The notes under the pieces: generated by a model
What the model was told of the DNA's origin: nothing
The model's input: only the letters and a program-made list of their open reading frames with translations
Databases searched by the model: none
Part shown: piece after piece, positions 1 to 53,136 of the stretch
Layout: every line of letters begins with the position of its first letter
How positions within the stretch are numbered: the first letter of the stretch is position 1
Translations under genes and position numbers: made by a program
Source of the DNA: Minisyncoccota bacterium
GTDB lineage: Bacteria > Patescibacteriota > Minisyncoccia > Phycocordibacterales > UBA9973
Assembly: GCA_018061035.1 (NCBI GenBank)
Contig: JAGOUX010000005.1
Span: forward strand, 1-53,136
Direction of reading: 5' to 3'
DNA: 53,136 bases

Positions 1-753
1 AAGCAATACTCCATTGAGTGCTTTTGGAGAATTTAGGGTGGCGGTTACATCCATAGATAAATCTTGATTTGGACTAATACTAAGAGGTGCATTCACTGAA
101 AGATTTACCGGAGTAGAATTTATATTAACTTGATACAATTTATCCTTTATGAAAATAGCGTTGGAGCCCTCGACGCGATACTCGATAGACACCCGGACAG
201 GGCGCACACTACCTTGCTCACCATACAAAATAATCTTTATGTTTTCATTTCTTACGGTTCCTGCTGGAATCGTCCCGAGTGAAATTCGATTTCTTTCTGT
301 CTCCCCTGTAAGCCCACCCGAAGAACTCTTGGGATATTCGATTACCAAATCTACTAATTCGAGAGCAGAGCTATTTTTATTGGTAATTGCTATCTGCAGT
401 GGCAATTCTTCGCCGCCAGCAGTAAATGTATTTCCTAATATAGCTATGTCTATGTTGTCATTTGATACAGTGTTGCCACCAGCGAAAAATGTATATGCAG
501 CATAGCCCAAGGTCAAAAAAAAGAAAAACAGTGAGAAAATAAAGAATTTCTTGAAGAATGATGTTTTTGTAAAAAATTTCTCTGTCATATTTGTGCTCGA
601 ATTTTTGAGAGTGTTCCAGGAATCCATGACTTCCCCTTTTGGTGCTGAGGTAAAGTTATCTCTGTGCTCAATACGAGTTTGATAACTTTTGCTATAGAGC
701 CTACTTTTGAGTTCTTCGATTTTGCTAAGTTTATCACTATCCTTTGGGGGCAT
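1..753 (-). CDS. Membrane-anchored surface protein, N-terminal part (cut by window edge)
   Basis: The gene runs off the left edge, leaving 251 N-terminal residues. A charged cytoplasmic segment (residues 1-65) is followed by one membrane span (about 68-90). The rest is a beta-rich segment with alternating hydrophobic and polar residues that resembles Ig-like or cohesin-like extracellular domains; there are no catalytic motifs. The ATG at 753 was chosen because the frame is open from there and a TACAAT box lies 6 nt upstream, an arrangement repeated at other genes here. I do not recognise the family; a role in surface structure or adhesion is inference from topology. Confidence 0.7.
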   Translation of the reverse strand, partial: MPPKDSDKLSKIEELKSRLYSKSYQTRIEHRDNFTSAPKGEVMDSWNTLKNSSTNMTEKFFTKTSFFKKFFIFSLFFFFLTLGYAAYTFFAGGNTVSNDNIDIAILGNTFTAGGEELPLQIAITNKNSSALELVDLVIEYPKSSSGGLTGETERNRISLGTIPAGTVRNENIKIILYGEQGSVRPVRVSIEYRVEGSNAIFIKDKLYQVNINSTPVNLSVNAPLSISPNQDLSMDVTATLNSPKALNGVLL

Positions 754-759
754 GGGCTA

Positions 760-765
760 ATTGTA
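760..765 (-). promoter_or_regulatory. -10 box 6 nt before an ATG (leaderless start)
   Basis: On the minus strand TACAAT is followed by six bases and then the ATG at 753. A plausible -35 (TTTCAA) lies about 18 nt upstream. Transcription would begin at or within a base or two of the start codon. Confidence 0.5.
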
Positions 766-811
766 CCATCAGAGACGAGATAATTGAAACATCTTTCAGG
801 ATAATATATAC

Positions 812-1393
812 CTACAGATGAGTTTCTTTGAGTGCTTTGTTGATTTGAGACAATACTTCTGTGCGAGCCTGCGAAGCTTCGAAAATGAGACTCTCTTCAA
901 ATGGAGACTTGATAATATTTTCTAAAGTCGCACTACCACCTATATAACCCAAATTGTCTAAGATACGGAGCACTATAATTGCCTCAATATTACGAAGATC
1001 TTCATTTTTTTCTACTTTTTCAAGCATCAACAGTCCATTTACCAAATCTTTAAACAATGCTTCGTTCGGGTCCTCTCCTGCCAAAAGGCGTTTGAGTAGT
1101 CTGGTAATATTCGCAAAAACTGCGAGAGCGCCCTTTTTGGCCGTAATATCTTCGAGCATGTTGGTCTTTGAAGCGCTCGTAACTCGCCAAAAGTCTTTGC
1201 CCTTCACTAGGTCAACTTTTATATATGAGAAATCCTGAAGGATGAAACGGAGCTTGGAAGACATCTTCCGTACGCCCTGCGCCGAAGCATAGATCATGCC
1301 GAGGTCGCGAGTAAACAGGAAGTAGTACTTCCCCGCTTCGCCATAATTACGGCTTCCTAATATTATTCCTTCGGTGTGATAAATGTGGTGCAT
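812..1393 (-). CDS. recO: DNA repair protein RecO (short form)
   Basis: RecO promotes RecA loading and strand annealing together with RecR. The N-terminal third (1-75) has the RecO OB-fold pattern, including the typical opening with a T-E-G-I-I-L stretch and a segment around residues 38-46 (A-Q-G-V-R-K). A helical domain follows. At 193 aa it is shorter than the usual 230-250 aa, and it contains no cysteine at all, so the C-terminal zinc site of many RecO proteins is absent. The start overlaps the stop of the upstream gene (TAATG), indicating translational coupling. It is the last gene of the minus-strand run that starts at the ileS T-box. Confidence 0.85.
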   Translation of the reverse strand: MHHIYHTEGIILGSRNYGEAGKYYFLFTRDLGMIYASAQGVRKMSSKLRFILQDFSYIKVDLVKGKDFWRVTSASKTNMLEDITAKKGALAVFANITRLLKRLLAGEDPNEALFKDLVNGLLMLEKVEKNEDLRNIEAIIVLRILDNLGYIGGSATLENIIKSPFEESLIFEASQARTEVLSQINKALKETHL

Positions 1394-1902
1394 TAAAGAT
1401 TTCTTCCAATCGGGTTTGGAATTATTTTTGTAAAATCATTTAAATCATTCTTGTCAGTCAAAAATATTCCCAGCTTGCCTTCTAGTAAATATATAGTCAC
1501 ATGCATAGGTGGGCATTCTAGATTGAGATTGTATTTTTCATTTAAAATATCAAAAAATTTATTTATATTGGAAACTTCACAGAAAACTACGATAGACTTT
1601 TGATCATTTTGTTCTAAAAATCTAAATTCATTTGTATATTTAATCAAATCGACATCATTCCCTTGCACAAAATTACAAAAATCAGCCACCACAGAATCTT
1701 TGAAATTTGTATCCATGATTTTATTCTTACGAATTATCTCATTTATACATACCAAGCTTATGTGGAAAGCACTTTTGACCACCAAATCGCTGTTCTCTAC
1801 ATTTATTCTCGCTGGTAAATTCGAAATATCTACCGACAGAGCAATGGTATTTGTGCCAGAAATTGTATACTTATTACCACAAATAAATTTCTTATTTTCC
1901 AT
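1393..1902 (-). CDS. 2H phosphoesterase-like protein (hypothetical)
   Basis: This 169-aa protein carries two H-x-[S/T] motifs, H47-I-S and H134-V-T, each followed by hydrophobic residues. That is the signature of the 2H phosphoesterase superfamily (RNA ligase/cyclic phosphodiesterase type). The rest of the fold is too divergent to name a substrate. I use the ATG at 1902, one base after the stop of the upstream gene; an ATG at 1914 would add four residues. It sits between a metallo-beta-lactamase gene and recO in a tightly spaced operon. The assignment rests on the two motifs only. Confidence 0.5.
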   Translation of the reverse strand: MENKKFICGNKYTISGTNTIALSVDISNLPARINVENSDLVVKSAFHISLVCINEIIRKNKIMDTNFKDSVVADFCNFVQGNDVDLIKYTNEFRFLEQNDQKSIVVFCEVSNINKFFDILNEKYNLNLECPPMHVTIYLLEGKLGIFLTDKNDLNDFTKIIPNPIGRNL

Positions 1903-1903
1903 A

Positions 1904-2527
1904 TTATTCAGCATTTAAAATACCTTTTGATAATTCTAAAAACTTCTCAATGTGCTCTATCTCACCACGCTCGTGCATCGCTACCACCTTACCTATACTT
2001 TTAAATTTCTTGGCAAAAATAAATGCTTCTTCTGGGCCAAATGTATAAAAAGCACCCACAGGAATAAGGGCTAAATCCAATTCGAGTTGAGAGACATCGA
2101 TACCCGATTCATAAAACATATCACCAGCAAAATAAACCTTTTGACCATCAATCTCTAAAAGAAAACCTAAATTTTCTTTTAAGACTGATTTAACGTTTGG
2201 ACCATGGTCTACATAAAAGCAAGAAACTTTTATACCACCTATATCTACGGCATCACCATCTTTAATTTGGATTATTTCACCTGGAACACTAGACTCAGAT
2301 AGCGCGTCGATGCATTCCTGATTTAAATATATTTTTTTCGGACTAAGTTTTTGTATGTGCTCTAGTGAAAGATGGTCAGGGTGAATATGAGAAATCAAAA
2401 AAGCGTCTACAGACTGCACACCGTCTAGCTTTTCTATTGGTGTTCGCGTGGCTATGTCTAAAGCCAATCTAAAACCCGAATTGGTCTCAAAAATGAATCC
2501 TGATTGTTCGAATCTGGTTATTTTCAT
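1904..2527 (-). CDS. Metallo-beta-lactamase fold hydrolase
   Basis: This 207-aa protein has the metal-binding motif H47-x-H49-x-D51-H52 and a downstream F-A-G-D motif supplying a further metal ligand, as in UlaG-like and related small MBL-fold hydrolases. The substrate cannot be told from sequence. The ATG at 2527 overlaps the stop of the upstream alpha/beta hydrolase (ATGA), the usual sign of coupled translation; the open frame extends further upstream to 2626 but only through the neighbour's coding region. It is cytoplasmic, with no signal peptide. Confidence 0.8.
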   Translation of the reverse strand: MKITRFEQSGFIFETNSGFRLALDIATRTPIEKLDGVQSVDAFLISHIHPDHLSLEHIQKLSPKKIYLNQECIDALSESSVPGEIIQIKDGDAVDIGGIKVSCFYVDHGPNVKSVLKENLGFLLEIDGQKVYFAGDMFYESGIDVSQLELDLALIPVGAFYTFGPEEAFIFAKKFKSIGKVVAMHERGEIEHIEKFLELSKGILNAE

Positions 2528-3087
2528 TTCATCATTTCTGTTAAAGCTTCTAAGGCCTCTGGCAATTCGTGCCAGCCAGAAGAACCGTTGAGGTGTCCCC
2601 CGTTTGGTATTGTGATTAATTTGCAATTCAAACTTTTTGAAAGCTCTGCTGCATGCTCAAATGGCACACTGGAGTCATTGTCTCCATGGACCACAACAAA
2701 ATTTTTACAAACTTTTTTAATATGCTCAAAATTAAATGGTTGTGCGGCGAAGTTGTTGATGTCATCATTTGTATCGTCTTCAATCTTTCTGGCGAAACCG
2801 GATGCAAGCAAAGCACCTCCAAAATTGGCCCCATCAGGAAGACTGTCCAAATATCGCAACACTGCTGGCACACCAAGGGAGTGCCCCACAAGAAAAGTCT
2901 CATCATCTGGCTGTCCAACCTCACTAGCGATTTTATTTACCCATTCTTGTGCTAGGGGTTTGGCTGGTGTAGGCATGGACAAAGCACATGCCCAAATATC
3001 CATACGTGCCAATTTACCCATAAGCCACGGCCTCCAGCCACCATTCGGCTCACCCTGGAAACCATGCACCATAAATACCTTTTTCAT
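2524..3087 (-). CDS. RBBP9/YdeN-type alpha/beta hydrolase
   Basis: A 187-aa serine hydrolase. It opens with the family's V-H-G-F strand-loop, has the nucleophile elbow G68-H-S70-L-G72, an acid at D138 (G-D-N-D) and a histidine at H165 (G-G-H-L). This triad and the size match the RBBP9/YdeN family of small serine hydrolases. The natural substrate is unknown. It is co-directional with the HD gene upstream (4-nt gap) and overlaps the MBL gene downstream by ATGA. Confidence 0.85.
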   Translation of the reverse strand: MKKVFMVHGFQGEPNGGWRPWLMGKLARMDIWACALSMPTPAKPLAQEWVNKIASEVGQPDDETFLVGHSLGVPAVLRYLDSLPDGANFGGALLASGFARKIEDDTNDDINNFAAQPFNFEHIKKVCKNFVVVHGDNDSSVPFEHAAELSKSLNCKLITIPNGGHLNGSSGWHELPEALEALTEMMK

Positions 3088-3091
3088 AGTC

Positions 3092-3733
3092 CTATTTTAT
3101 CACAAAGTCTCGGAGCTGTAATACTATCGGTGCTACTACCTCGTCTGTGATATCTTCTGGTTTTATTTTAGAAAATGAGAAAATCTGCTTCTCTATTTCC
3201 ATCAATGAGTTAAGAACATTGTCATGCCCCAACTCTATTACATCATAATTTTTATGATATCTCTTGGCACCTTCTTCCAAGCGGCCCTTTATGGAGACAA
3301 TATTTTTAGGCGCCACTCGCTGGTCTACATAAAAACAAATCTTTTTATTCAAGTCTTCTGACTCTAGATTCTTCTTCCAGTTTGGAAAACCGAAAGTATC
3401 AATATAGGGCATCAGGTCTTCCCTGCCTACTTCTTTTACAATCATCCGAGTGGCTTCTGTCTCGTTTTTGCCATATTTATTTATGTATTCATCCTTTACG
3501 TTCTGCCAATATGGCACTCCTTCCGGCTCGAATGTTTCTGGATAATATGTCATATCTATTTTGATAATGTTACCCATGTCGTGGAGTAGACATGTAGAAA
3601 GGATATTTTCTCTGTCTACTGGCACATTCATAGAATCGCAGACTATCTGCGCCACTGCTGCCACACGAAGCATATGCAATTGCAGGAAAGGTAAAACTTT
3701 ATACTCGGTATAAATTTCACTTATGGTTTTCAT
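3092..3733 (-). CDS. HD-domain phosphohydrolase
   Basis: A 213-aa HD-superfamily protein with H20 in the first helix, the HD pair H51-D52 in a C-L-L-H-D-M-G-N context, and further helical segments typical of small HD hydrolases acting on nucleotides or nucleotide monophosphates. The ATG follows the ileS stop directly (TAAATG), so it is translated from the ileS transcript and should fall under the same T-box control. The substrate cannot be read from the sequence. Confidence 0.75.
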   Translation of the reverse strand: MKTISEIYTEYKVLPFLQLHMLRVAAVAQIVCDSMNVPVDRENILSTCLLHDMGNIIKIDMTYYPETFEPEGVPYWQNVKDEYINKYGKNETEATRMIVKEVGREDLMPYIDTFGFPNWKKNLESEDLNKKICFYVDQRVAPKNIVSIKGRLEEGAKRYHKNYDVIELGHDNVLNSLMEIEKQIFSFSKIKPEDITDEVVAPIVLQLRDFVIK

Positions 3734-6700
3734 TTATTTTGAGATTTTTACCTTAAATGCCAAGTCGCCTATCTTGATCACTTCACTATCATTCTCTCTG
3801 TACTCAATCTTGGATACCAACACAGTCTTTTTGATTTCTGTTTCGAATTTCTCCACTAGCTTCTGCCCTACTGGTGTAGTGGATATAGATAAAGTCACCA
3901 CCTCGCTCGGAGTGAGGCCCATCTTCTTGCGCATATCCTGCAAGGCTCGCACCAGCTCGCGATAGTCTCCCTCTTGCTTGAGCTCGACTGTGATATTAAT
4001 ATCAAGACCAAAATCTCCGACATTGTACTCTCGCACATTGAGCTCGTCTTTGATGATCTCTACATAGATATCAGGCACTTTTGGACCAGTGGCACTAGCG
4101 AGGGGCTGGCGGACAGGGATATTCTTCTGTTGTCTTTCTTTGAGAAGTGCAGACACTATCTCTCTAGCCTTGGTCATATCGTCTACTACAGTGGTCTTGG
4201 TGCCAAATATTTTCTGCAAAAATCCAGGGAGGACTGTCCTTCCTGAACTAGGCCATACTGCCAAATGCACAGACTCTTCGTCTTCTTCTATCTTCAATTT
4301 TTGCCAGACATCTTCTGCAGTAAATGGCGCAAATGGAGCCAAGAGCTTGGATATAGTCTTGAGAATAAAATACAAAGTTTGTTTTGCTTCTACCTCCCCG
4401 TCCTTTATCCTGTCGCGACTTCGGCGTAGGTACCATGTAGAAAGCTCATCGATAAACAAATCTATCGGCCTAGTAGCCTCAGCCATATCATAATTTTCCA
4501 TTCCTTTTGTAGTCTCCGCCAGTATTCCCTCTAAGCGGGCCAAGATCCACTGGTCTAGAATATTTTTGGATGTTGACCTTATATTGTTCTCAATATTTTT
4601 ATCTCTGTAGAGCTCGTAAAATGCAACGACGTTATAAAATCTGCCGATTATTTTACTTGCAATATCTTGTACTGACTTTTCGGTAAAGTTTGCATCCTCT
4701 CCTTTCATAAGTGGTGAAGACATCAAATACAACCTAAGAGCATCTACTCCGTATTTATCTATGAATACCCATGGATCTGGATAATTGTTCTTAGACTTAG
4801 ACATTTTCTCTCCGTCTTCTGCTCGCACTGTACCAGTCGTCACCACATTTTTAAATGCAGCTTCACCAAAGAGCATAGTGGACACAGCATGTGTGTAGTA
4901 GAACCAAGTTCTGGTCTGCGCAATATATTCTGCAATGAATCCTGCGGGGAAATTGTTACTCTTCCAATTCTTATTTTCAAATGGATAGTGGTCCTGGGCA
5001 AATGGCATGGAGCCAGACTCAAACCAGCAGTCTAGTACCTCCGGAATTCGATTAACTATTTCTCCACACTTACAGACCATCTCTATCTCATCTATATATG
5101 GGCGGTGTAGATCAAGCTCATAATTAGCATTGTGTGGAAACGGCACAAAATTAATATCTCGAATAGCAGCATTTGGTAGATCATCTAGATGACTATTGTT
5201 GGTATCATCTATCATCTGATAAGTCTCTTCCATCGTAAACATGTGAGCACCCGCACTCATCAGCCACGCAGGTGAACCATGGGTGATAAATAATATATTT
5301 TTATTCTTATATTTATTCTCTACATCCCACAATACCTGCATCACTCGCCTTTTCACATCCTGATATGACTCATCGCCATCTCTTTTTGAAGTAAAGTATT
5401 CTTTAGTCTTTGGAAATACATCATGATATTCCTTCCATGTCTTACCTTCAAAAGAATGTACACCAAGCTCTGAAAGCCTTTCATCTATGACCATATCGTT
5501 GGCGGACAAGCCTAAAGCTTTGCGCACTATTTCTGCTGTCTCCTTGGTACGAAGAAATGGGGAAATGATTAATAAATCAATTTTTTTATCTTTGAGCTTT
5601 AAGGCAGCCTCCAACACCTGCTCTTTGCCATGCGCAGTCAGCTTGTCAGTATTTTTTGCATATGAACTTATACCCCAATTTAAATTGTGAGTAGATTCTC
5701 CATGCCTCATGACAGTGTAAGTATTTCCAGACTTCTTAGTTTTATCTTTCAAATCCTGAATAGAGCTTGCAAAAATTTTCTCCTTGCATTTTTCGCATTT
5801 CCAAATAGGCAATGGGCTCGCCCAATACCTATTGCGAGAGATATTCCAATCTGGTGCATTCTCTACGATATTTTTGAATCTTCCCTCTTTGAGGTGTGCT
5901 GGTACCCAGTTGATACTATCTGCTTCTCTGACTATATTTCCTTTTTCCTTCGTGATATTGATAAACCATGATGGTAACGCATAGTAGATTATAGGTGTGT
6001 CACAACGCATACAGTGCGGGTATGAGTGCATTATTTTCTCCTTATCAAAATATGCATTACTCTTTGGGTCTTGTAGGTATTTAATGATTTCGATATCTGT
6101 ACGAAGGTGCGCATCCTTATCCTCGGGTGTATCTTTTGGTTTTACCTTTAGGCCCTTGAAGTCTGTGACCGCATCCACAAATCTACCTTGCACATCTACA
6201 TGAGTGATCCAAGGGATATTGTTTGCTTTTGCTAGGACCATGTCTTCTTCACCAAAAGCTGGTGCTTCGTGAGCAATACCAGTACCCTTCTCAGTAGTCA
6301 CAAAATCCGCATGCCACACTTTATAAATATTTTCTTTATTTGGCATTACTGCATCTTTGTAATACGGAAAAACTGGTTTGTATTTTTTACCAACCAAATT
6401 ACTACCTTTCATTTCTTCTAATACAGTGTATTTCTTATCTTTAAAAACATTCGCCAGATTATCCTTGGCTAATATATAGACTTCATCATCCATTTTGATC
6501 TTGGAGTATACAACATCTTTATTGACTGCAATTGCTGTATTACCTGGGAGTGTCCACGGAGTAGTAGTCCAAGCTACAAGGTATGTACCTGGCTCGTCTT
6601 CTAGCTCAAACTTTACGTAAATAGAAATATCCGCTATATCCTTATAGCTATTGTCCATCGCGATTTCGGAGTTTGCGATCGGAGTCTCACATCGTGCGCA

Positions 6701-7243
6701 ATATGCAAGCACGCGCACACCTTCGTATATCAAATTCTTCTTGTTGAGCTCGGAAAGTGCCCACCATACAGACTCGATAAAGGTATTATCCATAGTCTTG
6801 TAGCTGCCTTTAAAATCCACCCAGCGGCCAATACGCTCGATACCCTTTTCCCAATCTTTGTCGAATTGTAGTACCTTACTGCGTGCGTACTCTACGAATT
6901 TATCTATACCAAGAGCTTCGATCTCTTTATGACCAGCAATGCCAAGCTCTTTTTCTACAATGTTTTCAATAGGCAAACCGTGGCAATCCCAGCCCCATTT
7001 GCGAGGCACATAGAATCCTTGCATTGTTTTATATCTACCCACGACATCTTTCGCTGTAGAGCCCAAAATATGGCCATAGTGCATCTGCCCTGTAGCAAAA
7101 GGTGGACCATCATAAAATACATAATGCCCCTTTGGAGAATTTTTCTTGAGGGACTTCTCAAACATTTTGTTTTCTTTCCAAAATGTTAAGATCTTTTCTT
7201 CCTTTAATGCTTGCTCACTTTTTTTGTTTGTATTTGTTTCCAT
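3734..7243 (-). CDS. ileS: Isoleucyl-tRNA synthetase with embedded histidine phosphatase domain
   Basis: This 1169-aa class I synthetase charges tRNA-Ile. It shows the HIGH-type motif H55-Y-G-H58, the CP1 editing region (T-T-T-P-W-T at about 226-231) and the catalytic loop K813-M-S-K-S817. The C-terminal anticodon and helical domains follow. Between the first zinc cysteine pair (C483, C486) and the second (C724, C726), residues about 507-705 form a complete histidine-phosphatase domain. Removing it restores normal IleRS spacing, and the total length exceeds the usual 920-1050 aa by about that amount. A palindromic insert codes for residues about 1000-1007 in a linker. A T-box leader controls the gene. 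The synthetase assignment is secure; the role of the extra domain is unknown. Confidence 0.97.
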   Translation of the reverse strand: METNTNKKSEQALKEEKILTFWKENKMFEKSLKKNSPKGHYVFYDGPPFATGQMHYGHILGSTAKDVVGRYKTMQGFYVPRKWGWDCHGLPIENIVEKELGIAGHKEIEALGIDKFVEYARSKVLQFDKDWEKGIERIGRWVDFKGSYKTMDNTFIESVWWALSELNKKNLIYEGVRVLAYCARCETPIANSEIAMDNSYKDIADISIYVKFELEDEPGTYLVAWTTTPWTLPGNTAIAVNKDVVYSKIKMDDEVYILAKDNLANVFKDKKYTVLEEMKGSNLVGKKYKPVFPYYKDAVMPNKENIYKVWHADFVTTEKGTGIAHEAPAFGEEDMVLAKANNIPWITHVDVQGRFVDAVTDFKGLKVKPKDTPEDKDAHLRTDIEIIKYLQDPKSNAYFDKEKIMHSYPHCMRCDTPIIYYALPSWFINITKEKGNIVREADSINWVPAHLKEGRFKNIVENAPDWNISRNRYWASPLPIWKCEKCKEKIFASSIQDLKDKTKKSGNTYTVMRHGESTHNLNWGISSYAKNTDKLTAHGKEQVLEAALKLKDKKIDLLIISPFLRTKETAEIVRKALGLSANDMVIDERLSELGVHSFEGKTWKEYHDVFPKTKEYFTSKRDGDESYQDVKRRVMQVLWDVENKYKNKNILFITHGSPAWLMSAGAHMFTMEETYQMIDDTNNSHLDDLPNAAIRDINFVPFPHNANYELDLHRPYIDEIEMVCKCGEIVNRIPEVLDCWFESGSMPFAQDHYPFENKNWKSNNFPAGFIAEYIAQTRTWFYYTHAVSTMLFGEAAFKNVVTTGTVRAEDGEKMSKSKNNYPDPWVFIDKYGVDALRLYLMSSPLMKGEDANFTEKSVQDIASKIIGRFYNVVAFYELYRDKNIENNIRSTSKNILDQWILARLEGILAETTKGMENYDMAEATRPIDLFIDELSTWYLRRSRDRIKDGEVEAKQTLYFILKTISKLLAPFAPFTAEDVWQKLKIEEDEESVHLAVWPSSGRTVLPGFLQKIFGTKTTVVDDMTKAREIVSALLKERQQKNIPVRQPLASATGPKVPDIYVEIIKDELNVREYNVGDFGLDINITVELKQEGDYRELVRALQDMRKKMGLTPSEVVTLSISTTPVGQKLVEKFETEIKKTVLVSKIEYRENDSEVIKIGDLAFKVKISK
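4225..4245. repeat. Palindromic element copy 1, inside ileS
   Basis: A 21-nt palindrome with arms CAGGGAGGAC and GTCCTTCCTG around a single T (plus strand), 9 of 10 positions paired. It shares the core AAGGACAGTCCTT (sense strand, last base C here) with copies in recJ and yifB, but is read in a different frame. It encodes part of a surface linker (S-G-R-T-V-L-P) near IleRS residue 1003. Confidence 0.6.
5128..5725 (-). other. Inserted histidine phosphatase domain within ileS
   Basis: IleRS residues about 507-705 contain the histidine-phosphatase signature: R513-H514-G515-E-S (catalytic His), an S-P-x-x-R-T motif with R565, an acidic E-R-L-S-E segment near 588-592, and a second histidine in T-H-G-S at H655. 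All core catalytic positions of the phosphoglycerate mutase/SixA-like superfamily appear intact, so an active phosphatase is plausible. The domain is in frame with no stop, and splits the synthetase zinc-binding module. Confidence 0.85.
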
Positions 7244-7412
7244 ATAAAATTAAAAAACTCGTCCCCGAACTACAACGTTAGTTATAATTCAAGGACGAGT
7301 TTCCCCGTGGTACCACCTTGTTTGCTTCTTAATTTAAGGGTTCTACGGCCCCAGTAACTTACTGCTGGCTTTCTTCCCAAAGCTCCAGGGTGATATCCCC
7401 TTCAATGCTTAT
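7244..7412 (-). promoter_or_regulatory. T-box riboswitch upstream of ileS
   Basis: On the minus strand the leader contains the T-box sequence AAGGTGGTACCACGG at 7305-7319, whose TGGT can pair with the 3' ACCA end of uncharged tRNA (discriminator A, as in tRNA-Ile). It lies immediately upstream of a strong intrinsic terminator. A candidate specifier ATC (isoleucine) sits at 7392-7394 near the 5' end of the transcript. Low isoleucyl-tRNA charging should stabilise the antiterminator and allow ileS expression. The upstream Stem I region looks short and I cannot fold it with certainty. Confidence 0.85.
7253..7302 (-). terminator. Intrinsic terminator of the ileS T-box
   Basis: Arms AACTCGTCCTTGAA and TTCGGGGACGAGTT pair with a G-T wobble and are followed by a run of T just before the ileS start. 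The 5' arm directly follows the T-box sequence, so antiterminator and terminator are mutually exclusive. Confidence 0.85.
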
Positions 7413-7418
7413 ATTTAT

Positions 7419-7446
7419 AATATAGCACAATCTATAAATCCGACAA
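7419..7446 (-). promoter_or_regulatory. Promoter of the ileS operon
   Basis: Minus strand: -35 TTGTCG (7441-7446), 16-nt spacer, -10 TATATT (7419-7424). The predicted start near 7412 leaves room for the T-box leader. The promoter overlaps the end of the helicase gene. Confidence 0.6.
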
Positions 7447-7447
7447 C

Positions 7448-9046
7448 TTACTCTACTACCTCGATAAGACCCAATTTCTGTAGGCGCATGGAGATAGCGC
7501 CTCGCTTGCGGCCGAATTTTTTCATAAGGTTTGCAATTGAGGCGCCACCCTCAAACGATACTCTTAGGTCTTGATCCTGCTCATCTGTCCAAGGTCTGTA
7601 TGCATTTGGGTGCTTGGCTCGGATTTCTTCTAACTTGCCTGTATTTCCTTTCTCTTTCTTCGTCTTCCCTTTTTTTATAGTGCCACCACTCGCAATGATA
7701 AAATTCTCATGCATTTTCTTAAGCTCGTCTTTTGACAATCCATCGAATACTTCCACTGCTTCGCGAGATTTTTGTTTAAATTCAATATCCTTCTCTATCA
7801 CATCTGGGTGCACACGCAGCGCCTGCGCATTGATACCAAGTAGATACAAACCAGAGAGCCTACGGACTCGAGAGAGCGCCACATAACCCTGCCCATATTC
7901 AAATACATTGGATAGGTCCATGATAGCCGCATCTAGGCTCATACCCTGGCTCTTGTGCACGGTTATAGCCCAGGCCAATCGGAGTGGCACCTGGCTCACC
8001 TGTGCTCGAATCTTGCCATTCTCTTCTACTATCCAGTCCATCGGGGTAACTGTTATTGTCTTGCCGTCCATCGCCTCAATGACAGGATATCCCGTAGATT
8101 CTTCGAATCCTGTGACTTTACCCAAGGTGCCATTCATATATCCTTCCTTGGGATTGTTCTTGGTGCACATCACCACCGCACCAACCTTGAGTTCTAAATT
8201 CTCCGGAGAGAGGCAACCTTTCTTGATCGTAGTGACTATCCCCTCACTTCCAGAAGAAGTCATTACGAAAAACTTCCCTTCTGTTTCAAGCTTCGCCAGC
8301 TCGGTACTATTCACACGATCTACATCTACGTTATGTGAAAAAAGCTTGGTAATATTCTCTGGCATATTTTCTCGAGTGATCTGACGTGATGTTACATATT
8401 CAAAATGTTCTTGTTCCACATTGTCTGCTCGGATCGCCGAGAGAAGAGAGAGGAATGTATCGTCGTCTTGCCTATGCTGTTCGGAGAGATAGCAGATCAC
8501 CGGCTTGGCTCGCTCCCACGCACCGGCATCGTATGCGAAGTTATTGTTCTTGGCCTGCTCGCCATCATCCATGAGAGCCTGCTGTTTCTTGGGATCAGCA
8601 TTCCTTCTTACAATAGGCGGAAGCTGAAAAAAGTCTCCGACAAAAATTATCTGGATTCCACCGAAAGGCTCCGGGTTCTGCTTCACTTCTCTACAAACCA
8701 AGTCGATCATATCCACCATCGCCGCGGTAAGCATAGATATCTCGTCTATTATGAGCACCCGGGTACGGTTGATGCGCTTGGCGATGTACTCGCTTCCTGC
8801 TATCTTGTCGACATCATATCTATCTAAATGGTCCTTGATCCCGATACCGCTCCAGGAGTGAATGGTCATACCACCAATATGTGTAGCGGCAATGCCGGTA
8901 GATGCGGTAATGGCTGGCTCGATATCGCATGCGCGCAAATATTCCACATACGCATTGATGGTATGTGTCTTGCCCGCACCTGGCTCGCCAGTGAGGAATA
9001 CATTCGCTCCAGTTTTTAAAATATCGAGAGCTTGATCCTGTGTCAT
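7448..9046 (-). CDS. PIF1/RecD-like DNA helicase with C-terminal HTH domain
   Basis: A 532-aa superfamily 1B helicase. The Walker A loop is G20-E-P-G-A-G-K-T, Walker B is L-I-I-D100-E101, and the C-terminal motor motifs include W-A-I-T-V-H-K-S-Q-G and a V-A-L-S-R-V-R motif, as in PIF1 and RecD2. The last 50 residues (about 483-532) read like a Myb/SANT or GcrA-type DNA-binding helix-turn-helix with W-T-D-E-Q-D at its start, so the helicase may be tethered to DNA. It would unwind DNA during repair or replication. It follows argS by 13 nt. Confidence 0.9.
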   Translation of the reverse strand: MTQDQALDILKTGANVFLTGEPGAGKTHTINAYVEYLRACDIEPAITASTGIAATHIGGMTIHSWSGIGIKDHLDRYDVDKIAGSEYIAKRINRTRVLIIDEISMLTAAMVDMIDLVCREVKQNPEPFGGIQIIFVGDFFQLPPIVRRNADPKKQQALMDDGEQAKNNNFAYDAGAWERAKPVICYLSEQHRQDDDTFLSLLSAIRADNVEQEHFEYVTSRQITRENMPENITKLFSHNVDVDRVNSTELAKLETEGKFFVMTSSGSEGIVTTIKKGCLSPENLELKVGAVVMCTKNNPKEGYMNGTLGKVTGFEESTGYPVIEAMDGKTITVTPMDWIVEENGKIRAQVSQVPLRLAWAITVHKSQGMSLDAAIMDLSNVFEYGQGYVALSRVRRLSGLYLLGINAQALRVHPDVIEKDIEFKQKSREAVEVFDGLSKDELKKMHENFIIASGGTIKKGKTKKEKGNTGKLEEIRAKHPNAYRPWTDEQDQDLRVSFEGGASIANLMKKFGRKRGAISMRLQKLGLIEVVE

Positions 9047-9059
9047 TAACCTTATTCTA

Positions 9060-10769
9060 CTACATCTTCTCCGGAGCTTCTACGCCCAAGAGATTAAGAC
9101 CCTTCTTCATAACGAAAGAAAATGCATATGTAAGAGCAACTTTATATGGAGAAGTGCGATCATCCTTTTTTACAATTACTGAGTTGCCATAAAAGCTATT
9201 GAAGGCACGAGCAAGCTCAATCAGATATGTGGCAATATGGTGCGGTTCGGATTCCTCTGCAGACCGAACGACTACCTCAGAGAATCGATAGAGCAGTCTC
9301 TCAACTTCTGTTACTTCTTCAGGAACTGTATCAAAATCAGGCAAGACATTTTCAGTTTTAGACTTTTCAGTTATGGAGTGAGCGCGTGCATATGAGTATT
9401 GTAGGTATGGGCCAGAATCCCCTTCGGTAGATATAGATTCTTCTACATCATATACAATGTCGCTTCCTGCTTTTGAGCGAAGAATAGAGTATTTGATTGC
9501 TGCCACTCCTACAACTTCTGCGATTTTGTTCTTTGCATCATTATCAAGCTCTCTGTCTTTGAGCTTCTCTCCGATAACCTCTATTGTGTCTCGGATCAAT
9601 GACTCGCCTGTAACAATATTTCCCTTTCGTGAACCCATCTTACCTGTTGCGAGACGCATCATACCGTGAGTGATATGTCTCATCTTTGATTCATATTCTG
9701 GATGTATCAGTGAAATCGCCTTTGCAACCACTCGCATATAGTCAGTCTGCTCGTTGGCGGTGATCACTATTGATAAGTCCATGTTTGGCATTATCTTGAA
9801 TTTCTCTTCGGTTAAGCCAAGTTCTTTAGTCTCATAGGTTGGTAATCCTTGTGAAGTGATGAACACTCGAGTGTGAAGCTTGGGATCATGAGCTTCAGCT
9901 TTGAAAACAACTGCTCCATCTGACTCTTCAAAGACCTTCCCTAAATTCTTTCGAACTAATTCCTCTCCATATGGAGCAACCTTGCTCTCGAGGAAGTAGT
10001 AATCGAATTGTGTACCGAGAATTTTGTATAAATCCTCAAATGCTTCCATTGTAACTTTGAAACCCCAGTCATAAACCTGATTAACCTCTTCATCTTCTCG
10101 GGAATAGATCTTTTTGTTAAGCGCGTCAATTTCCTTTTTCGCTTCCTCATCTTCTTCGTATGCCTTACTACCTAGTACATATGAATCACCGATGTACTGA
10201 GCAATCACAGCAAGAGGAGCATTCATATCTTCAGGCATTCCTTTTTTCTGCATACCATAGAAAGCTCTTGCTACATGAAGCCCCACATCTCCTTGATAGT
10301 TAGCTCGTGAAACTTCGGCTCCGGAGTGTTCAAATATCCTCGAGATGGATTCTCCGATGGCATTTGTCATTAGGTGTCCAATATGAAATGGCTTGAAAGG
10401 ATTAGGATCAGTGTATTCGATCATCACCTTCTTCCCAGCAAGCATTGTATTGGCGCCAACTTCTTTTGTATTTAAAATTTCCTCCACACTTCGGCTAAAA
10501 AATTCTCTTGAGAGATAAAAATTAATGAATCCTGCTCCTGCAACCTCTGTCTTGGAAATTTCTTTCGGCAAATGTTTGATCATCTCCCCTGCAATCTTAT
10601 CCGCAAGCTCTCTCGGATTCATCTTGAGCTTCTTGGCGCAAGCCATTGCGACATTTGTAGAATAATCACCATTCTTAAAATCTTCAGGGTGCTCAACAAC
10701 AAAATCAGCTTGCTCTATATCAAGATTCTTAAGTGCCTGATTAATTAAATTTTTGATTATATCCTGCAT
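9060..10769 (-). CDS. argS: Arginyl-tRNA synthetase
   Basis: A 569-aa class Ic synthetase. It has the N-terminal additional domain (1-90), a catalytic core with H129-I-G-H132 in a P-F-H-I-G-H context, the ArgRS variant of the KMSKS loop (G-S-R-K-G-N), and a C-terminal DALR anticodon domain ending in the family's typical V-E-A-P-E-K-M. The open frame extends upstream to 10880, but that stretch overlaps dut and encodes an unrelated hydrophobic peptide; the ATG at 10769 gives the normal ArgRS start. A structured leader like that of hup lies between dut and this start. Confidence 0.96.
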   Translation of the reverse strand: MQDIIKNLINQALKNLDIEQADFVVEHPEDFKNGDYSTNVAMACAKKLKMNPRELADKIAGEMIKHLPKEISKTEVAGAGFINFYLSREFFSRSVEEILNTKEVGANTMLAGKKVMIEYTDPNPFKPFHIGHLMTNAIGESISRIFEHSGAEVSRANYQGDVGLHVARAFYGMQKKGMPEDMNAPLAVIAQYIGDSYVLGSKAYEEDEEAKKEIDALNKKIYSREDEEVNQVYDWGFKVTMEAFEDLYKILGTQFDYYFLESKVAPYGEELVRKNLGKVFEESDGAVVFKAEAHDPKLHTRVFITSQGLPTYETKELGLTEEKFKIMPNMDLSIVITANEQTDYMRVVAKAISLIHPEYESKMRHITHGMMRLATGKMGSRKGNIVTGESLIRDTIEVIGEKLKDRELDNDAKNKIAEVVGVAAIKYSILRSKAGSDIVYDVEESISTEGDSGPYLQYSYARAHSITEKSKTENVLPDFDTVPEEVTEVERLLYRFSEVVVRSAEESEPHHIATYLIELARAFNSFYGNSVIVKKDDRTSPYKVALTYAFSFVMKKGLNLLGVEAPEKM

Positions 10770-10812
10770 TTGATTTTGCAAATCACACCGCGTAAGTCCT
10801 ATAGGCGCGGTG
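10770..10812 (-). promoter_or_regulatory. Two-hairpin leader element before argS (same family as hup leader)
   Basis: Directly after the dut stop the minus strand forms CACCGCG/CGCGGTG, with an inner CC-TATA-GG and a 3'-side bulge ACTTA. A small hairpin TGATTT-gc-AAAATCA then ends one base before the ATG. The hup leader has the same layout, with compensated stem changes. Confidence 0.6.
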
Positions 10813-11235
10813 CTAACCAGTCGTACCAAAGCCACCACGACTATTACTATCCATAGTATCAGTTTCTTCCCACTCGGCAATGTCTACCTTTATAAATGCT
10901 CCTTGGCCGAGACGCTCTCCTTTCTCAACTTTAACCTCCATGTCAGATATATTGTATACCTGAAGTAGTATCTCGTCTGTCTCCCCGCAATAATCTGTAT
11001 CTATAAATCCTGTGCTTACGAGCAATCCTTTCTTCTTGAGGGTGCTAGATCGGTCCTTGATCTCGAGCATGTAGCCCTTTGGCGTAGCCACTATCACATT
11101 GGTGGGCAAACGTTCTAATGTCTTAGGCGGAATAACAACATCAATTCGAGAGTATAGATCAAAAGCCACAGCTCCAGGAGTCTGGTATATAGGCATCGGC
11201 AAACTTTTATCTATTCTTTTAATTTTTACTTTCAT
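10813..11235 (-). CDS. dut: dUTP diphosphatase (trimeric dUTPase)
   Basis: A 140-aa dUTPase that hydrolyses dUTP to dUMP, limiting uracil in DNA and feeding thymidylate synthesis. All five conserved motifs are present in order: A-F-D-L-Y-S, D-R-S-S, a G-F-I-D-T-D-Y-C-G-E segment, G-E-R-L-G-Q, and the C-terminal glycine-rich S-R-G-G-F-G-T-T-G arm. It lies 1 nt downstream of a Nudix gene and close to tmk, forming a nucleotide-pool group. Confidence 0.95.
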   Translation of the reverse strand: MKVKIKRIDKSLPMPIYQTPGAVAFDLYSRIDVVIPPKTLERLPTNVIVATPKGYMLEIKDRSSTLKKKGLLVSTGFIDTDYCGETDEILLQVYNISDMEVKVEKGERLGQGAFIKVDIAEWEETDTMDSNSRGGFGTTG

Positions 11236-11236
11236 A

Positions 11237-11725
11237 TTAGTTTATATTAAACATTTCTAAATAACGATCAAACCCACTTAAAAACATCTCAGGACTATCT
11301 TTTACCAGTTTAGCTAATTCTTCTTTATTAAACCATCTTATCTCTTCAACCTCTTCATCCTGTTTGCGGAATGGGTAATCATGATCAACAACAGTAGTAA
11401 ACCATTGACCAAAATACTCATGTGATGTTGAGCGACGATTTTTAGGGCCCAATATTGGTGTAAAATTCTTCAAACCAATTTCCTCTTCAGCTTCCTTTAT
11501 AACATTTTGTTCATAAGTTTCCCCCTCCTCAACCGTACCTGCCACAGCCGGACCCCACTTACCCGGATCATTTTTCTTTGTAAATACTCTTTGAGCAAGT
11601 AAAATATTTCCTTCTTTATCTGTGACCCATAAAGCAGAAACTCGGGTGATATCCTTTGGATCCCTGTCCTGTTTATCTTTATAACCAATAATTTCATCTT
11701 GTTCGTTAACTATGGGTAATCGCAT
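11237..11725 (-). CDS. Nudix hydrolase
   Basis: A 162-aa Nudix protein with the Nudix box at residues 63-85 (G-x5-E-x7-K-E-A-x-E-E-x-G-L, with Lys in place of the usual Arg at the first charged position). The N-terminal strand and the A-Q-R segment resemble the isopentenyl-diphosphate isomerase/YfcD-like subgroup, but this is only weak guidance and the substrate is not known. It is packed between tmk and dut with 1-nt gaps, which favours a role in clearing unwanted nucleotides. Confidence 0.85.
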   Translation of the reverse strand: MRLPIVNEQDEIIGYKDKQDRDPKDITRVSALWVTDKEGNILLAQRVFTKKNDPGKWGPAVAGTVEEGETYEQNVIKEAEEEIGLKNFTPILGPKNRRSTSHEYFGQWFTTVVDHDYPFRKQDEEVEEIRWFNKEELAKLVKDSPEMFLSGFDRYLEMFNIN

Positions 11726-11726
11726 A

Positions 11727-12413
11727 TTATTTCAAAACTTTTTTAACTTTTTCATAAACTTTTGCATGGATATTTTCTCTTGTATCCAATTTTCCGTTCT
11801 TTATACATTCAATTTTAACCCAATTCTTTTGTGTTTTCGCTAACCAGAGTGCGCTTTTAATTGAGTTCTCTTTAAAGTTGCGGTCCACTTCGTGCACATC
11901 TTTCTTGTTGCCTGCGTACGCTCTGGCTGCCTTCTTATTTCTCTCCTCTATCAACATCTCCACAAAATGAATTGGCAATGAGAGATATACAGTCAGATCA
12001 GGTCGAGGAATTTTAAAAACCTTATATTCCATCTCATCCAACCACTTCAAAAAAGCTACACGTTTTGCCACATTCTTTATTTTACCGCCTTGGTGTATTT
12101 GGTTTGCACTGACATATCTATCAAGCACCACCATATATCCTTTATCTAAATATTTATTTATTTCTTTTGAAGATTCCCAACGGTCTGCTGCATATAGCAC
12201 AGAAACAATCTTTGGATGCACATTGATAAAATTATAGTACTGCTCAGTCAGACAGTGGCCGATAAAACCACCCATAAAGTTCTCATAATGTGGAAAATGA
12301 ATGGATTTCACCTTAAAACCTTCGCTTTTTAGCTTTTTAGAGAGTAAATCTATTTGAGTACTCTTTCCAGATCCATCAGTACCGTCTATTACTATGAGTT
12401 TTCCTTTTTTCAT
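11727..12413 (-). CDS. tmk: Thymidylate kinase-like P-loop kinase
   Basis: A 228-aa kinase predicted to phosphorylate dTMP to dTDP. The P-loop is G10-T-D-G-S-G-K-S-T18, the D-R-Y motif of the family is present with Y-V-S-A-N-Q after it, and a lysine/arginine-rich LID region lies near residues 160-175. The sequence is somewhat nearer to archaeal and eukaryotic-type thymidylate kinases than to the E. coli enzyme in spacing, by eye. It is followed by Nudix and dut genes, consistent with dTTP synthesis. Confidence 0.85.
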   Translation of the reverse strand: MKKGKLIVIDGTDGSGKSTQIDLLSKKLKSEGFKVKSIHFPHYENFMGGFIGHCLTEQYYNFINVHPKIVSVLYAADRWESSKEINKYLDKGYMVVLDRYVSANQIHQGGKIKNVAKRVAFLKWLDEMEYKVFKIPRPDLTVYLSLPIHFVEMLIEERNKKAARAYAGNKKDVHEVDRNFKENSIKSALWLAKTQKNWVKIECIKNGKLDTRENIHAKVYEKVKKVLK

Positions 12414-12454
12414 TATGCAAGAACTATATCAAAAAAGAGCTTAAATAGAAAACT

Positions 12455-12919
12455 CTACTTACTCAACTCTTTTAATGCTTCTATTGCGTAGTATTTCACA
12501 TTTGGAACTAGCTCAGTATTTTCGAGATCTTCCATGGTGAACCATTTCGTTTCTGCCTGCTCGTGAGCACTTACTGACGCACTGATTTGATCAGTATCCG
12601 AAGTAGCAAAATATACAAACATGATATGTTCGTGATTTTCATTTACTCTGTGACGGCCCATGAACTTTGGAGGTATAAGTTCTCGATACCCATAATCATT
12701 TGGTTGTACTGGTTTTGCATATCCAATAATCTTTACATCAAGCCCCACTTCCTCTTTTATCTCTCGTATTGCTGCTTGATTTGGATCTTCATTAAGCTCA
12801 ATGTGTCCGCCTATAGAAAGCCAGTACTTAAATTTGTCATGCATGCGAAGTAGGACTTTATTTTTATGAACAATAAAAACTTCTACGCAGAAATCAATTT
12901 TTTCGTGAATGTGCGACAT
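12455..12919 (-). CDS. Nudix hydrolase
   Basis: A 154-aa Nudix protein with a canonical box at about residues 37-60 (G-G-H-I-E-L-N-E-D ... R-E-I-K-E-E-V-G-L). The start at 12919 was chosen because the upstream extension lies inside the aldo/keto reductase gene. The substrate is unknown. It is separate in sequence from the Nudix gene at 11237, sharing only the box, so the two are not a recent duplication. Confidence 0.85.
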   Translation of the reverse strand: MSHIHEKIDFCVEVFIVHKNKVLLRMHDKFKYWLSIGGHIELNEDPNQAAIREIKEEVGLDVKIIGYAKPVQPNDYGYRELIPPKFMGRHRVNENHEHIMFVYFATSDTDQISASVSAHEQAETKWFTMEDLENTELVPNVKYYAIEALKELSK

Positions 12920-12926
12920 ATAATTG

Positions 12927-13796
12927 TTAGCCCAAGGGCACAACATCTGAAATACTTTTCTGATCTGGATATTCGGTTCTCAACTTTTCGATGTCTTCTT
13001 TATCCATTTCCCAACCAACAGCTCCCAGATTATCTTTTAAATGTTCGATGCTGCGAGTTTTTGAGAGAGTTACAACATACGGTTGAGACATGAGCCAGTT
13101 GAGTGCAACTTGGGCAGGAGTCTTTTGATACTTTTCACACATTTCTTTAAAAATTTCTGGAATATCTTGCAATAGTACTCCCTTGCTTACTGGCCTATAA
13201 GCCACAAGGAATATATCGTTGTCTTGACAGTACTCCAAAAGGCCAGAAGCTTCGGGTTCACGAAACTCTAGGTTGTAGTGAACTTGGTTGCAGACAATTT
13301 TATTTTTTGTGTACGATTGTGCTTCTTGAAAAAACTCCTTGTTGAAGTTAGATACTCCGATATTTCTTACCATTCCCTGCTCAACCAAGTAGTCCAGAGC
13401 GCGTATCGTATCTTTTAGACTGAAGTTTGGATTGTGTTGATGTAAAAGATATAAATCTAGATATGGAGTTTGCAGCCTCTCCAAGCTTTGCTTGCATGAG
13501 TTAATCACACTGTCATATGACATGTTAAGATCTTTAACTTTTGAAACAATGAAGAGCTTAGAGCGGTCATAGCCTTTTATGGCTTGTCCAACCAAGGTCT
13601 CTGAGTAACCTCCCGCATACACCTCTGCTGTGTCTATGTGCACAACACCCAGCTCAATTGCAGCTTGAATTGCTTTGATGTCTGCTGCGTCGTCATTATT
13701 TAAATCACGCTCCCTCCTGCCACCCATCAACCATGTACCCAAACCAAAAATAGGCATTCCGAAACCTATCTTTAATTTTTTGGTTGGGATTCGCAT
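12927..13796 (-). CDS. Aldo/keto reductase
   Basis: A 289-aa NADPH-dependent TIM-barrel oxidoreductase. The catalytic tetrad is visible: D55, Y60 (D-T-A-E-V-Y), K86 (V-S-K-V) and H119 (Y-L-L-H-Q-H). The V-S-N-F motif and a C-terminal S-K-T-R-S nucleotide-binding stretch complete the family pattern. The substrate is uncertain. It begins directly after the glyA stop and probably shares its transcript. Confidence 0.92.
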   Translation of the reverse strand: MRIPTKKLKIGFGMPIFGLGTWLMGGRRERDLNNDDAADIKAIQAAIELGVVHIDTAEVYAGGYSETLVGQAIKGYDRSKLFIVSKVKDLNMSYDSVINSCKQSLERLQTPYLDLYLLHQHNPNFSLKDTIRALDYLVEQGMVRNIGVSNFNKEFFQEAQSYTKNKIVCNQVHYNLEFREPEASGLLEYCQDNDIFLVAYRPVSKGVLLQDIPEIFKEMCEKYQKTPAQVALNWLMSQPYVVTLSKTRSIEHLKDNLGAVGWEMDKEDIEKLRTEYPDQKSISDVVPLG

Positions 13797-15041
13797 TTAC
13801 ACAAATTTCTTAGGAATAGGAAAACGCTTTGCTAATTTTTTAACTTCTTTGTGCACAAAGGCTTTTACTTTCTTGTCATCCTTATTCATCAAGGTCAGAA
13901 TCATCAGGTCCGCAACTTTTTTACATTCCTTTTCTTTGAAACCTCTTGTGGTAATTGCTGGGGTACCAAAACGAATTCCAGATGGATCCATAGGCTTCCT
14001 GGTATCCCCTGCGATAGAGTTCATATTGAGAGTCATACCCACTTCATCTAGCACTGTCTGTGCTTCCTTGCCAGTCACACCCAGAGAGCCAAATACATCA
14101 GCTAATATAAGGTGATTATCTGTGCCTCCCCCAATCATACGAATCTTGTTCTTCTTAAATACCTCAGCCATAGCTTTGGCATTCTTGAGTATCTGCTTGG
14201 CATACGCCTTGTACTTCGGAGTAAGAGCCTCTCCAAAGGCGACAGCTTTTGCTGCAATGATATGCATGTGCGGTCCACCCTGGATGCCTGGGAAAATTGA
14301 TTTATCTATTTTCTTTGCAATCTCTTCATTCTCTCTTGTCAGTATCATTCCTCCGCGTGGACCACGAAGTGTCTTGTGGGTTGTGGTAGTGATAATATCA
14401 AAACCATCATCAAAAGGATTTCTCAAAACTCCTGCGCCGATTAGTCCGGCAATGTGGGCCATATCTGCCATAGTAACTGCGCCCACTTCGTGTGCAATCT
14501 CTACAAACTTTTTGTAATTTAGTGTGCGAGGATATGCAGAAAATCCAGCGATGATTAATTTTGGCTTTTCACGTAGAGCTACTTGTCGCATATCTTCGTA
14601 ATCAATCTCGCCAGTTTCCGGATCTTTCATCTTATAGGTCACAAATTTGTAGATCTTTGCCGGCAAGGTCATTGGGTGCCCGTGTGTCAGGTGTCCGCCG
14701 TGCGAAAGATCCATACCCATTACCACATCTCCAGGCTGAAGCAATGCTGCATACACTGCGAGGTTTGCCGGTGCACCAGAGTGCGGCTGTACGTTTGCAA
14801 ACTTACACTTAAAAAGCTTGCATGCTCGCTCTATTGCCAAAGTTTCCACCTGATCAGTCCACTCTTGTCCGCCATAGTATCTTTTGCCTGGATAACCTTC
14901 TGAATATTTGTTTGTGAAAATTGAACCATTCGCCTCGAGCACATCCTGTGATACATAGTTTTCAGATGGTATAAGTTCAAGGCCCTCTCTCTGTCTTTTC
15001 TCTTCACCTTTAATGAATTTTCCGATTAGTTTATCTTTCAT
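13797..15041 (-). CDS. glyA: Serine hydroxymethyltransferase
   Basis: A 414-aa PLP enzyme that interconverts serine and glycine and charges tetrahydrofolate with a one-carbon unit. The PLP lysine is in T-T-T-T-H-K-T-L-R-G-P-R, and the N-terminal L-I-P-S-E-N-Y-V-S and Y-Y-G-G motifs are intact. The length is normal. It heads a minus-strand run. The start codon is embedded in the 3' arm of a perfect 14-bp inverted repeat (see element at 15040-15121), which suggests control at initiation. Confidence 0.97.
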   Translation of the reverse strand: MKDKLIGKFIKGEEKRQREGLELIPSENYVSQDVLEANGSIFTNKYSEGYPGKRYYGGQEWTDQVETLAIERACKLFKCKFANVQPHSGAPANLAVYAALLQPGDVVMGMDLSHGGHLTHGHPMTLPAKIYKFVTYKMKDPETGEIDYEDMRQVALREKPKLIIAGFSAYPRTLNYKKFVEIAHEVGAVTMADMAHIAGLIGAGVLRNPFDDGFDIITTTTHKTLRGPRGGMILTRENEEIAKKIDKSIFPGIQGGPHMHIIAAKAVAFGEALTPKYKAYAKQILKNAKAMAEVFKKNKIRMIGGGTDNHLILADVFGSLGVTGKEAQTVLDEVGMTLNMNSIAGDTRKPMDPSGIRFGTPAITTRGFKEKECKKVADLMILTLMNKDDKKVKAFVHKEVKKLAKRFPIPKKFV

Positions 15042-15121
15042 TCCGTTAGAAATTAGTTATTTAATAATAAAATATATTTACCGTCAGATCTATTTCTAAC
15101 GGAATTCATATCCCAATAGTA
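15040..15121 (-). promoter_or_regulatory. Start-codon-sequestering leader element before glyA (E3)
   Basis: Minus strand: TACTAT box (15116-15121), then exactly 10 nt, then arm 1 ATTCCGTTAGAAAT (15092-15105), perfectly complementary to arm 3 ATTTCTAACGGAAT (15040-15053), whose last two bases are the AT of the ATG. A middle arm TCTGACGG (15081-15088) can instead pair with arm 1 (8 bp, 6-nt loop). The same layout occurs before rnhA and the SOD gene. Confidence 0.55.
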
Positions 15122-15128
15122 TCATAGA

Positions 15129-15998
15129 TCACTTCAAGAATGAAAAGGTCTCTTTTAGGCCATCAGACTTCATTATTATTGTCCCCAAAAGGTCTGTTCG
15201 CATGACTTTTACGCCGAATAATTCTAAAGTTTTTAAAGTTTCTCGGTGTGGGTGGCCGTAGTTATTGTCTTTTCCGTTCGAAATCAGCGCGTACGTAGGG
15301 GCGACTGTTTTGGTAAATGCGTTGCCAGTAGAAGTTCGCGAGCCATGATGTCCAACTTTGAGGATGGTGCTTTTAAGTGACTCTGGTGAATTCTCTGAAA
15401 GAACAATTTGTTCTGTTTTTATGGTCGAATCTCCGGTGAGCATTATTGATGTATCTCCATAACTAAGACGCGCTATTATAGAACCGTCGTTTGTACTCCA
15501 CACACGAACATCTCTATCTGGAAATAATATATCTATGAATACACCACCGCCTAAATCCAACTGCATCCCCTTTCTGGCCAGCACCGCAGGAATTTTTTTG
15601 TATTTAATCTGCTCTTCTAGATTTTGATATAATTTTGAATCATTAATCGTACCCGGCTCAAGAACCATATCCACTTGATATACTTTAAGCACATCAAGAA
15701 ATCCAGCAATATGGTCTGCATCCGGATTAGTAATTACTATCGCATCAATATGCCGATCAAATGGAGACATTACTTTTGAAAGAGCACTGAGGAGCTTGCC
15801 CGGAGGCCCAGCATCCACAAGGATCTGTGTACCGCTCGGCGATTCGATGAAAAGCGCATCCCCCTGCCCCACATCAAGCATGGCAAAGGTTAGGATCTTG
15901 TCCTTAATATGAAAATCTAGGTAAAATAAGCAACTGACGCAAAGCAATAGGACAAGAAACACTATCAAGGGTCCGTTTTTCTTGGCTTGGTCAAACAT
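15129..15998 (-). CDS. ComEC C-terminal-type metallo-beta-lactamase protein
   Basis: A 289-aa protein with one N-terminal membrane span (about 10-30) and the MBL domain normally found at the C-terminus of ComEC/Rec2, the DNA-uptake channel. It shows L-D-V-G-Q-G-D, V-D-A-G, V-G-H-H-G-S and a Y-G-H-P motif. The metal motif reads T-N91-P-D-A-D-H, so the first histidine of HxHxDH is Asn. The channel half is a separate gene at 16672-18147, with a SOD gene in between. The start at 15998 follows a TATTAT box by 6 nt. It probably acts with ComEC on incoming DNA; this is inference. Confidence 0.85.
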   Translation of the reverse strand: MFDQAKKNGPLIVFLVLLLCVSCLFYLDFHIKDKILTFAMLDVGQGDALFIESPSGTQILVDAGPPGKLLSALSKVMSPFDRHIDAIVITNPDADHIAGFLDVLKVYQVDMVLEPGTINDSKLYQNLEEQIKYKKIPAVLARKGMQLDLGGGVFIDILFPDRDVRVWSTNDGSIIARLSYGDTSIMLTGDSTIKTEQIVLSENSPESLKSTILKVGHHGSRTSTGNAFTKTVAPTYALISNGKDNNYGHPHRETLKTLELFGVKVMRTDLLGTIIMKSDGLKETFSFLK

Positions 15999-16000
15999 GG

Positions 16001-16084
16001 TACAATAATAACACGTGTCCCGTAGTAAGTTTTTAGTCGCAGGGGCATAACAATACATTATTAATTTAAACTTTAGTACGGGAT
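16001..16084 (+). promoter_or_regulatory. Start-codon-sequestering leader element before the SOD gene (E1)
   Basis: Plus strand: TACAAT box (16001-16006), exactly 10 nt, arm 1 GTCCCGTAGTAAG (16017-16029), and arm 3 CTTTAGTACGGGAT (16071-16084), which pairs with arm 1 and ends in the AT of the start codon. It aligns along its whole length with the element before rnhA. A minus-strand TATTAT box for the MBL gene overlaps at 16005-16010, making this a divergent promoter region. Confidence 0.5.
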
Positions 16085-16688
16085 GGATAAATTTCAAGAA
16101 ATAAAATTCAATATTGGAGAGCTAAAGGGTATCTCAGCTAAAAACATCGAGGAACATCTCAAGCTCTATGCTGGCTATGTAAAGAACGCGAATATGGTCA
16201 TAGAAAAAATAAGCTCCCTGAGTGCTGAATTTTTTGGCAAAGGAGTGGACAACTCTTACCTTATAGGTGAGCTTTTTAGACGCTTTAGCTTTGAGTACAA
16301 TGGTATGCGCAACCACGAAATATACTTCAGCTCTCTCTCAGGAGGTCCCAAACCCCTACCCACAGGAAGTATGCTAGAAAGAAAGATGATAGAAACATGC
16401 CAATCTATGGAGATATTTCTGATGGGTTTTAAAAACATAGCTCTCACTCGTGGAATAGGCTGGGCAGTTCTCTGGTATGACAAAAAAGATCAAAGACTTA
16501 TTGCTTCCTGGGTAGACGAGCAACACTTAGGCCAACTAAATGGTTGTGAGATGATACTTGCTCTAGATATGTGGGAGCACTCTTATGTCGCAGATTATAT
16601 GCCGAGTGGAAAAAAACAATATGTGGAAGATTTTTTTGCTAATTTAAACTGGGAAGTAATTGAAGAAAACTTTAAAAAGGCTTTGTAA
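16083..16688 (+). CDS. Fe/Mn superoxide dismutase family protein
   Basis: A 201-aa protein matching the Fe/Mn-SOD fold: all four metal ligands are present at H25, H78 (R-N-H-E), D162 and H166 (D-M-W-E-H-S-Y). It dismutates superoxide to oxygen and hydrogen peroxide; the metal cannot be decided from sequence. The sequence is divergent around the N-terminal helix pair. It lies on the opposite strand between the two ComEC parts, and its 3' end overlaps the comEC channel gene by 17 nt. No signal peptide is present. Confidence 0.85.
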   Translation: MDKFQEIKFNIGELKGISAKNIEEHLKLYAGYVKNANMVIEKISSLSAEFFGKGVDNSYLIGELFRRFSFEYNGMRNHEIYFSSLSGGPKPLPTGSMLERKMIETCQSMEIFLMGFKNIALTRGIGWAVLWYDKKDQRLIASWVDEQHLGQLNGCEMILALDMWEHSYVADYMPSGKKQYVEDFFANLNWEVIEENFKKAL

Positions 16689-18147
16689 AAAACTTTTTTA
16701 TAACTCCACCGAAGAGTCTGTATATAAAATACAGATATATTATTAGTGTTAGCCAAAGAGGAAAATTTGGGAAAGATAGAGCTGCAAATGGAACATGCGA
16801 CAAAAAGCTGATCACTCCGAGTTCGTAGTGGAGAAATAGATACGAAATATATCCCACCGGTACGGCCAATATATAGAAAACAAGGCCGAGAATACCTGTC
16901 GCGAATCCGAGAATCATTGTAAATGGAATAAATGGCAGAACTAAAATATTTGCCGGCAGAGCAACCAATGATAAATTACCCATTTTATATAGAACGAACG
17001 GCAATACAAATATGTACGCCGCAAAAGTTACAGCGATAATATCCCGAAGACCGAATTTTTCTGGCACCCAGAGAAAATATTTCTCAACGCGGGGCGCTAG
17101 GAATATCACCGCGACTGTCGCTATAAAAGAAAGCTGAAATGAAACATCGAACACCAGAAGAAATGGATTGACCAATATCATAAGTACTGCTGCCAGGAGG
17201 AGAACTCGAGCCACATCATAATTGCGTCCAGAGGCGCGAGCATATAATGCCAATCCCGCCATTATCCCCGCTCGAATAGCGGTAGAACTTGCTCCAGTCA
17301 TAAGTATGAAAAGGATGACCGACATCATGCCCATAAATGTAGCGAAGCCTATTGGCAAAAACACAAATAATCTCATGAACCATTCTGCTACAATCGTAAT
17401 ATTGTAGCCTGACAAAGCAATGATATGGATAGTGCCAGTATCGACGAAACTTTGCCGGAGAGACTCGTCGAACGAAGACTTCTCCCCTAATATCAGTCCG
17501 CCCATCAATAAACTCTCTGGACTCCGAATAGCGAAATTAACTTTCTCCAAAAATTTCTCTTTAATCGAGAATAAATAACTTTTAATAAAATTACCATTAC
17601 CTCGAGAGATGATTTCCACCTTTGGGAAGTCTATTAGATAAAGGATATTGTCTTTGCGGAGATAATTTATATAATCGAATTCCTTGCCTTGCTCTGTGAT
17701 GAAGTTTGCAGGCTTTTCTAATTTGCCTTCGAGTGCCAATTCATCTCCGTAGGCCACATCGTCTACTAGGTTCACACTTGCTAAAATATTCACTATTTCA
17801 CCCTCTACATCAACCTCAACATTTATTTTTTTGTTATTTTCCTTCAACTCCGGTTCATCTACGACTTCGCCTACCAGTCGAACCTTCTCTCCAACATATG
17901 ATTCGAAGATCTGAGGAGGCGCAACATCTCTCATCTGAAATCTAACGACTCCACAAGAAAATGTAATCGCAAAACAAGCCATCAATATCCCCCACTTATT
18001 CCTGGAAACGAACACAGAGAAAATTAAGGTTCCGAGAGCAATGACTCCAAAAACCAAGGCAAGATACATACTAAAAGAGAAATACGAGCGTACAAATACC
18101 CCGACTATAAACCCAAAGCATATTGAATAGAAAACTCTATCCTGCAT
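16672..18147 (-). CDS. comEC: ComEC/Rec2 DNA-uptake channel (N-terminal and competence domains)
   Basis: A 491-aa polytopic membrane protein. Two N-terminal membrane spans are followed by the soluble DUF4131-like OB region (about 80-185), then the competence domain with its hallmark T-G-T-I-H-I-I-A-L-S-G-Y-N segment and G-A-S-S-T-A-I-R-A. Many hydrophobic helices follow. The protein stops before the MBL domain present in full-length ComEC, which is encoded by 15129-15998. With the type IV pilus genes nearby it suggests natural transformation. It follows rnhA by 11 nt. Confidence 0.92.
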   Translation of the reverse strand: MQDRVFYSICFGFIVGVFVRSYFSFSMYLALVFGVIALGTLIFSVFVSRNKWGILMACFAITFSCGVVRFQMRDVAPPQIFESYVGEKVRLVGEVVDEPELKENNKKINVEVDVEGEIVNILASVNLVDDVAYGDELALEGKLEKPANFITEQGKEFDYINYLRKDNILYLIDFPKVEIISRGNGNFIKSYLFSIKEKFLEKVNFAIRSPESLLMGGLILGEKSSFDESLRQSFVDTGTIHIIALSGYNITIVAEWFMRLFVFLPIGFATFMGMMSVILFILMTGASSTAIRAGIMAGLALYARASGRNYDVARVLLLAAVLMILVNPFLLVFDVSFQLSFIATVAVIFLAPRVEKYFLWVPEKFGLRDIIAVTFAAYIFVLPFVLYKMGNLSLVALPANILVLPFIPFTMILGFATGILGLVFYILAVPVGYISYLFLHYELGVISFLSHVPFAALSFPNFPLWLTLIIYLYFIYRLFGGVIKKFFTKPF

Positions 18148-18158
18148 TGTATGTAATT

Positions 18159-18623
18159 TTATTTTTTAAGTTCTATTGGTTCGCCGGCTGCAAAACTTGT
18201 GGCTATCACATCAGCACGTTCGTTGTATTTGTCTTCATTGTGGCCTTTCACATATGTCCACTTAGGCTTGAGTTCTGAAGTCAGAGAATAAAGCTCCTCC
18301 CAGAGTTCTTTATTCACCACAGGCTTCTTGGCAGCATTACGCCAGCCATTCTTCTGCCATCCAAATATCCACTCAGTAATACCCAAGATCACATACTTTG
18401 AATCAGAGAAAAACTCTATTGGCTCTTTTATGCCGTGTTTCTTTATGTATTTGAGAGCTTCGATGGGTGCGGTCAATTCCATCTGATTGTTGGTAGCATG
18501 GTCCACCCCTCCACCAACCTCTATCTCTTTCTTATCAACTAAAATAATCACTCCCCAGCCCGCAGGCCCCGGGTTCCCTTTCGCTGCTCCGTCTGTATAT
18601 ATGTGTATTGTCCCTTTTTCCAT
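18159..18623 (-). CDS. rnhA: Ribonuclease HI
   Basis: A 154-aa RNase HI that degrades the RNA strand of RNA-DNA hybrids. The active-site residues D11, E49, D74 and D138 and the flexible-loop histidine H128 are all present, with the standard Y-T-D-G-A opening. It lies between recJ and comEC on the same strand. Its ATG is the end of a 70-nt inverted-repeat leader element (18621-18707). Confidence 0.97.
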   Translation of the reverse strand: MEKGTIHIYTDGAAKGNPGPAGWGVIILVDKKEIEVGGGVDHATNNQMELTAPIEALKYIKKHGIKEPIEFFSDSKYVILGITEWIFGWQKNGWRNAAKKPVVNKELWEELYSLTSELKPKWTYVKGHNEDKYNERADVIATSFAAGEPIELKK

Positions 18624-18707
18624 CCCGGTAGTAAAATTTTAAATTATAAACCTTATCATTATACCCCGTAATCAAAAATTTACTACGGGACAAGTATTTA
18701 TAGTATA
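18621..18707 (-). promoter_or_regulatory. Start-codon-sequestering leader element before rnhA (E2)
   Basis: Minus strand: TATACT box (18702-18707, inside the 3' end of recJ), 10 nt, arm 1 GTCCCGTAGTAAATTTTT (about 18674-18691), middle arm ATTACGGG (8-bp alternative hairpin with arm 1), and arm 3 AAAATTTTACTACCGGGAT ending in the AT of the ATG at 18623. It is closely similar to the element before the SOD gene. Confidence 0.55.
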
Positions 18708-20371
18708 TCAACTACTCTTAATCTTAGCTCTTCACGCCCGCGAAAGCGAGATAGGTCAAAAGTGGCCAATAAATTAACGTTTTTACCTTGTTCTAGTGTA
18801 ACCCCAAAAGACTCCAGGCCAGAAAAGAAAGATATACCTGTGGCTTTATGACCACTTGTATCAGAAAATATTATCTCGAGATGTTCACCAGAACCATTCT
18901 TGCCGAACTTTTTTAAATTCTCTATTTTTACTCCAGGAAAATTAAATACTGGCTTAGGATTTCCAAAGCCAAATGGTCCCATCTTCTCTATTTCTTTCCA
19001 GTTTCTCTTTGTTGCCAAACCCAAGTCACCCACCATATCTGCATCTGCCCCAAACACAGCCTCTGTTTTTTCTGTAAAGGACTGTCCTTTACGTATGGAA
19101 ACAAAAGACTGAGATAGGGCTTCTTCTAAGAAATGAACCTTGTCTGCATGCACTGTAAAACCTCCAGCTTGCTCATGACCACCAAATTCTAAAAAATATT
19201 CCGAAGAATGGGTCATCAGTTCTACTACAGAAGCCGAACCATCGCTTCTACAAGAACCTTTGATCATGTCATTTTCATCCTTCCCCCACACAAACACCGC
19301 TTTACCATATTCATCGCATATTTTACCGGCCACCAAACCCAGTATCCCGATTTTCCAATCAGGATTACCGATAACAATGACATCTGTTTCGGCTCTTGTC
19401 TCAAACTTCTTGTTCACCTCCCTCATTATTGTCTTCACTATGTTCTTGCGATCATCATTAATTTTACCCAAGTGTGTAGCCAATACTCCTGCTTGCACCA
19501 CATCATCTGTAGAAAGTAATTCAAAAGCGCGCATTGGGTCATCCATGCGTGACGCAGCATTTAGCCTAGGAGTGATCATAAACCCGATGTCATCTTCTGA
19601 TAAATATCGCTGATCAATATTCATCTGCGCCAAGAGCTTTTGCAATCCCGAGCGCGGAGATTTGCGAAGCACTAGCATACCAAAATACGCTATTGCTCTA
19701 TTCTCCCCCAACAATGGCACCCGATCAGACAGAGTCGCCAAACCTGCCATATCAAGCATCCATTTCTCTACTCCGGGCTTCACATTGAAATACTCTCCAT
19801 ACTTTTTCAAGAATCCGCACGCAAGTTTAAATGCCACTCCTGCACCGCAGAGCATTTTCTCTGGGTAATCATCTACTTTTGGGTTTAAAATAGCACAGGC
19901 TCTAGGTAAAATCTCGTGTGGTATGTGGTGATCTGTCACTATGACATCAATACCGTCCACTTCTGCTTGAGCAACTTCTTCCACTGCAGTAATACCCAAA
20001 TCTACTGTAATCAAAAGTTTCACTCCCTGTGAAGCAAACTGCTTCACAGCTTCTAAATTTAGCCCATACCCTTCGCTATTGCGCTGTGGTATATAGACCT
20101 CGAAGTTTTTATATCCAACTTTTTTAAATAGGTCCTGCAGAATCACTGCTCCGGGGATCCCATCACAATCATAATCAGCATAGATAACAATCTTCTGATC
20201 ACCCTCCATAGCTTCGAATATTCTCACACACGCTTTTTCCATATCCCTCATTAAGAATGGGTCATGGAGATCGCGAACATAGTCCGGAGTCAAAAAAATA
20301 TCGGCTTGCGCCTCGTCTGTAATTCCTCTTTTCTCCAGCAATATCTTTAAAAGCTCTCCGTATTTTTGCAT
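18698..20371 (-). CDS. recJ: Single-stranded-DNA-specific exonuclease RecJ
   Basis: A 557-aa DHH-family 5'-3' exonuclease. The metal motifs are D66-Y-D68-C-D70 and D147-H-H149 (T-D-H-H-I-P), followed by the DHHA1 domain with G-G-H-E-Q-A-G-G and a C-terminal OB fold. It acts in recombinational and mismatch repair. The ATG at 20371 gives the family start; the upstream extension is non-conserved. A palindromic element encodes residues about 427-433 (R-K-G-Q-S-F) in the linker before the OB domain. Confidence 0.95.
   Translation of the reverse strand: MQKYGELLKILLEKRGITDEAQADIFLTPDYVRDLHDPFLMRDMEKACVRIFEAMEGDQKIVIYADYDCDGIPGAVILQDLFKKVGYKNFEVYIPQRNSEGYGLNLEAVKQFASQGVKLLITVDLGITAVEEVAQAEVDGIDVIVTDHHIPHEILPRACAILNPKVDDYPEKMLCGAGVAFKLACGFLKKYGEYFNVKPGVEKWMLDMAGLATLSDRVPLLGENRAIAYFGMLVLRKSPRSGLQKLLAQMNIDQRYLSEDDIGFMITPRLNAASRMDDPMRAFELLSTDDVVQAGVLATHLGKINDDRKNIVKTIMREVNKKFETRAETDVIVIGNPDWKIGILGLVAGKICDEYGKAVFVWGKDENDMIKGSCRSDGSASVVELMTHSSEYFLEFGGHEQAGGFTVHADKVHFLEEALSQSFVSIRKGQSFTEKTEAVFGADADMVGDLGLATKRNWKEIEKMGPFGFGNPKPVFNFPGVKIENLKKFGKNGSGEHLEIIFSDTSGHKATGISFFSGLESFGVTLEQGKNVNLLATFDLSRFRGREELRLRVVDIL
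19074..19092. repeat. Palindromic element copy 2, inside recJ
   Basis: Perfect palindrome with 9-nt arms GTAAAGGAC and GTCCTTTAC around one base. It shares the AAGGACAGTCCTT core with copies in ileS and yifB; here the core begins at codon position 2. It encodes a polar linker segment. Confidence 0.65.
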
Positions 20372-20441
20372 TCCGTAAAAATTAAATAATAAACATTGAT
20401 ACTTAATCAAAGTTATAAATCAACAAAGATTCATCGCCTGA

Positions 20442-21557
20442 TTAATTCAGAGCTTTGATTCCCGGCAAAGTACCATCTGCCAAGAAATCTAGCGTTGCTC
20501 CCCCGCCAGTAGATACGAAGGAAAATTTCTTCTCCATTTTCATTTTAGATATGAGAGCTACTGTGTCTCCTCCGCCGATGATACTTTCGGCTTTTGATTT
20601 TGCCACTAATTCCAACACCTCTCGTGTAGAAAGAGAAGCACCCTCTTCATATTTTCCGAGAGGGCCGTTCCAAAGGATCATCTTTGCCTTTTTAATTATT
20701 GGCGCGAGCATATCTACTGATGGAGTACCTATGTCGAGAATCATTTCGTGCTTGCCCACTTCGTCCGCTCTCTTGTTTACAAATTTACTCCCCTCCTTCA
20801 CTACTACATATTCTGGAAGGATTAATTTTTTATTCTTTAAAAGTTGCTCGATGCCATAGGTTTCTTCAGTCACTAAAGAATTTCCGACTTCATAGCCTTT
20901 TGCTTTTAGGAAATCATTAGCCAAAGCTCCTCCGATAAATACATAGTCAGCGAGGGCTAGATACTTTTGTATCAATGGCATCTTGGTGGAAAACTTTGCT
21001 CCTCCCAATATGAAAAGAAATGGATGCTTTGGTTTTTCAAATGCTTTAGATAAATTCTTTACTTCTTCTTCCATCTGAATACCAGCATAGGAGGGCAAGA
21101 GTTTTGGCACAAGCACGAGTGAAGCATCAGAACGATGAGACACCGGAAAGGCTTCATTTACATATATATCAGCGAGCTTTGCCAGGTTCATCGCGAAGAT
21201 TTTATCCGATTCTTGTTCGTTCGGGTCATTTCTGAGATTCTCTAAAAGAACCACCTCCCCATTCTTCATTTTAGACACAGCCTCAGTAACTTTGAGCCCA
21301 ACTACTTCTGGAACAAAAGTACTTTTAACATATTTATGTAGCACTTTTGCAACTGGCAAAAGTGTATCTCCTCCTTTTCCTAGGTGTGTGATTAGTATTA
21401 TCTTCGCTCCTTTATTTTGCAGAAATTTTATTGTCGGCAGTGCTTTCTCTATCCGAAACACATCTTCAATTCTGCCATTCTTTATAGGCACATTGAAATC
21501 AACTCGGACTAATGCTCTTTTGCCTTTTAGGTTGTTTGCAGTTCTGATTGATTTCAT
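20442..21557 (-). CDS. pgk: Phosphoglycerate kinase
   Basis: A 371-aa glycolytic kinase transferring phosphate from 1,3-bisphosphoglycerate to ADP. It shows R-V-D-F-N-V-P near the N-terminus, the substrate-binding H-R-S-D-A, the nucleotide site G-G-A-K and the C-terminal G-G-G-D-T-V/S-T-G-G-G-A motifs. At 371 aa it is slightly shorter than the usual 390-400. The ATG at 21557 lies one base after the tpiA stop, so the two are translated from one message. Confidence 0.97.
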   Translation of the reverse strand: MKSIRTANNLKGKRALVRVDFNVPIKNGRIEDVFRIEKALPTIKFLQNKGAKIILITHLGKGGDTLLPVAKVLHKYVKSTFVPEVVGLKVTEAVSKMKNGEVVLLENLRNDPNEQESDKIFAMNLAKLADIYVNEAFPVSHRSDASLVLVPKLLPSYAGIQMEEEVKNLSKAFEKPKHPFLFILGGAKFSTKMPLIQKYLALADYVFIGGALANDFLKAKGYEVGNSLVTEETYGIEQLLKNKKLILPEYVVVKEGSKFVNKRADEVGKHEMILDIGTPSVDMLAPIIKKAKMILWNGPLGKYEEGASLSTREVLELVAKSKAESIIGGGDTVALISKMKMEKKFSFVSTGGGATLDFLADGTLPGIKALN

Positions 21558-21558
21558 C

Positions 21559-22332
21559 TTATATATTTTCAGCAATTTCAATTATTTTTAAAAACTTTTT
21601 TGAATCAAGTGAAGCTCTACCAGGAAGCAGACCATCGATACCTCCATCTCGCAAAAATTCTTCTGCATCTTTTTCATTGACCGAACCTCCGTATATTATT
21701 TTAACTCGAGCTGCCTCACTGCCAAATTTGTCGGACAAAACTTTGCGAATAAATATCACCATCTCCATTGATAGAGCGGCTGTGGCGTCTTTGCGGTCTG
21801 GTGTGGTAGAGATTGCCCAGACTGGCTCATAGGCGATAATTATTCTTTCGATTGAGTTTTTTGAAATCCCAGCTAGACATTCTTCGATCTGAGTTTTCAC
21901 TAAATTAAAATAACTGTGATTCTCGTCGCGCAGAGATTCCCCCACACAAAGTATAGGTAAAAGTTCTGAAGACAACGCTCCTTTCAATTTCTTATTGATA
22001 TCTATATTTGTTTCTCCGAGCGCTCGCCTCTCCGAGTGTCCAACCAATACATATTTTACTCCGAGCCGTGCGAGCATACCCATAGATACTTCACCAGTAA
22101 ATGCGCCAACATCGCCAGCAAAAGCATCTTGAGCACCTAGAGCCAATTTCTTCGAGATTTTTTTGAGCGCTGGAAGGTATATATATGGAGCAGCAACTAC
22201 TACTTCGGCATTTTTAAGACGTAAAATACCCCTTGCTATGCTAGAGAATAATTTTTCCGCTTCCTTTTGGGTCGGCGGGTTCATTTTCCAATTTCCTACT
22301 ATGATTTTCTTGCTCATATTTCCTTTTGCCAT
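21559..22332 (-). CDS. tpiA: Triosephosphate isomerase
   Basis: A 257-aa TIM-barrel enzyme interconverting dihydroxyacetone phosphate and glyceraldehyde 3-phosphate. The catalytic lysine is in G-N-W-K-M-N, the histidine in V-G-H-S-E-R-R, and the glutamate in A-Y-E-P-V-W-A-I. Two starts are possible: ATG 22332, placed 7 nt after a TATAAT box as in other leaderless genes here, or ATG 22317, preceded by AAGGA at only 3 nt. I prefer 22332. It is divergent from the pilin operon and upstream of pgk. Confidence 0.96.
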   Translation of the reverse strand: MAKGNMSKKIIVGNWKMNPPTQKEAEKLFSSIARGILRLKNAEVVVAAPYIYLPALKKISKKLALGAQDAFAGDVGAFTGEVSMGMLARLGVKYVLVGHSERRALGETNIDINKKLKGALSSELLPILCVGESLRDENHSYFNLVKTQIEECLAGISKNSIERIIIAYEPVWAISTTPDRKDATAALSMEMVIFIRKVLSDKFGSEAARVKIIYGGSVNEKDAEEFLRDGGIDGLLPGRASLDSKKFLKIIEIAENI

Positions 22333-22339
22333 ATGGCAA

Positions 22340-22345
22340 ATTATA
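22340..22345 (-). promoter_or_regulatory. -10 box of tpiA
   Basis: Minus-strand TATAAT lies 7 nt before the ATG at 22332. A weak -35 (TTACAT) lies about 19 nt upstream. The position implies a leaderless or near-leaderless tpiA-pgk transcript. Confidence 0.5.
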
Positions 22346-22373
22346 TCATAATACGTTAAAATATATGTAAGTT

Positions 22374-23702
22374 ATGATTTTTACAAATAAGAATCACAGA
22401 GGTTTTACTCTAATTGAAAGCTTGATTGGTAGTGCTGTTTTTATACTCATTGCTATATCTGCATATAGAGCTTATGGAGTGCTCATGGACGCAATTTCAT
22501 TGTCACGAGCCAAGTTTGCGGCAACTGCCATAGCCAATGAAAAGCTAGAAATCATTAGAAACCTTACCTACGCTGACGTCGGAATAATTGCAGGACTACC
22601 CTCAGGTAAAATTGCAAAAAATCAATCTGTAATTCAGGGCGACTATATCTTTTCGATTACCAACACCATCAGAAATGTCGACGACCCATTTGATGGGACT
22701 ATCGGAGGGTCGCCAGCAGATACATCTCCTGCTGATTACAAATTAGTCGACCTCGACATATCCTGCACCAACTGCAAATATTTTAGGCCATTAAAATTCA
22801 CTACCTTGTTGGCTCCACCTGGATTAGAAACTGCTTCATCAAATGGTGCTTTATTTGTGAGAGTTTTTGATTCAAATGGAGTGGCCATACCAGGAGCATC
22901 TGTACATATAGTAAATGCTGACACCAACCCTGACACTATTATCGATGAGACTACCGACAATCAAGGCTGGGTAAAAATCGTCGACGCCATCACTGGAACA
23001 AATTCATACAATATAAATGCGACTAAGGCTGGATATTCTAGTGAGCAAACTTATCCCATTGGTGGACTTGCCGGAGATACACCTTCAAAGCCAGACAGCA
23101 CAGTAGTGGCCAGTGTAGTCACGCAAGTCAGTCTTGTAATAGATCAACTTTCATCTATTACCACTACGACCGTCGATGCCTCATGCGCCGCAATGCCAAA
23201 TATCAATTATTCACTGACTGGAAATAAATTGATTGGTGCTGGAGTACTCAAATACCCTACTCACACACTAGCCACTGATGCATCAGGCACTGATACTACC
23301 AGTAATCTAGAATGGGATACATATCAAATATTATTAAATGAAGCCTCTTACGATTTTGCAGGAGCTAGTGTATTTCCAAACTTCTCTCTATTACCAAATG
23401 AAAACAAAAATGTAAAACTAGTAGCTGTGCCTCATTTGAACCGAGCCCTACTTGTATCTGTAAAAGATGCGACCAATATTCCAATCGATGGAGCAATAAT
23501 CCAATTGGAGAAAACAGGTTTCAATCAAAGTAAAACCACTTCCACTGAAGGCGAATGCGCTACACCGGGCCAAGTCTTTTGGAACGGTTTAGCTAGTGGC
23601 ACTTACACCCTCACAGTTTCAAAACAAGGATTTCAACAATCAGCTACCTCTTTCGATATCTCAGCAAATTGGACACACCAAAATATAACACTTAATCCAT
23701 AA
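22374..23702 (+). CDS. Type IV pilin-like protein with carboxypeptidase-regulatory-like domains
   Basis: A 442-aa protein with a class III prepilin signal: a short basic leader, G10-F-T-L-I-E-S and a hydrophobic helix, giving cleavage after the glycine and methylation of the Phe. Two beta-sandwich domains follow (about 160-230 and 360-440), both with the G-A-x-V/I-x-x and G-Y/F-S/Q pattern of carboxypeptidase-regulatory-like (transthyretin-like) domains. It is probably a minor or tip pilin carrying an adhesive head. It opens the pilin operon, divergent from tpiA. Confidence 0.85.
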   Translation: MIFTNKNHRGFTLIESLIGSAVFILIAISAYRAYGVLMDAISLSRAKFAATAIANEKLEIIRNLTYADVGIIAGLPSGKIAKNQSVIQGDYIFSITNTIRNVDDPFDGTIGGSPADTSPADYKLVDLDISCTNCKYFRPLKFTTLLAPPGLETASSNGALFVRVFDSNGVAIPGASVHIVNADTNPDTIIDETTDNQGWVKIVDAITGTNSYNINATKAGYSSEQTYPIGGLAGDTPSKPDSTVVASVVTQVSLVIDQLSSITTTTVDASCAAMPNINYSLTGNKLIGAGVLKYPTHTLATDASGTDTTSNLEWDTYQILLNEASYDFAGASVFPNFSLLPNENKNVKLVAVPHLNRALLVSVKDATNIPIDGAIIQLEKTGFNQSKTTSTEGECATPGQVFWNGLASGTYTLTVSKQGFQQSATSFDISANWTHQNITLNP

Positions 23703-24314
23703 ATGAAACCTTTGACCATTAAAAATCAAAATAACGGATTTACATTAATTGAAATACTAATAGCGGTAGCTATTTTTACCGCTATAGCAGGAGCAGCTAC
23801 TTTATTTGCTAGAAATATTTGGGTGTATGGTTCATTTATAAGTACAGGAATTAATGATACTTTTAGTGCTCGCTCAGCATTAAAAACAATGACTGCTGAG
23901 ATACGCACGGCTTCTTCGGCCAACACAGGCGCATATATAATAAATGAAGCTACTGCCTCGAGTTTTACCTTTTACTCTGATATAGATGACAATGGCCTAA
24001 AAGAAAGAATCAGGTATTTTATTAGTGGTACCGATCTTATGAAAGGTGTGACCAGGCCGACAGGCAATCCAGCTGGCTACACAGAAGCAGAAATAATCAC
24101 AACACTACTATCTAATGTCACCAGTACAAATATTTTTGAGTACTACGACAAGAATTATGACGGAACCAGTGCATCTCTCGCTTCACCAGTGGATGTTGCT
24201 CTGGTGAGACTTGTAAAAATAACTTTCACCATAGACAAAGACCCTAATCGCGCCCCAGATCCGACAACATTTTCTACCTCAGTATCAATACGTAATTTAA
24301 AAGATAATTTATAA
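23703..24314 (+). CDS. Type IV minor pilin-like protein (PulJ/PilW type)
   Basis: A 203-aa prepilin-like protein with the N-terminal motif N-G-F-T-L-I-E-I-L-I-A-V and a long hydrophobic helix. The remainder is a small globular head. It resembles the PulJ/PilW minor pilins that prime pilus assembly. The ATG directly follows the stop of the preceding pilin gene (TAAATG), so it is translationally coupled. Confidence 0.85.
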   Translation: MKPLTIKNQNNGFTLIEILIAVAIFTAIAGAATLFARNIWVYGSFISTGINDTFSARSALKTMTAEIRTASSANTGAYIINEATASSFTFYSDIDDNGLKERIRYFISGTDLMKGVTRPTGNPAGYTEAEIITTLLSNVTSTNIFEYYDKNYDGTSASLASPVDVALVRLVKITFTIDKDPNRAPDPTTFSTSVSIRNLKDNL

Positions 24315-24344
24315 TAAATAATTATTTAATTCTCTGTCAAAAAA

Positions 24345-25808
24345 ATGATAACCAAAGTAGCATACAAAAAAGGAATGATCATAATCCAAACAATAGTTTT
24401 TGGAGCTATTGCCGTGCTTATGATTAGCGCTTTGGCTACCGCTACAGCGTCATCTGTACAAATAGGCAGAATTACCTACAATCGCGAGCAAGCCTTTCAG
24501 TCGGCAGAAGCTGGTATCGAGTATTATCGTTGGCACTTAGCTCACAGTGCGACAGATTATCAAGATGGCACTGGTGCACCTGGACCATATATACACACTT
24601 TATACGACAAAGATGGCAATGCTATAGGACAATTTGCACTATCCATAACTCAACCATCTATGGGATACACTTTAGTGAAAATTACTTCCGATGGATCATC
24701 TACCCTTGACCCAGCTTACAATAGAGTCATTTCTAGCCAAGTAGCCAAACCTTCTATAGCTGAATATGCATTTGCAGGTAATGCTGCAATGCGTTTTGGA
24801 GAAGGCACAGAAGTATATGGCAAAATTCATTCAAATGGAGGTATCCGTTTTGATGGACTCGCTCACAATATCGTTACCTCGAGTGCTACTACATATGATG
24901 ATGCAGATCATTCTGGAAATAATGAAATCGGTGTACATACACATGTAAATCCTCCGCCAGGATCGGGGGTCACTTCGAGTTATCGAGCAGCCGAAGCCGA
25001 TCCAAATTCTATTCCAGTACGTACAGATGTTTTTCAAGCAGGCAGAAAAATAAGTCAGCCAGTTGTAGACTTCACAGGATTCACTACTGATATTGCTGCG
25101 CTCAAGGCAAATGCTGTGGCCAATGGTTTTTATAGAGATGCAGCTGGAGGAAGCTATGTGGGGTATCACCTAGTACTAAAGACGAATGACACTTTTGATC
25201 TGTATAAAATAAATTCTTGGACATCAGTTGGCAACTGCAATGGCAATGGTAGTGCCACCACTAGCTGGAGCATAAACTCACAAACCCTACAAGGAAACTA
25301 CGCCTTCCCTGCCAATGGCATATTATTTTTCGAAGACACACTGGTAATAGATGGGCAGATCAATGGAGCAAGACTGACAATAACTGCGGCAGACTTACCA
25401 GTGCCAACCGACACCACAAAATATAAAAATATAATTATTAACAATGATTTATCTTATACCAATCAAGACGGCACTGATTCTATCGGCCTAGTAGCTCAAG
25501 GAGGAATAAAAGTAGGCATGATCAGCGAAGACAATCTCAAAATTGATGGCGCCCTAATTGCTCAGAATGATGATGTAGGAAGATTCTATTACTCAGGCAA
25601 CAATTGTAATTATAAAAATCGTTCCACTCTTAGCCTATACGGCATGATCGGCTCACATGATAGATATGGGTTCGCATATACCGATGGTACAGGCTATGCG
25701 ACAAGAAATATAACTTATGATACAAACTTACTCTATGCTCCACCACCTGATTTTCCACTCACAGGTTCACAATATCAAATACTCTCTTGGCAAGAAAACG
25801 CCAACTAA
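24345..25808 (+). CDS. PilX/GspK-like pilus assembly protein
   Basis: A 487-aa protein with an N-terminal hydrophobic helix (about 10-32) lacking a clear G-F-T-L-I-E site, followed by the N-R-E-Q-A-F-Q-S-A-E-A-G-I-E segment typical of PilX/GspK-type minor pseudopilins. A long beta-rich C-terminal domain follows, with a DUF4900-like look by eye. It is the third gene of the pilin operon. Its stop overlaps the 3' end of the convergent pilC by 4 nt. Confidence 0.75.
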   Translation: MITKVAYKKGMIIIQTIVFGAIAVLMISALATATASSVQIGRITYNREQAFQSAEAGIEYYRWHLAHSATDYQDGTGAPGPYIHTLYDKDGNAIGQFALSITQPSMGYTLVKITSDGSSTLDPAYNRVISSQVAKPSIAEYAFAGNAAMRFGEGTEVYGKIHSNGGIRFDGLAHNIVTSSATTYDDADHSGNNEIGVHTHVNPPPGSGVTSSYRAAEADPNSIPVRTDVFQAGRKISQPVVDFTGFTTDIAALKANAVANGFYRDAAGGSYVGYHLVLKTNDTFDLYKINSWTSVGNCNGNGSATTSWSINSQTLQGNYAFPANGILFFEDTLVIDGQINGARLTITAADLPVPTDTTKYKNIIINNDLSYTNQDGTDSIGLVAQGGIKVGMISEDNLKIDGALIAQNDDVGRFYYSGNNCNYKNRSTLSLYGMIGSHDRYGFAYTDGTGYATRNITYDTNLLYAPPPDFPLTGSQYQILSWQENAN

Positions 25809-27022
25809 TTAATACTACCCAAGACAGAATAAAGTGGAGATATCATTGAGATAGCAAAGAATCCCACACCTGCCCCGATAAAAATCATCAAAATAGGCTC
25901 TATTATGGTTGATAGATTTTTAGTTTTATTATTGATCTCTTCTTCATAAAAGAGCGCCACCTGAAGCAACATGTCGGATAATTTACCGGTTTCCTCGCCT
26001 ACTTGGATCATTTCAGACATCATGACTGGATATAATTTCTCATTATCGATAAAGACTTCAGAAAATGTTCCTCCCCTTTCGACAGCTTTCTTTGCTTGTT
26101 CCAAAACATTTTTATAGTAAACATTCTGGACTACATCTTGTGTAATCTCCACAGCACGAGTGATCGAAACACCAGCCAAAAGAAGTGAAGACATGGTGCG
26201 TGTAGTACGGGCAGTATTTAATTCTTTTGCTAGAGTGCCGATAAGTGGCAAACGAATAACGATAAAATCAAAATACTTTGCCATAAATTCTGCTCGGACT
26301 AAAGACAGAATACCGAAAAACATGGTGATCAAAATTGCAAATGTGATGATAAGATGATTCGAGAAAAAATTACCAAATGCAATGATAATTCGGGTTGAGG
26401 CAGGCAGGGACACACCTAGCTCTCGAAATGTTCCAGCCAAAGTAGGAACTACAAAAGCAAACATCAAGACTCCGATCACAACCATAGCCGACAATATAAC
26501 ACCTGGATATATGAGTGCTCCCTTAATTTTTTTATTTAAATAATTTGATTTCTCCAGATTGATACCGATATCAGTCAAGGCGCCGACTAGATTTCCGGAC
26601 TCCTCCCCTGCTTTGGTCATCGAGATAAATAGCTTAGAAAAAACTTTAGGGAATTTTGCCAATCCGAGAGACAAAGTACTTCCCATATTTATTTCTGCGC
26701 CAAGAGACATTAATATTTTATTTAATGCTGGATTCTTGGTTTGTTTTTGTAGTACAGACAAGGCACGATAGAGAGACAATCCTGCTTTAAGCATTCCGCT
26801 TAAATTTTTAGTCATCAATATCAGCTCCGGGGCTGAGACTTTGGAAAAAATATCTCCAAATAATGAATTCACTTGGAGCGGATTCTTATTCTTCTCTGTG
26901 ATAGAGGTAGGAATAGTGCCTCGACTGCGTAGCTCGCGAGCAAGAGCAAAACGATCAGCAGATTCCATCTCCCCTGAAACCATCTCACCATTTTTTGATT
27001 TAGCTTGATATGAAAAAAGCAT
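25805..27022 (-). CDS. pilC: Type IV pilus inner-membrane platform protein PilC
   Basis: A 405-aa type II secretion F/PilC protein. It has two GspF domains (about 65-190 and 270-395), each ending in membrane helices, with the conserved A-G-E-E-S-G-N-L and V-G-E-E-T-G-K-L motifs. It forms the base on which pilin subunits are assembled and works with the PilB ATPase encoded upstream. The ATG lies 74 nt downstream of the pilB stop, after an AT-rich stretch similar to the 3' arm of the glyA/rnhA leader elements. Confidence 0.95.
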   Translation of the reverse strand: MLFSYQAKSKNGEMVSGEMESADRFALARELRSRGTIPTSITEKNKNPLQVNSLFGDIFSKVSAPELILMTKNLSGMLKAGLSLYRALSVLQKQTKNPALNKILMSLGAEINMGSTLSLGLAKFPKVFSKLFISMTKAGEESGNLVGALTDIGINLEKSNYLNKKIKGALIYPGVILSAMVVIGVLMFAFVVPTLAGTFRELGVSLPASTRIIIAFGNFFSNHLIITFAILITMFFGILSLVRAEFMAKYFDFIVIRLPLIGTLAKELNTARTTRTMSSLLLAGVSITRAVEITQDVVQNVYYKNVLEQAKKAVERGGTFSEVFIDNEKLYPVMMSEMIQVGEETGKLSDMLLQVALFYEEEINNKTKNLSTIIEPILMIFIGAGVGFFAISMISPLYSVLGSIN

Positions 27023-27096
27023 TCCAGTACTAAAATTTTAAATTGCTAATTATTGTAGTCATTTTGATTATGATATATTTAGCACGAGACAATCTA

Positions 27097-28845
27097 CTAC
27101 TCAGAGACAACTCGAAACACCTCTTCGAGAGTTGTCACCCCTAATACTGCTTGGAAAACACCGTCCTCGAGCATAGTCATCATACCTTCGGATTTGGCTT
27201 GTTTTTCGATATCGTCTTGTGAAGTGCCTTTGACTATCATATCTCTAATAGTTGAGCTCACTTTTAAGACTTCGTGCATTCCAGTACGACTAGCATAACC
27301 ATCGGGAGATTCACTATTTTTTACCGCCTTATAAAAAGGTATGGTATCCCAAGTATCGTTGGCTCCAACTATATTTTCAGTCTTCAGCAATGTAAGCATG
27401 CGATCGAGATCTATAATCTTGCTGAGATTTTTAAGTTCTGAGGCATTTAGAAAATATTTCTCCTTAGAAGGCAAAAGTCTTCGCACCAATCTTTGAGCTA
27501 TTATCACTTTGACCGTAGAAACAATTAAAAAAGGCTCGACACCCATGTCGATCAATCGAGGGATAGCCCCTGCGGCAGAATTGGTATGAATAGTAGATAA
27601 TACCAAGTGGCCAGTAAGTGAAGCATTTATGGCTAGTGATGCAGTCTCACCGTCTCGAATTTCTCCTACCATCACGATGTCGGGATCCTGACGCAATAAC
27701 GAACGTAATCCACTGGCAAAAGTTAATCCGATTTCGGGTTTGACCTGTGTCTGATTAACTCTCGGCATCTGATATTCGATAGGGTCTTCGACAGTTGAGA
27801 TATTTACTTCAGGTTTGTTTAGTATATCTAAGATAGTGTATAGCGTGGTGGTCTTACCGCTACCAGTAGGCCCTGTAGCGAGCACCATGCCTGTTTTTAA
27901 TTTGAGTGAATTATATATGCGCTCTAGCCCCTCTCCGTGGAAACCGAGCTTCTCGAGCGAAAAAGCATGTGCATTTTCTTTGAGCAAACGCATAACTGTT
28001 TTCTCTCCAAAGAATGTCGGAAGGGTGGACACACGAAAAGATATTTTCTCGCCATTTTGATCGATTTTAAAACGGCCATCTTGTGGCACACGTTTCTCAT
28101 CCAGCTTCAAGCTAGAAAGAACCTTTATACGCGCTGTGATTCCAGGACCAGCAGATTTGTCTAGAATCATAGCATCGTGCAATATGCCATCGATTCGATA
28201 TCGAACTACGAGATCTTTTTCACCCGGCTCGATGTGTATGTCTGAAGCATTTTGCAATATTGCGTGGAAGATGAGTGAATCGACAATCTTTACCACCGGC
28301 AATTCTTCGGCCATCTCTTTGAGTTCAGTCTCAGACCTCTCCCCTTCGTCTTTGCCATCCTGCTTGATTGATTTAGATTCCTTTTGAATAATATTATCGA
28401 AATCGGCTTGCAGACTTTTACGATATTGTACTAGAACTGATCGTATTGAGGATTCGTCGGTGAGGCGAGCCAGAATTTTTAGACCTGATCTTTTTTTGAT
28501 GAAGTCTATCACAGGCAAATCATCCACATCGAGCATAGCCACTTCTAGTTCGGTATCCGTCTTTTTGTAAGCTACAATATTGTAATTTCGAGCAATTGGT
28601 TCGGGAATGAGAGCCAACACTTCGCCATCTATTTTTGCATCACTCAAACTTACAAATGGAATACCTAAAACATAGGCTTCGGTTTTTTTGAGATCACTTT
28701 CGGTGATTTTGCCTTCAGATAAAAGTATGTTGCCGATTTTTTGATTCTTAGCTACAGACTTTTTCTCCGCATCTTCAAAATCATCACGGGTGACAAGCTT
28801 GGATTCAAGTATAGATTTTTTGAACTGTTGTTCATTGATTTGCAT
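27097..28845 (-). CDS. pilB: Type IV pilus extension ATPase PilB
   Basis: A 582-aa GspE/PilB ATPase. An N-terminal MshEN domain (1-150) is followed by the ATPase core with Walker A G-P-T-G-S-G-K-T-T-T, the Asp box, Walker B D-I-V-M-V-G-E-I-R-D and the His box. The metal-binding tetracysteine loop of many GspE proteins is replaced by a cysteine-free segment around residues 455-520. It powers pilus extension. No PilT retraction ATPase is seen in this window. Confidence 0.95.
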   Translation of the reverse strand: MQINEQQFKKSILESKLVTRDDFEDAEKKSVAKNQKIGNILLSEGKITESDLKKTEAYVLGIPFVSLSDAKIDGEVLALIPEPIARNYNIVAYKKTDTELEVAMLDVDDLPVIDFIKKRSGLKILARLTDESSIRSVLVQYRKSLQADFDNIIQKESKSIKQDGKDEGERSETELKEMAEELPVVKIVDSLIFHAILQNASDIHIEPGEKDLVVRYRIDGILHDAMILDKSAGPGITARIKVLSSLKLDEKRVPQDGRFKIDQNGEKISFRVSTLPTFFGEKTVMRLLKENAHAFSLEKLGFHGEGLERIYNSLKLKTGMVLATGPTGSGKTTTLYTILDILNKPEVNISTVEDPIEYQMPRVNQTQVKPEIGLTFASGLRSLLRQDPDIVMVGEIRDGETASLAINASLTGHLVLSTIHTNSAAGAIPRLIDMGVEPFLIVSTVKVIIAQRLVRRLLPSKEKYFLNASELKNLSKIIDLDRMLTLLKTENIVGANDTWDTIPFYKAVKNSESPDGYASRTGMHEVLKVSSTIRDMIVKGTSQDDIEKQAKSEGMMTMLEDGVFQAVLGVTTLEEVFRVVSE

Positions 28846-28862
28846 GCTGTATTAAGTATAAC

Positions 28863-28914
28863 AAAAAAATCCCTCATCCAGTAGGATGACCTACTAGGCT
28901 GGCGGGATTTTTTT
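28863..28914 (-). terminator. Intrinsic terminator downstream of the surface-protein gene
   Basis: AAAAAAATCCC and GGGATTTTTTT flank an inner hairpin. It lies between the surface-protein stop and the pilB start on the minus strand, and its symmetry would allow termination in both directions. Confidence 0.8.
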
Positions 28915-28927
28915 GTTCATAATTAAT

Positions 28928-31069
28928 TTAATCTTCGATAATAATTGGTTTCTTCTGAACTCTCACTGTTGCAGAAGCACTCTCGTCGTTACAAGTCAGA
29001 GTATATGTAGTAGTGACAGTAGGATTAAGAGTCTTGCTTCCTGAATTCGCTCCATCGATAGTGAAGTTTGTACTTGTACACTCACCTCCTCCATTCCAAG
29101 TGATAGTAATGGTGTCATTAGGACTGATACTTGGAGGTACGACTGTGACTACAGTGGTAGTTTTATTCTGAGTACATGATGCAGTGCTTCCGCCGTTTGA
29201 TCCCGCACACGACCATGTCCACTGAGAAGAAGTTTGTCCGGTATTTGTACTACTTCCGACAGCACAATTGTAATGGACCTTTGGACTACTACACATACCG
29301 TTGATTACTGGTGGTTTACTCTCAGCACAATTTACAGTAGTACCGGCTGAATTACCACAAGACCAAGTATACTGAACAGAGTTCTCAGAATTATTTGAGC
29401 TAGTTCCTGATGAACACTGGTAGTGGTTTACTGCACAAGACGGAGGGGTATCTGACGGCTTGTTCTCAGTACAATTCACAGTATCGGCTGCTGTACATGA
29501 CCAAGCGTAATGTGTGGAATCTTCGGAATTACCTCCACTCACACCGTTATTACAACTGTAATGGTATATGCCACAGGCAGCCAAATCTTTTGGCTCAGAA
29601 CAAGAAGCGTTCAAACCTCCGTTTGTACTATTACATGACCAAGTATATTGCGTAGAGCTTTCAGCGTTACTTGCACTTGTTCCTGCATCACAAGCATAAC
29701 GAGTGGCAGAACAATCTCCATTTACTATTGCTTCAGAGCAGGAAGCTGTGGCACCTCCGTTTATACCAGTACACGACCAAGCATATTGACTAGAATTGAA
29801 TACATGATTATCAGAATCACCTGCAGTACAATCATAATGCGAGCTTGAACAAATTCCAGCTACTGGATCTGGTGGAACTGGTCCACAAACACCATTCACC
29901 CAAGGAGAACCTTGACCACAATCGGCAGTGGCGCTGGCCACGTCCAATTCCTCATTATTATTATAAAGATAGAAATTTCTTGTTTCTCTAGTTAGACCCC
30001 ATGTGAGAGTACCACTATGAGCACTACTTAGCACTAATCCACTTGGAGTGGTGACTTCGGTGCCCGACTCAGGATGGTCCACAGACCAACTCACAGTTAT
30101 ATTGCAATGATCTGCGCCAACAGGAATCTCGCAAGAAGGAGTCGCCTGAATATTACCTGTCATATCTGGCTCACATATTGCAGTGCTACATGATTGAGAA
30201 GGCTCACCTACGCAAGGAGCACCACCATTTTGAGGTGAAGGGTTGTCACATGTTCGTTCTTGAGTTCCTGTTTGTCCACACGCAGTGACACTACAAACAC
30301 CCCAGCCTGACCAACCTCCATCCACAATTTCTGCAGGTGGTGGTGGAACCACTGGGTATACTGACACATCCTGTACGTCATTACCGCAATAAGCTCGGAA
30401 TGTACGGCCTTGTGTCTGGACACCAGTAGAAACTTCACCAGAAGAACCAGTACCGCTATTCAAAAGATACTCTTGATTACCTAATTCGTATATAGACCAA
30501 CTATAATTGCCATTTAGACTAAGACGAAGAGTACTACTTCCACCACTCTGAAAACTATCATCATCTACGGTGAAACTATTTATGGAACAACTGTCACTTG
30601 GCACCTCAGGAGGTACTGGTATTGTACGTGGATCTTGTGGAGGCGGTGTTGCATCTATATGAAAACTAACTGACTCTGAACAACTTCCAGGCTGAATACC
30701 TGCTTGGGATGAATTGGAATATACTATCGCAGTATAGTCTCCCTCAGGTAAATCTCCTTGATAACTAGTACCTCCGGTTTCCCCGTCTGCATGTTCACCA
30801 CCTAGCAACACGCTGCGACCAGGACTTGCTAGATATACTTCAGCATATACATAGTCATAGTCTTGAGTGCGAGCTCCGACATGCGCATTCCAAGAAATAT
30901 TTGCTGTACTAGCGCCATCCACCTGACTAACATTCACCGAACAATACAAAGTGAAATCCCCCGTAGGGTCGGTCCATACATTTTCTGCATTTACAGACCA
31001 GGCAGTAGAGAGCACGCCCACCAATACTAGTGCCCCCAATATTATTTTTTTGAATTTGTTTTTAATCAT
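28928..31069 (-). CDS. Secreted cysteine-repeat surface protein with a thrombospondin type 1 repeat
   Basis: A 713-aa exported protein. The signal peptide (1-28) ends in V-N-A. Beta-rich domains (30-245) are followed by a thrombospondin type 1-like repeat (about 250-299, with W-S-G-W and six cysteines), a further domain (305-395), five tandem cysteine repeats (405-637) and a C-terminal Ig-like domain (644-707). Each repeat has a C-x(5-7)-Y-x-C ... W-S-C ... C pattern, probably with two disulfides. There is no sortase or C-terminal anchor. It lies beside the pilus genes, which suggests an adhesin or pilus-associated factor; that role is inferred. Its ATG is 2 nt after the upstream gene's stop. 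Confidence 0.8.
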   Translation of the reverse strand: MIKNKFKKIILGALVLVGVLSTAWSVNAENVWTDPTGDFTLYCSVNVSQVDGASTANISWNAHVGARTQDYDYVYAEVYLASPGRSVLLGGEHADGETGGTSYQGDLPEGDYTAIVYSNSSQAGIQPGSCSESVSFHIDATPPPQDPRTIPVPPEVPSDSCSINSFTVDDDSFQSGGSSTLRLSLNGNYSWSIYELGNQEYLLNSGTGSSGEVSTGVQTQGRTFRAYCGNDVQDVSVYPVVPPPPAEIVDGGWSGWGVCSVTACGQTGTQERTCDNPSPQNGGAPCVGEPSQSCSTAICEPDMTGNIQATPSCEIPVGADHCNITVSWSVDHPESGTEVTTPSGLVLSSAHSGTLTWGLTRETRNFYLYNNNEELDVASATADCGQGSPWVNGVCGPVPPDPVAGICSSSHYDCTAGDSDNHVFNSSQYAWSCTGINGGATASCSEAIVNGDCSATRYACDAGTSASNAESSTQYTWSCNSTNGGLNASCSEPKDLAACGIYHYSCNNGVSGGNSEDSTHYAWSCTAADTVNCTENKPSDTPPSCAVNHYQCSSGTSSNNSENSVQYTWSCGNSAGTTVNCAESKPPVINGMCSSPKVHYNCAVGSSTNTGQTSSQWTWSCAGSNGGSTASCTQNKTTTVVTVVPPSISPNDTITITWNGGGECTSTNFTIDGANSGSKTLNPTVTTTYTLTCNDESASATVRVQKKPIIIED
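29159..29857 (-). repeat. Five tandem cysteine-repeat units in the surface protein
   Basis: Units of about 40-47 residues at 405-447, 451-493, 498-537, 543-586 and 591-637. Shared features are four cysteines, an aromatic before the second cysteine, and Y/W-x-W-S-C in the middle. The copies differ at the DNA level, so the duplication is old. Confidence 0.8.
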
Positions 31070-31071
31070 AT

Positions 31072-31530
31072 CTATTGTTGATATTGAAAGGTTATTAATG
31101 TCTTAGACTCTTTGAGAGGAGCAAATGTGATCATAACATTTCGCGTATCTTTCTCAGCTAAAAGTAGGCCAGTTTTGAAATTAGTCGAGCGATCTAGTAC
31201 CTGCCAGCCGAGAGTCGCGAGCTTGGTCTTGTAGAGACTCATAGCAATATCGAGAGTTAGATCTGATTCATAAGAAATATTGGTATCTACTTTGCCTGAA
31301 GTATTGGTGAGCACGCCAGCGTATTTGAGAGTTTTCTTTTCTACCAGAACTTCATTTGGGAAATTTGTAGGGACTTGTTTGTAGAGTGCCACTTTTGTGC
31401 CTTCGGGATAAGATTCAGGGGTAAGGACAGCATAGGGTCGACTTTTCTGAAAAGCAAAGTAAGTAATTAGTGCGAGTACAATAATAATAAAAATAGCTAC
31501 TACATAACGTAACCAGTGGTTTTTTTCCAT
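31072..31530 (-). CDS. Small membrane-anchored protein of unknown function
   Basis: A 152-aa protein with one N-terminal membrane span (about 8-27, after a lysine) and an extracytoplasmic domain of about 120 residues with mixed alpha/beta character and no cysteines. I do not recognise the family. It lies 2 nt upstream of the cysteine-repeat surface protein on the same strand, so the two are expressed together and may act together at the cell surface. Confidence 0.7.
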   Translation of the reverse strand: MEKNHWLRYVVAIFIIIVLALITYFAFQKSRPYAVLTPESYPEGTKVALYKQVPTNFPNEVLVEKKTLKYAGVLTNTSGKVDTNISYESDLTLDIAMSLYKTKLATLGWQVLDRSTNFKTGLLLAEKDTRNVMITFAPLKESKTLITFQYQQ

Positions 31531-31611
31531 AATATAAAAATTATATCAAATTAACAGACTATAAGGAATTGCAATATTAAAAAATGTGGAAAAGTCTCCC
31601 TAAACGCAATT

Positions 31612-31673
31612 CAGGGCCAAGCAAAGCTTGACCCTGATAAGTGATGTGCCGGGAAGTAAAAATATTTCCCCGG
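31612..31673 (-). terminator. Two tandem hairpins after the cassette A gene
   Basis: On the minus strand, CCGGGGAA/TTCCCGG (31649-31673) and CAGGGTCAAG/CTTGGCCCTG (31612-31636, one G-T wobble) follow the TAG stop. T-runs are short, so termination may be imperfect. The tandem-hairpin layout is shared with cassettes B and C. Confidence 0.55.
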
Positions 31674-31684
31674 AAAAAGAACAA

Positions 31685-32668
31685 CTATCTGATCGGCGGA
31701 GGCGTGAGACCTCCACAGAGCAGACCGAGAGCAATTGCATCTACGGATGCAGTGCTCGAGAACTGAGCAACCGAGCGGTCATCGTGAACCCGCTTTGTTT
31801 TCAGTTTCAGCTTGAGGGCCATGGCGACGATATCAGATTCCTCAGGAGAAAGATCCTGAGAATTGAACCACGTCATGCTCATGACTCCCACACCTTCGTG
31901 ATGCGCAAAGCCGAGGGTGTGCAGGATTTCGTGAAAGAACATAGTGCTGGCAAAGTACTTGCCAACCCAGCTCAAATCACGAACTGTGATGCGAGACCTT
32001 GAAACGTAGCCGTTTGCATCAAACTCAAGAATCTGAGCCTGAGCAAGAGCAGCGCTTCCAGTTGCATCGTTCGTCGTGGGACCTTCAACGACCTCGATCT
32101 TTACCGAGCCTTGTCCCCCGATCTGAGTCGGGAAACCCGTCCTGCTCTGAATAAGAGCAGCGGCTTTGGCGAGATCCTCGAGAGGCATTCCGATCGCGCT
32201 GATCGAAATTGTGGCTCCAGGAGCCAAACGCTGAAGATCGTGCGCGCTGCCGTTGCCGAGATTGCCAGCATCGACTGCATAAAGCATCTGCTCGGCCTTG
32301 GCGATTGAGTTCCCGTTTCGAATCGGAAACAACTCGAAGCCAGTACGCGAGTACCAGTTCGTGTCATACGGGAAGTAGCCATTGGCTTCAACCCGAATCG
32401 ACGTACCCACCGCCGCGTCGATCGTGGCAGTACCACCAGAAACCGGCACCGAAATGCCAGAAACCTGGATGCTACCGTTGACCGGTGCGCCAGTAAATGC
32501 GTCGGTGATTCCGGCCACGCTCTTGAGCGTCGTGCTCACGGGCGTAACGTTAGTCACCGGGGTCTGAGTCGCCGAGGGCGACGTTGGTGAACCTCCGCAA
32601 GCAGCGGAGAGAAGGGCGAAGGCGACCACGAGGGTCGCGATCGCAAACTTCACGAAATTGCGATTCAT
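31685..32668 (-). CDS. Cassette A: metzincin-type zinc metalloprotease lipoprotein
   Basis: A 327-aa lipoprotein. A signal peptide ends in L-L-S-A-A-C, placing the lipidated cysteine near residue 23. A transthyretin/carboxypeptidase-regulatory-like domain (about 50-110) precedes a protease domain with the metzincin motif H-E-I-L-H-T-L-G-F-A-H and a methionine soon after (V-M-S-M). It likely acts on proteins outside the cell. The start at 32668 has AGAGG upstream; the frame extends further upstream but only into the leader and promoter. GC content and codon use are far above neighbouring genes, which points to transfer, and the lipoprotein style suits a diderm donor. Confidence 0.8.
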   Translation of the reverse strand: MNRNFVKFAIATLVVAFALLSAACGGSPTSPSATQTPVTNVTPVSTTLKSVAGITDAFTGAPVNGSIQVSGISVPVSGGTATIDAAVGTSIRVEANGYFPYDTNWYSRTGFELFPIRNGNSIAKAEQMLYAVDAGNLGNGSAHDLQRLAPGATISISAIGMPLEDLAKAAALIQSRTGFPTQIGGQGSVKIEVVEGPTTNDATGSAALAQAQILEFDANGYVSRSRITVRDLSWVGKYFASTMFFHEILHTLGFAHHEGVGVMSMTWFNSQDLSPEESDIVAMALKLKLKTKRVHDDRSVAQFSSTASVDAIALGLLCGGLTPPPIR

Positions 32669-32731
32669 GGTAACCTCTTCTATTGTCGAGGAACGGAAAC
32701 CCAAAATGGGCACAGTTCTCGCTCTGGTAAT

Positions 32732-32760
32732 ATTATACTCCTTTAAAGAGTCTTTGTCAA
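32732..32760 (-). promoter_or_regulatory. Consensus sigma70 promoter of cassette A
   Basis: Minus strand: -35 TTGACA (32755-32760), 17-nt spacer, -10 TATAAT (32732-32737). Both boxes match the consensus exactly. The predicted start near 32725 gives a leader of about 57 nt with a GAAGAGG Shine-Dalgarno. Confidence 0.85.
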
Positions 32761-32776
32761 AAAAGCAACATAAAAA

Positions 32777-32796
32777 AGTGCATAACCTGTGCATAA
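32777..32796. other. Pair of DnaA-box-like sites
   Basis: Minus strand TTATGCACA (32788-32796) and TTATGCACT (32777-32785) are separated by two bases and match TTATNCACA fully and with one mismatch. They lie just upstream of the cassette A -35 box. This could be chance in AT-rich DNA. The remaining gap to the nusA promoter holds no gene; only weak inverted repeats are visible around 32850-32905. Confidence 0.3.
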
Positions 32797-32920
32797 GTCG
32801 AATATCTTTTTAGGCTTATTACATAAGGTTTAAATTCCCAAAACAGTACTTTTTTGGCTCCTTTTATCCCCTTTTTGGGAAGCCAGAAGTTCCCAGGAGT
32901 TCAAATAATTGGCCGATTTA

Positions 32921-32949
32921 TTGCTTTTGCCTTCTATATATGGTATGTT
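32921..32949 (+). promoter_or_regulatory. Promoter of the nusA transcript
   Basis: -35 TTGCTT (32921-32926), 17-nt spacer, -10 TATGTT (32944-32949). The predicted start near 32956 gives a leader of about 95 nt. Confidence 0.55.
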
Positions 32950-32961
32950 TATACATATGAG

Positions 32962-32990
32962 TCCTGTCCGAAACAGGGCTTTTAATTTTT
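32962..32990 (+). terminator. Attenuator-like hairpin in the nusA leader
   Basis: CCTGT and ACAGG pair around a 5-nt loop and are followed by GCTTTTAATTTTT, close to an intrinsic terminator. It lies inside the leader just after the predicted start, so it could set read-through into nusA, whose product affects pausing and termination. Autoregulation is inference. Confidence 0.45.
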
Positions 32991-33052
32991 AAAATTTAAT
33001 AAAAAGTGATGTTGGATCAAAGAAATTTGTTCAATAACCACTAAAAATCAAT

Positions 33053-34246
33053 ATGTTAGACCTAAAAACATTCAAATCAGCGTTAGAACAATTGGAAGAA
33101 GAGCGAAAAATCCCTAAAGAAAAGATACTCGATGCCATCGAGCAGGCTATGGCTGCGGCATACAAGAAAGATTACGGCAAGCGCGGACAGATAATCCGAG
33201 CTAAATTTGATATGGAAACTGGCCAAACCAATTTCTATCAGATCAAAATCGTTGTTGATGAATCTATCGCAAAAATAGAAGAAGATGGTGCAGATGATGC
33301 AAATGTGGAATATTCAGTAAAAGAAGATGGAGATGAGAGAGTTCACTTCAATAGTGAGCACCACATCATGCTCGAAGATGCTAAAAAAATAAAGAAGGGC
33401 GTAGAATTAAATGACGAAGTTGTATTCCCTCTCGATGCCAAGGATGACTATGGCCGTATCGCAGCCCAAACTGCCAAGCAAGTTATAATTCAAAAAATTC
33501 GTGAAGCAGAACGCACATCTATCATTGATGAATATGGAACAAAAGAAGGCGAGATCATCACAGGTATCGTTCAGAAGATAGAGCGAGGAAATGTCTACAT
33601 AGATTTCAATCGAGCTACAGGTATCTTGCCAGGAGAAGAGCAAATTCCTGGGGAATATCTACAACGTGGTTCACGTATTCGTGCATATTTATACTCTGTC
33701 GAGGACACACCAAGAGGTATCAACCTTCGTCTTTCACGAACACATCCTAAATTTATCGAGAAGCTTTTTGCAGTGGAAGCACCTGAAATCGAAAATGGCA
33801 TAGTAGAAATCAAATCTATTGCCCGTGAAGCTGGAGCTCGCAGTAAAATAGCTGTATTTTCAAACGATGATCACATTGATCCTGTGGGTTCATGTGTAGG
33901 CCAAAAAGGTACTCGCGTGAATACTATCACTCAAGAATTGGGAGGCGAAAAGATTGATATCATTCCATGGAGTGAAGATCCTAAGACCTTCATCACCAAT
34001 TCCCTCTCTCCAGCAAAAGTAATATCTATAGATATCGACGAAGCTGAACACAAAGCAACTGTAGAAGTCACCGACGATCAGCTATCTCTAGCTATCGGTA
34101 AAGGTGGCCAAAATGTACGCCTAGCAGCCAAGCTCACTGGATGGAGAATCGATATCAAAGGCGACGGTGCAAAAGCTGAAACCGTAGAGGAAACACAAAA
34201 AACAGAGGAAGCGGCAGAGGAGACAGTTGAAAAAACTGCTGAATAA
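33053..34246 (+). CDS. nusA: Transcription termination/antitermination factor NusA
   Basis: A 397-aa RNA polymerase-binding factor. An N-terminal domain (about 1-150, with a non-standard acidic insertion around 85-120) is followed by an S1 domain (about 165-235) and two KH domains (about 240-375), the second with A-I-G-K-G-G-Q-N-V-R. The tail is glutamate-rich and lacks the acidic repeats of E. coli NusA. There is no Shine-Dalgarno upstream. It is followed by ppa after 15 nt. Confidence 0.95.
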   Translation: MLDLKTFKSALEQLEEERKIPKEKILDAIEQAMAAAYKKDYGKRGQIIRAKFDMETGQTNFYQIKIVVDESIAKIEEDGADDANVEYSVKEDGDERVHFNSEHHIMLEDAKKIKKGVELNDEVVFPLDAKDDYGRIAAQTAKQVIIQKIREAERTSIIDEYGTKEGEIITGIVQKIERGNVYIDFNRATGILPGEEQIPGEYLQRGSRIRAYLYSVEDTPRGINLRLSRTHPKFIEKLFAVEAPEIENGIVEIKSIAREAGARSKIAVFSNDDHIDPVGSCVGQKGTRVNTITQELGGEKIDIIPWSEDPKTFITNSLSPAKVISIDIDEAEHKATVEVTDDQLSLAIGKGGQNVRLAAKLTGWRIDIKGDGAKAETVEETQKTEEAAEETVEKTAE

Positions 34247-34261
34247 GACTAAAATAACTCC

Positions 34262-34849
34262 ATGGCAAACATAAATCATAAACCTTCTAAATATATGTTG
34301 AATCTTCTTCATGTACTTCCTTCTGTAGTAGAAGGCAAAGAAGACGTAATCAACGTTATCGTTGAAAATCTCCAAGGCACTATAAATAAGTACGAGATAA
34401 TTACCGAGAGTGGACAGCTCAAGCTCGACCGAGTCGGATATTCCTCTCTTGCTTTCCCTTTTACTTACGGAGCATTACCACAGACATGGGATTATGATGG
34501 TGATCCACTAGATGTAGAGATCGTAAACGTGACCGAGCCACTTGTGCCCGGCTGTCTAGTAGAAGCTCGAGTTATCGGTGTCATGAAATTCGAAGATGGA
34601 GGTGAAGTAGACGACAAAATTATTGCCGTACTAGCCGATGATCGTCGCAGTGACCATATTCAATCTATTGCCGACTTTGGAGAACAATTTACCAAAGAAA
34701 CTACATACTTCTGGGAACGTTACAAAGACCTCAAAAAGCCAGGAAGTGGTATACCAAAAGGCTTTTTCGACAAGAATGAAGCACTCAAAGTGATCAAAGA
34801 ATGCACAGCTAGATACGACGAAGAATACGCTCCTAAACTCGAAAAATAA
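34262..34849 (+). CDS. ppa: Inorganic pyrophosphatase
   Basis: A 195-aa soluble type I pyrophosphatase that hydrolyses PPi to drive biosynthetic reactions. The conserved core is present: G-A-L-P-Q-T-W-D-Y-D-G-D-P-L-D-V with its metal-binding aspartates, the A-V-L-A-D-D-R segment, and a K-x-x-K-P-G-S-G motif (residues near 158). It lies 15 nt after nusA and probably shares its transcript. Confidence 0.95.
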   Translation: MANINHKPSKYMLNLLHVLPSVVEGKEDVINVIVENLQGTINKYEIITESGQLKLDRVGYSSLAFPFTYGALPQTWDYDGDPLDVEIVNVTEPLVPGCLVEARVIGVMKFEDGGEVDDKIIAVLADDRRSDHIQSIADFGEQFTKETTYFWERYKDLKKPGSGIPKGFFDKNEALKVIKECTARYDEEYAPKLEK

Positions 34850-34924
34850 TCTCTTAGCATTAAAATTATATAAAGTATATAATATAGTTGGTCAGACTAT
34901 TATTATTTTTACATACTTTATTTT

Positions 34925-35752
34925 ATGAAAAAACATTTAAGTTTATTTATTATTCTCTCAATGGCCCTGATCCTAGGTGGTGGGGTGGCATATGCAGAGA
35001 CAGAATTAGAAGCACGGGCCCTAGGAGAAAATGGCACTGAAATCAAACAAGGAGAAATTGAAGAGCGAGGCCGTGCAGAAGCAGGCATCAGAGCAAGAAT
35101 ATCAAAAGATGAAAATGAGGTAGAAGACGAAAGTGAGATGGAATCAAAATCAGAGGACCGAGCAAAACTTCGAGCCGACCTCACATCAAAACGTGAATCA
35201 ATCGAAAAAGAGATGAAGGCCAAGCGAGAAGAAGCAAAAGCTATAATGGAAGCAAAAAGAGAAGAGGCCAAACAACAATTTGAAGACTTAAGAGAAAAAA
35301 TTAAGTCCGAAAAAGATGAAGCGAAGTCAAAGATATTAGAAATGAGATTGAATGGAAGAGAGAGAGTGTTGGCAAATGTAGACAAAGCCATAACTAGAAT
35401 CTCAGCACTGGCAACTAGAATCACTACCCAAATCACTAGCCTAGAAACCAAGGGTGTAGATGTCGCAAAAGCCAAAGACCTAGTAGCGCAAGCAGAAGTA
35501 AAACTTACAGCAGCAAATGCGAAAACAGTAGAAGCAAATACAATACTCGCAGTATCAGTTGAAACACTTTCCGCAGATAGTAAAGCAGCATTAAAAGTAA
35601 TTGCATCTGATACTCAGACACTACTTCGTGATGCACAAAAAATGTTGAACGATGCAGTAAAATCTCTAAAAGAGAATATCAAAATCAAAAATGATGCTGA
35701 TAAAGCCAAACTAGAGGCCACTTCATCCACAAACCAAGAGGATACTAATTAA
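34925..35752 (+). CDS. Secreted coiled-coil protein of unknown function
   Basis: A 275-aa protein with a signal peptide (1-24, ending A-Y-A). A highly charged region rich in Glu, Lys and Arg (about 25-145), which should form long coiled coils, is followed by an Ala/Thr/Lys-rich helical segment to about 255 and a polar tail. No enzyme motif is visible. I do not recognise the family. It is followed by a small membrane protein 26 nt downstream and may act in the cell envelope. Confidence 0.7.
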   Translation: MKKHLSLFIILSMALILGGGVAYAETELEARALGENGTEIKQGEIEERGRAEAGIRARISKDENEVEDESEMESKSEDRAKLRADLTSKRESIEKEMKAKREEAKAIMEAKREEAKQQFEDLREKIKSEKDEAKSKILEMRLNGRERVLANVDKAITRISALATRITTQITSLETKGVDVAKAKDLVAQAEVKLTAANAKTVEANTILAVSVETLSADSKAALKVIASDTQTLLRDAQKMLNDAVKSLKENIKIKNDADKAKLEATSSTNQEDTN

Positions 35753-35778
35753 ATAATTATTAACTAATATACATATAT

Positions 35779-36006
35779 ATGGAACAAGAGAAAAAATTGA
35801 ACGGAACTCTTATCGGATCAATAATAATTATTATTATCCTAATAGTGGGAGGCATATATACTTGGCAATCTAAAGCCAAACAATTGATTCGAGAAAAGGA
35901 AGCTCGCGAACAAACTATTCAAGCCAACGAGGCAGAGCTCAATCAGCTCGAAGCTGATCTTAGTGCCGATTCATCTGGAAGTATAGACTATAGCGACATT
36001 CAATAA
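35779..36006 (+). CDS. Small single-pass membrane protein
   Basis: A 75-aa protein with one isoleucine-rich membrane span (about 11-28) and a charged helical tail with Gln/Glu heptads, ending in Ser/Asp. No family is recognised. It directly precedes a strong terminator, so it ends the transcript that carries the coiled-coil gene; the two products may interact in the envelope. Confidence 0.65.
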   Translation: MEQEKKLNGTLIGSIIIIIILIVGGIYTWQSKAKQLIREKEAREQTIQANEAELNQLEADLSADSSGSIDYSDIQ

Positions 36007-36017
36007 CTCAACAAAAA

Positions 36018-36055
36018 AACACCACGCTCTCTTCGGAGGGCGTGGTGTTTTTTTT
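36018..36055 (+). terminator. Strong intrinsic terminator
   Basis: AACACCACGC and GCGTGGTGTT arms with a short loop, followed by a run of eight T. The next promoter begins inside the T-run. Confidence 0.9.
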
Positions 36056-36083
36056 GACAAAATAGACAAATATAAGCTAAGAT
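36054..36083 (+). promoter_or_regulatory. Promoter of tig, leaderless
   Basis: -35 TTGACA (36054-36059), 18-nt spacer, -10 TAAGAT (36078-36083), then six bases and the ATG at 36090. Transcription should start at the start codon. Confidence 0.65.
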
Positions 36084-36089
36084 AATCGC

Positions 36090-37142
36090 ATGCTAAATAC
36101 AAAAGTCACTAAATTACCCGGCAGTATGGTAGAGATCGAAGGCGAACTCGACGCTCCGGTATTCGAAGCTTATTATCCAAAGGCTCTCGCCAAGCTTGGC
36201 GAACATGTTCAAATAGATGGCTTCCGCAAAGGCAAGGTGCCTGAGAGTGTACTTGTATCTAAAATTCCTGAGATAAGCATACTCGAAGAAATGGCAGAAA
36301 TGGCCCTAGGTGAACACTATCCAAAGATAATTGAGGCCGAGAAAATAGATGTTATCAGCCGACCTGAAATAGCTATCACCAAACTCGCTCGCAACAATCC
36401 CCTTGGATTCAAGATCAAGACAGCAATCATGCCTGAAGTTAAACTCGCAGATTACAAATCTCTAGCCAAAAAAGTGATCGGAGCAGTAACAGACGAAGAA
36501 AAGAATATCGTCGTAACAGATGAGGACTTAGAAAATACCATTATGGATATCCGTAAATCCCGAGCACCGAAGGTGCACATGGCAGAGCACGCTCAAGTAG
36601 AAGGTGAAGTTGCACCAGAGCCAGAATTGCCTATATTCGATGACGAATTCGTAAAAGGACTTGGGCCCTTTGAAGGTGTAGAAGATTTCCGAAGCAAACT
36701 ACGGGAAAACATAAAACTTGAAAAGATGAACGCACAGAAAGAGAAGACTCGCCTAAAGATTATCGAGGATGTTATTACAGAAAGCACTATGGATCTACCA
36801 GAGATACTTATTGATGCCGAACTCGACAAGATTCTGTACCGCATGGAATCAGACATCACCCAGATGGGCTTGAAATTCGAGGACTATCTGAAGCATTTGA
36901 ATAAAAAGGTTGAGGATCTCCGCAAAGACTTCCGGGCTGATGCTGAGAAGAAAGCCAAGCTTGCTCTTGTGCTCCACGAGATCGCCAACAAAGAAAGCAT
37001 CAAGGCCGACGATGATACAGTGTCTAAAGAAGTCGCTCACATCCTCGAACACTATAAGGATGCTGATCCTGAGCGAGCCCGCATGCATGCGGAGAACGTT
37101 CTTACCAACGAGAAGATCTTCCAATTCCTAGAAACCCAATAA
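36090..37142 (+). CDS. tig: Trigger factor chaperone lacking the PPIase domain
   Basis: A 350-aa ribosome-associated chaperone. The ribosome-binding signature G-F-R-K-G-K-V-P is at residues 44-51 and the C-terminal helical arms are recognisable. Between them the FKBP-type prolyl isomerase domain (about 100 aa in E. coli) is missing: the arm region continues into an acidic linker (about 150-180) and F-V-K-G-L-G-P-F. It should still hold nascent chains. It stands alone between two terminators and has its own promoter. Confidence 0.88.
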   Translation: MLNTKVTKLPGSMVEIEGELDAPVFEAYYPKALAKLGEHVQIDGFRKGKVPESVLVSKIPEISILEEMAEMALGEHYPKIIEAEKIDVISRPEIAITKLARNNPLGFKIKTAIMPEVKLADYKSLAKKVIGAVTDEEKNIVVTDEDLENTIMDIRKSRAPKVHMAEHAQVEGEVAPEPELPIFDDEFVKGLGPFEGVEDFRSKLRENIKLEKMNAQKEKTRLKIIEDVITESTMDLPEILIDAELDKILYRMESDITQMGLKFEDYLKHLNKKVEDLRKDFRADAEKKAKLALVLHEIANKESIKADDDTVSKEVAHILEHYKDADPERARMHAENVLTNEKIFQFLETQ

Positions 37143-37159
37143 TATAATTCCTTGTTTTC

Positions 37160-37190
37160 AAAAAGGCCTTGAGAATCTCAAGGCCTTTTT
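37160..37190 (+). terminator. Intrinsic terminator of tig
   Basis: AAAAAGGCCTTGAG and CTCAAGGCCTTTTT pair perfectly around a short loop. The T-run merges into the clpP -35 box. Confidence 0.9.
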
Positions 37191-37215
37191 GACTTCATGG
37201 GTGATAAGATATAAT
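37189..37215 (+). promoter_or_regulatory. Promoter of clpP
   Basis: -35 TTGACT (37189-37194), 15-nt spacer, -10 TATAAT (37210-37215), 8 nt before the ATG. The spacer is short but the boxes are good. A leaderless start is likely. Confidence 0.6.
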
Positions 37216-37223
37216 ATAAAAAT

Positions 37224-37820
37224 ATGTTAATACCAACAGTTATAGAAAAATCACAATTTGGTGAACGAGCGTATGATATCTACTCTCGCCTACTACGAGA
37301 GCGCATCGTATTCCTCGCTGGTCCCATCGACGACCACACCGCAAATATTATTATCGCTCAATTATTATTCCTTGAATCCGAAGACTCGAAGAAAGATATT
37401 TCTCTCTACATCAACTCCCCTGGCGGATCAGTAACCTCGACTATGGCAATAGTTGATACCATGAACCATGTACGCCCGGATGTTTCTACTTTCTGCGTCG
37501 GCCTCGCTGCTTCTGGTGCTGCTATCGTCCTCTCTGCCGGGAAGAAAGGCAAAAGATTTATGCTCCCAAACGCTGAAGTCATGATTCATCAACCACTCGG
37601 CGGAGTTGAAGGTCAAGCGTCAGATATCGCGATAACAGCCAAGCATATATTGAAGACCCGAGACAATCTAAATAAATTCCTTGCAAAGAATACCGGCAAG
37701 AGCCCAGCTCAGATCGAGAAGGATGTAGAAAGAGATTTCTTTATGGATGCCGAGGAAGCCAAGAAATACGGAATTATCGATGAAATAGTCACTAAATCCA
37801 AAACTGGAATAACAAAATAG
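37224..37820 (+). CDS. clpP: ATP-dependent Clp protease proteolytic subunit
   Basis: A 198-aa serine protease subunit that forms the tetradecameric chamber of the Clp protease. The catalytic triad is S97 (A-A-S-G-A-A), H122 (M-I-H-Q-P) and D171 (R-D-F-F-M-D), at the standard spacing. The N-S-P-G-G-S-V oxyanion loop is present. No Clp ATPase partner lies in this window. It has its own promoter and terminator. Confidence 0.97.
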
Positions 37821-37828
37821 AAGAATAT

Positions 37829-37864
37829 AAATAAGGACCATGATCAAATGGTCCTTATTTTTTT
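37829..37864 (+). terminator. Intrinsic terminator of clpP
   Basis: AAATAAGGACCAT and ATGGTCCTTATTT pair around a short loop and are followed by further T residues. Confidence 0.9.
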
Positions 37865-37876
37865 GGCATATATAGA

Positions 37877-37905
37877 TTGACAAATATCATTTTTTGTGCT
37901 ATTTT
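37877..37905 (+). promoter_or_regulatory. Promoter of cassette B
   Basis: -35 TTGACA (37877-37882), 17-nt spacer, -10 TATTTT (37900-37905). The predicted start near 37912 gives a leader of about 75 nt ending in a GGAGG Shine-Dalgarno 9 nt before the ATG. Confidence 0.75.
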
Positions 37906-37986
37906 AGCAATAGTTTTTCATTCCGCGTCGGTTGATCTTGTCAATTCTGGCAACTATCAATCTCGCGCATATGGAGGTTCGTCGAC

Positions 37987-38385
37987 ATGAACAAGCTTTT
38001 TGTTTTGATGATGGCTCTCGTTGCGAGCGCTGGCTTGGCTGCTTGCAGTCATAACCCGACACCACAGCTGACGCGCGCCATGGTGACTCCGGTCCTGATT
38101 CAGGACCTCAACCCCGTGTACGACATGGGTACCGTCAGGTCGACCAGAGACGATGTCTTTCTCTGTGGCGAGGTGCGCGCCTTCCGCCCACAGACCGCGG
38201 AAAAGAAAGGCGTGGTCATCTTTACCGACGGGAGCGCCCACGCTCTCGACGGTGCCATCGAGACCAAGATCGAACTCGGGGCTACGTACGTTTTTCGGGT
38301 GGCAAACACGCCACACCCGGAAAACGGGTATCGGGTCCTGGAGACCACCCCGATGAAGAGTTGTGGCGAGACCATCAAGAAGTAG
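37987..38385 (+). CDS. Cassette B: small lipoprotein of unknown function
   Basis: A 132-aa lipoprotein. The signal peptide ends in a lipobox-like L-A-A-C (Cys20), and the mature part is a small beta-rich domain with two further cysteines (near residues 58 and 127) and no enzyme motif. I do not recognise the family. GC content is well above the flanking clpP and rny genes, codons such as CGC, GTC and CTC dominate, and the start has a clear Shine-Dalgarno, unlike backbone genes. It ends in TAG, like the other complete cassettes. Transfer from a GC-richer bacterium is the simplest reading. Confidence 0.7.
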   Translation: MNKLFVLMMALVASAGLAACSHNPTPQLTRAMVTPVLIQDLNPVYDMGTVRSTRDDVFLCGEVRAFRPQTAEKKGVVIFTDGSAHALDGAIETKIELGATYVFRVANTPHPENGYRVLETTPMKSCGETIKK

Positions 38386-38435
38386 CCCTATCGCGGGCGG
38401 AGAGGCGGACGATACCCCCATGGTATCGTCCGCCT
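38386..38435 (+). terminator. Tandem hairpins after cassette B
   Basis: Immediately after TAG comes a small GCCC-GGGC hairpin, then a perfect long hairpin with arms GGCGGACGATACC and GGTATCGTCCGCC (about 38404-38434). No T-run follows. Confidence 0.65.
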
Positions 38436-38462
38436 AGGAAAGTAGTAATTCATCGGATATCA

Positions 38463-38496
38463 AAGCACCAGAAACACCGTTTTCTGGTGCTTCTGT
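38463..38496 (+). terminator. Hairpin with terminator features between cassette B and rny
   Basis: AAGCACCAGAAA and TTTCTGGTGCTT pair perfectly around six bases, followed by CTGTCGTTT. It may be the true end of the cassette B transcript. The rest of the 323-nt gap holds the rny promoter and a possible leader peptide. Confidence 0.6.
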
Positions 38497-38521
38497 CGTT
38501 TATACACATTTTCGTCACACC

Positions 38522-38550
38522 TAGACAGGTTCCGATATTTTTGGTATATT
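38522..38550 (+). promoter_or_regulatory. Promoter upstream of rny
   Basis: -35 TAGACA (38522-38527), 17-nt spacer, -10 TATATT (38545-38550). It would give a leader of about 150 nt containing a 21-codon ORF. Confidence 0.5.
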
Positions 38551-38606
38551 GATTACGTTGAATTTTAAAAATTATTTCATTTGGTTCACAGGAATATCCC
38601 TATATT

Positions 38607-38672
38607 ATGCAGTTTTTAAAGAGAAATTTTAAGATCTTTGCGGAAATGTTTGCAGGCGAAGTAAAACCCTAA
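38607..38672 (+). CDS. Possible 21-aa leader peptide before rny
   Basis: ATG to TAA encodes 21 residues: a basic, hydrophobic-rich first half and an acidic Gly-Glu-Val-Lys-Pro end. TATATT precedes the ATG directly. There is no Shine-Dalgarno, but backbone genes rarely have one. It could be a small amphipathic membrane peptide or a leader peptide controlling rny. It could also be chance. Confidence 0.3.
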   Translation: MQFLKRNFKIFAEMFAGEVKP

Positions 38673-38708
38673 ATATAGTGGCTGGTTCTTGTAAACTGAA
38701 AAAAGTTT

Positions 38709-40238
38709 ATGAGTACATTAATGATAATCCTAATTAGTGCTGTCGCACTGATTTTGGGCGTGGGAGTAGGATACTATCTCCGTCTGATCATCGCTCTCGG
38801 CAAGAGACGATCGATCGAGATAGACATCAAACAGATGATGGTTGCAGCCAAAGAAGAAGCGCAACGAATCACTGATGAAGCCAAAAAGATTTCAGAGACC
38901 AAACTCTCTGAACTTCGAGAAGAAGAGAAGAAAAAAGAACACGAGTTTAAAGAGACCGAGAAAAGACTCATTAAGAAAGATGAGTTTTTAGACGCGCGTC
39001 AGGTAGAAGTGAACAAGGAAGTGGAAGCTATTAAAGAAAAAGTAGAAGAGATCAAAAAGATCCAAGAGCGAGTGACCAAGGTTGAAGAAGAAAAAAAGAC
39101 TGAACTTGAGCGAGTAGCTAAATTATCTGAAGGCGAAGCAAAAGAAGAGCTTTTGAAAGATATTGAGAAGAAATATGAGGAAGATATCTTGATCAAGATC
39201 CAAAAACTTGAGAATTCTAACGAAGAGAAGCTGGATCGTCGTGCAAAGGATATTCTAGCTACCTCTATTCAGCGCCTTGCATCAAGTACTGCATCTGAGC
39301 TCATGACTACTATTGTTTCAATACCAAACAATGAGATCAAAGGTAAGATCATAGGTAAAGAAGGTAGAAATATCAGGGCTTTTGAACGAGCAGCGGGTGT
39401 AGAGCTCATCGTGGATGATACACCAGGCTCGATTGTTATCTCATCCTTCGATCCTATCCGCAGACAAGTGGCTCGCCTTGCGCTCGAGAACCTCATCCTA
39501 GACGGCCGTATCCAGCCAGCCAAGATTGAAGAATTGGTAGAAAAGGCAAAAGAAGAAATAAATAAAATAATCAAAGAAAAAGGCGAACAAGCGGTATACG
39601 AATGCGGTATATTCAACTTTGATCCCCGCATCGTAGCTATCATCGGTCGCTTATATTTCCGAACAAGCTACGGGCAGAATGTGCTTCAACACTCTATTGA
39701 GATGGCGCACATTGCCGGCATGATCGCTGAAGAGCTCGGCGCAGATGTTGCTATCGCCAAAGCTGGTGCTCTGGTGCACGATATCGGTAAAGCTCTCGAC
39801 CACGAAGTTCAAGGTACTCATATCGAAATCGGTATGCGTATTCTTCAGAAATTTGGTGCAGATGAACGAATCGTTACAGCAATGAAGTCTCACCACGAAG
39901 ACTATCCGTATGAAACTATCGAATCTATCATTGTTCAAACTGCAGACTCTATCTCAGGAGGCCGTCCTGGAGCCCGCAGAGACTCAGTAGAGAACTATTT
40001 GAAGAGATTGGGAGAACTAGAAGCCCTAGTGAATGCCTTCCCTGCTGTCGAGAAGTCTTATGCTCTCCAGGCTGGACGAGAAATCAGAATATTTGTTACT
40101 CCTGAAAAGATTTCTGATGCCGAAGCCAAGCTTATGGCTCGTGATGTAGCAATAAAGATCGAACAAGAATTGAAATATCCGGGTGAGATCAAGGTTACCA
40201 TGATCCGTGAGACAAGAATCACGGAATACGCTCGCTAA
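38709..40238 (+). CDS. rny: Ribonuclease Y
   Basis: A 509-aa membrane-tethered endoribonuclease that starts mRNA decay. It has one membrane span (about 4-28), a long charged coiled coil (35-190), a KH domain with G-K-E-G-R-N at 216-222, and an HD domain with H357-D358. The spacing matches the family. A small hairpin TAAACT/AGTTTA leads directly into the ATG, with no Shine-Dalgarno. With pnp also in the window, this suggests a Gram-positive-like RNA decay system. Confidence 0.96.
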   Translation: MSTLMIILISAVALILGVGVGYYLRLIIALGKRRSIEIDIKQMMVAAKEEAQRITDEAKKISETKLSELREEEKKKEHEFKETEKRLIKKDEFLDARQVEVNKEVEAIKEKVEEIKKIQERVTKVEEEKKTELERVAKLSEGEAKEELLKDIEKKYEEDILIKIQKLENSNEEKLDRRAKDILATSIQRLASSTASELMTTIVSIPNNEIKGKIIGKEGRNIRAFERAAGVELIVDDTPGSIVISSFDPIRRQVARLALENLILDGRIQPAKIEELVEKAKEEINKIIKEKGEQAVYECGIFNFDPRIVAIIGRLYFRTSYGQNVLQHSIEMAHIAGMIAEELGADVAIAKAGALVHDIGKALDHEVQGTHIEIGMRILQKFGADERIVTAMKSHHEDYPYETIESIIVQTADSISGGRPGARRDSVENYLKRLGELEALVNAFPAVEKSYALQAGREIRIFVTPEKISDAEAKLMARDVAIKIEQELKYPGEIKVTMIRETRITEYAR

Positions 40239-40259
40239 ATGACCCTTATTTTTAAGCCC

Positions 40260-40287
40260 TTGCCTTAAAAAACCCTTGCTATATAAT
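40260..40287 (+). promoter_or_regulatory. Promoter of hup
   Basis: -35 TTGCCT (40260-40265), 16-nt spacer, -10 TATAAT (40282-40287). The transcript should begin near 40294 and carry a leader of almost 100 nt, unusually long here. Confidence 0.65.
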
Positions 40288-40288
40288 G

Positions 40289-40390
40289 AATAGGTAGTAG
40301 TTATATACGTAAATAGGTCGAAAGAATTATAAACCAATAACCTATACGTCGCGCCGAAAGGAATTACGCGACGTGATTTAGCAAAATCAT
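40289..40390 (+). promoter_or_regulatory. Structured leader of hup
   Basis: Near the 5' end, AATAGGT occurs twice and can pair with one downstream ACCTAT, giving two alternative hairpins. The 3' part (40346-40389) forms ACGTCGCG/CGCGACGT with an inner CC-GAAA-GG and a 3' bulge AATTA, followed by TGATTT-agc-AAAATCA one base before the ATG. This 3' part matches the argS leader. Confidence 0.6.
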
Positions 40391-40663
40391 ATGAACAAAC
40401 AAGCATTAGCTGAATGGGTACACGGAAAGCTCGGTGGTACTAAGGTACAGGCTGAGGAAATCGTAGACGGATTGTTTGATGCTATCTCTACAACCTTGAA
40501 AAAGGGAGGAGAAGTTTCAATCGCTGGCTTCGGTATCTTTTCTGTAAAAGGACGCGCTGCACGAATGGCCCGCAATCCAAAGACTGGAGAGCAGGTTAAG
40601 GTTGCTGCAAAGAAAGTGCCAAAATTCCGACCTGCAAAAGGTTTGAAGGACTTGGTTGCTTAA
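40391..40663 (+). CDS. hup: DNA-binding protein HU
   Basis: A 90-aa nucleoid-associated protein. It has the helical dimer core (1-45), the G-F-G-I-F-S-V-K signature, and the DNA-binding beta-arm with R-N-P-K-T-G-E. It bends DNA and compacts the chromosome. It is a single-gene transcript between its own promoter and a strong terminator, with a long structured leader that suggests post-transcriptional control. Confidence 0.97.
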   Translation: MNKQALAEWVHGKLGGTKVQAEEIVDGLFDAISTTLKKGGEVSIAGFGIFSVKGRAARMARNPKTGEQVKVAAKKVPKFRPAKGLKDLVA

Positions 40664-40686
40664 TATTTAATCTCGAGATTAAATAC

Positions 40687-40714
40687 AAAAAAACACCCTC
40701 TCGGGTGTTTTTTT
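40687..40714. terminator. Bidirectional terminator between hup and yifB
   Basis: AAAAAAACACCC and GGGTGTTTTTTT around a TCTC loop. It serves hup on the plus strand and yifB on the minus strand, which converge here. Confidence 0.9.
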
Positions 40715-40716
40715 GT

Positions 40717-42279
40717 TTATAAATTCACCTTTGGGCGATATTGAATGGCCTCCAGAATATGATTGGCTTTTACATCTTCCGAATTCTCGAGGTCTGCAAT
40801 AGTACGAGCGATTTTGATGACTCTATGGTATGCACGGGCAGATAGTGCCAATCTCTCAGCACTATCGTCTAGGAGTTTACGAACGCTATCCTCAAGCTTT
40901 ACCAAAAGAGAAAGATCTTTTACATTCATTTCACTATTGGTATTAATCTTATGGTCTAAATTTTTAAACCTATCATGTTGTCTGGCTCGAGCTTTCAATA
41001 CTCTACTTCTAACATACTCACTTTTCTCTCCGTCCCCTTCTCCACTCAACTTTTTATAATCAATATTGCCCACAGAAACCCACAGATCCACTCTGTCCAT
41101 AATAGGTCCCGATAGCTTACGTTTATATCGATCGATGTCTCCAGGTTTACATATGCAAGCCTTTTGTTTATTGCCCAAATTACCACACGGGCATGGATTC
41201 ATAGCAGCGACTAAAATAAAATTGGAAGGAAAAATTGCCGAACCTCGGGCTCGAGAAATAGAAACTATATTATCTTCGAGAGGCTGACGCAGAGATTCGA
41301 TAACCCTTTTCTCAAATTCTGGAAACTCGTCTAGGAATAATACTCCACGGTGTGCCATGGTCACTTCACCTGGCTTGGGAATAGCACCTCCGCCAATAAT
41401 AGAAACATAAGATGAAGTATGGTGGGGAGCTCGAAATGGTGGAGAAGACACAAGCTCTCCTTTAGTTGTGCCGGCTACAGAATGTATACCAGTAATTTCT
41501 AGAACTTCTGCTATATTTAGGTCTGGGAGTAACTCGGAAAACGCTCTTGCGAGCATAGTCTTGCCCGTGCCAGGTGGCCCGTACATGGCGATATTGTGTC
41601 CTCCAGCTGCTGCGATTTCGAGCCCCCTTTTAGCACCTTCTTGCCCACGAATATCCGAAAAGTTTGAACTTTTTATTTCTTTTTTATAAATTACTTCTGT
41701 TTTTGGTTGCACTCTCAGTATAGTCTCTTTTGAATTCCGTGAAGGACTGTCCTTCACGGAATTAATATTCAAATGTTCCACTATTTCCTTTAGACTACAT
41801 ACTCCAAATACTTTTATGTCCTCGACCAAGGCAGCTTCCTCGGCATTTTCTACTGGAACATATATCTCCTCAAAACCCATCTTCTTGGCTTCTTGTGCCA
41901 AAGGCAAAGCTCCACGAATTCGTCTAAGGCTTCCGTCAAGTCCAAGCTCACCCAAGAATAACTTCTTTTCTGAGTCAAATTCTATATCACGACAGGCGAG
42001 CATATACGAAAGCGCTATAGCCAAGTCAAAAAACGGTCCTTCTTTTTTCAGGTCTGCGGGTGAAAGTGAGACGATAATCTTTTGATTTTTTGATTTAGGT
42101 GACTGAAAGCCAGAATTCTTTATGGCCGAGCTTACTCTATCTTTGGACTCATCTACAGCTTTGTCTGGCAAGCCAACAATATTAAATGCATGAAGCCCCT
42201 TCGAGAGATCAACTTCGATTGTTACAATTTGTCCCGATAATAAATTTACCTGTGCAGAGTAAACTTTTGCGAAAGACAT
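40717..42279 (-). CDS. YifB/ComM-family Mg-chelatase-like AAA+ ATPase
   Basis: A 520-aa protein with an N-terminal Lon-protease-like ChlI domain (1-170), a linker, an AAA+ core with Walker A G234-P-P-G-T-G-K-T241 and Walker B V-L-F-L-D-E-F, a four-cysteine segment (C-P-C-G ... C-I-C), and the C-terminal Mg-chelatase domain. ComM-type members are helicases that promote branch migration during natural transformation, which fits comEC and the pilus genes here. A 31-nt palindrome encodes residues 173-183 in the linker. Confidence 0.93.
   Translation of the reverse strand: MSFAKVYSAQVNLLSGQIVTIEVDLSKGLHAFNIVGLPDKAVDESKDRVSSAIKNSGFQSPKSKNQKIIVSLSPADLKKEGPFFDLAIALSYMLACRDIEFDSEKKLFLGELGLDGSLRRIRGALPLAQEAKKMGFEEIYVPVENAEEAALVEDIKVFGVCSLKEIVEHLNINSVKDSPSRNSKETILRVQPKTEVIYKKEIKSSNFSDIRGQEGAKRGLEIAAAGGHNIAMYGPPGTGKTMLARAFSELLPDLNIAEVLEITGIHSVAGTTKGELVSSPPFRAPHHTSSYVSIIGGGAIPKPGEVTMAHRGVLFLDEFPEFEKRVIESLRQPLEDNIVSISRARGSAIFPSNFILVAAMNPCPCGNLGNKQKACICKPGDIDRYKRKLSGPIMDRVDLWVSVGNIDYKKLSGEGDGEKSEYVRSRVLKARARQHDRFKNLDHKINTNSEMNVKDLSLLVKLEDSVRKLLDDSAERLALSARAYHRVIKIARTIADLENSEDVKANHILEAIQYRPKVNL
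41733..41763. repeat. Palindromic element copy 3, inside yifB
   Basis: Perfect 15-bp arms AATTCCGTGAAGGAC and GTCCTTCACGGAATT around one base. It is the longest of the three copies with the AAGGACAGTCCTT core; here the core starts at codon position 1. It encodes a polar linker (N-S-V-K-D-S-P-S-R-N-S) between two domains. Confidence 0.75.
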
Positions 42280-42315
42280 AAGATTGTGACTACTTATTTG
42301 TAATTTTCCTAAAAT

Positions 42316-42672
42316 CTAACTTTCAAGGTGTTTTTTGCAAGTCCGAGCTGCTGGGTTTGCCTGAAGTCTAGCTTGTTCGATGTCCTTTTTGCATACCTCG
42401 CATTTTCCAAAAGACTCTTTGCTGATACCTCGAAGTGCTCTAAGAATGCTATTCAATCGAGGCCCCAAGGCACTAATCATAGAACTACGAGACTCGAAAT
42501 TCTCAAACCGGTCCGCAAGATCATTTTGATCTGTTTCTTTGAAATCGGTCTTTTCAGGAGTAGCTTCCCACTCTCCTGTCTCGGTATTTAGTGTTCCCAG
42601 ACCTCCCATCTCTTCCATAAGTACGTCCTTCTCTTTCTCTAATTTTTCTTTTATTTTTTTCTTGTCTATCAT
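42316..42672 (-). CDS. DksA/TraR-family zinc-finger protein
   Basis: A 118-aa protein with an N-terminal coiled coil (1-80) and a C-terminal zinc-finger segment containing C91-x2-C94 and C112-x2-H115, the DksA/TraR pattern with one Cys replaced by His. DksA-type proteins enter the RNA polymerase secondary channel and alter promoter response, often with ppGpp. The acidic tip residues cannot be assigned with certainty. It is a monocistronic-looking gene upstream of yifB. Confidence 0.85.
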   Translation of the reverse strand: MIDKKKIKEKLEKEKDVLMEEMGGLGTLNTETGEWEATPEKTDFKETDQNDLADRFENFESRSSMISALGPRLNSILRALRGISKESFGKCEVCKKDIEQARLQANPAARTCKKHLES

Positions 42673-42802
42673 AGCAGTCTTTTTTAAATTAATAATATAT
42701 AGTGTAGCGTCTCAGAAAATACAAACAGAAAACAACAGGTACTCAAATGATAGCACGTTTAATTATAATGGCAATTAGGCAATAAAGTGATAAAATGTAC
42801 TC

Positions 42803-42937
42803 ATGGACACCAAATCTAAGATATTGCTAGGCATCTTTCTCTTAATTATTGCAGGGTCGATATTTCTAACCTATAAAAGATCGTTTATCGACCAAAATTT
42901 TGAGATTAATAATGAGGAAATAGAAAATATATCATAA
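42803..42937 (+). CDS. 44-aa single-pass membrane peptide
   Basis: An ORF of 44 codons: a short lysine-containing start, a membrane span of about 16 residues (residues 7-23), then an acidic, asparagine-rich tail. A TAAAAT box lies 6 nt before the ATG, the leaderless arrangement seen at larger genes, which supports expression. It ends 4 nt before the transporter gene and probably leads that transcript. No function can be assigned. Confidence 0.55.
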   Translation: MDTKSKILLGIFLLIIAGSIFLTYKRSFIDQNFEINNEEIENIS

Positions 42938-42941
42938 TTAT

Positions 42942-43874
42942 ATGTCCAATTGGTTTCTAATCGCCCTCATAGCACCTATCTTGTGGAGTATCGTAAACCA
43001 CATCGATAAATACATGCTATCCAAATACCTCAAGGATCGTGGAGTTGGGGCTCTTCTTATTTTTTCAGCCCTGGCGTCAGTGGTTATTTTGCCTTTTATT
43101 GCGTATTTTTATCACAATGAAATATTTAGTATCTCAATAAATGATTTTTGGATGCTTATATTAATCGGACTTTTGAGCGCTGGGGCGTTTTTCTTCTATC
43201 TGAAAGGTATGGATGCAGAAGAAGCAACTATTGTGATTCCACTTTTTCAATTGGTCCCAGTGTTTGGGTATTTTTTAGGTTATTTTATCCTAAAAGAAAC
43301 CCTAAGTACTCAACAAATATTTTCATCGCTATTGATTATATCGGGTATTGTAATTTTGGCTTTAGAAATAGATACTGACAACAAAGTCACCCTAAAGACA
43401 AAAGTTCTCGCTATGGTATCGATATCGTCATTTTTGTTTGCCCTACATGATACATTATTTAAAAAAGTTGCTATCGTAGAAAGTTTTTGGGTGTCTGTCT
43501 TCTGGCAATATGCCAGTCTTACGATTTTTGGCATTTTAGCTTTGATATTTATAAGAAAATTTCGTAATGATTTCCTATCTATGTTTAAAAACATTGGTGG
43601 CAAGGTCTTGTCTCTAAACATAGTAAGCGAACTCTTGTACATTTTCGGAAATCTGACAAACAACTTTGCTACACTGATGGCTCCTGTAGCCGTAGTCCTC
43701 GTTGTTAGTAGCTACCAACCTCTATTTGTATTTATTGGAGGTGTCTTTCTAACCATATTTTTGCCTCACATTTCAATGGAAAAAATATCTGCCAAACACC
43801 TAATACATAAAATTATTTCAATAATAATCATCATAATCGGAAGCTACTTTTTGTATGCATCTTCCAATTATTAA
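42942..43874 (+). CDS. EamA/DMT-family transporter
   Basis: A 310-aa integral membrane protein with about ten hydrophobic helices in two halves, the arrangement of the drug/metabolite transporter superfamily. The glutamate-containing L-K-E-T-L-S motif at the end of the first half is typical of EamA proteins. The substrate is unknown. It lies between a small membrane peptide and an orphan histidine kinase on the same strand. Confidence 0.85.
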   Translation: MSNWFLIALIAPILWSIVNHIDKYMLSKYLKDRGVGALLIFSALASVVILPFIAYFYHNEIFSISINDFWMLILIGLLSAGAFFFYLKGMDAEEATIVIPLFQLVPVFGYFLGYFILKETLSTQQIFSSLLIISGIVILALEIDTDNKVTLKTKVLAMVSISSFLFALHDTLFKKVAIVESFWVSVFWQYASLTIFGILALIFIRKFRNDFLSMFKNIGGKVLSLNIVSELLYIFGNLTNNFATLMAPVAVVLVVSSYQPLFVFIGGVFLTIFLPHISMEKISAKHLIHKIISIIIIIIGSYFLYASSNY

Positions 43875-43896
43875 ATTTTAAATGTAATATAGTATT

Positions 43897-45522
43897 ATGA
43901 TTGAATTCTGCCCGTGGGAAAGTGCTCAAAATTTTTTGTACTCTAGCAATGTGCCGACTCTTTTCTTTTACTCTCATATTCCTGCAGTTGTTGCAGCTCT
44001 TTTTGTAGGCTTCTGGGTTTTCTTCAAAAACAAAAAATCAGGAATCGGGATCGTTCTTTTGGCTATCACTGTAATTTTCTCTTTATGGTCTATTTTTGAT
44101 CTAATCTTATGGGCAACCAACAATCCAAAGGTAGTCATGTTCTTCTGGTCAATGCAAATCCTTATCGAACCGCTCATATATCTGCTTGGGTTTGGATTGG
44201 CTTATCTATTCATTAGAAATAAAGGCTTAAGCTTTAGAGCTCAACTAATGGGATTTCTTGCCTATGCGCCCATACCTATATTATTGGCGACTACATACAA
44301 TCTAATAGGTGTAAATTTATCAGATTGTACTGCCATCGAAGGTATTATCGCTCGATATTTTACTTATATCATAGAAATAATTTTCATCATTTTTATCTTA
44401 GTAACGATGGACCGAGAGTACAGGATGGACACTTCGGTTGATCGAAGAAAAGAAATCATAACCTTTGCCTTAGGTATGATAGTTTTCCTGCTAGCTTTCT
44501 CATGGGGAAATTTAATAGGTAGTTTTACTGAAAACTGGAATATTGCCCAAGCAGGATTGATCGGCATGCCTATTTTTGTTGGGTTCTTGGCTTATGTGAT
44601 TGTTAAATTTCACAGCTTCAATGTGAAGCTGTTTGGAGCACAAGCTTTGGTACTGGGAATAGTCATTTTGGTTGGATCCCAATTCTTCTTTATTGAAGTA
44701 TTTATAAATAAAGTTTTAAATAGTGCTACGTTTATAGTTGTAGTTATTTTTGGTTATCTATTAATTAGCTCAGTAAAGAAAGAGGTAAAACAAAGAGAAG
44801 AGCTGCAAAAATTAAACATTGAGTTACAAGCATTGATCAAACAAAGAGAAAGTCTTATGCACCTGATTAACCATAAGGTCAAAGGTTCTTTCACTCATTC
44901 CAAATATGTCTTTGCCGGAATGCTGGATGGTACTTTCGGAGAAATTAACGATGAAGTAAAACGTCGGGCGGAGCAAGGACTTGAAGCCAATGATACTGGT
45001 ATCAAAACTATTGATTTGGTACTAAATGCGGCTAATATGCAAAAAGGAGTTATAAAATACGACATGAAACAAGTAGACTTTAAAGAGATTGTTTCTAGTG
45101 TCATTGCTGATAAGAAAATTCCTGCAGAAAATAAAAATTTGGTGATCAGTACAACGATTGTGCCTGGAAACTATCACGCTTTGGGTGATGCATTTTGGCT
45201 TAAAGAGGCAGTAAATAATCTACTTGAGAACTCAATTAAATACACAAAAAAAGGTAGCATCGATACAAATCTAGAAGCTAAAGATGGAAAAATCTTACTC
45301 ACAGTTAAAGACACTGGAGTTGGTATTACTGAAGAAGACAAAAAGAATCTATTTACTGAAGGTGGACGAGGCAAGGACTCAGTCAAAGTAAATGTAGACT
45401 CTACTGGATACGGCCTGTATTCAGTAAAACTAATTGTCGAAGCTCACAAAGGCAGAGTTTGGGCAAAATCAGAAGGAGCAGAAAAAGGCTCTCAATTTTA
45501 TATCGAACTTCCTCAGATATAA
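43897..45522 (+). CDS. Sensor histidine kinase with multi-pass membrane input domain
   Basis: A 541-aa kinase. The N-terminal region (about 20-295) has eight or so membrane helices and no large periplasmic domain, suggesting detection within or at the membrane. A short coiled coil leads to the dimerisation/phosphoacceptor region with H326 in an L-I-N-H-K-V-K-G context, and a HATPase domain (about 400-541) with N-N-L-L-E-N-S and D-T-G-V-G-I. No response regulator lies nearby, so it is an orphan here. TAATAT lies 6 nt before the ATG. Confidence 0.88.
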   Translation: MIEFCPWESAQNFLYSSNVPTLFFYSHIPAVVAALFVGFWVFFKNKKSGIGIVLLAITVIFSLWSIFDLILWATNNPKVVMFFWSMQILIEPLIYLLGFGLAYLFIRNKGLSFRAQLMGFLAYAPIPILLATTYNLIGVNLSDCTAIEGIIARYFTYIIEIIFIIFILVTMDREYRMDTSVDRRKEIITFALGMIVFLLAFSWGNLIGSFTENWNIAQAGLIGMPIFVGFLAYVIVKFHSFNVKLFGAQALVLGIVILVGSQFFFIEVFINKVLNSATFIVVVIFGYLLISSVKKEVKQREELQKLNIELQALIKQRESLMHLINHKVKGSFTHSKYVFAGMLDGTFGEINDEVKRRAEQGLEANDTGIKTIDLVLNAANMQKGVIKYDMKQVDFKEIVSSVIADKKIPAENKNLVISTTIVPGNYHALGDAFWLKEAVNNLLENSIKYTKKGSIDTNLEAKDGKILLTVKDTGVGITEEDKKNLFTEGGRGKDSVKVNVDSTGYGLYSVKLIVEAHKGRVWAKSEGAEKGSQFYIELPQI

Positions 45523-45526
45523 ATAT

Positions 45527-46375
45527 TTATTTCTTTATCTGACTACTCAACAATCGAAGCATTATCTCTCTTACCGCCGTACTGGTATTGGCTATCACTA
45601 CTGAATTTTCATCTATATATACATACATCAGAGAGATATCACCATCTTTGGTATAAAGCACACGTGCATTCTTATTTTCAATAATCGCGTCTTCAAAGGC
45701 TTCAGTGAGCAAGTATTTATTTTCGGCAGTGATTGATTGCCCGAAAAAAGCATGTAGGTCAGAAAACATTTCTGTTTCCCACAATTGAAGAGGCTTGAAT
45801 ATATCCATACTTGAACTAGTCTTGAGCAAAAGGAAGAAATCTCGCTTTTGATTATTGGCCATACCCATTAGAAAGTTGTCACTAATCAAAGCATTACTAC
45901 CCGGCACAAAATTAGATTTTGTAAGTTCAATAAATCTACGTAGTCCTACAATTACTTTATTTTCTGTAAGATAAATACCTTCTACTCCCCCGATCTTGAG
46001 AGTAGATGAATTAAGCTCATTTAAAACACTTGAAAATATTTGATCCTTATTCAACCCAGAAATTTCAAGATAGAAACTTTTGTCATTGAATATCAGCTCT
46101 TTTGCAGGCTCTACTACTGGTATAGCGTTATTGGATTTACGTAAAACAAAAAACCCAAGTGTTCCCAGAGCTAAGAGTATCAAAAAGATGCCCAAGTATA
46201 GATAGAACTTGTTCTTTCGAGTCTCAGGAGAGGAGTTTCGTTTTTGGAATTCTTTTTCTTCCTCATCATGAATGATTTTTTTGATTAAACCCGCTTGGTC
46301 GCCCTCAATTACCTTCGCCATGTCTTCCGCGTAGGTAGATACTGATTGACGTTTTACTGGGATTTTATTTTCCAT
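45527..46375 (-). CDS. Membrane protein of unknown function
   Basis: A 282-aa protein with a charged cytoplasmic segment (1-55), one membrane span (about 58-80) and an extracytoplasmic domain of 200 residues with mixed alpha/beta character and no cysteines. No motif is recognised. It follows pnp after 11 nt on the same strand and may share its transcript; it converges on the histidine kinase gene with a 4-nt gap. The topology resembles that of the protein at 31072. Confidence 0.7.
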   Translation of the reverse strand: MENKIPVKRQSVSTYAEDMAKVIEGDQAGLIKKIIHDEEEKEFQKRNSSPETRKNKFYLYLGIFLILLALGTLGFFVLRKSNNAIPVVEPAKELIFNDKSFYLEISGLNKDQIFSSVLNELNSSTLKIGGVEGIYLTENKVIVGLRRFIELTKSNFVPGSNALISDNFLMGMANNQKRDFFLLLKTSSSMDIFKPLQLWETEMFSDLHAFFGQSITAENKYLLTEAFEDAIIENKNARVLYTKDGDISLMYVYIDENSVVIANTSTAVREIMLRLLSSQIKK

Positions 46376-46386
46376 AATTTTTTAGT

Positions 46387-48501
46387 CTAAGCTTTCGGCT
46401 TGAAGAAGTCTTTGTCTGCTTCCTTTATCGACAAGCCCACCTTGCCTCGTTCACGATCAACATTGATCACCTTAACTGGCACAATCATTCCTTCTTTTAT
46501 TATATCTGATACGCGCTCAACACGAAATGGTGCAAGCTCGGAGATATGCACCATACCATCCTGGGAATCGTTGAGCCTTACGAATGCACCGAAGTCTGCA
46601 ATCTTTACTACTTCACCTTTGAGCATCTCACCCACTTCGAATTCATGAGTCATTTCTAGTACTATATCTCGTGCTTTTTCAGCAGAACCATCTTTACCAG
46701 TAAAGTATACTGTTCCATCATCCTCGATAGTAATCTCGGCTCCGGAACGCTCTTTAATATCCTTGATTGTCTTTCCACCTCCTCCGATAACCATACCGAT
46801 TTTCTCTGGATTGATTTTGATAATAAGTATCTTTGGTGCGTTAGGAGAAATATCAGTTCGAGGATTGGCGATCTCCTTCTCAATAGCATCGAGGATAGTG
46901 AGTCGAGCATTTTTGGATTGACGCATAGCCTCACCCAAAATACGCACTGGCACACCATCTACTTTCACATCGAGCTGAATAGCAGTGACCCCAGTACGAC
47001 TTCCTGCAATTTTAAAATCCATATCTCCATGATGATCTTCTGGTCCTTGGATGTCGGTTAGTATTTTGTATTTACTTTCAGACTCATACATAAGCCCCAT
47101 AGCTATACCAGCCACAGGTGCGAGTATAGGTACGCCACCATCCATGAGGGCGAGTGTCGTAGCGCAGATTGAAGCCTGAGAAGTAGAACCATTCGATGCC
47201 ATCGATTCAGAAACCACGCGCATAGTGTATGGGAAATTTATTGCTGATGGTAGAACCATTGCCACTGCTTTCTCGGCGAGAGCACCATGTCCTACTTCTC
47301 GTCTGTTGGTAAATCCAGCTCGTCCGACTTCTCCCGCAGAATATGGTGGGAAGTTGTAATGATGCATAAATCTCTTTTCGACTTTTTGCTGTAGTCCATC
47401 TACGAGAAGTTTATCTTCTGGTCCACCAAGTGTTAACACAGAAAGTACGTGTGTTCCACCGCGATAAAAAATTCCTGATCCGTGAAGCACTCTGGATACT
47501 CCCCCAGCTTGGGCATACAGATCTCGCACTTCATCCATGTTTCGTCCATCAGCACGCTTGTCTTCTTCTATAGCTTTTTTATGAAGAATATCATTTTCAG
47601 TATCATCAAATAAATGATCCTCGGCCGCAAAGCTCTTACGCTCTGGATAAGTGTCCTTTACCATTTTATTCCAAACACTATGAAGAGCATCTATCTTGGC
47701 TTTGCCTGCTCCTGCAAATATCGCATCAGTCATCTGAGGCAATATTTGTTCGTTGAAAAGTGCGAGGGATTGAGGATCGAGAACATCTTTATCGATGACT
47801 CTTTTTTCCTTACCAATTTCTGCCACGATACTCTTTTGCCAATTTTCGAGCTTGGTAATTTCTGCACTTGCTTGTGTGAGTGCTGTTTCGAGTTCGGCTT
47901 CTGTACTCTGATGAGCACATGCTTCGATCATGTTGATGTTGCCATCCTTACCACAAACAGTTAGATCAAATTTGTATTTATCATCATTGTCGCGCAAAGT
48001 GTACGACGGATTTACTTTGAGAGTATCGTCATCGTACTTACCAATGCGCACACAACCTACTGGACCCGCCCAAGGAATATTCGAGACAGCGAGTGCGAGG
48101 GAGGCCGCGTTTACTGCAAGTATCACAGGATCATTATCGTCGACTGCAATTACAGTGACAATCACTTGCACTGCATGACGAATAGACTGATCAAATAATG
48201 GCCGAAGAGTTCGATCGATTACTCGACTAGCAAGAATTCCATCCTCAGAAGGCTTTCCTTCTCGGTGTTGAAATCTTGAACCCAAGATTTTTCCTGCAGC
48301 ATAAAATTTCTCTACATAGTCCACGGTGAGATTAAACCAACCCAATCCATCTTGGCTATCTTTGGACATTACTACATTGGCCATGACTACTGTCTCTCCA
48401 TACTTAAGCATTACAGACCCATGTGCTTGATCTGCTAAATCAGTAAAAACGGCGGTCAAAGTTTTGCCACCTATCTCTAAACTATATTCTTTCTTTTGCA
48501 T
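46387..48501 (-). CDS. pnp: Polyribonucleotide nucleotidyltransferase
   Basis: A 704-aa phosphorolytic 3'-5' exoribonuclease. Two RNase PH domains (about 10-140 and 315-540) flank an alpha-helical domain; a KH domain (about 555-615, G-M-V-I-G-G-G-G-K-T-I) and an S1 domain (620-695) follow. The active-site D-I-x-G-x-E-D-H-x-G-D-M-D-F-K segment is intact. It acts in mRNA decay with RNase Y. A hairpin leader precedes it and the rpsO gene lies upstream, as in many bacteria. Confidence 0.97.
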   Translation of the reverse strand: MQKKEYSLEIGGKTLTAVFTDLADQAHGSVMLKYGETVVMANVVMSKDSQDGLGWFNLTVDYVEKFYAAGKILGSRFQHREGKPSEDGILASRVIDRTLRPLFDQSIRHAVQVIVTVIAVDDNDPVILAVNAASLALAVSNIPWAGPVGCVRIGKYDDDTLKVNPSYTLRDNDDKYKFDLTVCGKDGNINMIEACAHQSTEAELETALTQASAEITKLENWQKSIVAEIGKEKRVIDKDVLDPQSLALFNEQILPQMTDAIFAGAGKAKIDALHSVWNKMVKDTYPERKSFAAEDHLFDDTENDILHKKAIEEDKRADGRNMDEVRDLYAQAGGVSRVLHGSGIFYRGGTHVLSVLTLGGPEDKLLVDGLQQKVEKRFMHHYNFPPYSAGEVGRAGFTNRREVGHGALAEKAVAMVLPSAINFPYTMRVVSESMASNGSTSQASICATTLALMDGGVPILAPVAGIAMGLMYESESKYKILTDIQGPEDHHGDMDFKIAGSRTGVTAIQLDVKVDGVPVRILGEAMRQSKNARLTILDAIEKEIANPRTDISPNAPKILIIKINPEKIGMVIGGGGKTIKDIKERSGAEITIEDDGTVYFTGKDGSAEKARDIVLEMTHEFEVGEMLKGEVVKIADFGAFVRLNDSQDGMVHISELAPFRVERVSDIIKEGMIVPVKVINVDRERGKVGLSIKEADKDFFKPKA

Positions 48502-48517
48502 AAATTTTTTAGACTCC

Positions 48518-48584
48518 CCTTTAGAATAAAGTACTGTTTCACACCAAATAAATAACAGCGTGAGACATTATCTCTATCTAAAGG
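48518..48584 (-). promoter_or_regulatory. Hairpin leader of pnp
   Basis: On the minus strand CCTTTAGA (48577-48584) pairs perfectly with TCTAAAGG (48518-48525), enclosing about 50 nt with a weaker inner helix. It lies 17 nt before the pnp ATG. E. coli pnp is autoregulated through an RNase III-cleaved leader hairpin; a similar role is inference. Confidence 0.5.
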
Positions 48585-48655
48585 CGAACCTGATTAACTA
48601 ATAAATATATGATTATATTAGCATTTTTGAACAGAAAAACAAGAATTATACAGAG

Positions 48656-49165
48656 CTATTTTACTCCCATTAGATACTTGCGAGGATTGTCGGATAGATC
48701 GACAAAATCATCTACTGCTTCTCGAAGTTTTCCAGATGTTGATTTACCAAATGAAACAACTTCGACCTGCACTCCTATAGTCTGTAAGTATTCCACCAGA
48801 GGAATAAAATCACCATCTCCAGAGACGATAACTACCGAGTCCAATCGTGCTGACATCTTGATCGCATCCACAGCCAGACCCACATCCCAATCTGCCTTTT
48901 TGCTTCCACCTGCAAAAATTTGAAGGTCTTTGGTTTTGGTTTCAATTCCTAATTTTGCCAACGCTTCAAAAAAATTCTTCTCATCTCCTGCTTCTGTAGT
49001 GATGACATAAGCTACTGCTCGTACTAGTTTACGGCCAGCGACCGCATCTTTGAGCACTGCTCCAAAATTCACTCGTGCATTATATAAATTGCGGGCTGAG
49101 TGATAAAGATTCTGTGTGTCTATAAAAACTCCAACTCTCTGTTCCTTATGTTTGATTACTGTCAT
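48656..49165 (-). CDS. NYN/PIN-like domain protein (LabA/DUF88 type)
   Basis: A 169-aa protein of the NYN family, a PIN-like nuclease fold. The opening V-F-I-D16-T-Q-N-L, the D92/D94 region and V-S-G-D117-G-D119-F supply the expected acidic metal-binding residues. It probably acts on RNA. It lies between rpsO and pnp on the same strand, a setting that suits RNA metabolism. Confidence 0.88.
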   Translation of the reverse strand: MTVIKHKEQRVGVFIDTQNLYHSARNLYNARVNFGAVLKDAVAGRKLVRAVAYVITTEAGDEKNFFEALAKLGIETKTKDLQIFAGGSKKADWDVGLAVDAIKMSARLDSVVIVSGDGDFIPLVEYLQTIGVQVEVVSFGKSTSGKLREAVDDFVDLSDNPRKYLMGVK

Positions 49166-49218
49166 ATATAAAAATTACTTAAAAATATTAAAAATTAGCC
49201 TACCTAAAGTATAGCACT

Positions 49219-49246
49219 AAAAAGCAAAACCCCGCTTGTGCGGGAT
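49219..49246 (-). terminator. Intrinsic terminator of rpsO
   Basis: On the minus strand CCCGC and GCGGG pair around ACAA and run into GTTTTGCTTTTT, directly after the rpsO stop. Confidence 0.85.
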
Positions 49247-49510
49247 TTATGCGAGATCCATTTTCTTTACAAGTGCTGCGTATCGGGTCTTGTCTTTTCG
49301 TTCCAAATATTTCAAGTGAGTTCTTCGATCGGCTACCATCTTGATAAGTCCGCGTCGAGAGTGGTTATCTTTCTTGTGCTTTTTCAAATGCTTTGCTAAT
49401 TCGGAAATCTGAGTAGACAAAACTGCCACCTGCACCTCTGGGGAGCCTGTGTCTTTGTCATGAATCTGACTTTTCTTTATAACTGCTTGTTTTTTCTTTG
49501 TTGCTAACAT
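49247..49510 (-). CDS. rpsO: 30S ribosomal protein S15
   Basis: An 87-aa ribosomal protein binding 16S rRNA and nucleating the 30S platform. It shows the family's [10 protein letters not shown] segment, H[10 protein letters not shown] and the C-terminal K-T-R-Y region. The length is standard. It is followed by a strong terminator, so read-through into the NYN and pnp genes is limited. Confidence 0.97.
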
Positions 49511-49605
49511 GACTTATATATTAGCATAAAAGACTTAAAAATGCAAGCCCTCAGCCTTAGTCAAATTTTATATCCTAATATTGTGCGACGTGGTAAAATT
49601 GGGGC

Positions 49606-50538
49606 ATGGCAAATGAGATGGATACTATCAAAAGACAATTCCTGGAGTATATGGAAATCGAAAAAGGCTCCAGCCTAAAAACTGTCGCCAACTATGAACG
49701 CTATATCACACGCTACTTTGAATTTGGAAAAATAAAAAGTGCGAGTGATATCACCGATGAAAGTATCCGCGAATTTCGCCTCTTCCTAAACCGCCAATCC
49801 GGAGTAAAAGTCCGCGGACAGATGGGCAGCACAATGAAGAAGAACACGCAGAACTATTACCTGATAGCACTAAGAGTATTTTTGAAATATCTTATGAAGC
49901 GAGATATTAAGGCCCTCTCCCCTGAGCGCATCGAACTCGCCAAAATCAAAGAAAGAAGTCTGGATTTAATTTCGGGAGACGAACTCGATCGCATGATCAA
50001 GGGCGCGGAGAAAAATCTCCGTGACCGTGCAATACTAGAATTATTCTTCTCTACTGGTCTTCGTGTTTCCGAGCTAGCGTCTCTAAATAGAGATTTGGAT
50101 TTATCAAAAGATGAATTCTCGATCCGCGGAAAAGGCGAAAAAATTCGTGTGGTCTTCCTCTCTGAGAATGCCAAGGATGCAGTACGTGCATACCTAAAGA
50201 ATCGCAAAGATATGGAAGAAGCGATGTTCATCCGAGAACAAAACTTTGGCGATGCTAAAAAGAAAAAAGAAAGTAAGAGTGTTACACTGAGCCGATTAAC
50301 CACGAGAAGTATCGAAAGACTTGTTAAACACTACGCGATCAAGGCTGGCATATCAAAAAAGGTAACTCCACACGTTATTCGCCACTCTTTTGCCACAGAC
50401 CTACTGAGTAACGGGGCGGACATTCGCTCAGTCCAGATGATGCTCGGCCACTCAAACATCGCCACCACCCAGATATATACCCATGTGACCGACAAACAAC
50501 TCCGCGAAGTCCACAAAAAGTTTCACAGCAGAAAATAA
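49606..50538 (+). CDS. xer: XerC/XerD-type tyrosine recombinase
   Basis: A 310-aa site-specific recombinase with the N-terminal SAM-like core-binding domain (5-105) and the catalytic domain. The catalytic residues R153, K176, H256, R259, H282 and Y291 are all visible (H-V-I-R-H-S, L-G-H-S, Y-T-H-V). Its likely job is chromosome dimer resolution at a dif site; no dif site was found here. Cassette C begins only 9 nt after its stop. TAAAAT lies 6 nt before the ATG. Confidence 0.93.
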   Translation: MANEMDTIKRQFLEYMEIEKGSSLKTVANYERYITRYFEFGKIKSASDITDESIREFRLFLNRQSGVKVRGQMGSTMKKNTQNYYLIALRVFLKYLMKRDIKALSPERIELAKIKERSLDLISGDELDRMIKGAEKNLRDRAILELFFSTGLRVSELASLNRDLDLSKDEFSIRGKGEKIRVVFLSENAKDAVRAYLKNRKDMEEAMFIREQNFGDAKKKKESKSVTLSRLTTRSIERLVKHYAIKAGISKKVTPHVIRHSFATDLLSNGADIRSVQMMLGHSNIATTQIYTHVTDKQLREVHKKFHSRK

Positions 50539-50546
50539 CTTCTAAA

Positions 50547-50575
50547 TTGACACTCAGCCTGATCAGGTGTAGAAA
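50547..50575 (+). promoter_or_regulatory. Promoter of cassette C
   Basis: -35 TTGACA (50547-50552), 17-nt spacer, -10 TAGAAA (50570-50575). The spacer contains the palindrome CCTGATCAGG, a possible operator. The predicted leader is about 118 nt and ends in an AAGGA Shine-Dalgarno 6 nt before the ATG. Confidence 0.65.
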
Positions 50576-50699
50576 TGAGATGGATTAACAGCACAGAACA
50601 TCGTGTTGCCCCTCGCACTTCCGCGGGGCCTGCAAACTTTTCTACAAAGCTCTGGGAAACCGGACACCTAAACAACTAGGTCTAAAGAAAGGACACAGG

Positions 50700-51191
50700 A
50701 TGTACTGGGTCAGAGAGTTTATCTGGAAAAAGGACTGGCCGGAGGGACTACTCACTAAGCTCTCGATGGGAGAGTTTGGCGAACACCGAGTAAGCCTGGA
50801 TGTGCTACGAGTTGTCATCGTGGACAACCGCTTCGGATACATGGAGGTTCGTTTGAACTACGTGAGATCCATGAAGCCCGAAGAATGGAAGTCTGCGAAC
50901 AAACAGTGCGACGAGTTCATTAAAGAGCTTCGTTCGGATCGAATGATTCCGCGGTTCTCGTCGAGCAACCGGTTTTACAAACTCTGGTTCGATCGAGTTC
51001 CGAAACGGGACCTCGAGTGGACCATGATGGAGAAGTACCTGACCCTTGTTCACCCGCACCTCGAGGTCATCGGGGGTCTCGAGCTCGTGAATAAGAAGTT
51101 CTGCGGACACCCTCAGGGTTGGGATTTCAGGCCTGTGCCGTGGAGCGCAAGACTGCAAGAAAAAGTCCTAGCAACGATCAAACACTGCTAG
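50700..51191 (+). CDS. Cassette C: hypothetical 163-aa protein
   Basis: A 163-aa protein rich in Trp, Arg and Lys, with no signal peptide, membrane span or recognised motif. The GC content is clearly higher than in xer and xth on either side, and it has a Shine-Dalgarno, its own promoter, a TAG stop and tandem hairpins. The pattern of aromatic and charged residues suggests a soluble globular protein. I do not recognise the family. An apparent ORF on the opposite strand is a codon-bias shadow. Confidence 0.65.
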   Translation: MYWVREFIWKKDWPEGLLTKLSMGEFGEHRVSLDVLRVVIVDNRFGYMEVRLNYVRSMKPEEWKSANKQCDEFIKELRSDRMIPRFSSSNRFYKLWFDRVPKRDLEWTMMEKYLTLVHPHLEVIGGLELVNKKFCGHPQGWDFRPVPWSARLQEKVLATIKHC

Positions 51192-51200
51192 GCAGCATCA

Positions 51201-51258
51201 CTCCGCTTTCGAGCGGGAGAGGTCCGCCCTCTCTCGTATCGAGGGCGGATTTTCTTTT
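51201..51258 (+). terminator. Tandem hairpins and terminator after cassette C
   Basis: CTCCGC/GCGGGAG (51201-51219) is followed by TCCGCCCTC/GAGGGCGGA (51223-51249) and a T-rich tail. The second hairpin is a textbook intrinsic terminator. Confidence 0.85.
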
Positions 51259-51284
51259 TATCTAAAATCTTATACTATAAGTAT

Positions 51285-52055
51285 ATGAAAATAATTTCTT
51301 GGAATACCAATGGTTTACGTGCCACAGCAAAGCAGGGATTTTTTACTCCCCTTTTTAAAAAATACAAACCAGATATTTTGTGTCTGCAAGAAGTAAAAGC
51401 CGAGCCAGATCAGCTACCTGAGGATGTGCGCAATGTACCTGGCTACCATTCCTACTTCTCTCACCCAAAAGAAAAGAAGGGTTACAGCGGAGTGGCTATT
51501 TATACAAAAGAAAAACCTCTTGAGGTTTTTTACGGCATGGGCATCAAAGAGCTCGATACTGAGGGCAGATTGATCGGAGCGAAATTCAAAAACTTCACCC
51601 TCATAAATGGCTACTACCCAAATGGTGGCCAAGGTCCACACCGCCTAGAATACAAATTGAAATTCTACGAAGCCTTTCTTAAATTTATTTTGAAGCTCCG
51701 AAAGAATGGCGAGAATGTCATCTTCTGTGGAGATGTAAACACTGCCCATGAAGCCATAGATTTGGCCCGCCCAAAAGCCAATGAAGAAAATACTGGGTTC
51801 CTCCCTATCGAGAGGGCCTGGATTACAAAAGTTATAAAAAATGATTTCCTAGATATTTGGCGTGATAAAAATCCAAATAAAAAAGATGTGTACACATACT
51901 GGGACATCAAGACTGGCGCAAGAGCTCGCAATGTAGGCTGGCGCATAGATTACTTTTTCGTAGATAAAAAGTTGGCAACAAAAATAAAAAGTGTGGGCAC
52001 CATACAAGACTACATGGGGTCAGACCACTGTCCTCTTACCTTAGAGGTTAAATAG
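51285..52055 (+). CDS. xth: Exodeoxyribonuclease III / AP endonuclease
   Basis: A 256-aa Mg-dependent nuclease of the exonuclease III/APE1 family, cutting at abasic sites. It has W-N-T-N-G-L-R, L-Q-E-V-K-A with the metal-binding Glu, the G-D-V-N-T-A-H active-site motif, W-R-I-D-Y and the terminal S-D-H-C-P catalytic motif. The sequence looks closer to the APE1/ExoA branch. TATACT lies 8 nt before the ATG. Its end overlaps the convergent trmB-like gene by 8 nt. Confidence 0.96.
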   Translation: MKIISWNTNGLRATAKQGFFTPLFKKYKPDILCLQEVKAEPDQLPEDVRNVPGYHSYFSHPKEKKGYSGVAIYTKEKPLEVFYGMGIKELDTEGRLIGAKFKNFTLINGYYPNGGQGPHRLEYKLKFYEAFLKFILKLRKNGENVIFCGDVNTAHEAIDLARPKANEENTGFLPIERAWITKVIKNDFLDIWRDKNPNKKDVYTYWDIKTGARARNVGWRIDYFFVDKKLATKIKSVGTIQDYMGSDHCPLTLEVK

Positions 52056-52812
52056 TCTTGGCAAGATTCCAGAGTATTTCAAATCTATTTTTTTCTTCGC
52101 GGGCTAGAGTGGAGTTCTCGATAACTGTGGCAAATGGTTCGTCTTCAGAATGTGCTACATAGATTATCGAATCAGGAAGAATATTTATTTCTGTATTTTG
52201 ATCGTATATATCCTTGGGTAAAAATCTAGTCTGTCTTAAAATCTCTGCATCATTTTTTGTCACCTCACGCCCTAGCTCTGTATCCGCAATGATTGCTCGT
52301 ACTTTTATATTTTTCACCACACGAAGCTTCAAATATTCTGCTACCATGTTTTTATAATTCACATAAATCTCCGGTGTGCCGTAAATCAATATTTCTCCGC
52401 CTTCTGGCAAATTGAGGCTGAGCTTGTATGCTTGCTCTACCCCACCCACACCTTCGAACATCCTCACTCTAGGCTTGGAGTGAGCTTTACTAGTGAGGGC
52501 ATTGAGCTCGTGCATAGACTCTATCAATTTATTTTGCCTGATTTTCAAATTGAAAAATAAATCATTCGGGCTGATGACGGTATAGAGAGACTTCTTGGTC
52601 TTTTCACTCACACTAGCCACACCTTTGGTGATCAGGTCACCCATGACCACATAGCAAGTGGTGCGTTTTACTCCTGAGACTATAGATATATCCCAGATAG
52701 AAGCTGTGCCGAGCTTGAGACAAGCCAAATATACCAATGCCTGATTCTCGGAGAATCCGACGTCGGTCAAAATCTTAGCTAAATATGCTGAAATTTGTGG
52801 GTCTTTGCTCAT
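52048..52812 (-). CDS. TrmB-like transcriptional regulator
   Basis: A 254-aa regulator. The N-terminal winged helix-turn-helix (about 10-75) reads L-G-x-A-S-I-W-D-I-S as in TrmB proteins. A short coiled coil (about 90-110) links it to a C-terminal sensor domain with F-E-G-V-G-G-V and I-L-I-Y-G-T-P, similar to the TrmB effector or PLD-like domain. The ligand is unknown. A perfect 17-nt palindrome overlaps its own transcription start and a near copy overlaps the promoter of cassette D, suggesting autoregulation and control of that cassette. Confidence 0.82.
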   Translation of the reverse strand: MSKDPQISAYLAKILTDVGFSENQALVYLACLKLGTASIWDISIVSGVKRTTCYVVMGDLITKGVASVSEKTKKSLYTVISPNDLFFNLKIRQNKLIESMHELNALTSKAHSKPRVRMFEGVGGVEQAYKLSLNLPEGGEILIYGTPEIYVNYKNMVAEYLKLRVVKNIKVRAIIADTELGREVTKNDAEILRQTRFLPKDIYDQNTEINILPDSIIYVAHSEDEPFATVIENSTLAREEKNRFEILWNLAKTI

Positions 52813-52820
52813 TTTTATGT

Positions 52821-52837
52821 TGTCATTATTAATGACA
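52821..52837. promoter_or_regulatory. Operator O1 of the TrmB-like gene
   Basis: Perfect inverted repeat TGTCATTA-T-TAATGACA. It covers the predicted transcription start of the regulator gene, a position suited to repression. Confidence 0.65.
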
Positions 52838-52839
52838 GT

Positions 52840-52868
52840 AGTATAGCAAATACAAAAAACTATGTAAA
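52840..52868 (-). promoter_or_regulatory. Promoter of the TrmB-like gene
   Basis: Minus strand: -35 TTTACA (52863-52868), 17-nt spacer, -10 TATACT (52840-52845). The start is predicted near 52833, inside operator O1. Confidence 0.7.
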
Positions 52869-52877
52869 TATCTAATT

Positions 52878-52899
52878 TAGGCTTTATTTATAAAGCCTA
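52878..52899. terminator. Hairpin between the regulator and cassette D
   Basis: TAGGCTTTA and TAAAGCCTA pair perfectly around TTTA; a T-rich stretch follows on the plus strand. It may insulate the two divergent transcripts or may be a protein-binding site. Confidence 0.45.
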
Positions 52900-52936
52900 T
52901 TTTGTTATTTAGCAAATAATTCACATATTTACCAAC

Positions 52937-52953
52937 TGTCATTTTAATTGACA
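52937..52953. promoter_or_regulatory. Operator O2 overlapping the cassette D promoter
   Basis: TGTCATTT-T-AATTGACA is an imperfect 17-nt inverted repeat (7 of 8 pairs) with the same length and outer bases as O1. Its right half contains the TTGACA -35 box. Confidence 0.55.
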
Positions 52954-52977
52954 TTAAGTCTGTAAACGTGTTCTAAT
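52948..52977 (+). promoter_or_regulatory. Promoter of cassette D
   Basis: -35 TTGACA (52948-52953), then TCTAAT at 18 nt (52972-52977) or TAATAT at 20 nt. The start would fall near 52984, followed by GAACGTTC and a strong Shine-Dalgarno. Confidence 0.6.
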
Positions 52978-53010
52978 ATACCCGAGAACGTTCATCGACA
53001 AGGAGGTTTT

Positions 53011-53136
53011 ATGAAAATTGTGTGCCAATTCTGCCTGAAATCGGCCTCGGCCGTGATTGAAGCCCCATGGGGTAAGGGTTCTGCGGATTACGTGTACCAC
53101 TGTCCGGAACATCGAGACGCGGCGATTGGGTACATC
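53011..53136 (+). CDS. Cassette D: zinc-ribbon-like protein, cut by the window edge
   Basis: The first 42 residues of an open frame running off the right edge. They contain C5-x2-C8 and a later C-P-E-H, the pairs expected of a small zinc-binding domain. A perfect AAGGAGG lies 4 nt before the ATG, unlike backbone genes, and the coding sequence is GC-rich. The function is unknown. It is divergent from the TrmB-like gene and shares an operator-like repeat with it. Confidence 0.6.
   Translation, partial: MKIVCQFCLKSASAVIEAPWGKGSADYVYHCPEHRDAAIGYI

Follow-up and report, generated by a model that had tools for sequence, protein, structure and literature searches.

The isoleucyl-tRNA synthetase (IleRS) encoded in the window, as we call the whole 53,136-nucleotide stretch of DNA analysed here, appears to hold two enzymes in one chain. 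According to sequence and structure prediction, nothing is missing from its synthetase body, and a loop from the second zinc knuckle contains an entire histidine phosphatase of the PhoE/PspA/CobC kind. Judging by its conserved residues, this embedded domain is very probably an active small-molecule phosphatase built into the IleRS. The protein as a whole is probably a bifunctional synthetase whose phosphatase has been retained through a link to branched-chain charging; a nucleoside monophosphate may be its substrate, AMP being a first and doubtful guess. The features on which this reading rests are collected in Table 1.

Table 1. Features of the ileS region discussed in the text (window positions; residues are those of the window IleRS).
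Feature	Position	Strand	Basis or remark
T-box-like leader upstream of ileS	7288..7414	-	RF00230, 52.9 bits, E 3.8e-11 (231-base search)
ileS, isoleucine--tRNA ligase with embedded phosphatase	3734..7243	-	TIGR00392, motifs, only strong IleRS match
argS	9060..10880	-	Some relatives have a free-standing phosphatase copy between argS and ileS
First zinc pair, C483/C486 (CEKC)	5786..5797	-	Alignment via insert-free relative to 1ile
Histidine phosphatase insert, residues 505-702	5138..5731	-	Pfam, aligned inserts, domain model
PF00300 His_Phos_1 match, residues 511-677	5213..5713	-	Pfam
R513-H514, RHG motif; H514 expected phosphate acceptor	5702..5707	-	Residue check
R565, second phosphate-binding arginine (SPxxR)	5549..5551	-	Residue check
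E592, expected general acid	5468..5470	-	Residue check
H655, second catalytic histidine (THG)	5279..5281	-	Residue check
Second zinc pair, C724/C726 (CKC)	5066..5074	-	Alignment via insert-free relative to 1ile

The ileS gene is a single open frame of 1,169 codons for amino acids. Its product scores 835.8 bits against TIGR00392 (ileS), above the equivalog cut-off of 621.4, and has both active-site motifs, HYGH at residue 55 and KMSKS at residue 813. In Pfam, the protein is laid out as tRNA-synt_1 (residues 18-533, split), His_Phos_1, Anticodon_1 and DUF5915. The gene is the only strong IleRS match of its host, a Patescibacteria genome of 0.61 Mb that is 94% complete; on that ground the protein is presumably the isoleucine--tRNA ligase that charges tRNA-Ile. 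The full-length AlphaFold model has a pLDDT of 91.5, and its body superposes on the IleRS structures 7d5c (Z 45.3, rmsd 3.1, 845 residues), 8c8u (Z 43.8, rmsd 3.2, 922 residues) and 1ile (Z 40.0, rmsd 4.1, 792 residues). The whole synthetase body is thus common to the window protein, the Priestia megaterium IleRS2 (8c8u) and the Thermus thermophilus IleRS (1ile), the last of which also shares both zinc cysteine pairs. Downstream of ileS and before recO lie four small genes (1393-3733, minus strand), whose products are an HD protein, a serine hydrolase, a protein with the metallo-beta-lactamase fold and one that matches no Pfam family; ileS and recO directly adjoin in several relatives. ARAGORN found no tRNA genes in the window.

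The first-pass annotation had described a complete histidine phosphatase domain between the two zinc-binding cysteine pairs of the synthetase, and this is borne out. The domain is in frame and stop-free between C483/C486 and C724/C726, and matches PF00300 with an E value of 1.1e-27 and 97.5 bits, the gathering cut-off being 21.7. The location first given (5128-5725, or about residues 507-706) holds, and the Pfam domain proper is narrower. The residues C483, C486, R513, H514, S561, R565, E592, H655, C724 and C726 were confirmed directly in the protein; the roles that the RHG motif, the second arginine, the acid and the second histidine have in PF00300 are those we take R513, H514, R565, E592 and H655 to play. 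In the insert-free IleRS of one member of the same genus (genome G017, locus L100), the cysteine pairs correspond to C461/C464 and C502/C504 of 1ile (numbering taken from the alignment of L100 with 1ile), which we take to be zinc ligands. Between the pairs 1ile has 37 residues, whereas the window IleRS has 237, the enzyme included.

Structure prediction, which the first-pass annotation had proposed as a check, gave a model of the domain alone with a mean pLDDT of 93.8 and a pTM of 0.91. The top Foldseek match of this model is PhoE (1h2e; E 4.4e-13, TM 0.73), which places it in the branch-1 fold, followed by PspA (4ij5/4ij6), Rv2419c and a histidine phosphatase of the riboflavin pathway (HFP). 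PspA and PhoE are also its leading matches in sequence. Together, the two models predict a folded module that leaves the synthetase body intact. A profile match at 1e-27, the domain model and an identical architecture in all 30 of the first-aligned relatives argue that the domain is not a product of chance. The window domain has the fold and the full catalytic set in common with PhoE/YhfR (1h2e, 1ebb) and the phosphoserine phosphatase PspA (4ij5), at no more than 23% identity in structural alignments; these are free-standing branch-1 histidine phosphatases, while the window domain is embedded in a synthetase. The named subfamilies of NCBIfam were rejected as identities for the domain, which remains below the curated equivalog cut-offs for CobC (74.4 against 162.9 bits), PspA (44.3 against 350), GpmB (36.5 against 261) and SixA (27.4 against 74.5), cut-offs that were set on whole proteins, so that a fused domain may score low.

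The conservation of the active site argues for activity. Of 154 distinct IleRS inserts, 150 have the whole catalytic set R-H-R-E-H; the inserts were collected with a profile that spans the synthetase flanks, so that dead inserts were detectable and strongly decayed ones could escape. The other four comprise two with R-H-R-D-H, one cut by a run of N (L171) and one with an internal deletion (L232) that spares RHG, R, E and an SH segment. Five inserts (L010, L028, L033, L147 and L159) are shortened in the middle and retain the catalytic residues. The full pentad is also found in 14 of 15 domains of multi-domain IleRS, in eight of ten domains of valyl-tRNA synthetases (ValRS) and in eight of ten free-standing copies of the same clade. 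Across 42 aligned inserts, only eight of 192 well-filled columns are invariant (R9, H10, S57, R61, E88, E121, R129 and H151), and all five catalytic columns are among them (hypergeometric chance 2.7e-8). In 75 full-length IleRS, R513, H514, S561, R565, R633 and H655 are strictly invariant and E592 nearly so, and the invariant phosphatase residues match the lysines of the synthetase's own KMSKS motif in conservation. Mean identity to the window protein is 36% in the domain compared with 48% and 49% in the catalytic body. A domain that drifts fast while its active site stays fixed has the pattern of a working enzyme and points to catalysis rather than padding. The phosphatase residues are better conserved than the zinc knuckle that the domain interrupts. 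The earlier impression that the domain looks active is therefore strengthened by the 150 complete sets, and the degeneracy of these residues in relatives, named at that time as evidence that would count against it, was not found.

The insert is widespread in the lineage. It is present in 30 of 30 IleRS loci aligned from an initial 41 genomes (40 relatives besides the window's own), a set that also includes one genome clearly without it (G017). A survey of the class, using a profile of the zinc flanks plus the phosphatase domain, gave a near-full-profile match in one long ORF in about 117 of 188 genomes (117 being the count of listed rows); the match is cut by contig ends in G104, G140 and G179. 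When 66 class genomes without a full-length match were queried with the window IleRS, 60 of these genomes gave strong IleRS matches, most of them split around the insert. Outside the class, at least 28 of 263 genomes of the same phylum (from a sample of 286) carry it within a long IleRS-like ORF, IleRS identity having been checked for the fetched loci only. No insert match was found at E <= 1e-28 in 299 genomes of another phylum (that of G499), a threshold that would hide weak cases in a search whose only positive control was the external phylum sample. In a scan of named entries at least 74 loci were recovered, almost all titled as Patescibacteria, as its candidate phyla or only as "bacterium"; the candidate phyla among the matches listed include Nomurabacteria, Zambryskibacteria, Taylorbacteria, Adlerbacteria, Yanofskybacteria, Colwellbacteria and others. 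Two of the matches listed that are titled as other phyla (L181 and L183) are free-standing genes of about 200 amino acids. Thus the proposed search of IleRS sequences for a PF00300-type insertion between the zinc halves succeeded across the lineage, and the suggestion that an intact enzyme in this module is rare does not hold within it, given the class survey and the occurrence in ValRS as well.

Some individual loci deserve mention. An entry titled Spirochaetia (L139), with a genome of 0.4 Mb, has a Patescibacteria-type IleRS with the phosphatase and is probably a mislabelled bin. Single in-frame stops interrupt two otherwise open ileS genes (L163:2713-2715 and L174:3065-3067), through assembly error, decay or recoding. 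Two insert-free IleRS of 1,101 and 1,196 amino acids (L247 and L252) have a longer N-terminal part than usual, which suggests other insertions, of about 100 amino acids in L252.

Copy number and host also vary. Several IleRS of one family (L101, L102 and others) have two phosphatase domains, and an IleRS of 1,569 amino acids (L103:1176-5882, plus strand, in G452:C4) has three, at three different places; the same genome has a further phosphatase domain in its ValRS (L279). ValRS with such a domain are L104-L109, L279, L280 and L286, of which L279 and L286 were assigned by Pfam's ValRS arm and L280 by resemblance to the ValRS profile. A ValRS-based profile found the insert in seven of 286 genomes (G188, G230, G269, G271, G407, G441 and G452), and the class survey added G183 and G193. 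In one ValRS of 1,275 amino acids (L109:1333-5157, plus strand, in G441:C13) a HAD domain (227-340), a serine hydrolase (629-770) and the histidine phosphatase (817-1000) occur together. Finally, in seven genomes (G057, G084, G119, G129, G161, G171 and G189) a free phosphatase ORF of 183-209 amino acids lies between argS and an insert-free ileS. Two others (G108 and G173) have a similar free gene away from ileS, and G106 (L215), from the same family as several of the partner-bearing genomes, lacks both the insert and a copy beside ileS.

Phylogenetic analysis relates these forms to each other. In a tree of 134 rows, from a short search and with moderate support, the free partners cluster with the class inserts, and the domains of multi-domain IleRS, of some IleRS from other families and of ValRS fall in several separate groups. 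From these sequences, ValRS appears to have acquired the domain several times. In a tree of 52 rows, from which L010, L028, L033, L159, L163, L174, L232 and the inserts of other lineages were left out as short or deviating, 34 embedded and ten partner rows form one group (100/100); the partner rows include the free copies L218 and L219, likewise from genomes with an insert-free IleRS. A topology with all embedded rows apart from the free ones was rejected (AU p 0.0095) and one with all partners together weakly rejected (p 0.042), both groupings having been chosen after an earlier tree had been inspected. The simplest reading of the interleaved free and embedded copies is one basal insertion followed by several releases to the neighbouring position; the other reading is repeated insertion at one site. 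A FastTree phylogeny of 114 IleRS bodies requires at least 21 changes between insert-bearing and insert-free states, which indicates that the insert is dispensable. In the same tree, members of the window's genus fall in two distant clades (L001/L008/L009/L010/L012/L028 and L015/L016/L017/L022 with others), which suggests horizontal transfer of ileS.

Expression of the two activities may also be joined. The leader upstream of ileS scores below the Rfam gathering score of 93 bits for the T-box family, and no Rfam family reaches its gathering threshold in the window. Its position and its antiterminator consensus fit a T-box, and it is likely a reduced member of that kind that may still function like one. 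Such a leader would raise the synthetase and the phosphatase together when tRNA-Ile is uncharged, placing both under isoleucine control.

Histidine phosphatases act through a phosphohistidine intermediate: the substrate is held by arginines, an acidic residue donates a proton and water hydrolyses the intermediate. By this superfamily mechanism H514 would accept the phosphate of a small phosphomonoester bound by R513 and R565, E592 would protonate the leaving group and water would then free the phosphate from the phosphohistidine. The preservation of the domain in or next to IleRS, and in ValRS in some lineages, would mean that the cell profits from its activity at the place and time of branched-chain tRNA charging. 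The specificity of its hosts, its recurrence and the existence of tandem and adjacent free copies make it probable that retention is tied to the charging of isoleucine and valine; the many uncompensated losses count against this. The likeliest class of substrate would be the nucleoside monophosphates, in the first place the AMP that arises from activation and editing, and the choice of AMP itself is a weak and rather doubtful inference. More broadly, we tentatively entertain the possibility that Patescibacteria repeatedly built the phosphatase into their branched-chain, editing-proficient synthetases IleRS and ValRS, made further copies of it and in some cases set it free as a neighbouring gene, with charging coupled to the removal of phosphate from AMP, from a different nucleotide or from the end of a tRNA.

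Confinement to these two synthetases might merely reflect a loop that tolerates insertions. The domain could then be an active general phosphatase, for phosphoserine, a sugar phosphate or a flavin precursor, parked in an always-expressed gene. Its closest solved relatives (PhoE, PspA, the riboflavin-pathway HFP and CobC) fit such a role, as do the many losses of the insert. We compared 80 class genomes, 40 with and 40 without the insert, picked from the class survey and the IleRS search. Half of the insert-bearing genomes (20 of 40) have no PF00300 match besides the IleRS domain, which could serve housekeeping there. However, 19 of the 40 insert-free genomes manage without any PF00300 match, so the class as a whole does not depend on the function; every match in ORFs of at least 700 amino acids is in IleRS (40) or ValRS (3), the free copies stay beside ileS in seven genomes and the domain has been recruited repeatedly. 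These observations make a parked general enzyme unlikely. Compensation for a missing insert was also considered and discarded: other histidine phosphatases occur in 20 of 40 genomes with the insert and in 21 of 40 without it, in one of the latter solely in ValRS.

The remaining alternatives are less probable. The fold might be kept for stability or as a docking surface for a partner, its chemistry being irrelevant, and might even replace the zinc knuckle; structural padding had been one of the first suggestions for the domain. Of 146 insert-bearing IleRS, 83 retain both zinc pairs, compared with 38 of 47 insert-free ones (Fisher p 0.003; L103 and rows containing X left out), at least one pair being missing in 63 and 9, respectively. 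This difference disappears once relatedness is corrected for (independent tree pairs, median p 0.73), and replacement of the zinc knuckle by the domain was therefore rejected. The catalytic residues are, in addition, the best-kept part of a fast-diverging domain and are retained in free-standing copies, which makes padding improbable. Repair of damaged tRNA-Ile or tRNA-Val, by removal of a 2'- or 3'-phosphate ahead of charging, would suit the position of the domain within a synthetase and the fact that all its large-ORF hosts charge tRNA; against it, the closest solved relatives act on small molecules and we found no tRNA-repair fusion of such a kind in the open-access literature, and we regard it as very improbable. 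Finally, the domain might hydrolyse the pyrophosphate released by amino acid activation in place of a missing soluble enzyme, since PF00719, the one pyrophosphatase family searched, is absent from 60 of the 80 class genomes. There is, however, no inverse relation between the two, PF00719 being present in 12 of 40 insert-bearing and 8 of 40 insert-free genomes, and the window itself encodes a PF00719 match (C16:34355-34816); this replacement was rejected as almost certainly wrong.

Synthetases with added enzyme domains are already known. NCBIfam has a named exception family for an IleRS with an extra enzyme domain (NF040702, ileS_w_GNAT); there the extra domain is an acetyltransferase, and the window IleRS scores 301.8 bits against a cut-off of 1999. 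We found no description of a histidine phosphatase in IleRS or ValRS in the open-access literature, a scope that leaves out most subscription journals and all preprints; domain databases may already display the architecture automatically. The architecture is thus common in the lineage, as the first-pass annotation had allowed it might be, and it was not found catalogued in that literature. The closest parallel is the methionyl-tRNA synthetase (MetRS) of Mycoplasma penetrans, likewise a synthetase of a reduced-genome bacterium that bears a whole extra enzyme. Its aminotransferase is reported to be able to supply the enzyme's amino acid, and the authors left open whether it matters to the cell (PMC7694997). 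That aminotransferase is an N-terminal appendage, whereas the window phosphatase lies inside the catalytic body.

Few enzymes are as conserved as the aminoacyl-tRNA synthetases. The retention of an entire phosphatase within the catalytic body of an essential synthetase, across a large class, predicts an undescribed activity, and one purified protein together with a point mutant would be enough to assay it straight away. The repeated gains by IleRS and ValRS, along with the tandem copies and free neighbours, offer natural comparisons for why an enzyme joins a synthetase, the question that the MetRS-aminotransferase case leaves open (PMC7694997). An answer would also uncover some of the physiology of bacteria that have scarcely been cultivated. 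From their sequences, cells with the insert seem to run a dephosphorylation step on or beside a tRNA-charging enzyme; if this is true, these proteins would form a new class of bifunctional synthetase, in which that step is coupled to charging.

Follow-up and report, generated by a model that had tools for sequence, protein, structure and literature searches.

Gene organization of the clpP–rny region

The sequence analysed here (the window, 53,136 nucleotides) is contig C16 of a 606-kb Candidatus Nomurabacteria (Paceibacterota/Patescibacteria) MAG, 94% complete with an estimated contamination of 0.7%, labelled G000 and assigned to this group by matches to its trigger factor. On its plus strand, clpP (37224–37820, Pfam PF00574) is followed by its own terminator-like hairpin (37829–37860) and is separated from rny, encoding RNase Y (38709–40238, Pfam PF12072), by a GC-rich single-gene unit at 37877–38492, hereafter cassette B. 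A preliminary description had assigned to this unit a TTGACA promoter with a 17-nt spacer, a leader, a Shine-Dalgarno sequence (SD), a GC-rich ORF, a TAG stop and two hairpins, and we found all of these elements. The promoter (37877–37905, plus strand) is of the sigma70 type and consists of TTGACA (37877–37882), a 17-nt spacer and TATTTT (37900–37905). Six promoter-like sites occur in the 1.8 kb around B, against 3.0 ± 2.0 in shuffled sequences; the B promoter alone is not significant locally, and its significance lies at the level of the class described below. The 81-nt 5′ leader (37906–37986) folds at −20.4 kcal/mol (z −1.9) and carries the SD, GGAGG, at 37973–37977. It is followed by an ORF of 132 aa (37987–38385; ATG at 37987, TAG at 38383–38385) with 58% GC and 73% GC3. 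The first 3′ hairpin (38403–38435) has a 14-bp stem and lacks a U-tract, the stretch 38383–38445 folding at −34.9 kcal/mol (z −5.4), and the second (38463–38492; 12-bp stem, weak U-tract, z −5.0) is terminator-like. Downstream lies the promoter-like site of rny, TAGACA-17-TATATT (38522–38550, plus strand); relatives with an empty site have a similar one.

The B protein possesses a signal peptide with the lipobox LAAC (LVASAGLAAC) and a C-terminal all-beta domain that appears OB-like in a low-confidence model (pLDDT 54), for which Foldseek returned mostly OB-fold proteins with E-values of about 1e-3 to 1e-2. We read it as exported and probably surface-exposed. No relative was found in Pfam, PHROGs, NCBIfam, GTDB contigs, viral contigs, or phage or plasmid records, nor across 79 genomes of the genus, apart from one weak match with internal stops.

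The leader of rny (38522–38720) contains an element, AGGAATATTCCATATATTATGAAG ... ATATAGTGGC.TGTTCTTGTAAGC, that is conserved in Nomurabacteria clpP–rny gaps and may be a regulatory RNA; no Rfam match was obtained anywhere in the window.

Other cassettes of the window

Three further units of this kind are present. Cassette A, on the minus strand, has its promoter at 32732–32760 (TTGACA at 32755–32760, 17 nt, TATAAT at 32732–32737) and an ORF of 327 aa (31685–32668), whose product has no Pfam match and carries a lipobox, SAAC, together with a zinc-metalloprotease-like motif, HEILHTLGFAHH. Its tandem hairpins (31611–31673, minus strand) were read directly from the sequence at 31649–31673 and 31611–31637. 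In the interval 32830–33052, upstream of the gene at 33053, a short conserved hairpin (AAAAGCCCTGTT..GACAGGACTCATA, minus strand) was also seen, and the same hairpin precedes the copies of that gene in the relatives L134 and L175.

Cassette C, on the plus strand, has as upstream neighbour a gene for an Xer-type tyrosine recombinase (49606–50538, plus strand), the only one found in the genome, which adjoins exoIII in many relatives. The promoter of C, TTGACA-17-TAGAAA (50547–50575), begins 8 nt past the stop codon of the recombinase gene and is followed by an orphan ORF of 163 aa (50700–51191) and, again by direct reading, by tandem hairpins at 51203–51216 and 51223–51249 (51203–51249 overall) and a T-run. 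A fourth GC-rich cassette (TTGACA at 52948, AAGGAGG before the ATG at 53011) is cut by the end of the window, which holds only the part of its ORF at 53011–53136 (plus strand); the 183-aa ORF runs on into contig C4 (1–689, L007), the two contigs overlapping by 263 bp at 99% identity. The assembly break inside this cassette perhaps results from strain variation.

A genome-wide class of GC-rich units

We scanned nearly all of the 606-kb MAG for ORFs with GC above 50% and GC3 of at least 0.54, and obtained 33 among about 700 called, mostly orphans scattered singly among AT-rich backbone genes; 495 backbone genes of the same genome served for comparison. An SD of at least 4 nt precedes 88% of the GC-rich ORFs versus 28% of the backbone genes (Fisher 7e-12), the gene calls being rough and the choice of start favouring an SD equally in both sets. 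Strong promoters are found in 50% versus 8% (Fisher 3.5e-8; 2–3.5% in shuffled sequences), and a hairpin below −12 kcal in the 40 nt downstream in 94% versus 21%. The GC-rich genes thus share SD, promoter and hairpin beyond A, B and C, as the preliminary description expected of a common form, whereas two of the traits that it listed are not universal. The TAG stop was rejected as a mark of the class (42% versus 28%), TGA being more telling (33% versus 3%), and two tandem hairpins follow 61% of the GC-rich genes versus 32% of the backbone genes with room for two. Likewise, the statement that backbone genes show almost none of this architecture holds insofar as the signals are rarer among them, but some are present at the frequencies just given.

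The GC-rich units have a GC3 of 0.68 (sd 0.064, the set being bounded by the GC cut-off) versus 0.35 for the backbone (within-genome sd 0.068). The use of an SD of at least 5 nt rises abruptly, from 4–14% to 54–67%, at a GC3 of about 0.58 and intermediates are scarce, so that these units form a discrete class. Intergenic space of at least 20 nt on both sides surrounds 28 of 32 GC-rich genes, against 227 of 475 in the backbone. Along the unit, GC is about 24% in the promoter, as in host promoters, reaches nearly 50% in the leader versus 28% in host leaders, and returns to the host level 60–80 nt beyond the stop. The leaders of cassettes fold with a mean z of −1.9 (n = 17), compared with −0.8 for the backbone (n = 46), and two of them contain hairpins of about 20 bp.

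Lipoboxes are present in 12% of the cassette proteins versus 1% of the backbone proteins, and N-terminal hydrophobic segments in 36% versus 19%. A search for signal peptidase II (LspA) gave no PF01252 match in this 94%-complete genome, where the enzyme may be divergent or unassembled; its non-detection, even though cassettes carry lipoboxes, fits donors with a lipoprotein pathway. Recognisable families are few, namely DUF397, Csx3, BACON/PKD, a collagen-like protein (the collagen-repeat protein C8:75859) and a homologue of diversity-generating retroelement (DGR) target genes. DUF397 alone has clear outside relatives, all 29 of its plasmid matches being actinobacterial, with 39–55% identity among the matches listed; A, B and C are orphans. 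As for the earlier suggestion of one donor, a GC3 as homogeneous as this, in a set bounded by the GC cut-off, leaves room for a single pool of donors, but the DUF397, Csx3, BACON/PKD and DGR-target families point to mixed sources.

On contig C14 (L017, 3303–4650), two cassettes with unrelated ORFs (3379–3819 and 4059–4549) stand in tandem, and both end in a near-identical (97.8%) 92-nt 3′ element that carries inverted repeats. A long leader hairpin also precedes the second ORF.

Cassette sites in sister genomes

Empty counterparts of the sites of A, B and C were all seen in relatives, as the preliminary description had proposed to look for. Of 57 distinct sequences in which the clpP–rny gap was readable, 28 have an AT-rich gap of 199–370 nt. 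In further sequences the gap is occupied by a 629-aa gene, by AT-rich inserts (a methyltransferase, toxin-antitoxin-like pairs) or by unrelated GC-rich exported genes of B-like architecture, such as those of L098 (199 aa, plus strand) and L121 (168 aa, minus strand). At site C, the TAA of the Xer gene in G003 is followed at once by the TATG of exoIII; at the same point about 745 bp intervene in the window, and the insert begins 8 nt before the −35 box. The genes flanking site A are 238 nt apart in G027 versus about 1.5 kb here. Other GC-rich exported genes lie near site A in L175, L177 and L141; the proteins of A and L175 both have a lipobox and an HExxH motif, yet no alignable shared body. 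In L177, within the 1.5 kb upstream of the copy of the 33053 gene, inspection by eye also showed a protein resembling REP-associated (Y1) transposases and repeated palindromes, GCAAGAACGGTTCTTGC, both adjoining a GC-rich cassette.

When 19 other cassette proteins were searched in the genus, relatives were found for two only, in a test of absence that is good, not exhaustive, since against its own genome the concatenated query scored some of the candidates but not all. The cassettes are foreign in character and absent from sister genomes, and we regard them as acquisitions because their sites are unoccupied there.

Units of the same form are present elsewhere in the genus: about five turned up in forty sampled regions (688 kb) and one to two in half of G062, and G049 yielded seven candidates of mixed architecture in 344 kb. 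A replication set of 34 ORFs from other genomes, which took in false antisense ORFs as well as genes from genomes of higher GC, gave a pooled SD frequency of 44% and a blurred pattern, with about 10 real cases judged by eye. The form is genus-wide, and this genome is enriched in it. As regards the family of expression cassettes that had been postulated, it stands as a discrete genome-wide class that recurs in independent Nomurabacteria MAGs; its spread by one mechanism is not supported.

Search for a mobile vehicle

The borders revealed no common motif. Words of promoters, SDs and terminators make up most of the 6–8-mers enriched in cassette flanks, and a common recombination site was rejected, these words being expression signals. 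Repeats in the downstream flanks show no excess (17% of cassettes versus 19% of backbone genes). Repeated 3′ elements on contigs C14 and C15 were considered as cassette-specific sites and rejected as a general mechanism, since backbone flanks repeat equally often; the 92-nt element of C14 is a remaining curiosity. No integron integrase was found in the 94%-complete genome, whose single tyrosine recombinase is of the Xer type. An attC-like common 3′ site was not found either, the cassettes being mostly singletons with arrays largely absent. This genome has no Y1 transposase of the IS200/IS605 or RAYT kind, though Y1 elements of other genomes are possible vehicles. On these grounds (one Xer only, no Y1 transposase, no shared 3′ motif) we rejected integron and Y1 transposon origins. 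Phage cargo was rejected in turn, as A, B and C have no relatives in viral contigs, and B is missing from phage records and has no PHROG match. Insertion of a retrotranscribed transcript, an idea raised by the rise in GC only after the −10 box, is disfavoured by the promoter lying inside the insert at site C. Spread of the cassettes by one mechanism was therefore not borne out, in view of the unrelated ORFs, the lack of a border motif or excess of flank repeats, and the single recombinase. Neither one mechanism nor one donor is demonstrated by these data.

The genome does possess genes for DNA uptake, ComEC being encoded in the window at 16672–18147 and DprA on contig C15.

Origin of the cassettes

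Our preferred reading, to which we give a probability of roughly 0.6, is that the roughly 33 GC-rich genes, B among them, were acquired singly by horizontal transfer from higher-GC donors, through transformation, and survive as complete units in permissive gaps. Higher-GC bacterial DNA would enter through type IV pilus/ComEC-DprA transformation, and illegitimate recombination would insert it where a gap between housekeeping genes is permissive. The gene of an SD-using donor, arriving in a mostly SD-free host, would be retained only as a complete transcription unit that spares its neighbours; with only such non-disruptive units kept, the survivors would look alike without a common vehicle. Rapid gene turnover would then give each species its own set of cassettes. 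We infer the uptake and survivorship steps, as well as the source of the cassettes, the latter from composition and architecture, with no donor gene found for A, B and C. Other observations also speak against this reading. Host-like, AT-rich promoters (24% GC) joined to a GC-rich leader are odd for a plain fragment of GC-rich donor DNA, and the start of the insert at site C, 8 nt before the −35 box, is tighter than random fragments suggest. The lack of intermediates, moreover, tells against prolonged, steady influx and amelioration, except where turnover is rapid.

A rival explanation, in line with the preliminary description, is a dedicated mobile system that moves promoter-ORF-hairpin units as discrete pieces by an unrecognised mechanism. 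Such a system would explain a class with homogeneous GC3 and no intermediates, the recurrence of one form in independent genomes at the same sites, the tight start of the insert at site C, and the two C14 cassettes in which different ORFs share a 3′ element. We nevertheless consider it unlikely, given the absence of a common border motif, flank repeats no more frequent than in the backbone, a lone Xer recombinase with no Y1 transposase, the predominance of singletons over arrays, and the fact that no cassette was seen at two sites. Similarly doubtful is the broader proposal that Nomurabacteria exchange promoter-ORF-hairpin units, mostly for orphan and often surface proteins, which are inserted intergenically without repeats or a resident integrase and by a mechanism yet to be recognised. 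The cassettes could instead be native, fast-evolving exported or accessory genes made GC-rich by selection on codon use or mRNA stability. Their enrichment in signal peptides and lipoboxes, their structured leaders and strong 3′ hairpins, and the occurrence of HExxH lipoproteins at site A in both G000 and L175 would suit such an origin; it is improbable in the face of unoccupied sister sites, orthologues nearly absent from the genus, TGA and SD use unlike that of the host, DUF397 and Csx3 members among the cassettes, and an undetected LspA.

A single gene with its own promoter and terminator, divergent GC and an orphan or surface product is also the pattern of phage cargo genes (morons), and the cassettes might be remnants of decayed prophages. 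Tail-fibre and collagen-like PHROGs were indeed matched by single cassette proteins, the latter match being expected for the collagen-repeat protein C8:75859. Of 29 proteins, however, just one matched each PHROG, and B matched none; phage structural genes are absent beside A, B and C, none of which occurs in viral contigs, and B is not in phage records, all of which makes this origin very unlikely. Chimeric assembly or contamination has in its favour that the source is a MAG and that the break between C16 and C4 falls within a cassette. Many separate islands exist, most of them internal to contigs with backbone genes on both sides, the same form appears in independently assembled MAGs, and the estimated contamination is 0.7%; we consider an artefact highly improbable.

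Relation to known systems

Individual gene transfers have been reported in streamlined Patescibacteria genomes, for which pili and competence have been proposed as a route of uptake (Gios et al. 2025, PMC12455944). What that study has in common with ours is single horizontally acquired genes in Patescibacteria. Its method works only where the donor is among the data analysed, and hence misses orphans such as the cassettes described here; by text search, the main text mentions neither promoters nor lipoproteins nor Nomurabacteria. A few keyword searches of the literature found no description of this cassette architecture.

If the transformation reading is right, a streamlined and probably host-dependent bacterium keeps a fast-changing stock of complete foreign expression units, amounting to about 3% of its genome, many of them for exported or orphan proteins that escape donor-based surveys of transfer. 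SD, GC3, TGA stop and promoter would be simple marks for listing such units across Patescibacteria, raising the question of which surface proteins were acquired and from whom, which might reveal hosts. If a dedicated mechanism proved responsible, it would represent a novel type of gene capture.

The cassettes resemble those of integrons in that their small ORFs are unrelated, frequently orphan and each followed by a structured 3′ element, but differ in being singletons with their own promoters, no integrase found and no common 3′ site. With phage morons they share a single gene with its own promoter and terminator (as read here from sequence), deviant composition and insertion between genes; unlike them, they are chromosomal and lie beside housekeeping genes, A, B and C having no phage context or relatives. 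A likeness to DGR target genes concerns one cassette only, C8:63434, which is homologous to a target-like gene of G027. This genome has an RT gene on contig C1, for which no template repeat was identified. In G027 (L071, 1–2200), an apparent DGR (RT, Avd and template repeat, RT and Avd being identified by eye) lies beside the GC-rich target-like gene, which itself has a perfect TTGACA-17-TATAAT promoter.

Follow-up and report, generated by a model that had tools for sequence, protein, structure and literature searches.

Structured 5′ leaders, such as ribosomal-protein leaders and RNA thermometers, have a conserved RNA structure that is able to mask the initiation region. The Byp elements of yeast mitochondria are short mobile hairpins within genes and are associated with translational bypass. 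Among palindromic repeats, the GTAG- and CGTC-tagged REP sequences consist of an unpaired tag and one stem-loop, and the CGTC repeats have no dedicated transposase; the unidirectional REPs are found close to the 3′ end of the ORF upstream and at a variable distance from the one downstream (PMC3733652). Rickettsia palindromic elements (RPE) are presented, in the passages of PMC10969869 citing Ogata 2000 and 2002, as small palindromic elements of ∼100–150 bp lying in-frame, and in one reading frame, within conserved housekeeping genes.

The element described here was found in a stretch of 53,136 nucleotides of Minisyncoccota DNA, the whole of which is called the window. Like RPE, it is palindromic and occurs in-frame, and in the same frame, in unrelated ORFs (recA, folA, ksgA, udg, and msrA), and this in-frame behaviour is that described for RPE in the relevant passages of PMC10969869 and PMC3733652. 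It is set apart from the RPE description, as far as those passages of PMC10969869 give it, by a length of 43–47 nt, by its two hairpins, by the docking of most copies before start codons and not inside ORFs, and by a host from another phylum. The resemblance to REPs lies in being a short palindrome of the same size class, plausibly transcribed and sometimes intragenic, and that to CGTC REPs in lacking a dedicated transposase. In contrast to REPs, it has no unpaired GTAG or CGTC tag, its CGTC-like 5′ letters being paired in hairpin 1, where they covary and vary; it lies at a fixed distance from the downstream start and at widely varying distances from the upstream stop, which is the opposite pattern; and it is not associated with RAYT/Y1 as GTAG REPs are, there being carriers that lack a Y1 match. 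With structured 5′ leaders it shares a conserved RNA structure that could mask the initiation region, but it is mobile and patchy, is not conserved at orthologous genes and has no Rfam match. Unlike with Byp elements, the frame is open through the element in the coding copies followed up, and bypass is not needed. Docking at start codons is a feature absent from the known REP and RPE repeats, and literature searches found no start-docked palindrome in Parcubacteria.

Results

The hup and argS leaders carry the same two-hairpin element

The original prediction of a two-hairpin element common to the hup and argS leaders was borne out at both places. The window belongs to a genome of 606 kb in 16 contigs. 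Three covariance models were used, R1 built from the hup and argS copies, R2 from five sequences and R3 from 36 sequences. The features of the two loci are as follows.

40346–40389, plus strand: double-hairpin element, hup copy, 44 nt; seed copy, 68.4 bits with R1 and 57.8 bits with R3
40346–40374, plus strand: hairpin 1 of the hup copy, an 8-bp stem with inner pairs CC/GG, loop GAAA and 3′ bulge AATTA; from the ViennaRNA fold and helix 1 covariation
40374–40389, plus strand: hairpin 2 of the hup copy, TGATTT-AGCA-AAATCA; from the fold and helix 2 covariation
40391–40663, plus strand: hup, HU DNA-binding protein (PF00216, E 2.4e-30)
10771–10813, minus strand: double-hairpin element, argS copy, 43 nt; seed copy, 64.7 bits with R1 and 60.9 bits with R3
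10771–10785, minus strand: hairpin 2 of the argS copy, TGATTT-GCA-AAATCA; from the second-hairpin pattern and the fold
9060–10769, minus strand: argS, arginyl-tRNA synthetase (PF00750, PF03485, PF05746)

The hup copy reads ACGTCGCG-CC-GAAA-GG-AATTA-CGCGACGT, then hairpin 2, one T and the ATG at 40391. The argS copy, on the minus strand, reads GCACCGCG-CC-TATA-GG-ACTTA-CGCGGTGT, then hairpin 2, one A and the ATG at 10769, and it begins with the G of the TAG that stops the upstream ORF. The start codon thus lies 1 nt after the element at both genes. Taken by itself, the pattern of the second hairpin has two occurrences in the window, where 0.07 would be expected. ViennaRNA folded both copies as exactly hairpin 1 and hairpin 2, with energies of −15.3 kcal/mol (hup) and −14.1 kcal/mol (argS), and gave −1.8 kcal/mol for hairpin 2 alone. 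The A-run at −8 to −5 of hup falls largely within the 3′ arm of its hairpin 2. Downstream of hup, a terminator-like hairpin (cacccTCTCgggtg, then a T-run) was seen by eye at 40690–40716 of the window.

The element is present in many copies and is distributed patchily

The search of the genome with R1, the model seeded with the two copies as had been proposed, returned five further copies, all independent of the seed; they precede a TraG/VirD4-like ATPase gene, mraZ, dnaK, a basic ORF of 21 codons and a T4SS pilin gene, each in the orientation of the gene and 0–3 nt ahead of its start codon. The later models added two copies, one nested and located ahead of tgt and the other degenerate, at C15:114451, bringing the genome to about 9–10 copies, and the covariance models found more than 100 copies in the genus. 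R2 gave matches in 37 of the 80 genus genomes, the weakest of them at chance level, with a maximum of 15 copies in one genome. Of the 397 genomes of the order, 62, belonging to 32 of 179 genera, carried the element according to R3, a patchy distribution, and R3 also found it in three genomes elsewhere in the phylum. No Rfam family matched the element at the gathering score, and two pattern scans of viral contigs did not find it. A scan of public genomes for exact 18-mers returned mostly chance matches and one true relative, at dnaK of Gw_Eff_bin_121. The dnaK leader of G077, a member of the same genus, is identical to that of a Candidatus Paceibacterota bacterium (L021), which places the host among the candidate-phyla bacteria of Parcubacteria type.

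The element docks at start codons

The predicted placement next to start codons was found repeatedly, 0–3 nt from the starts of unrelated genes, and all start-linked copies are in sense orientation to the gene. The gap between element and start was 0 nt in 16, 1 nt in 50, 2 nt in four and 3 nt in nine of the ∼111 copies in the genus, and in all the fetched loci together it was 0–1 nt in 90 of 124 start-linked copies. Distances from the element to the stop codon upstream are spread widely (0 to ∼250 nt). For the 76 copies with both neighbours known, 55 were at 0–1 nt when 18 were expected from random placement within 13 nt, and 200,000 simulations of random placement gave a maximum of 34. Random insertion followed by survival does not account for the scarcity of the presumably harmless insertions further upstream, and this scarcity points to either targeted insertion or selection for the docked state.

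The genes downstream of the element encode ribosomal proteins S5, S11, S12, S19, L2, L7/L12, L11, L20, and L23 and SecE; inspection of translated starts added nusA, tsf, ftsZ, ftsW, secF, atpD, aspS, pnp and the L9 gene. Several genes recurred, namely rpsS in four genomes, rplK in three, secE in three and dnaK in five, and argS carries the element in one further genome (G072). An ORF of 21–24 codons (MGKGNNAYRKDVKKPKKAKKK), possibly encoding a small basic protein, has the element ahead of it in three genomes (L116 at G000:C10:14442, L160, and L169). Other short palindromic repeats (cccgctaaggcggg, gcctacgctgaaaggctacggcgagc, ggcattaggccctaggc and others) were seen just upstream of starts in the hup and dnaK leaders of element-free relatives (L053, L056, L060, L073, L086, and L099).

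The start context of the docked copies was compared with that of 55 element-free leaders of the genus, all from hup and dnaK. A Shine-Dalgarno motif at the usual distance was present in none of these native leaders and in none of the 78 element leaders. The native leaders share a run of A from −8 to −4 together with A at −2 and T at −1. In the element leaders, A occupies −8 to −5 and −2, supplied by the element through its 3′ end, AAAATCA, and a gap of 1 nt therefore reinstates the native start context in register. Because this A-run lies within the 3′ arm of hairpin 2, the closed hairpin would hide it. An anti-Shine-Dalgarno search did not find the 3′ end of 16S in the window-genome assembly. 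Two other candidate signals were rejected: the GGA in the loop as a Shine-Dalgarno motif, which is too far from the start, and a start codon inside hairpin 2, which is in-frame for some lengths only and is followed by a stop in several copies (GTG ATT TAG in hup).

Empty sites, in-frame copies, and nesting indicate a mobile element

The element is missing from all 29 related hup leaders. Many of them read ...ggtcgaaagaattataaaaataac...ATG; this upstream text recurs in the window genome, where the element precedes the ATG. A conserved hup leader was thereby ruled out, and the element is not an ancestral hup leader. At dnaK, for which 30 loci were fetched and all except one read, the element is present in the window genome and two others only. 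Empty sites were also found in relatives at ftsZ, nusA, rplT, tsf, a transketolase gene and the atpD leader. For example, the occupied ftsZ site reads TTAAAAA[element]TATG and the empty one GTAAAAATTATG. In comparison with such empty sites, the insertion is clean and lies between the leader and the ATG. Copy number also changes between close relatives, as G091 has six copies and none occur in G089 and G090, the genomes most closely related to it in the dnaK tree.

Besides recA, folA, ksgA, udg, and msrA, an RsuA-like gene has a copy in its coding sequence by inspection. The coding-sequence copies translate as [SG]RAxxDxARHDFAKS or ARHDSAES and the frame is open throughout, which ruled out translational bypass. 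In MsrA the copy is a clean insert against solved MsrA homologues, and the recA fragment matches RecA N-terminal of its insert. Furthermore, in five loci (L154, L211, L216, L225, and L226) the place of the apical loop in hairpin 1 of a larger copy is taken by a complete small one. The clean insertion, the in-frame coding copies and the nesting together indicate a mobile palindromic element. In several of the nested copies (these five and L161), the inner loop is AAAGGAG or AGGAG, which is Shine-Dalgarno-like and lies ∼8 nt before an ATG. Other copies (L125 1501–1543, L152 501–543, L165 501–543, L131, and L133) are embedded in an intergenic palindrome of greater length (gattttt[element]aaaaatcctgaagttctcgg...), which seems to represent a further repeat family in these genomes.

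Neither a transposase nor any other mobiliser of the element was identified. Y1/RAYT-like transposase genes (L256–L263) are numerous and diverged in the genus, occurring in 55 of 80 genomes with up to 13 per genome, and their presence does not track the element, for which reason they were rejected as the current driver of mobilisation. Y1 matches were absent from the window genome and several other carriers, the carriers without one including G000, G077, G032, G071, G095, and G099, and Y1 is thus not shown to be the mobiliser; Y1/RAYT mobilisation may have been used in the past.

These results are probably best explained by a mobile element of ∼45 nt carrying a portable, and possibly switchable, translation-start leader. 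A purely selfish palindromic repeat of the REP/RPE kind, in which the hairpins serve only its own movement and docking results from preferred integration or from survivorship and plays no part in translation, seems rather doubtful. The in-frame coding insertions, the nesting and the patchy gain or loss agree with it, its stems would be kept for mobility, and no regulator was found, but the 0–1-nt gap is far beyond chance and the match to the initiation register at gap 1 is left out of account. It would also have to accommodate insertions beside ribosomal protein genes, which should carry a cost unless they are compatible with initiation.

The stems covary and a conserved regulon is unlikely

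The element has the consensus G-N-R-U-C-G-C-G-C-(UUUAAUGGACGAUU or CGAAAGGACUUA)-G-C-G-C-G-A-Y-R-UGAUUUCGCAAAAUCA, in which a GC-rich stem of 7–8 bp and a loop or bulge GAC..UUR make up hairpin 1, and hairpin 2 is UGAUUU..AAAUCA. An alignment of 100 distinct sequences has 94% of its cells paired and two-sided changes in 13 of 14 pairs (shuffle mean 4.5; 0/500 shuffles reach 13), and pairing was destroyed when the partner was slid. When the sequences were aligned by MAFFT, without fitting to the structure, 11 of 14 pairs still showed two-sided changes (shuffle mean 5.3; 0/500). A lesser measure in this alignment, the number of pair types, was not above the shuffles. The covariation score also exceeded all 500 shuffles. 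Hairpin 2 has the covariants UGAUUC..GAAUCA, CGAUUU..AAAUCG, UGGUUU..AAACCA and UGAAU..AUUCA. Copies at the same gene in different genomes, for example at rpsS and the 21-codon gene, show compensated differences, with some pairs out of register, and do not imply common descent of these copies. Compensatory changes, first noticed in the outer stem between hup and argS, thus occur in both hairpins. As for the parts thought to be conserved, the second hairpin is largely so in sequence at nearly all sites, and the conserved core is the bulge of A-C-U-U-A/G type and not the GG, the loop and bulge varying more than the two copies had shown.

The alignments show a conserved structure with covariation, as in families of cis-regulatory RNA leaders. 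Because the stems may be kept for mobility alone, this covariation is no proof of a role in mRNA. The covariation, the sense orientation, the adjacency to starts and the recurrence at rpsS, rplK, secE, and dnaK would suit a true regulon, in which a conserved cis-regulatory RNA answers to one regulator, either a protein or a ligand. Such a regulon is improbable given the patchiness of the element, which is missing from the related hup leaders and most dnaK leaders, has copies inside coding sequences, falls to zero copies in close relatives of carriers and matches no Rfam family. The common regulator first proposed for hup and argS was accordingly not upheld, since leaders shared as copies of a mobile element, cleanly inserted, nested, in-frame and varying from 0 to 6 between close relatives, imply no conserved regulon with one regulator. 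Conservation in orthologous hup leaders, which had been expected of a functional motif there, was not seen, yet many other copies exist, including that at argS of G072. A DNA operator or promoter with the inverted repeats as protein-binding sites, for which hairpin 2 is a near-perfect dyad largely conserved in sequence at nearly all sites, is very unlikely, because hairpin 1 changes in sequence with pairing kept, the spacer of hairpin 2 varies by 1 nt and copies occur mid-operon and in coding sequence.

Discussion

The reading of the element as a mobile, portable translation-start leader can be put as a series of steps. The element has inserted many times, in sense to the gene and mostly 0–1 nt before the start, and sometimes in-frame in genes or in another copy; we assume that a trans-acting activity moves it. 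A copy at gap 1 would be tolerated or favoured as its own 3′ end restores the A-run register, and the element may so act as a portable leader. In this model, the weak hairpin 2 (∼−1.8 kcal/mol) would mask the initiation site when folded and expose it when opened, and a docked copy may tune initiation through it. On the sequence evidence, a regulatory role for the docked copies is plausible. A stronger version is put forward tentatively, in which a horizontally spreading RNA-structured element with start-codon-targeted insertion carries its own non-Shine-Dalgarno context within a weak masking hairpin and places housekeeping genes under a shared translational switch, forming a mobile translational regulon.

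The translation signals of ultra-small bacteria are poorly understood, and in such bacteria the element docks on starts to almost the exact nucleotide, next to genes for ribosomal proteins, chaperones and secretion. It accounts for the odd in-frame peptides ARHDFAKS and ARHDSAES in Parcubacteria enzymes, and the A-run at −8 to −4 offers a testable model of non-Shine-Dalgarno initiation in Parcubacteria. If the docked copies control initiation, the element would, through its mobility, distribute a switch for translation.
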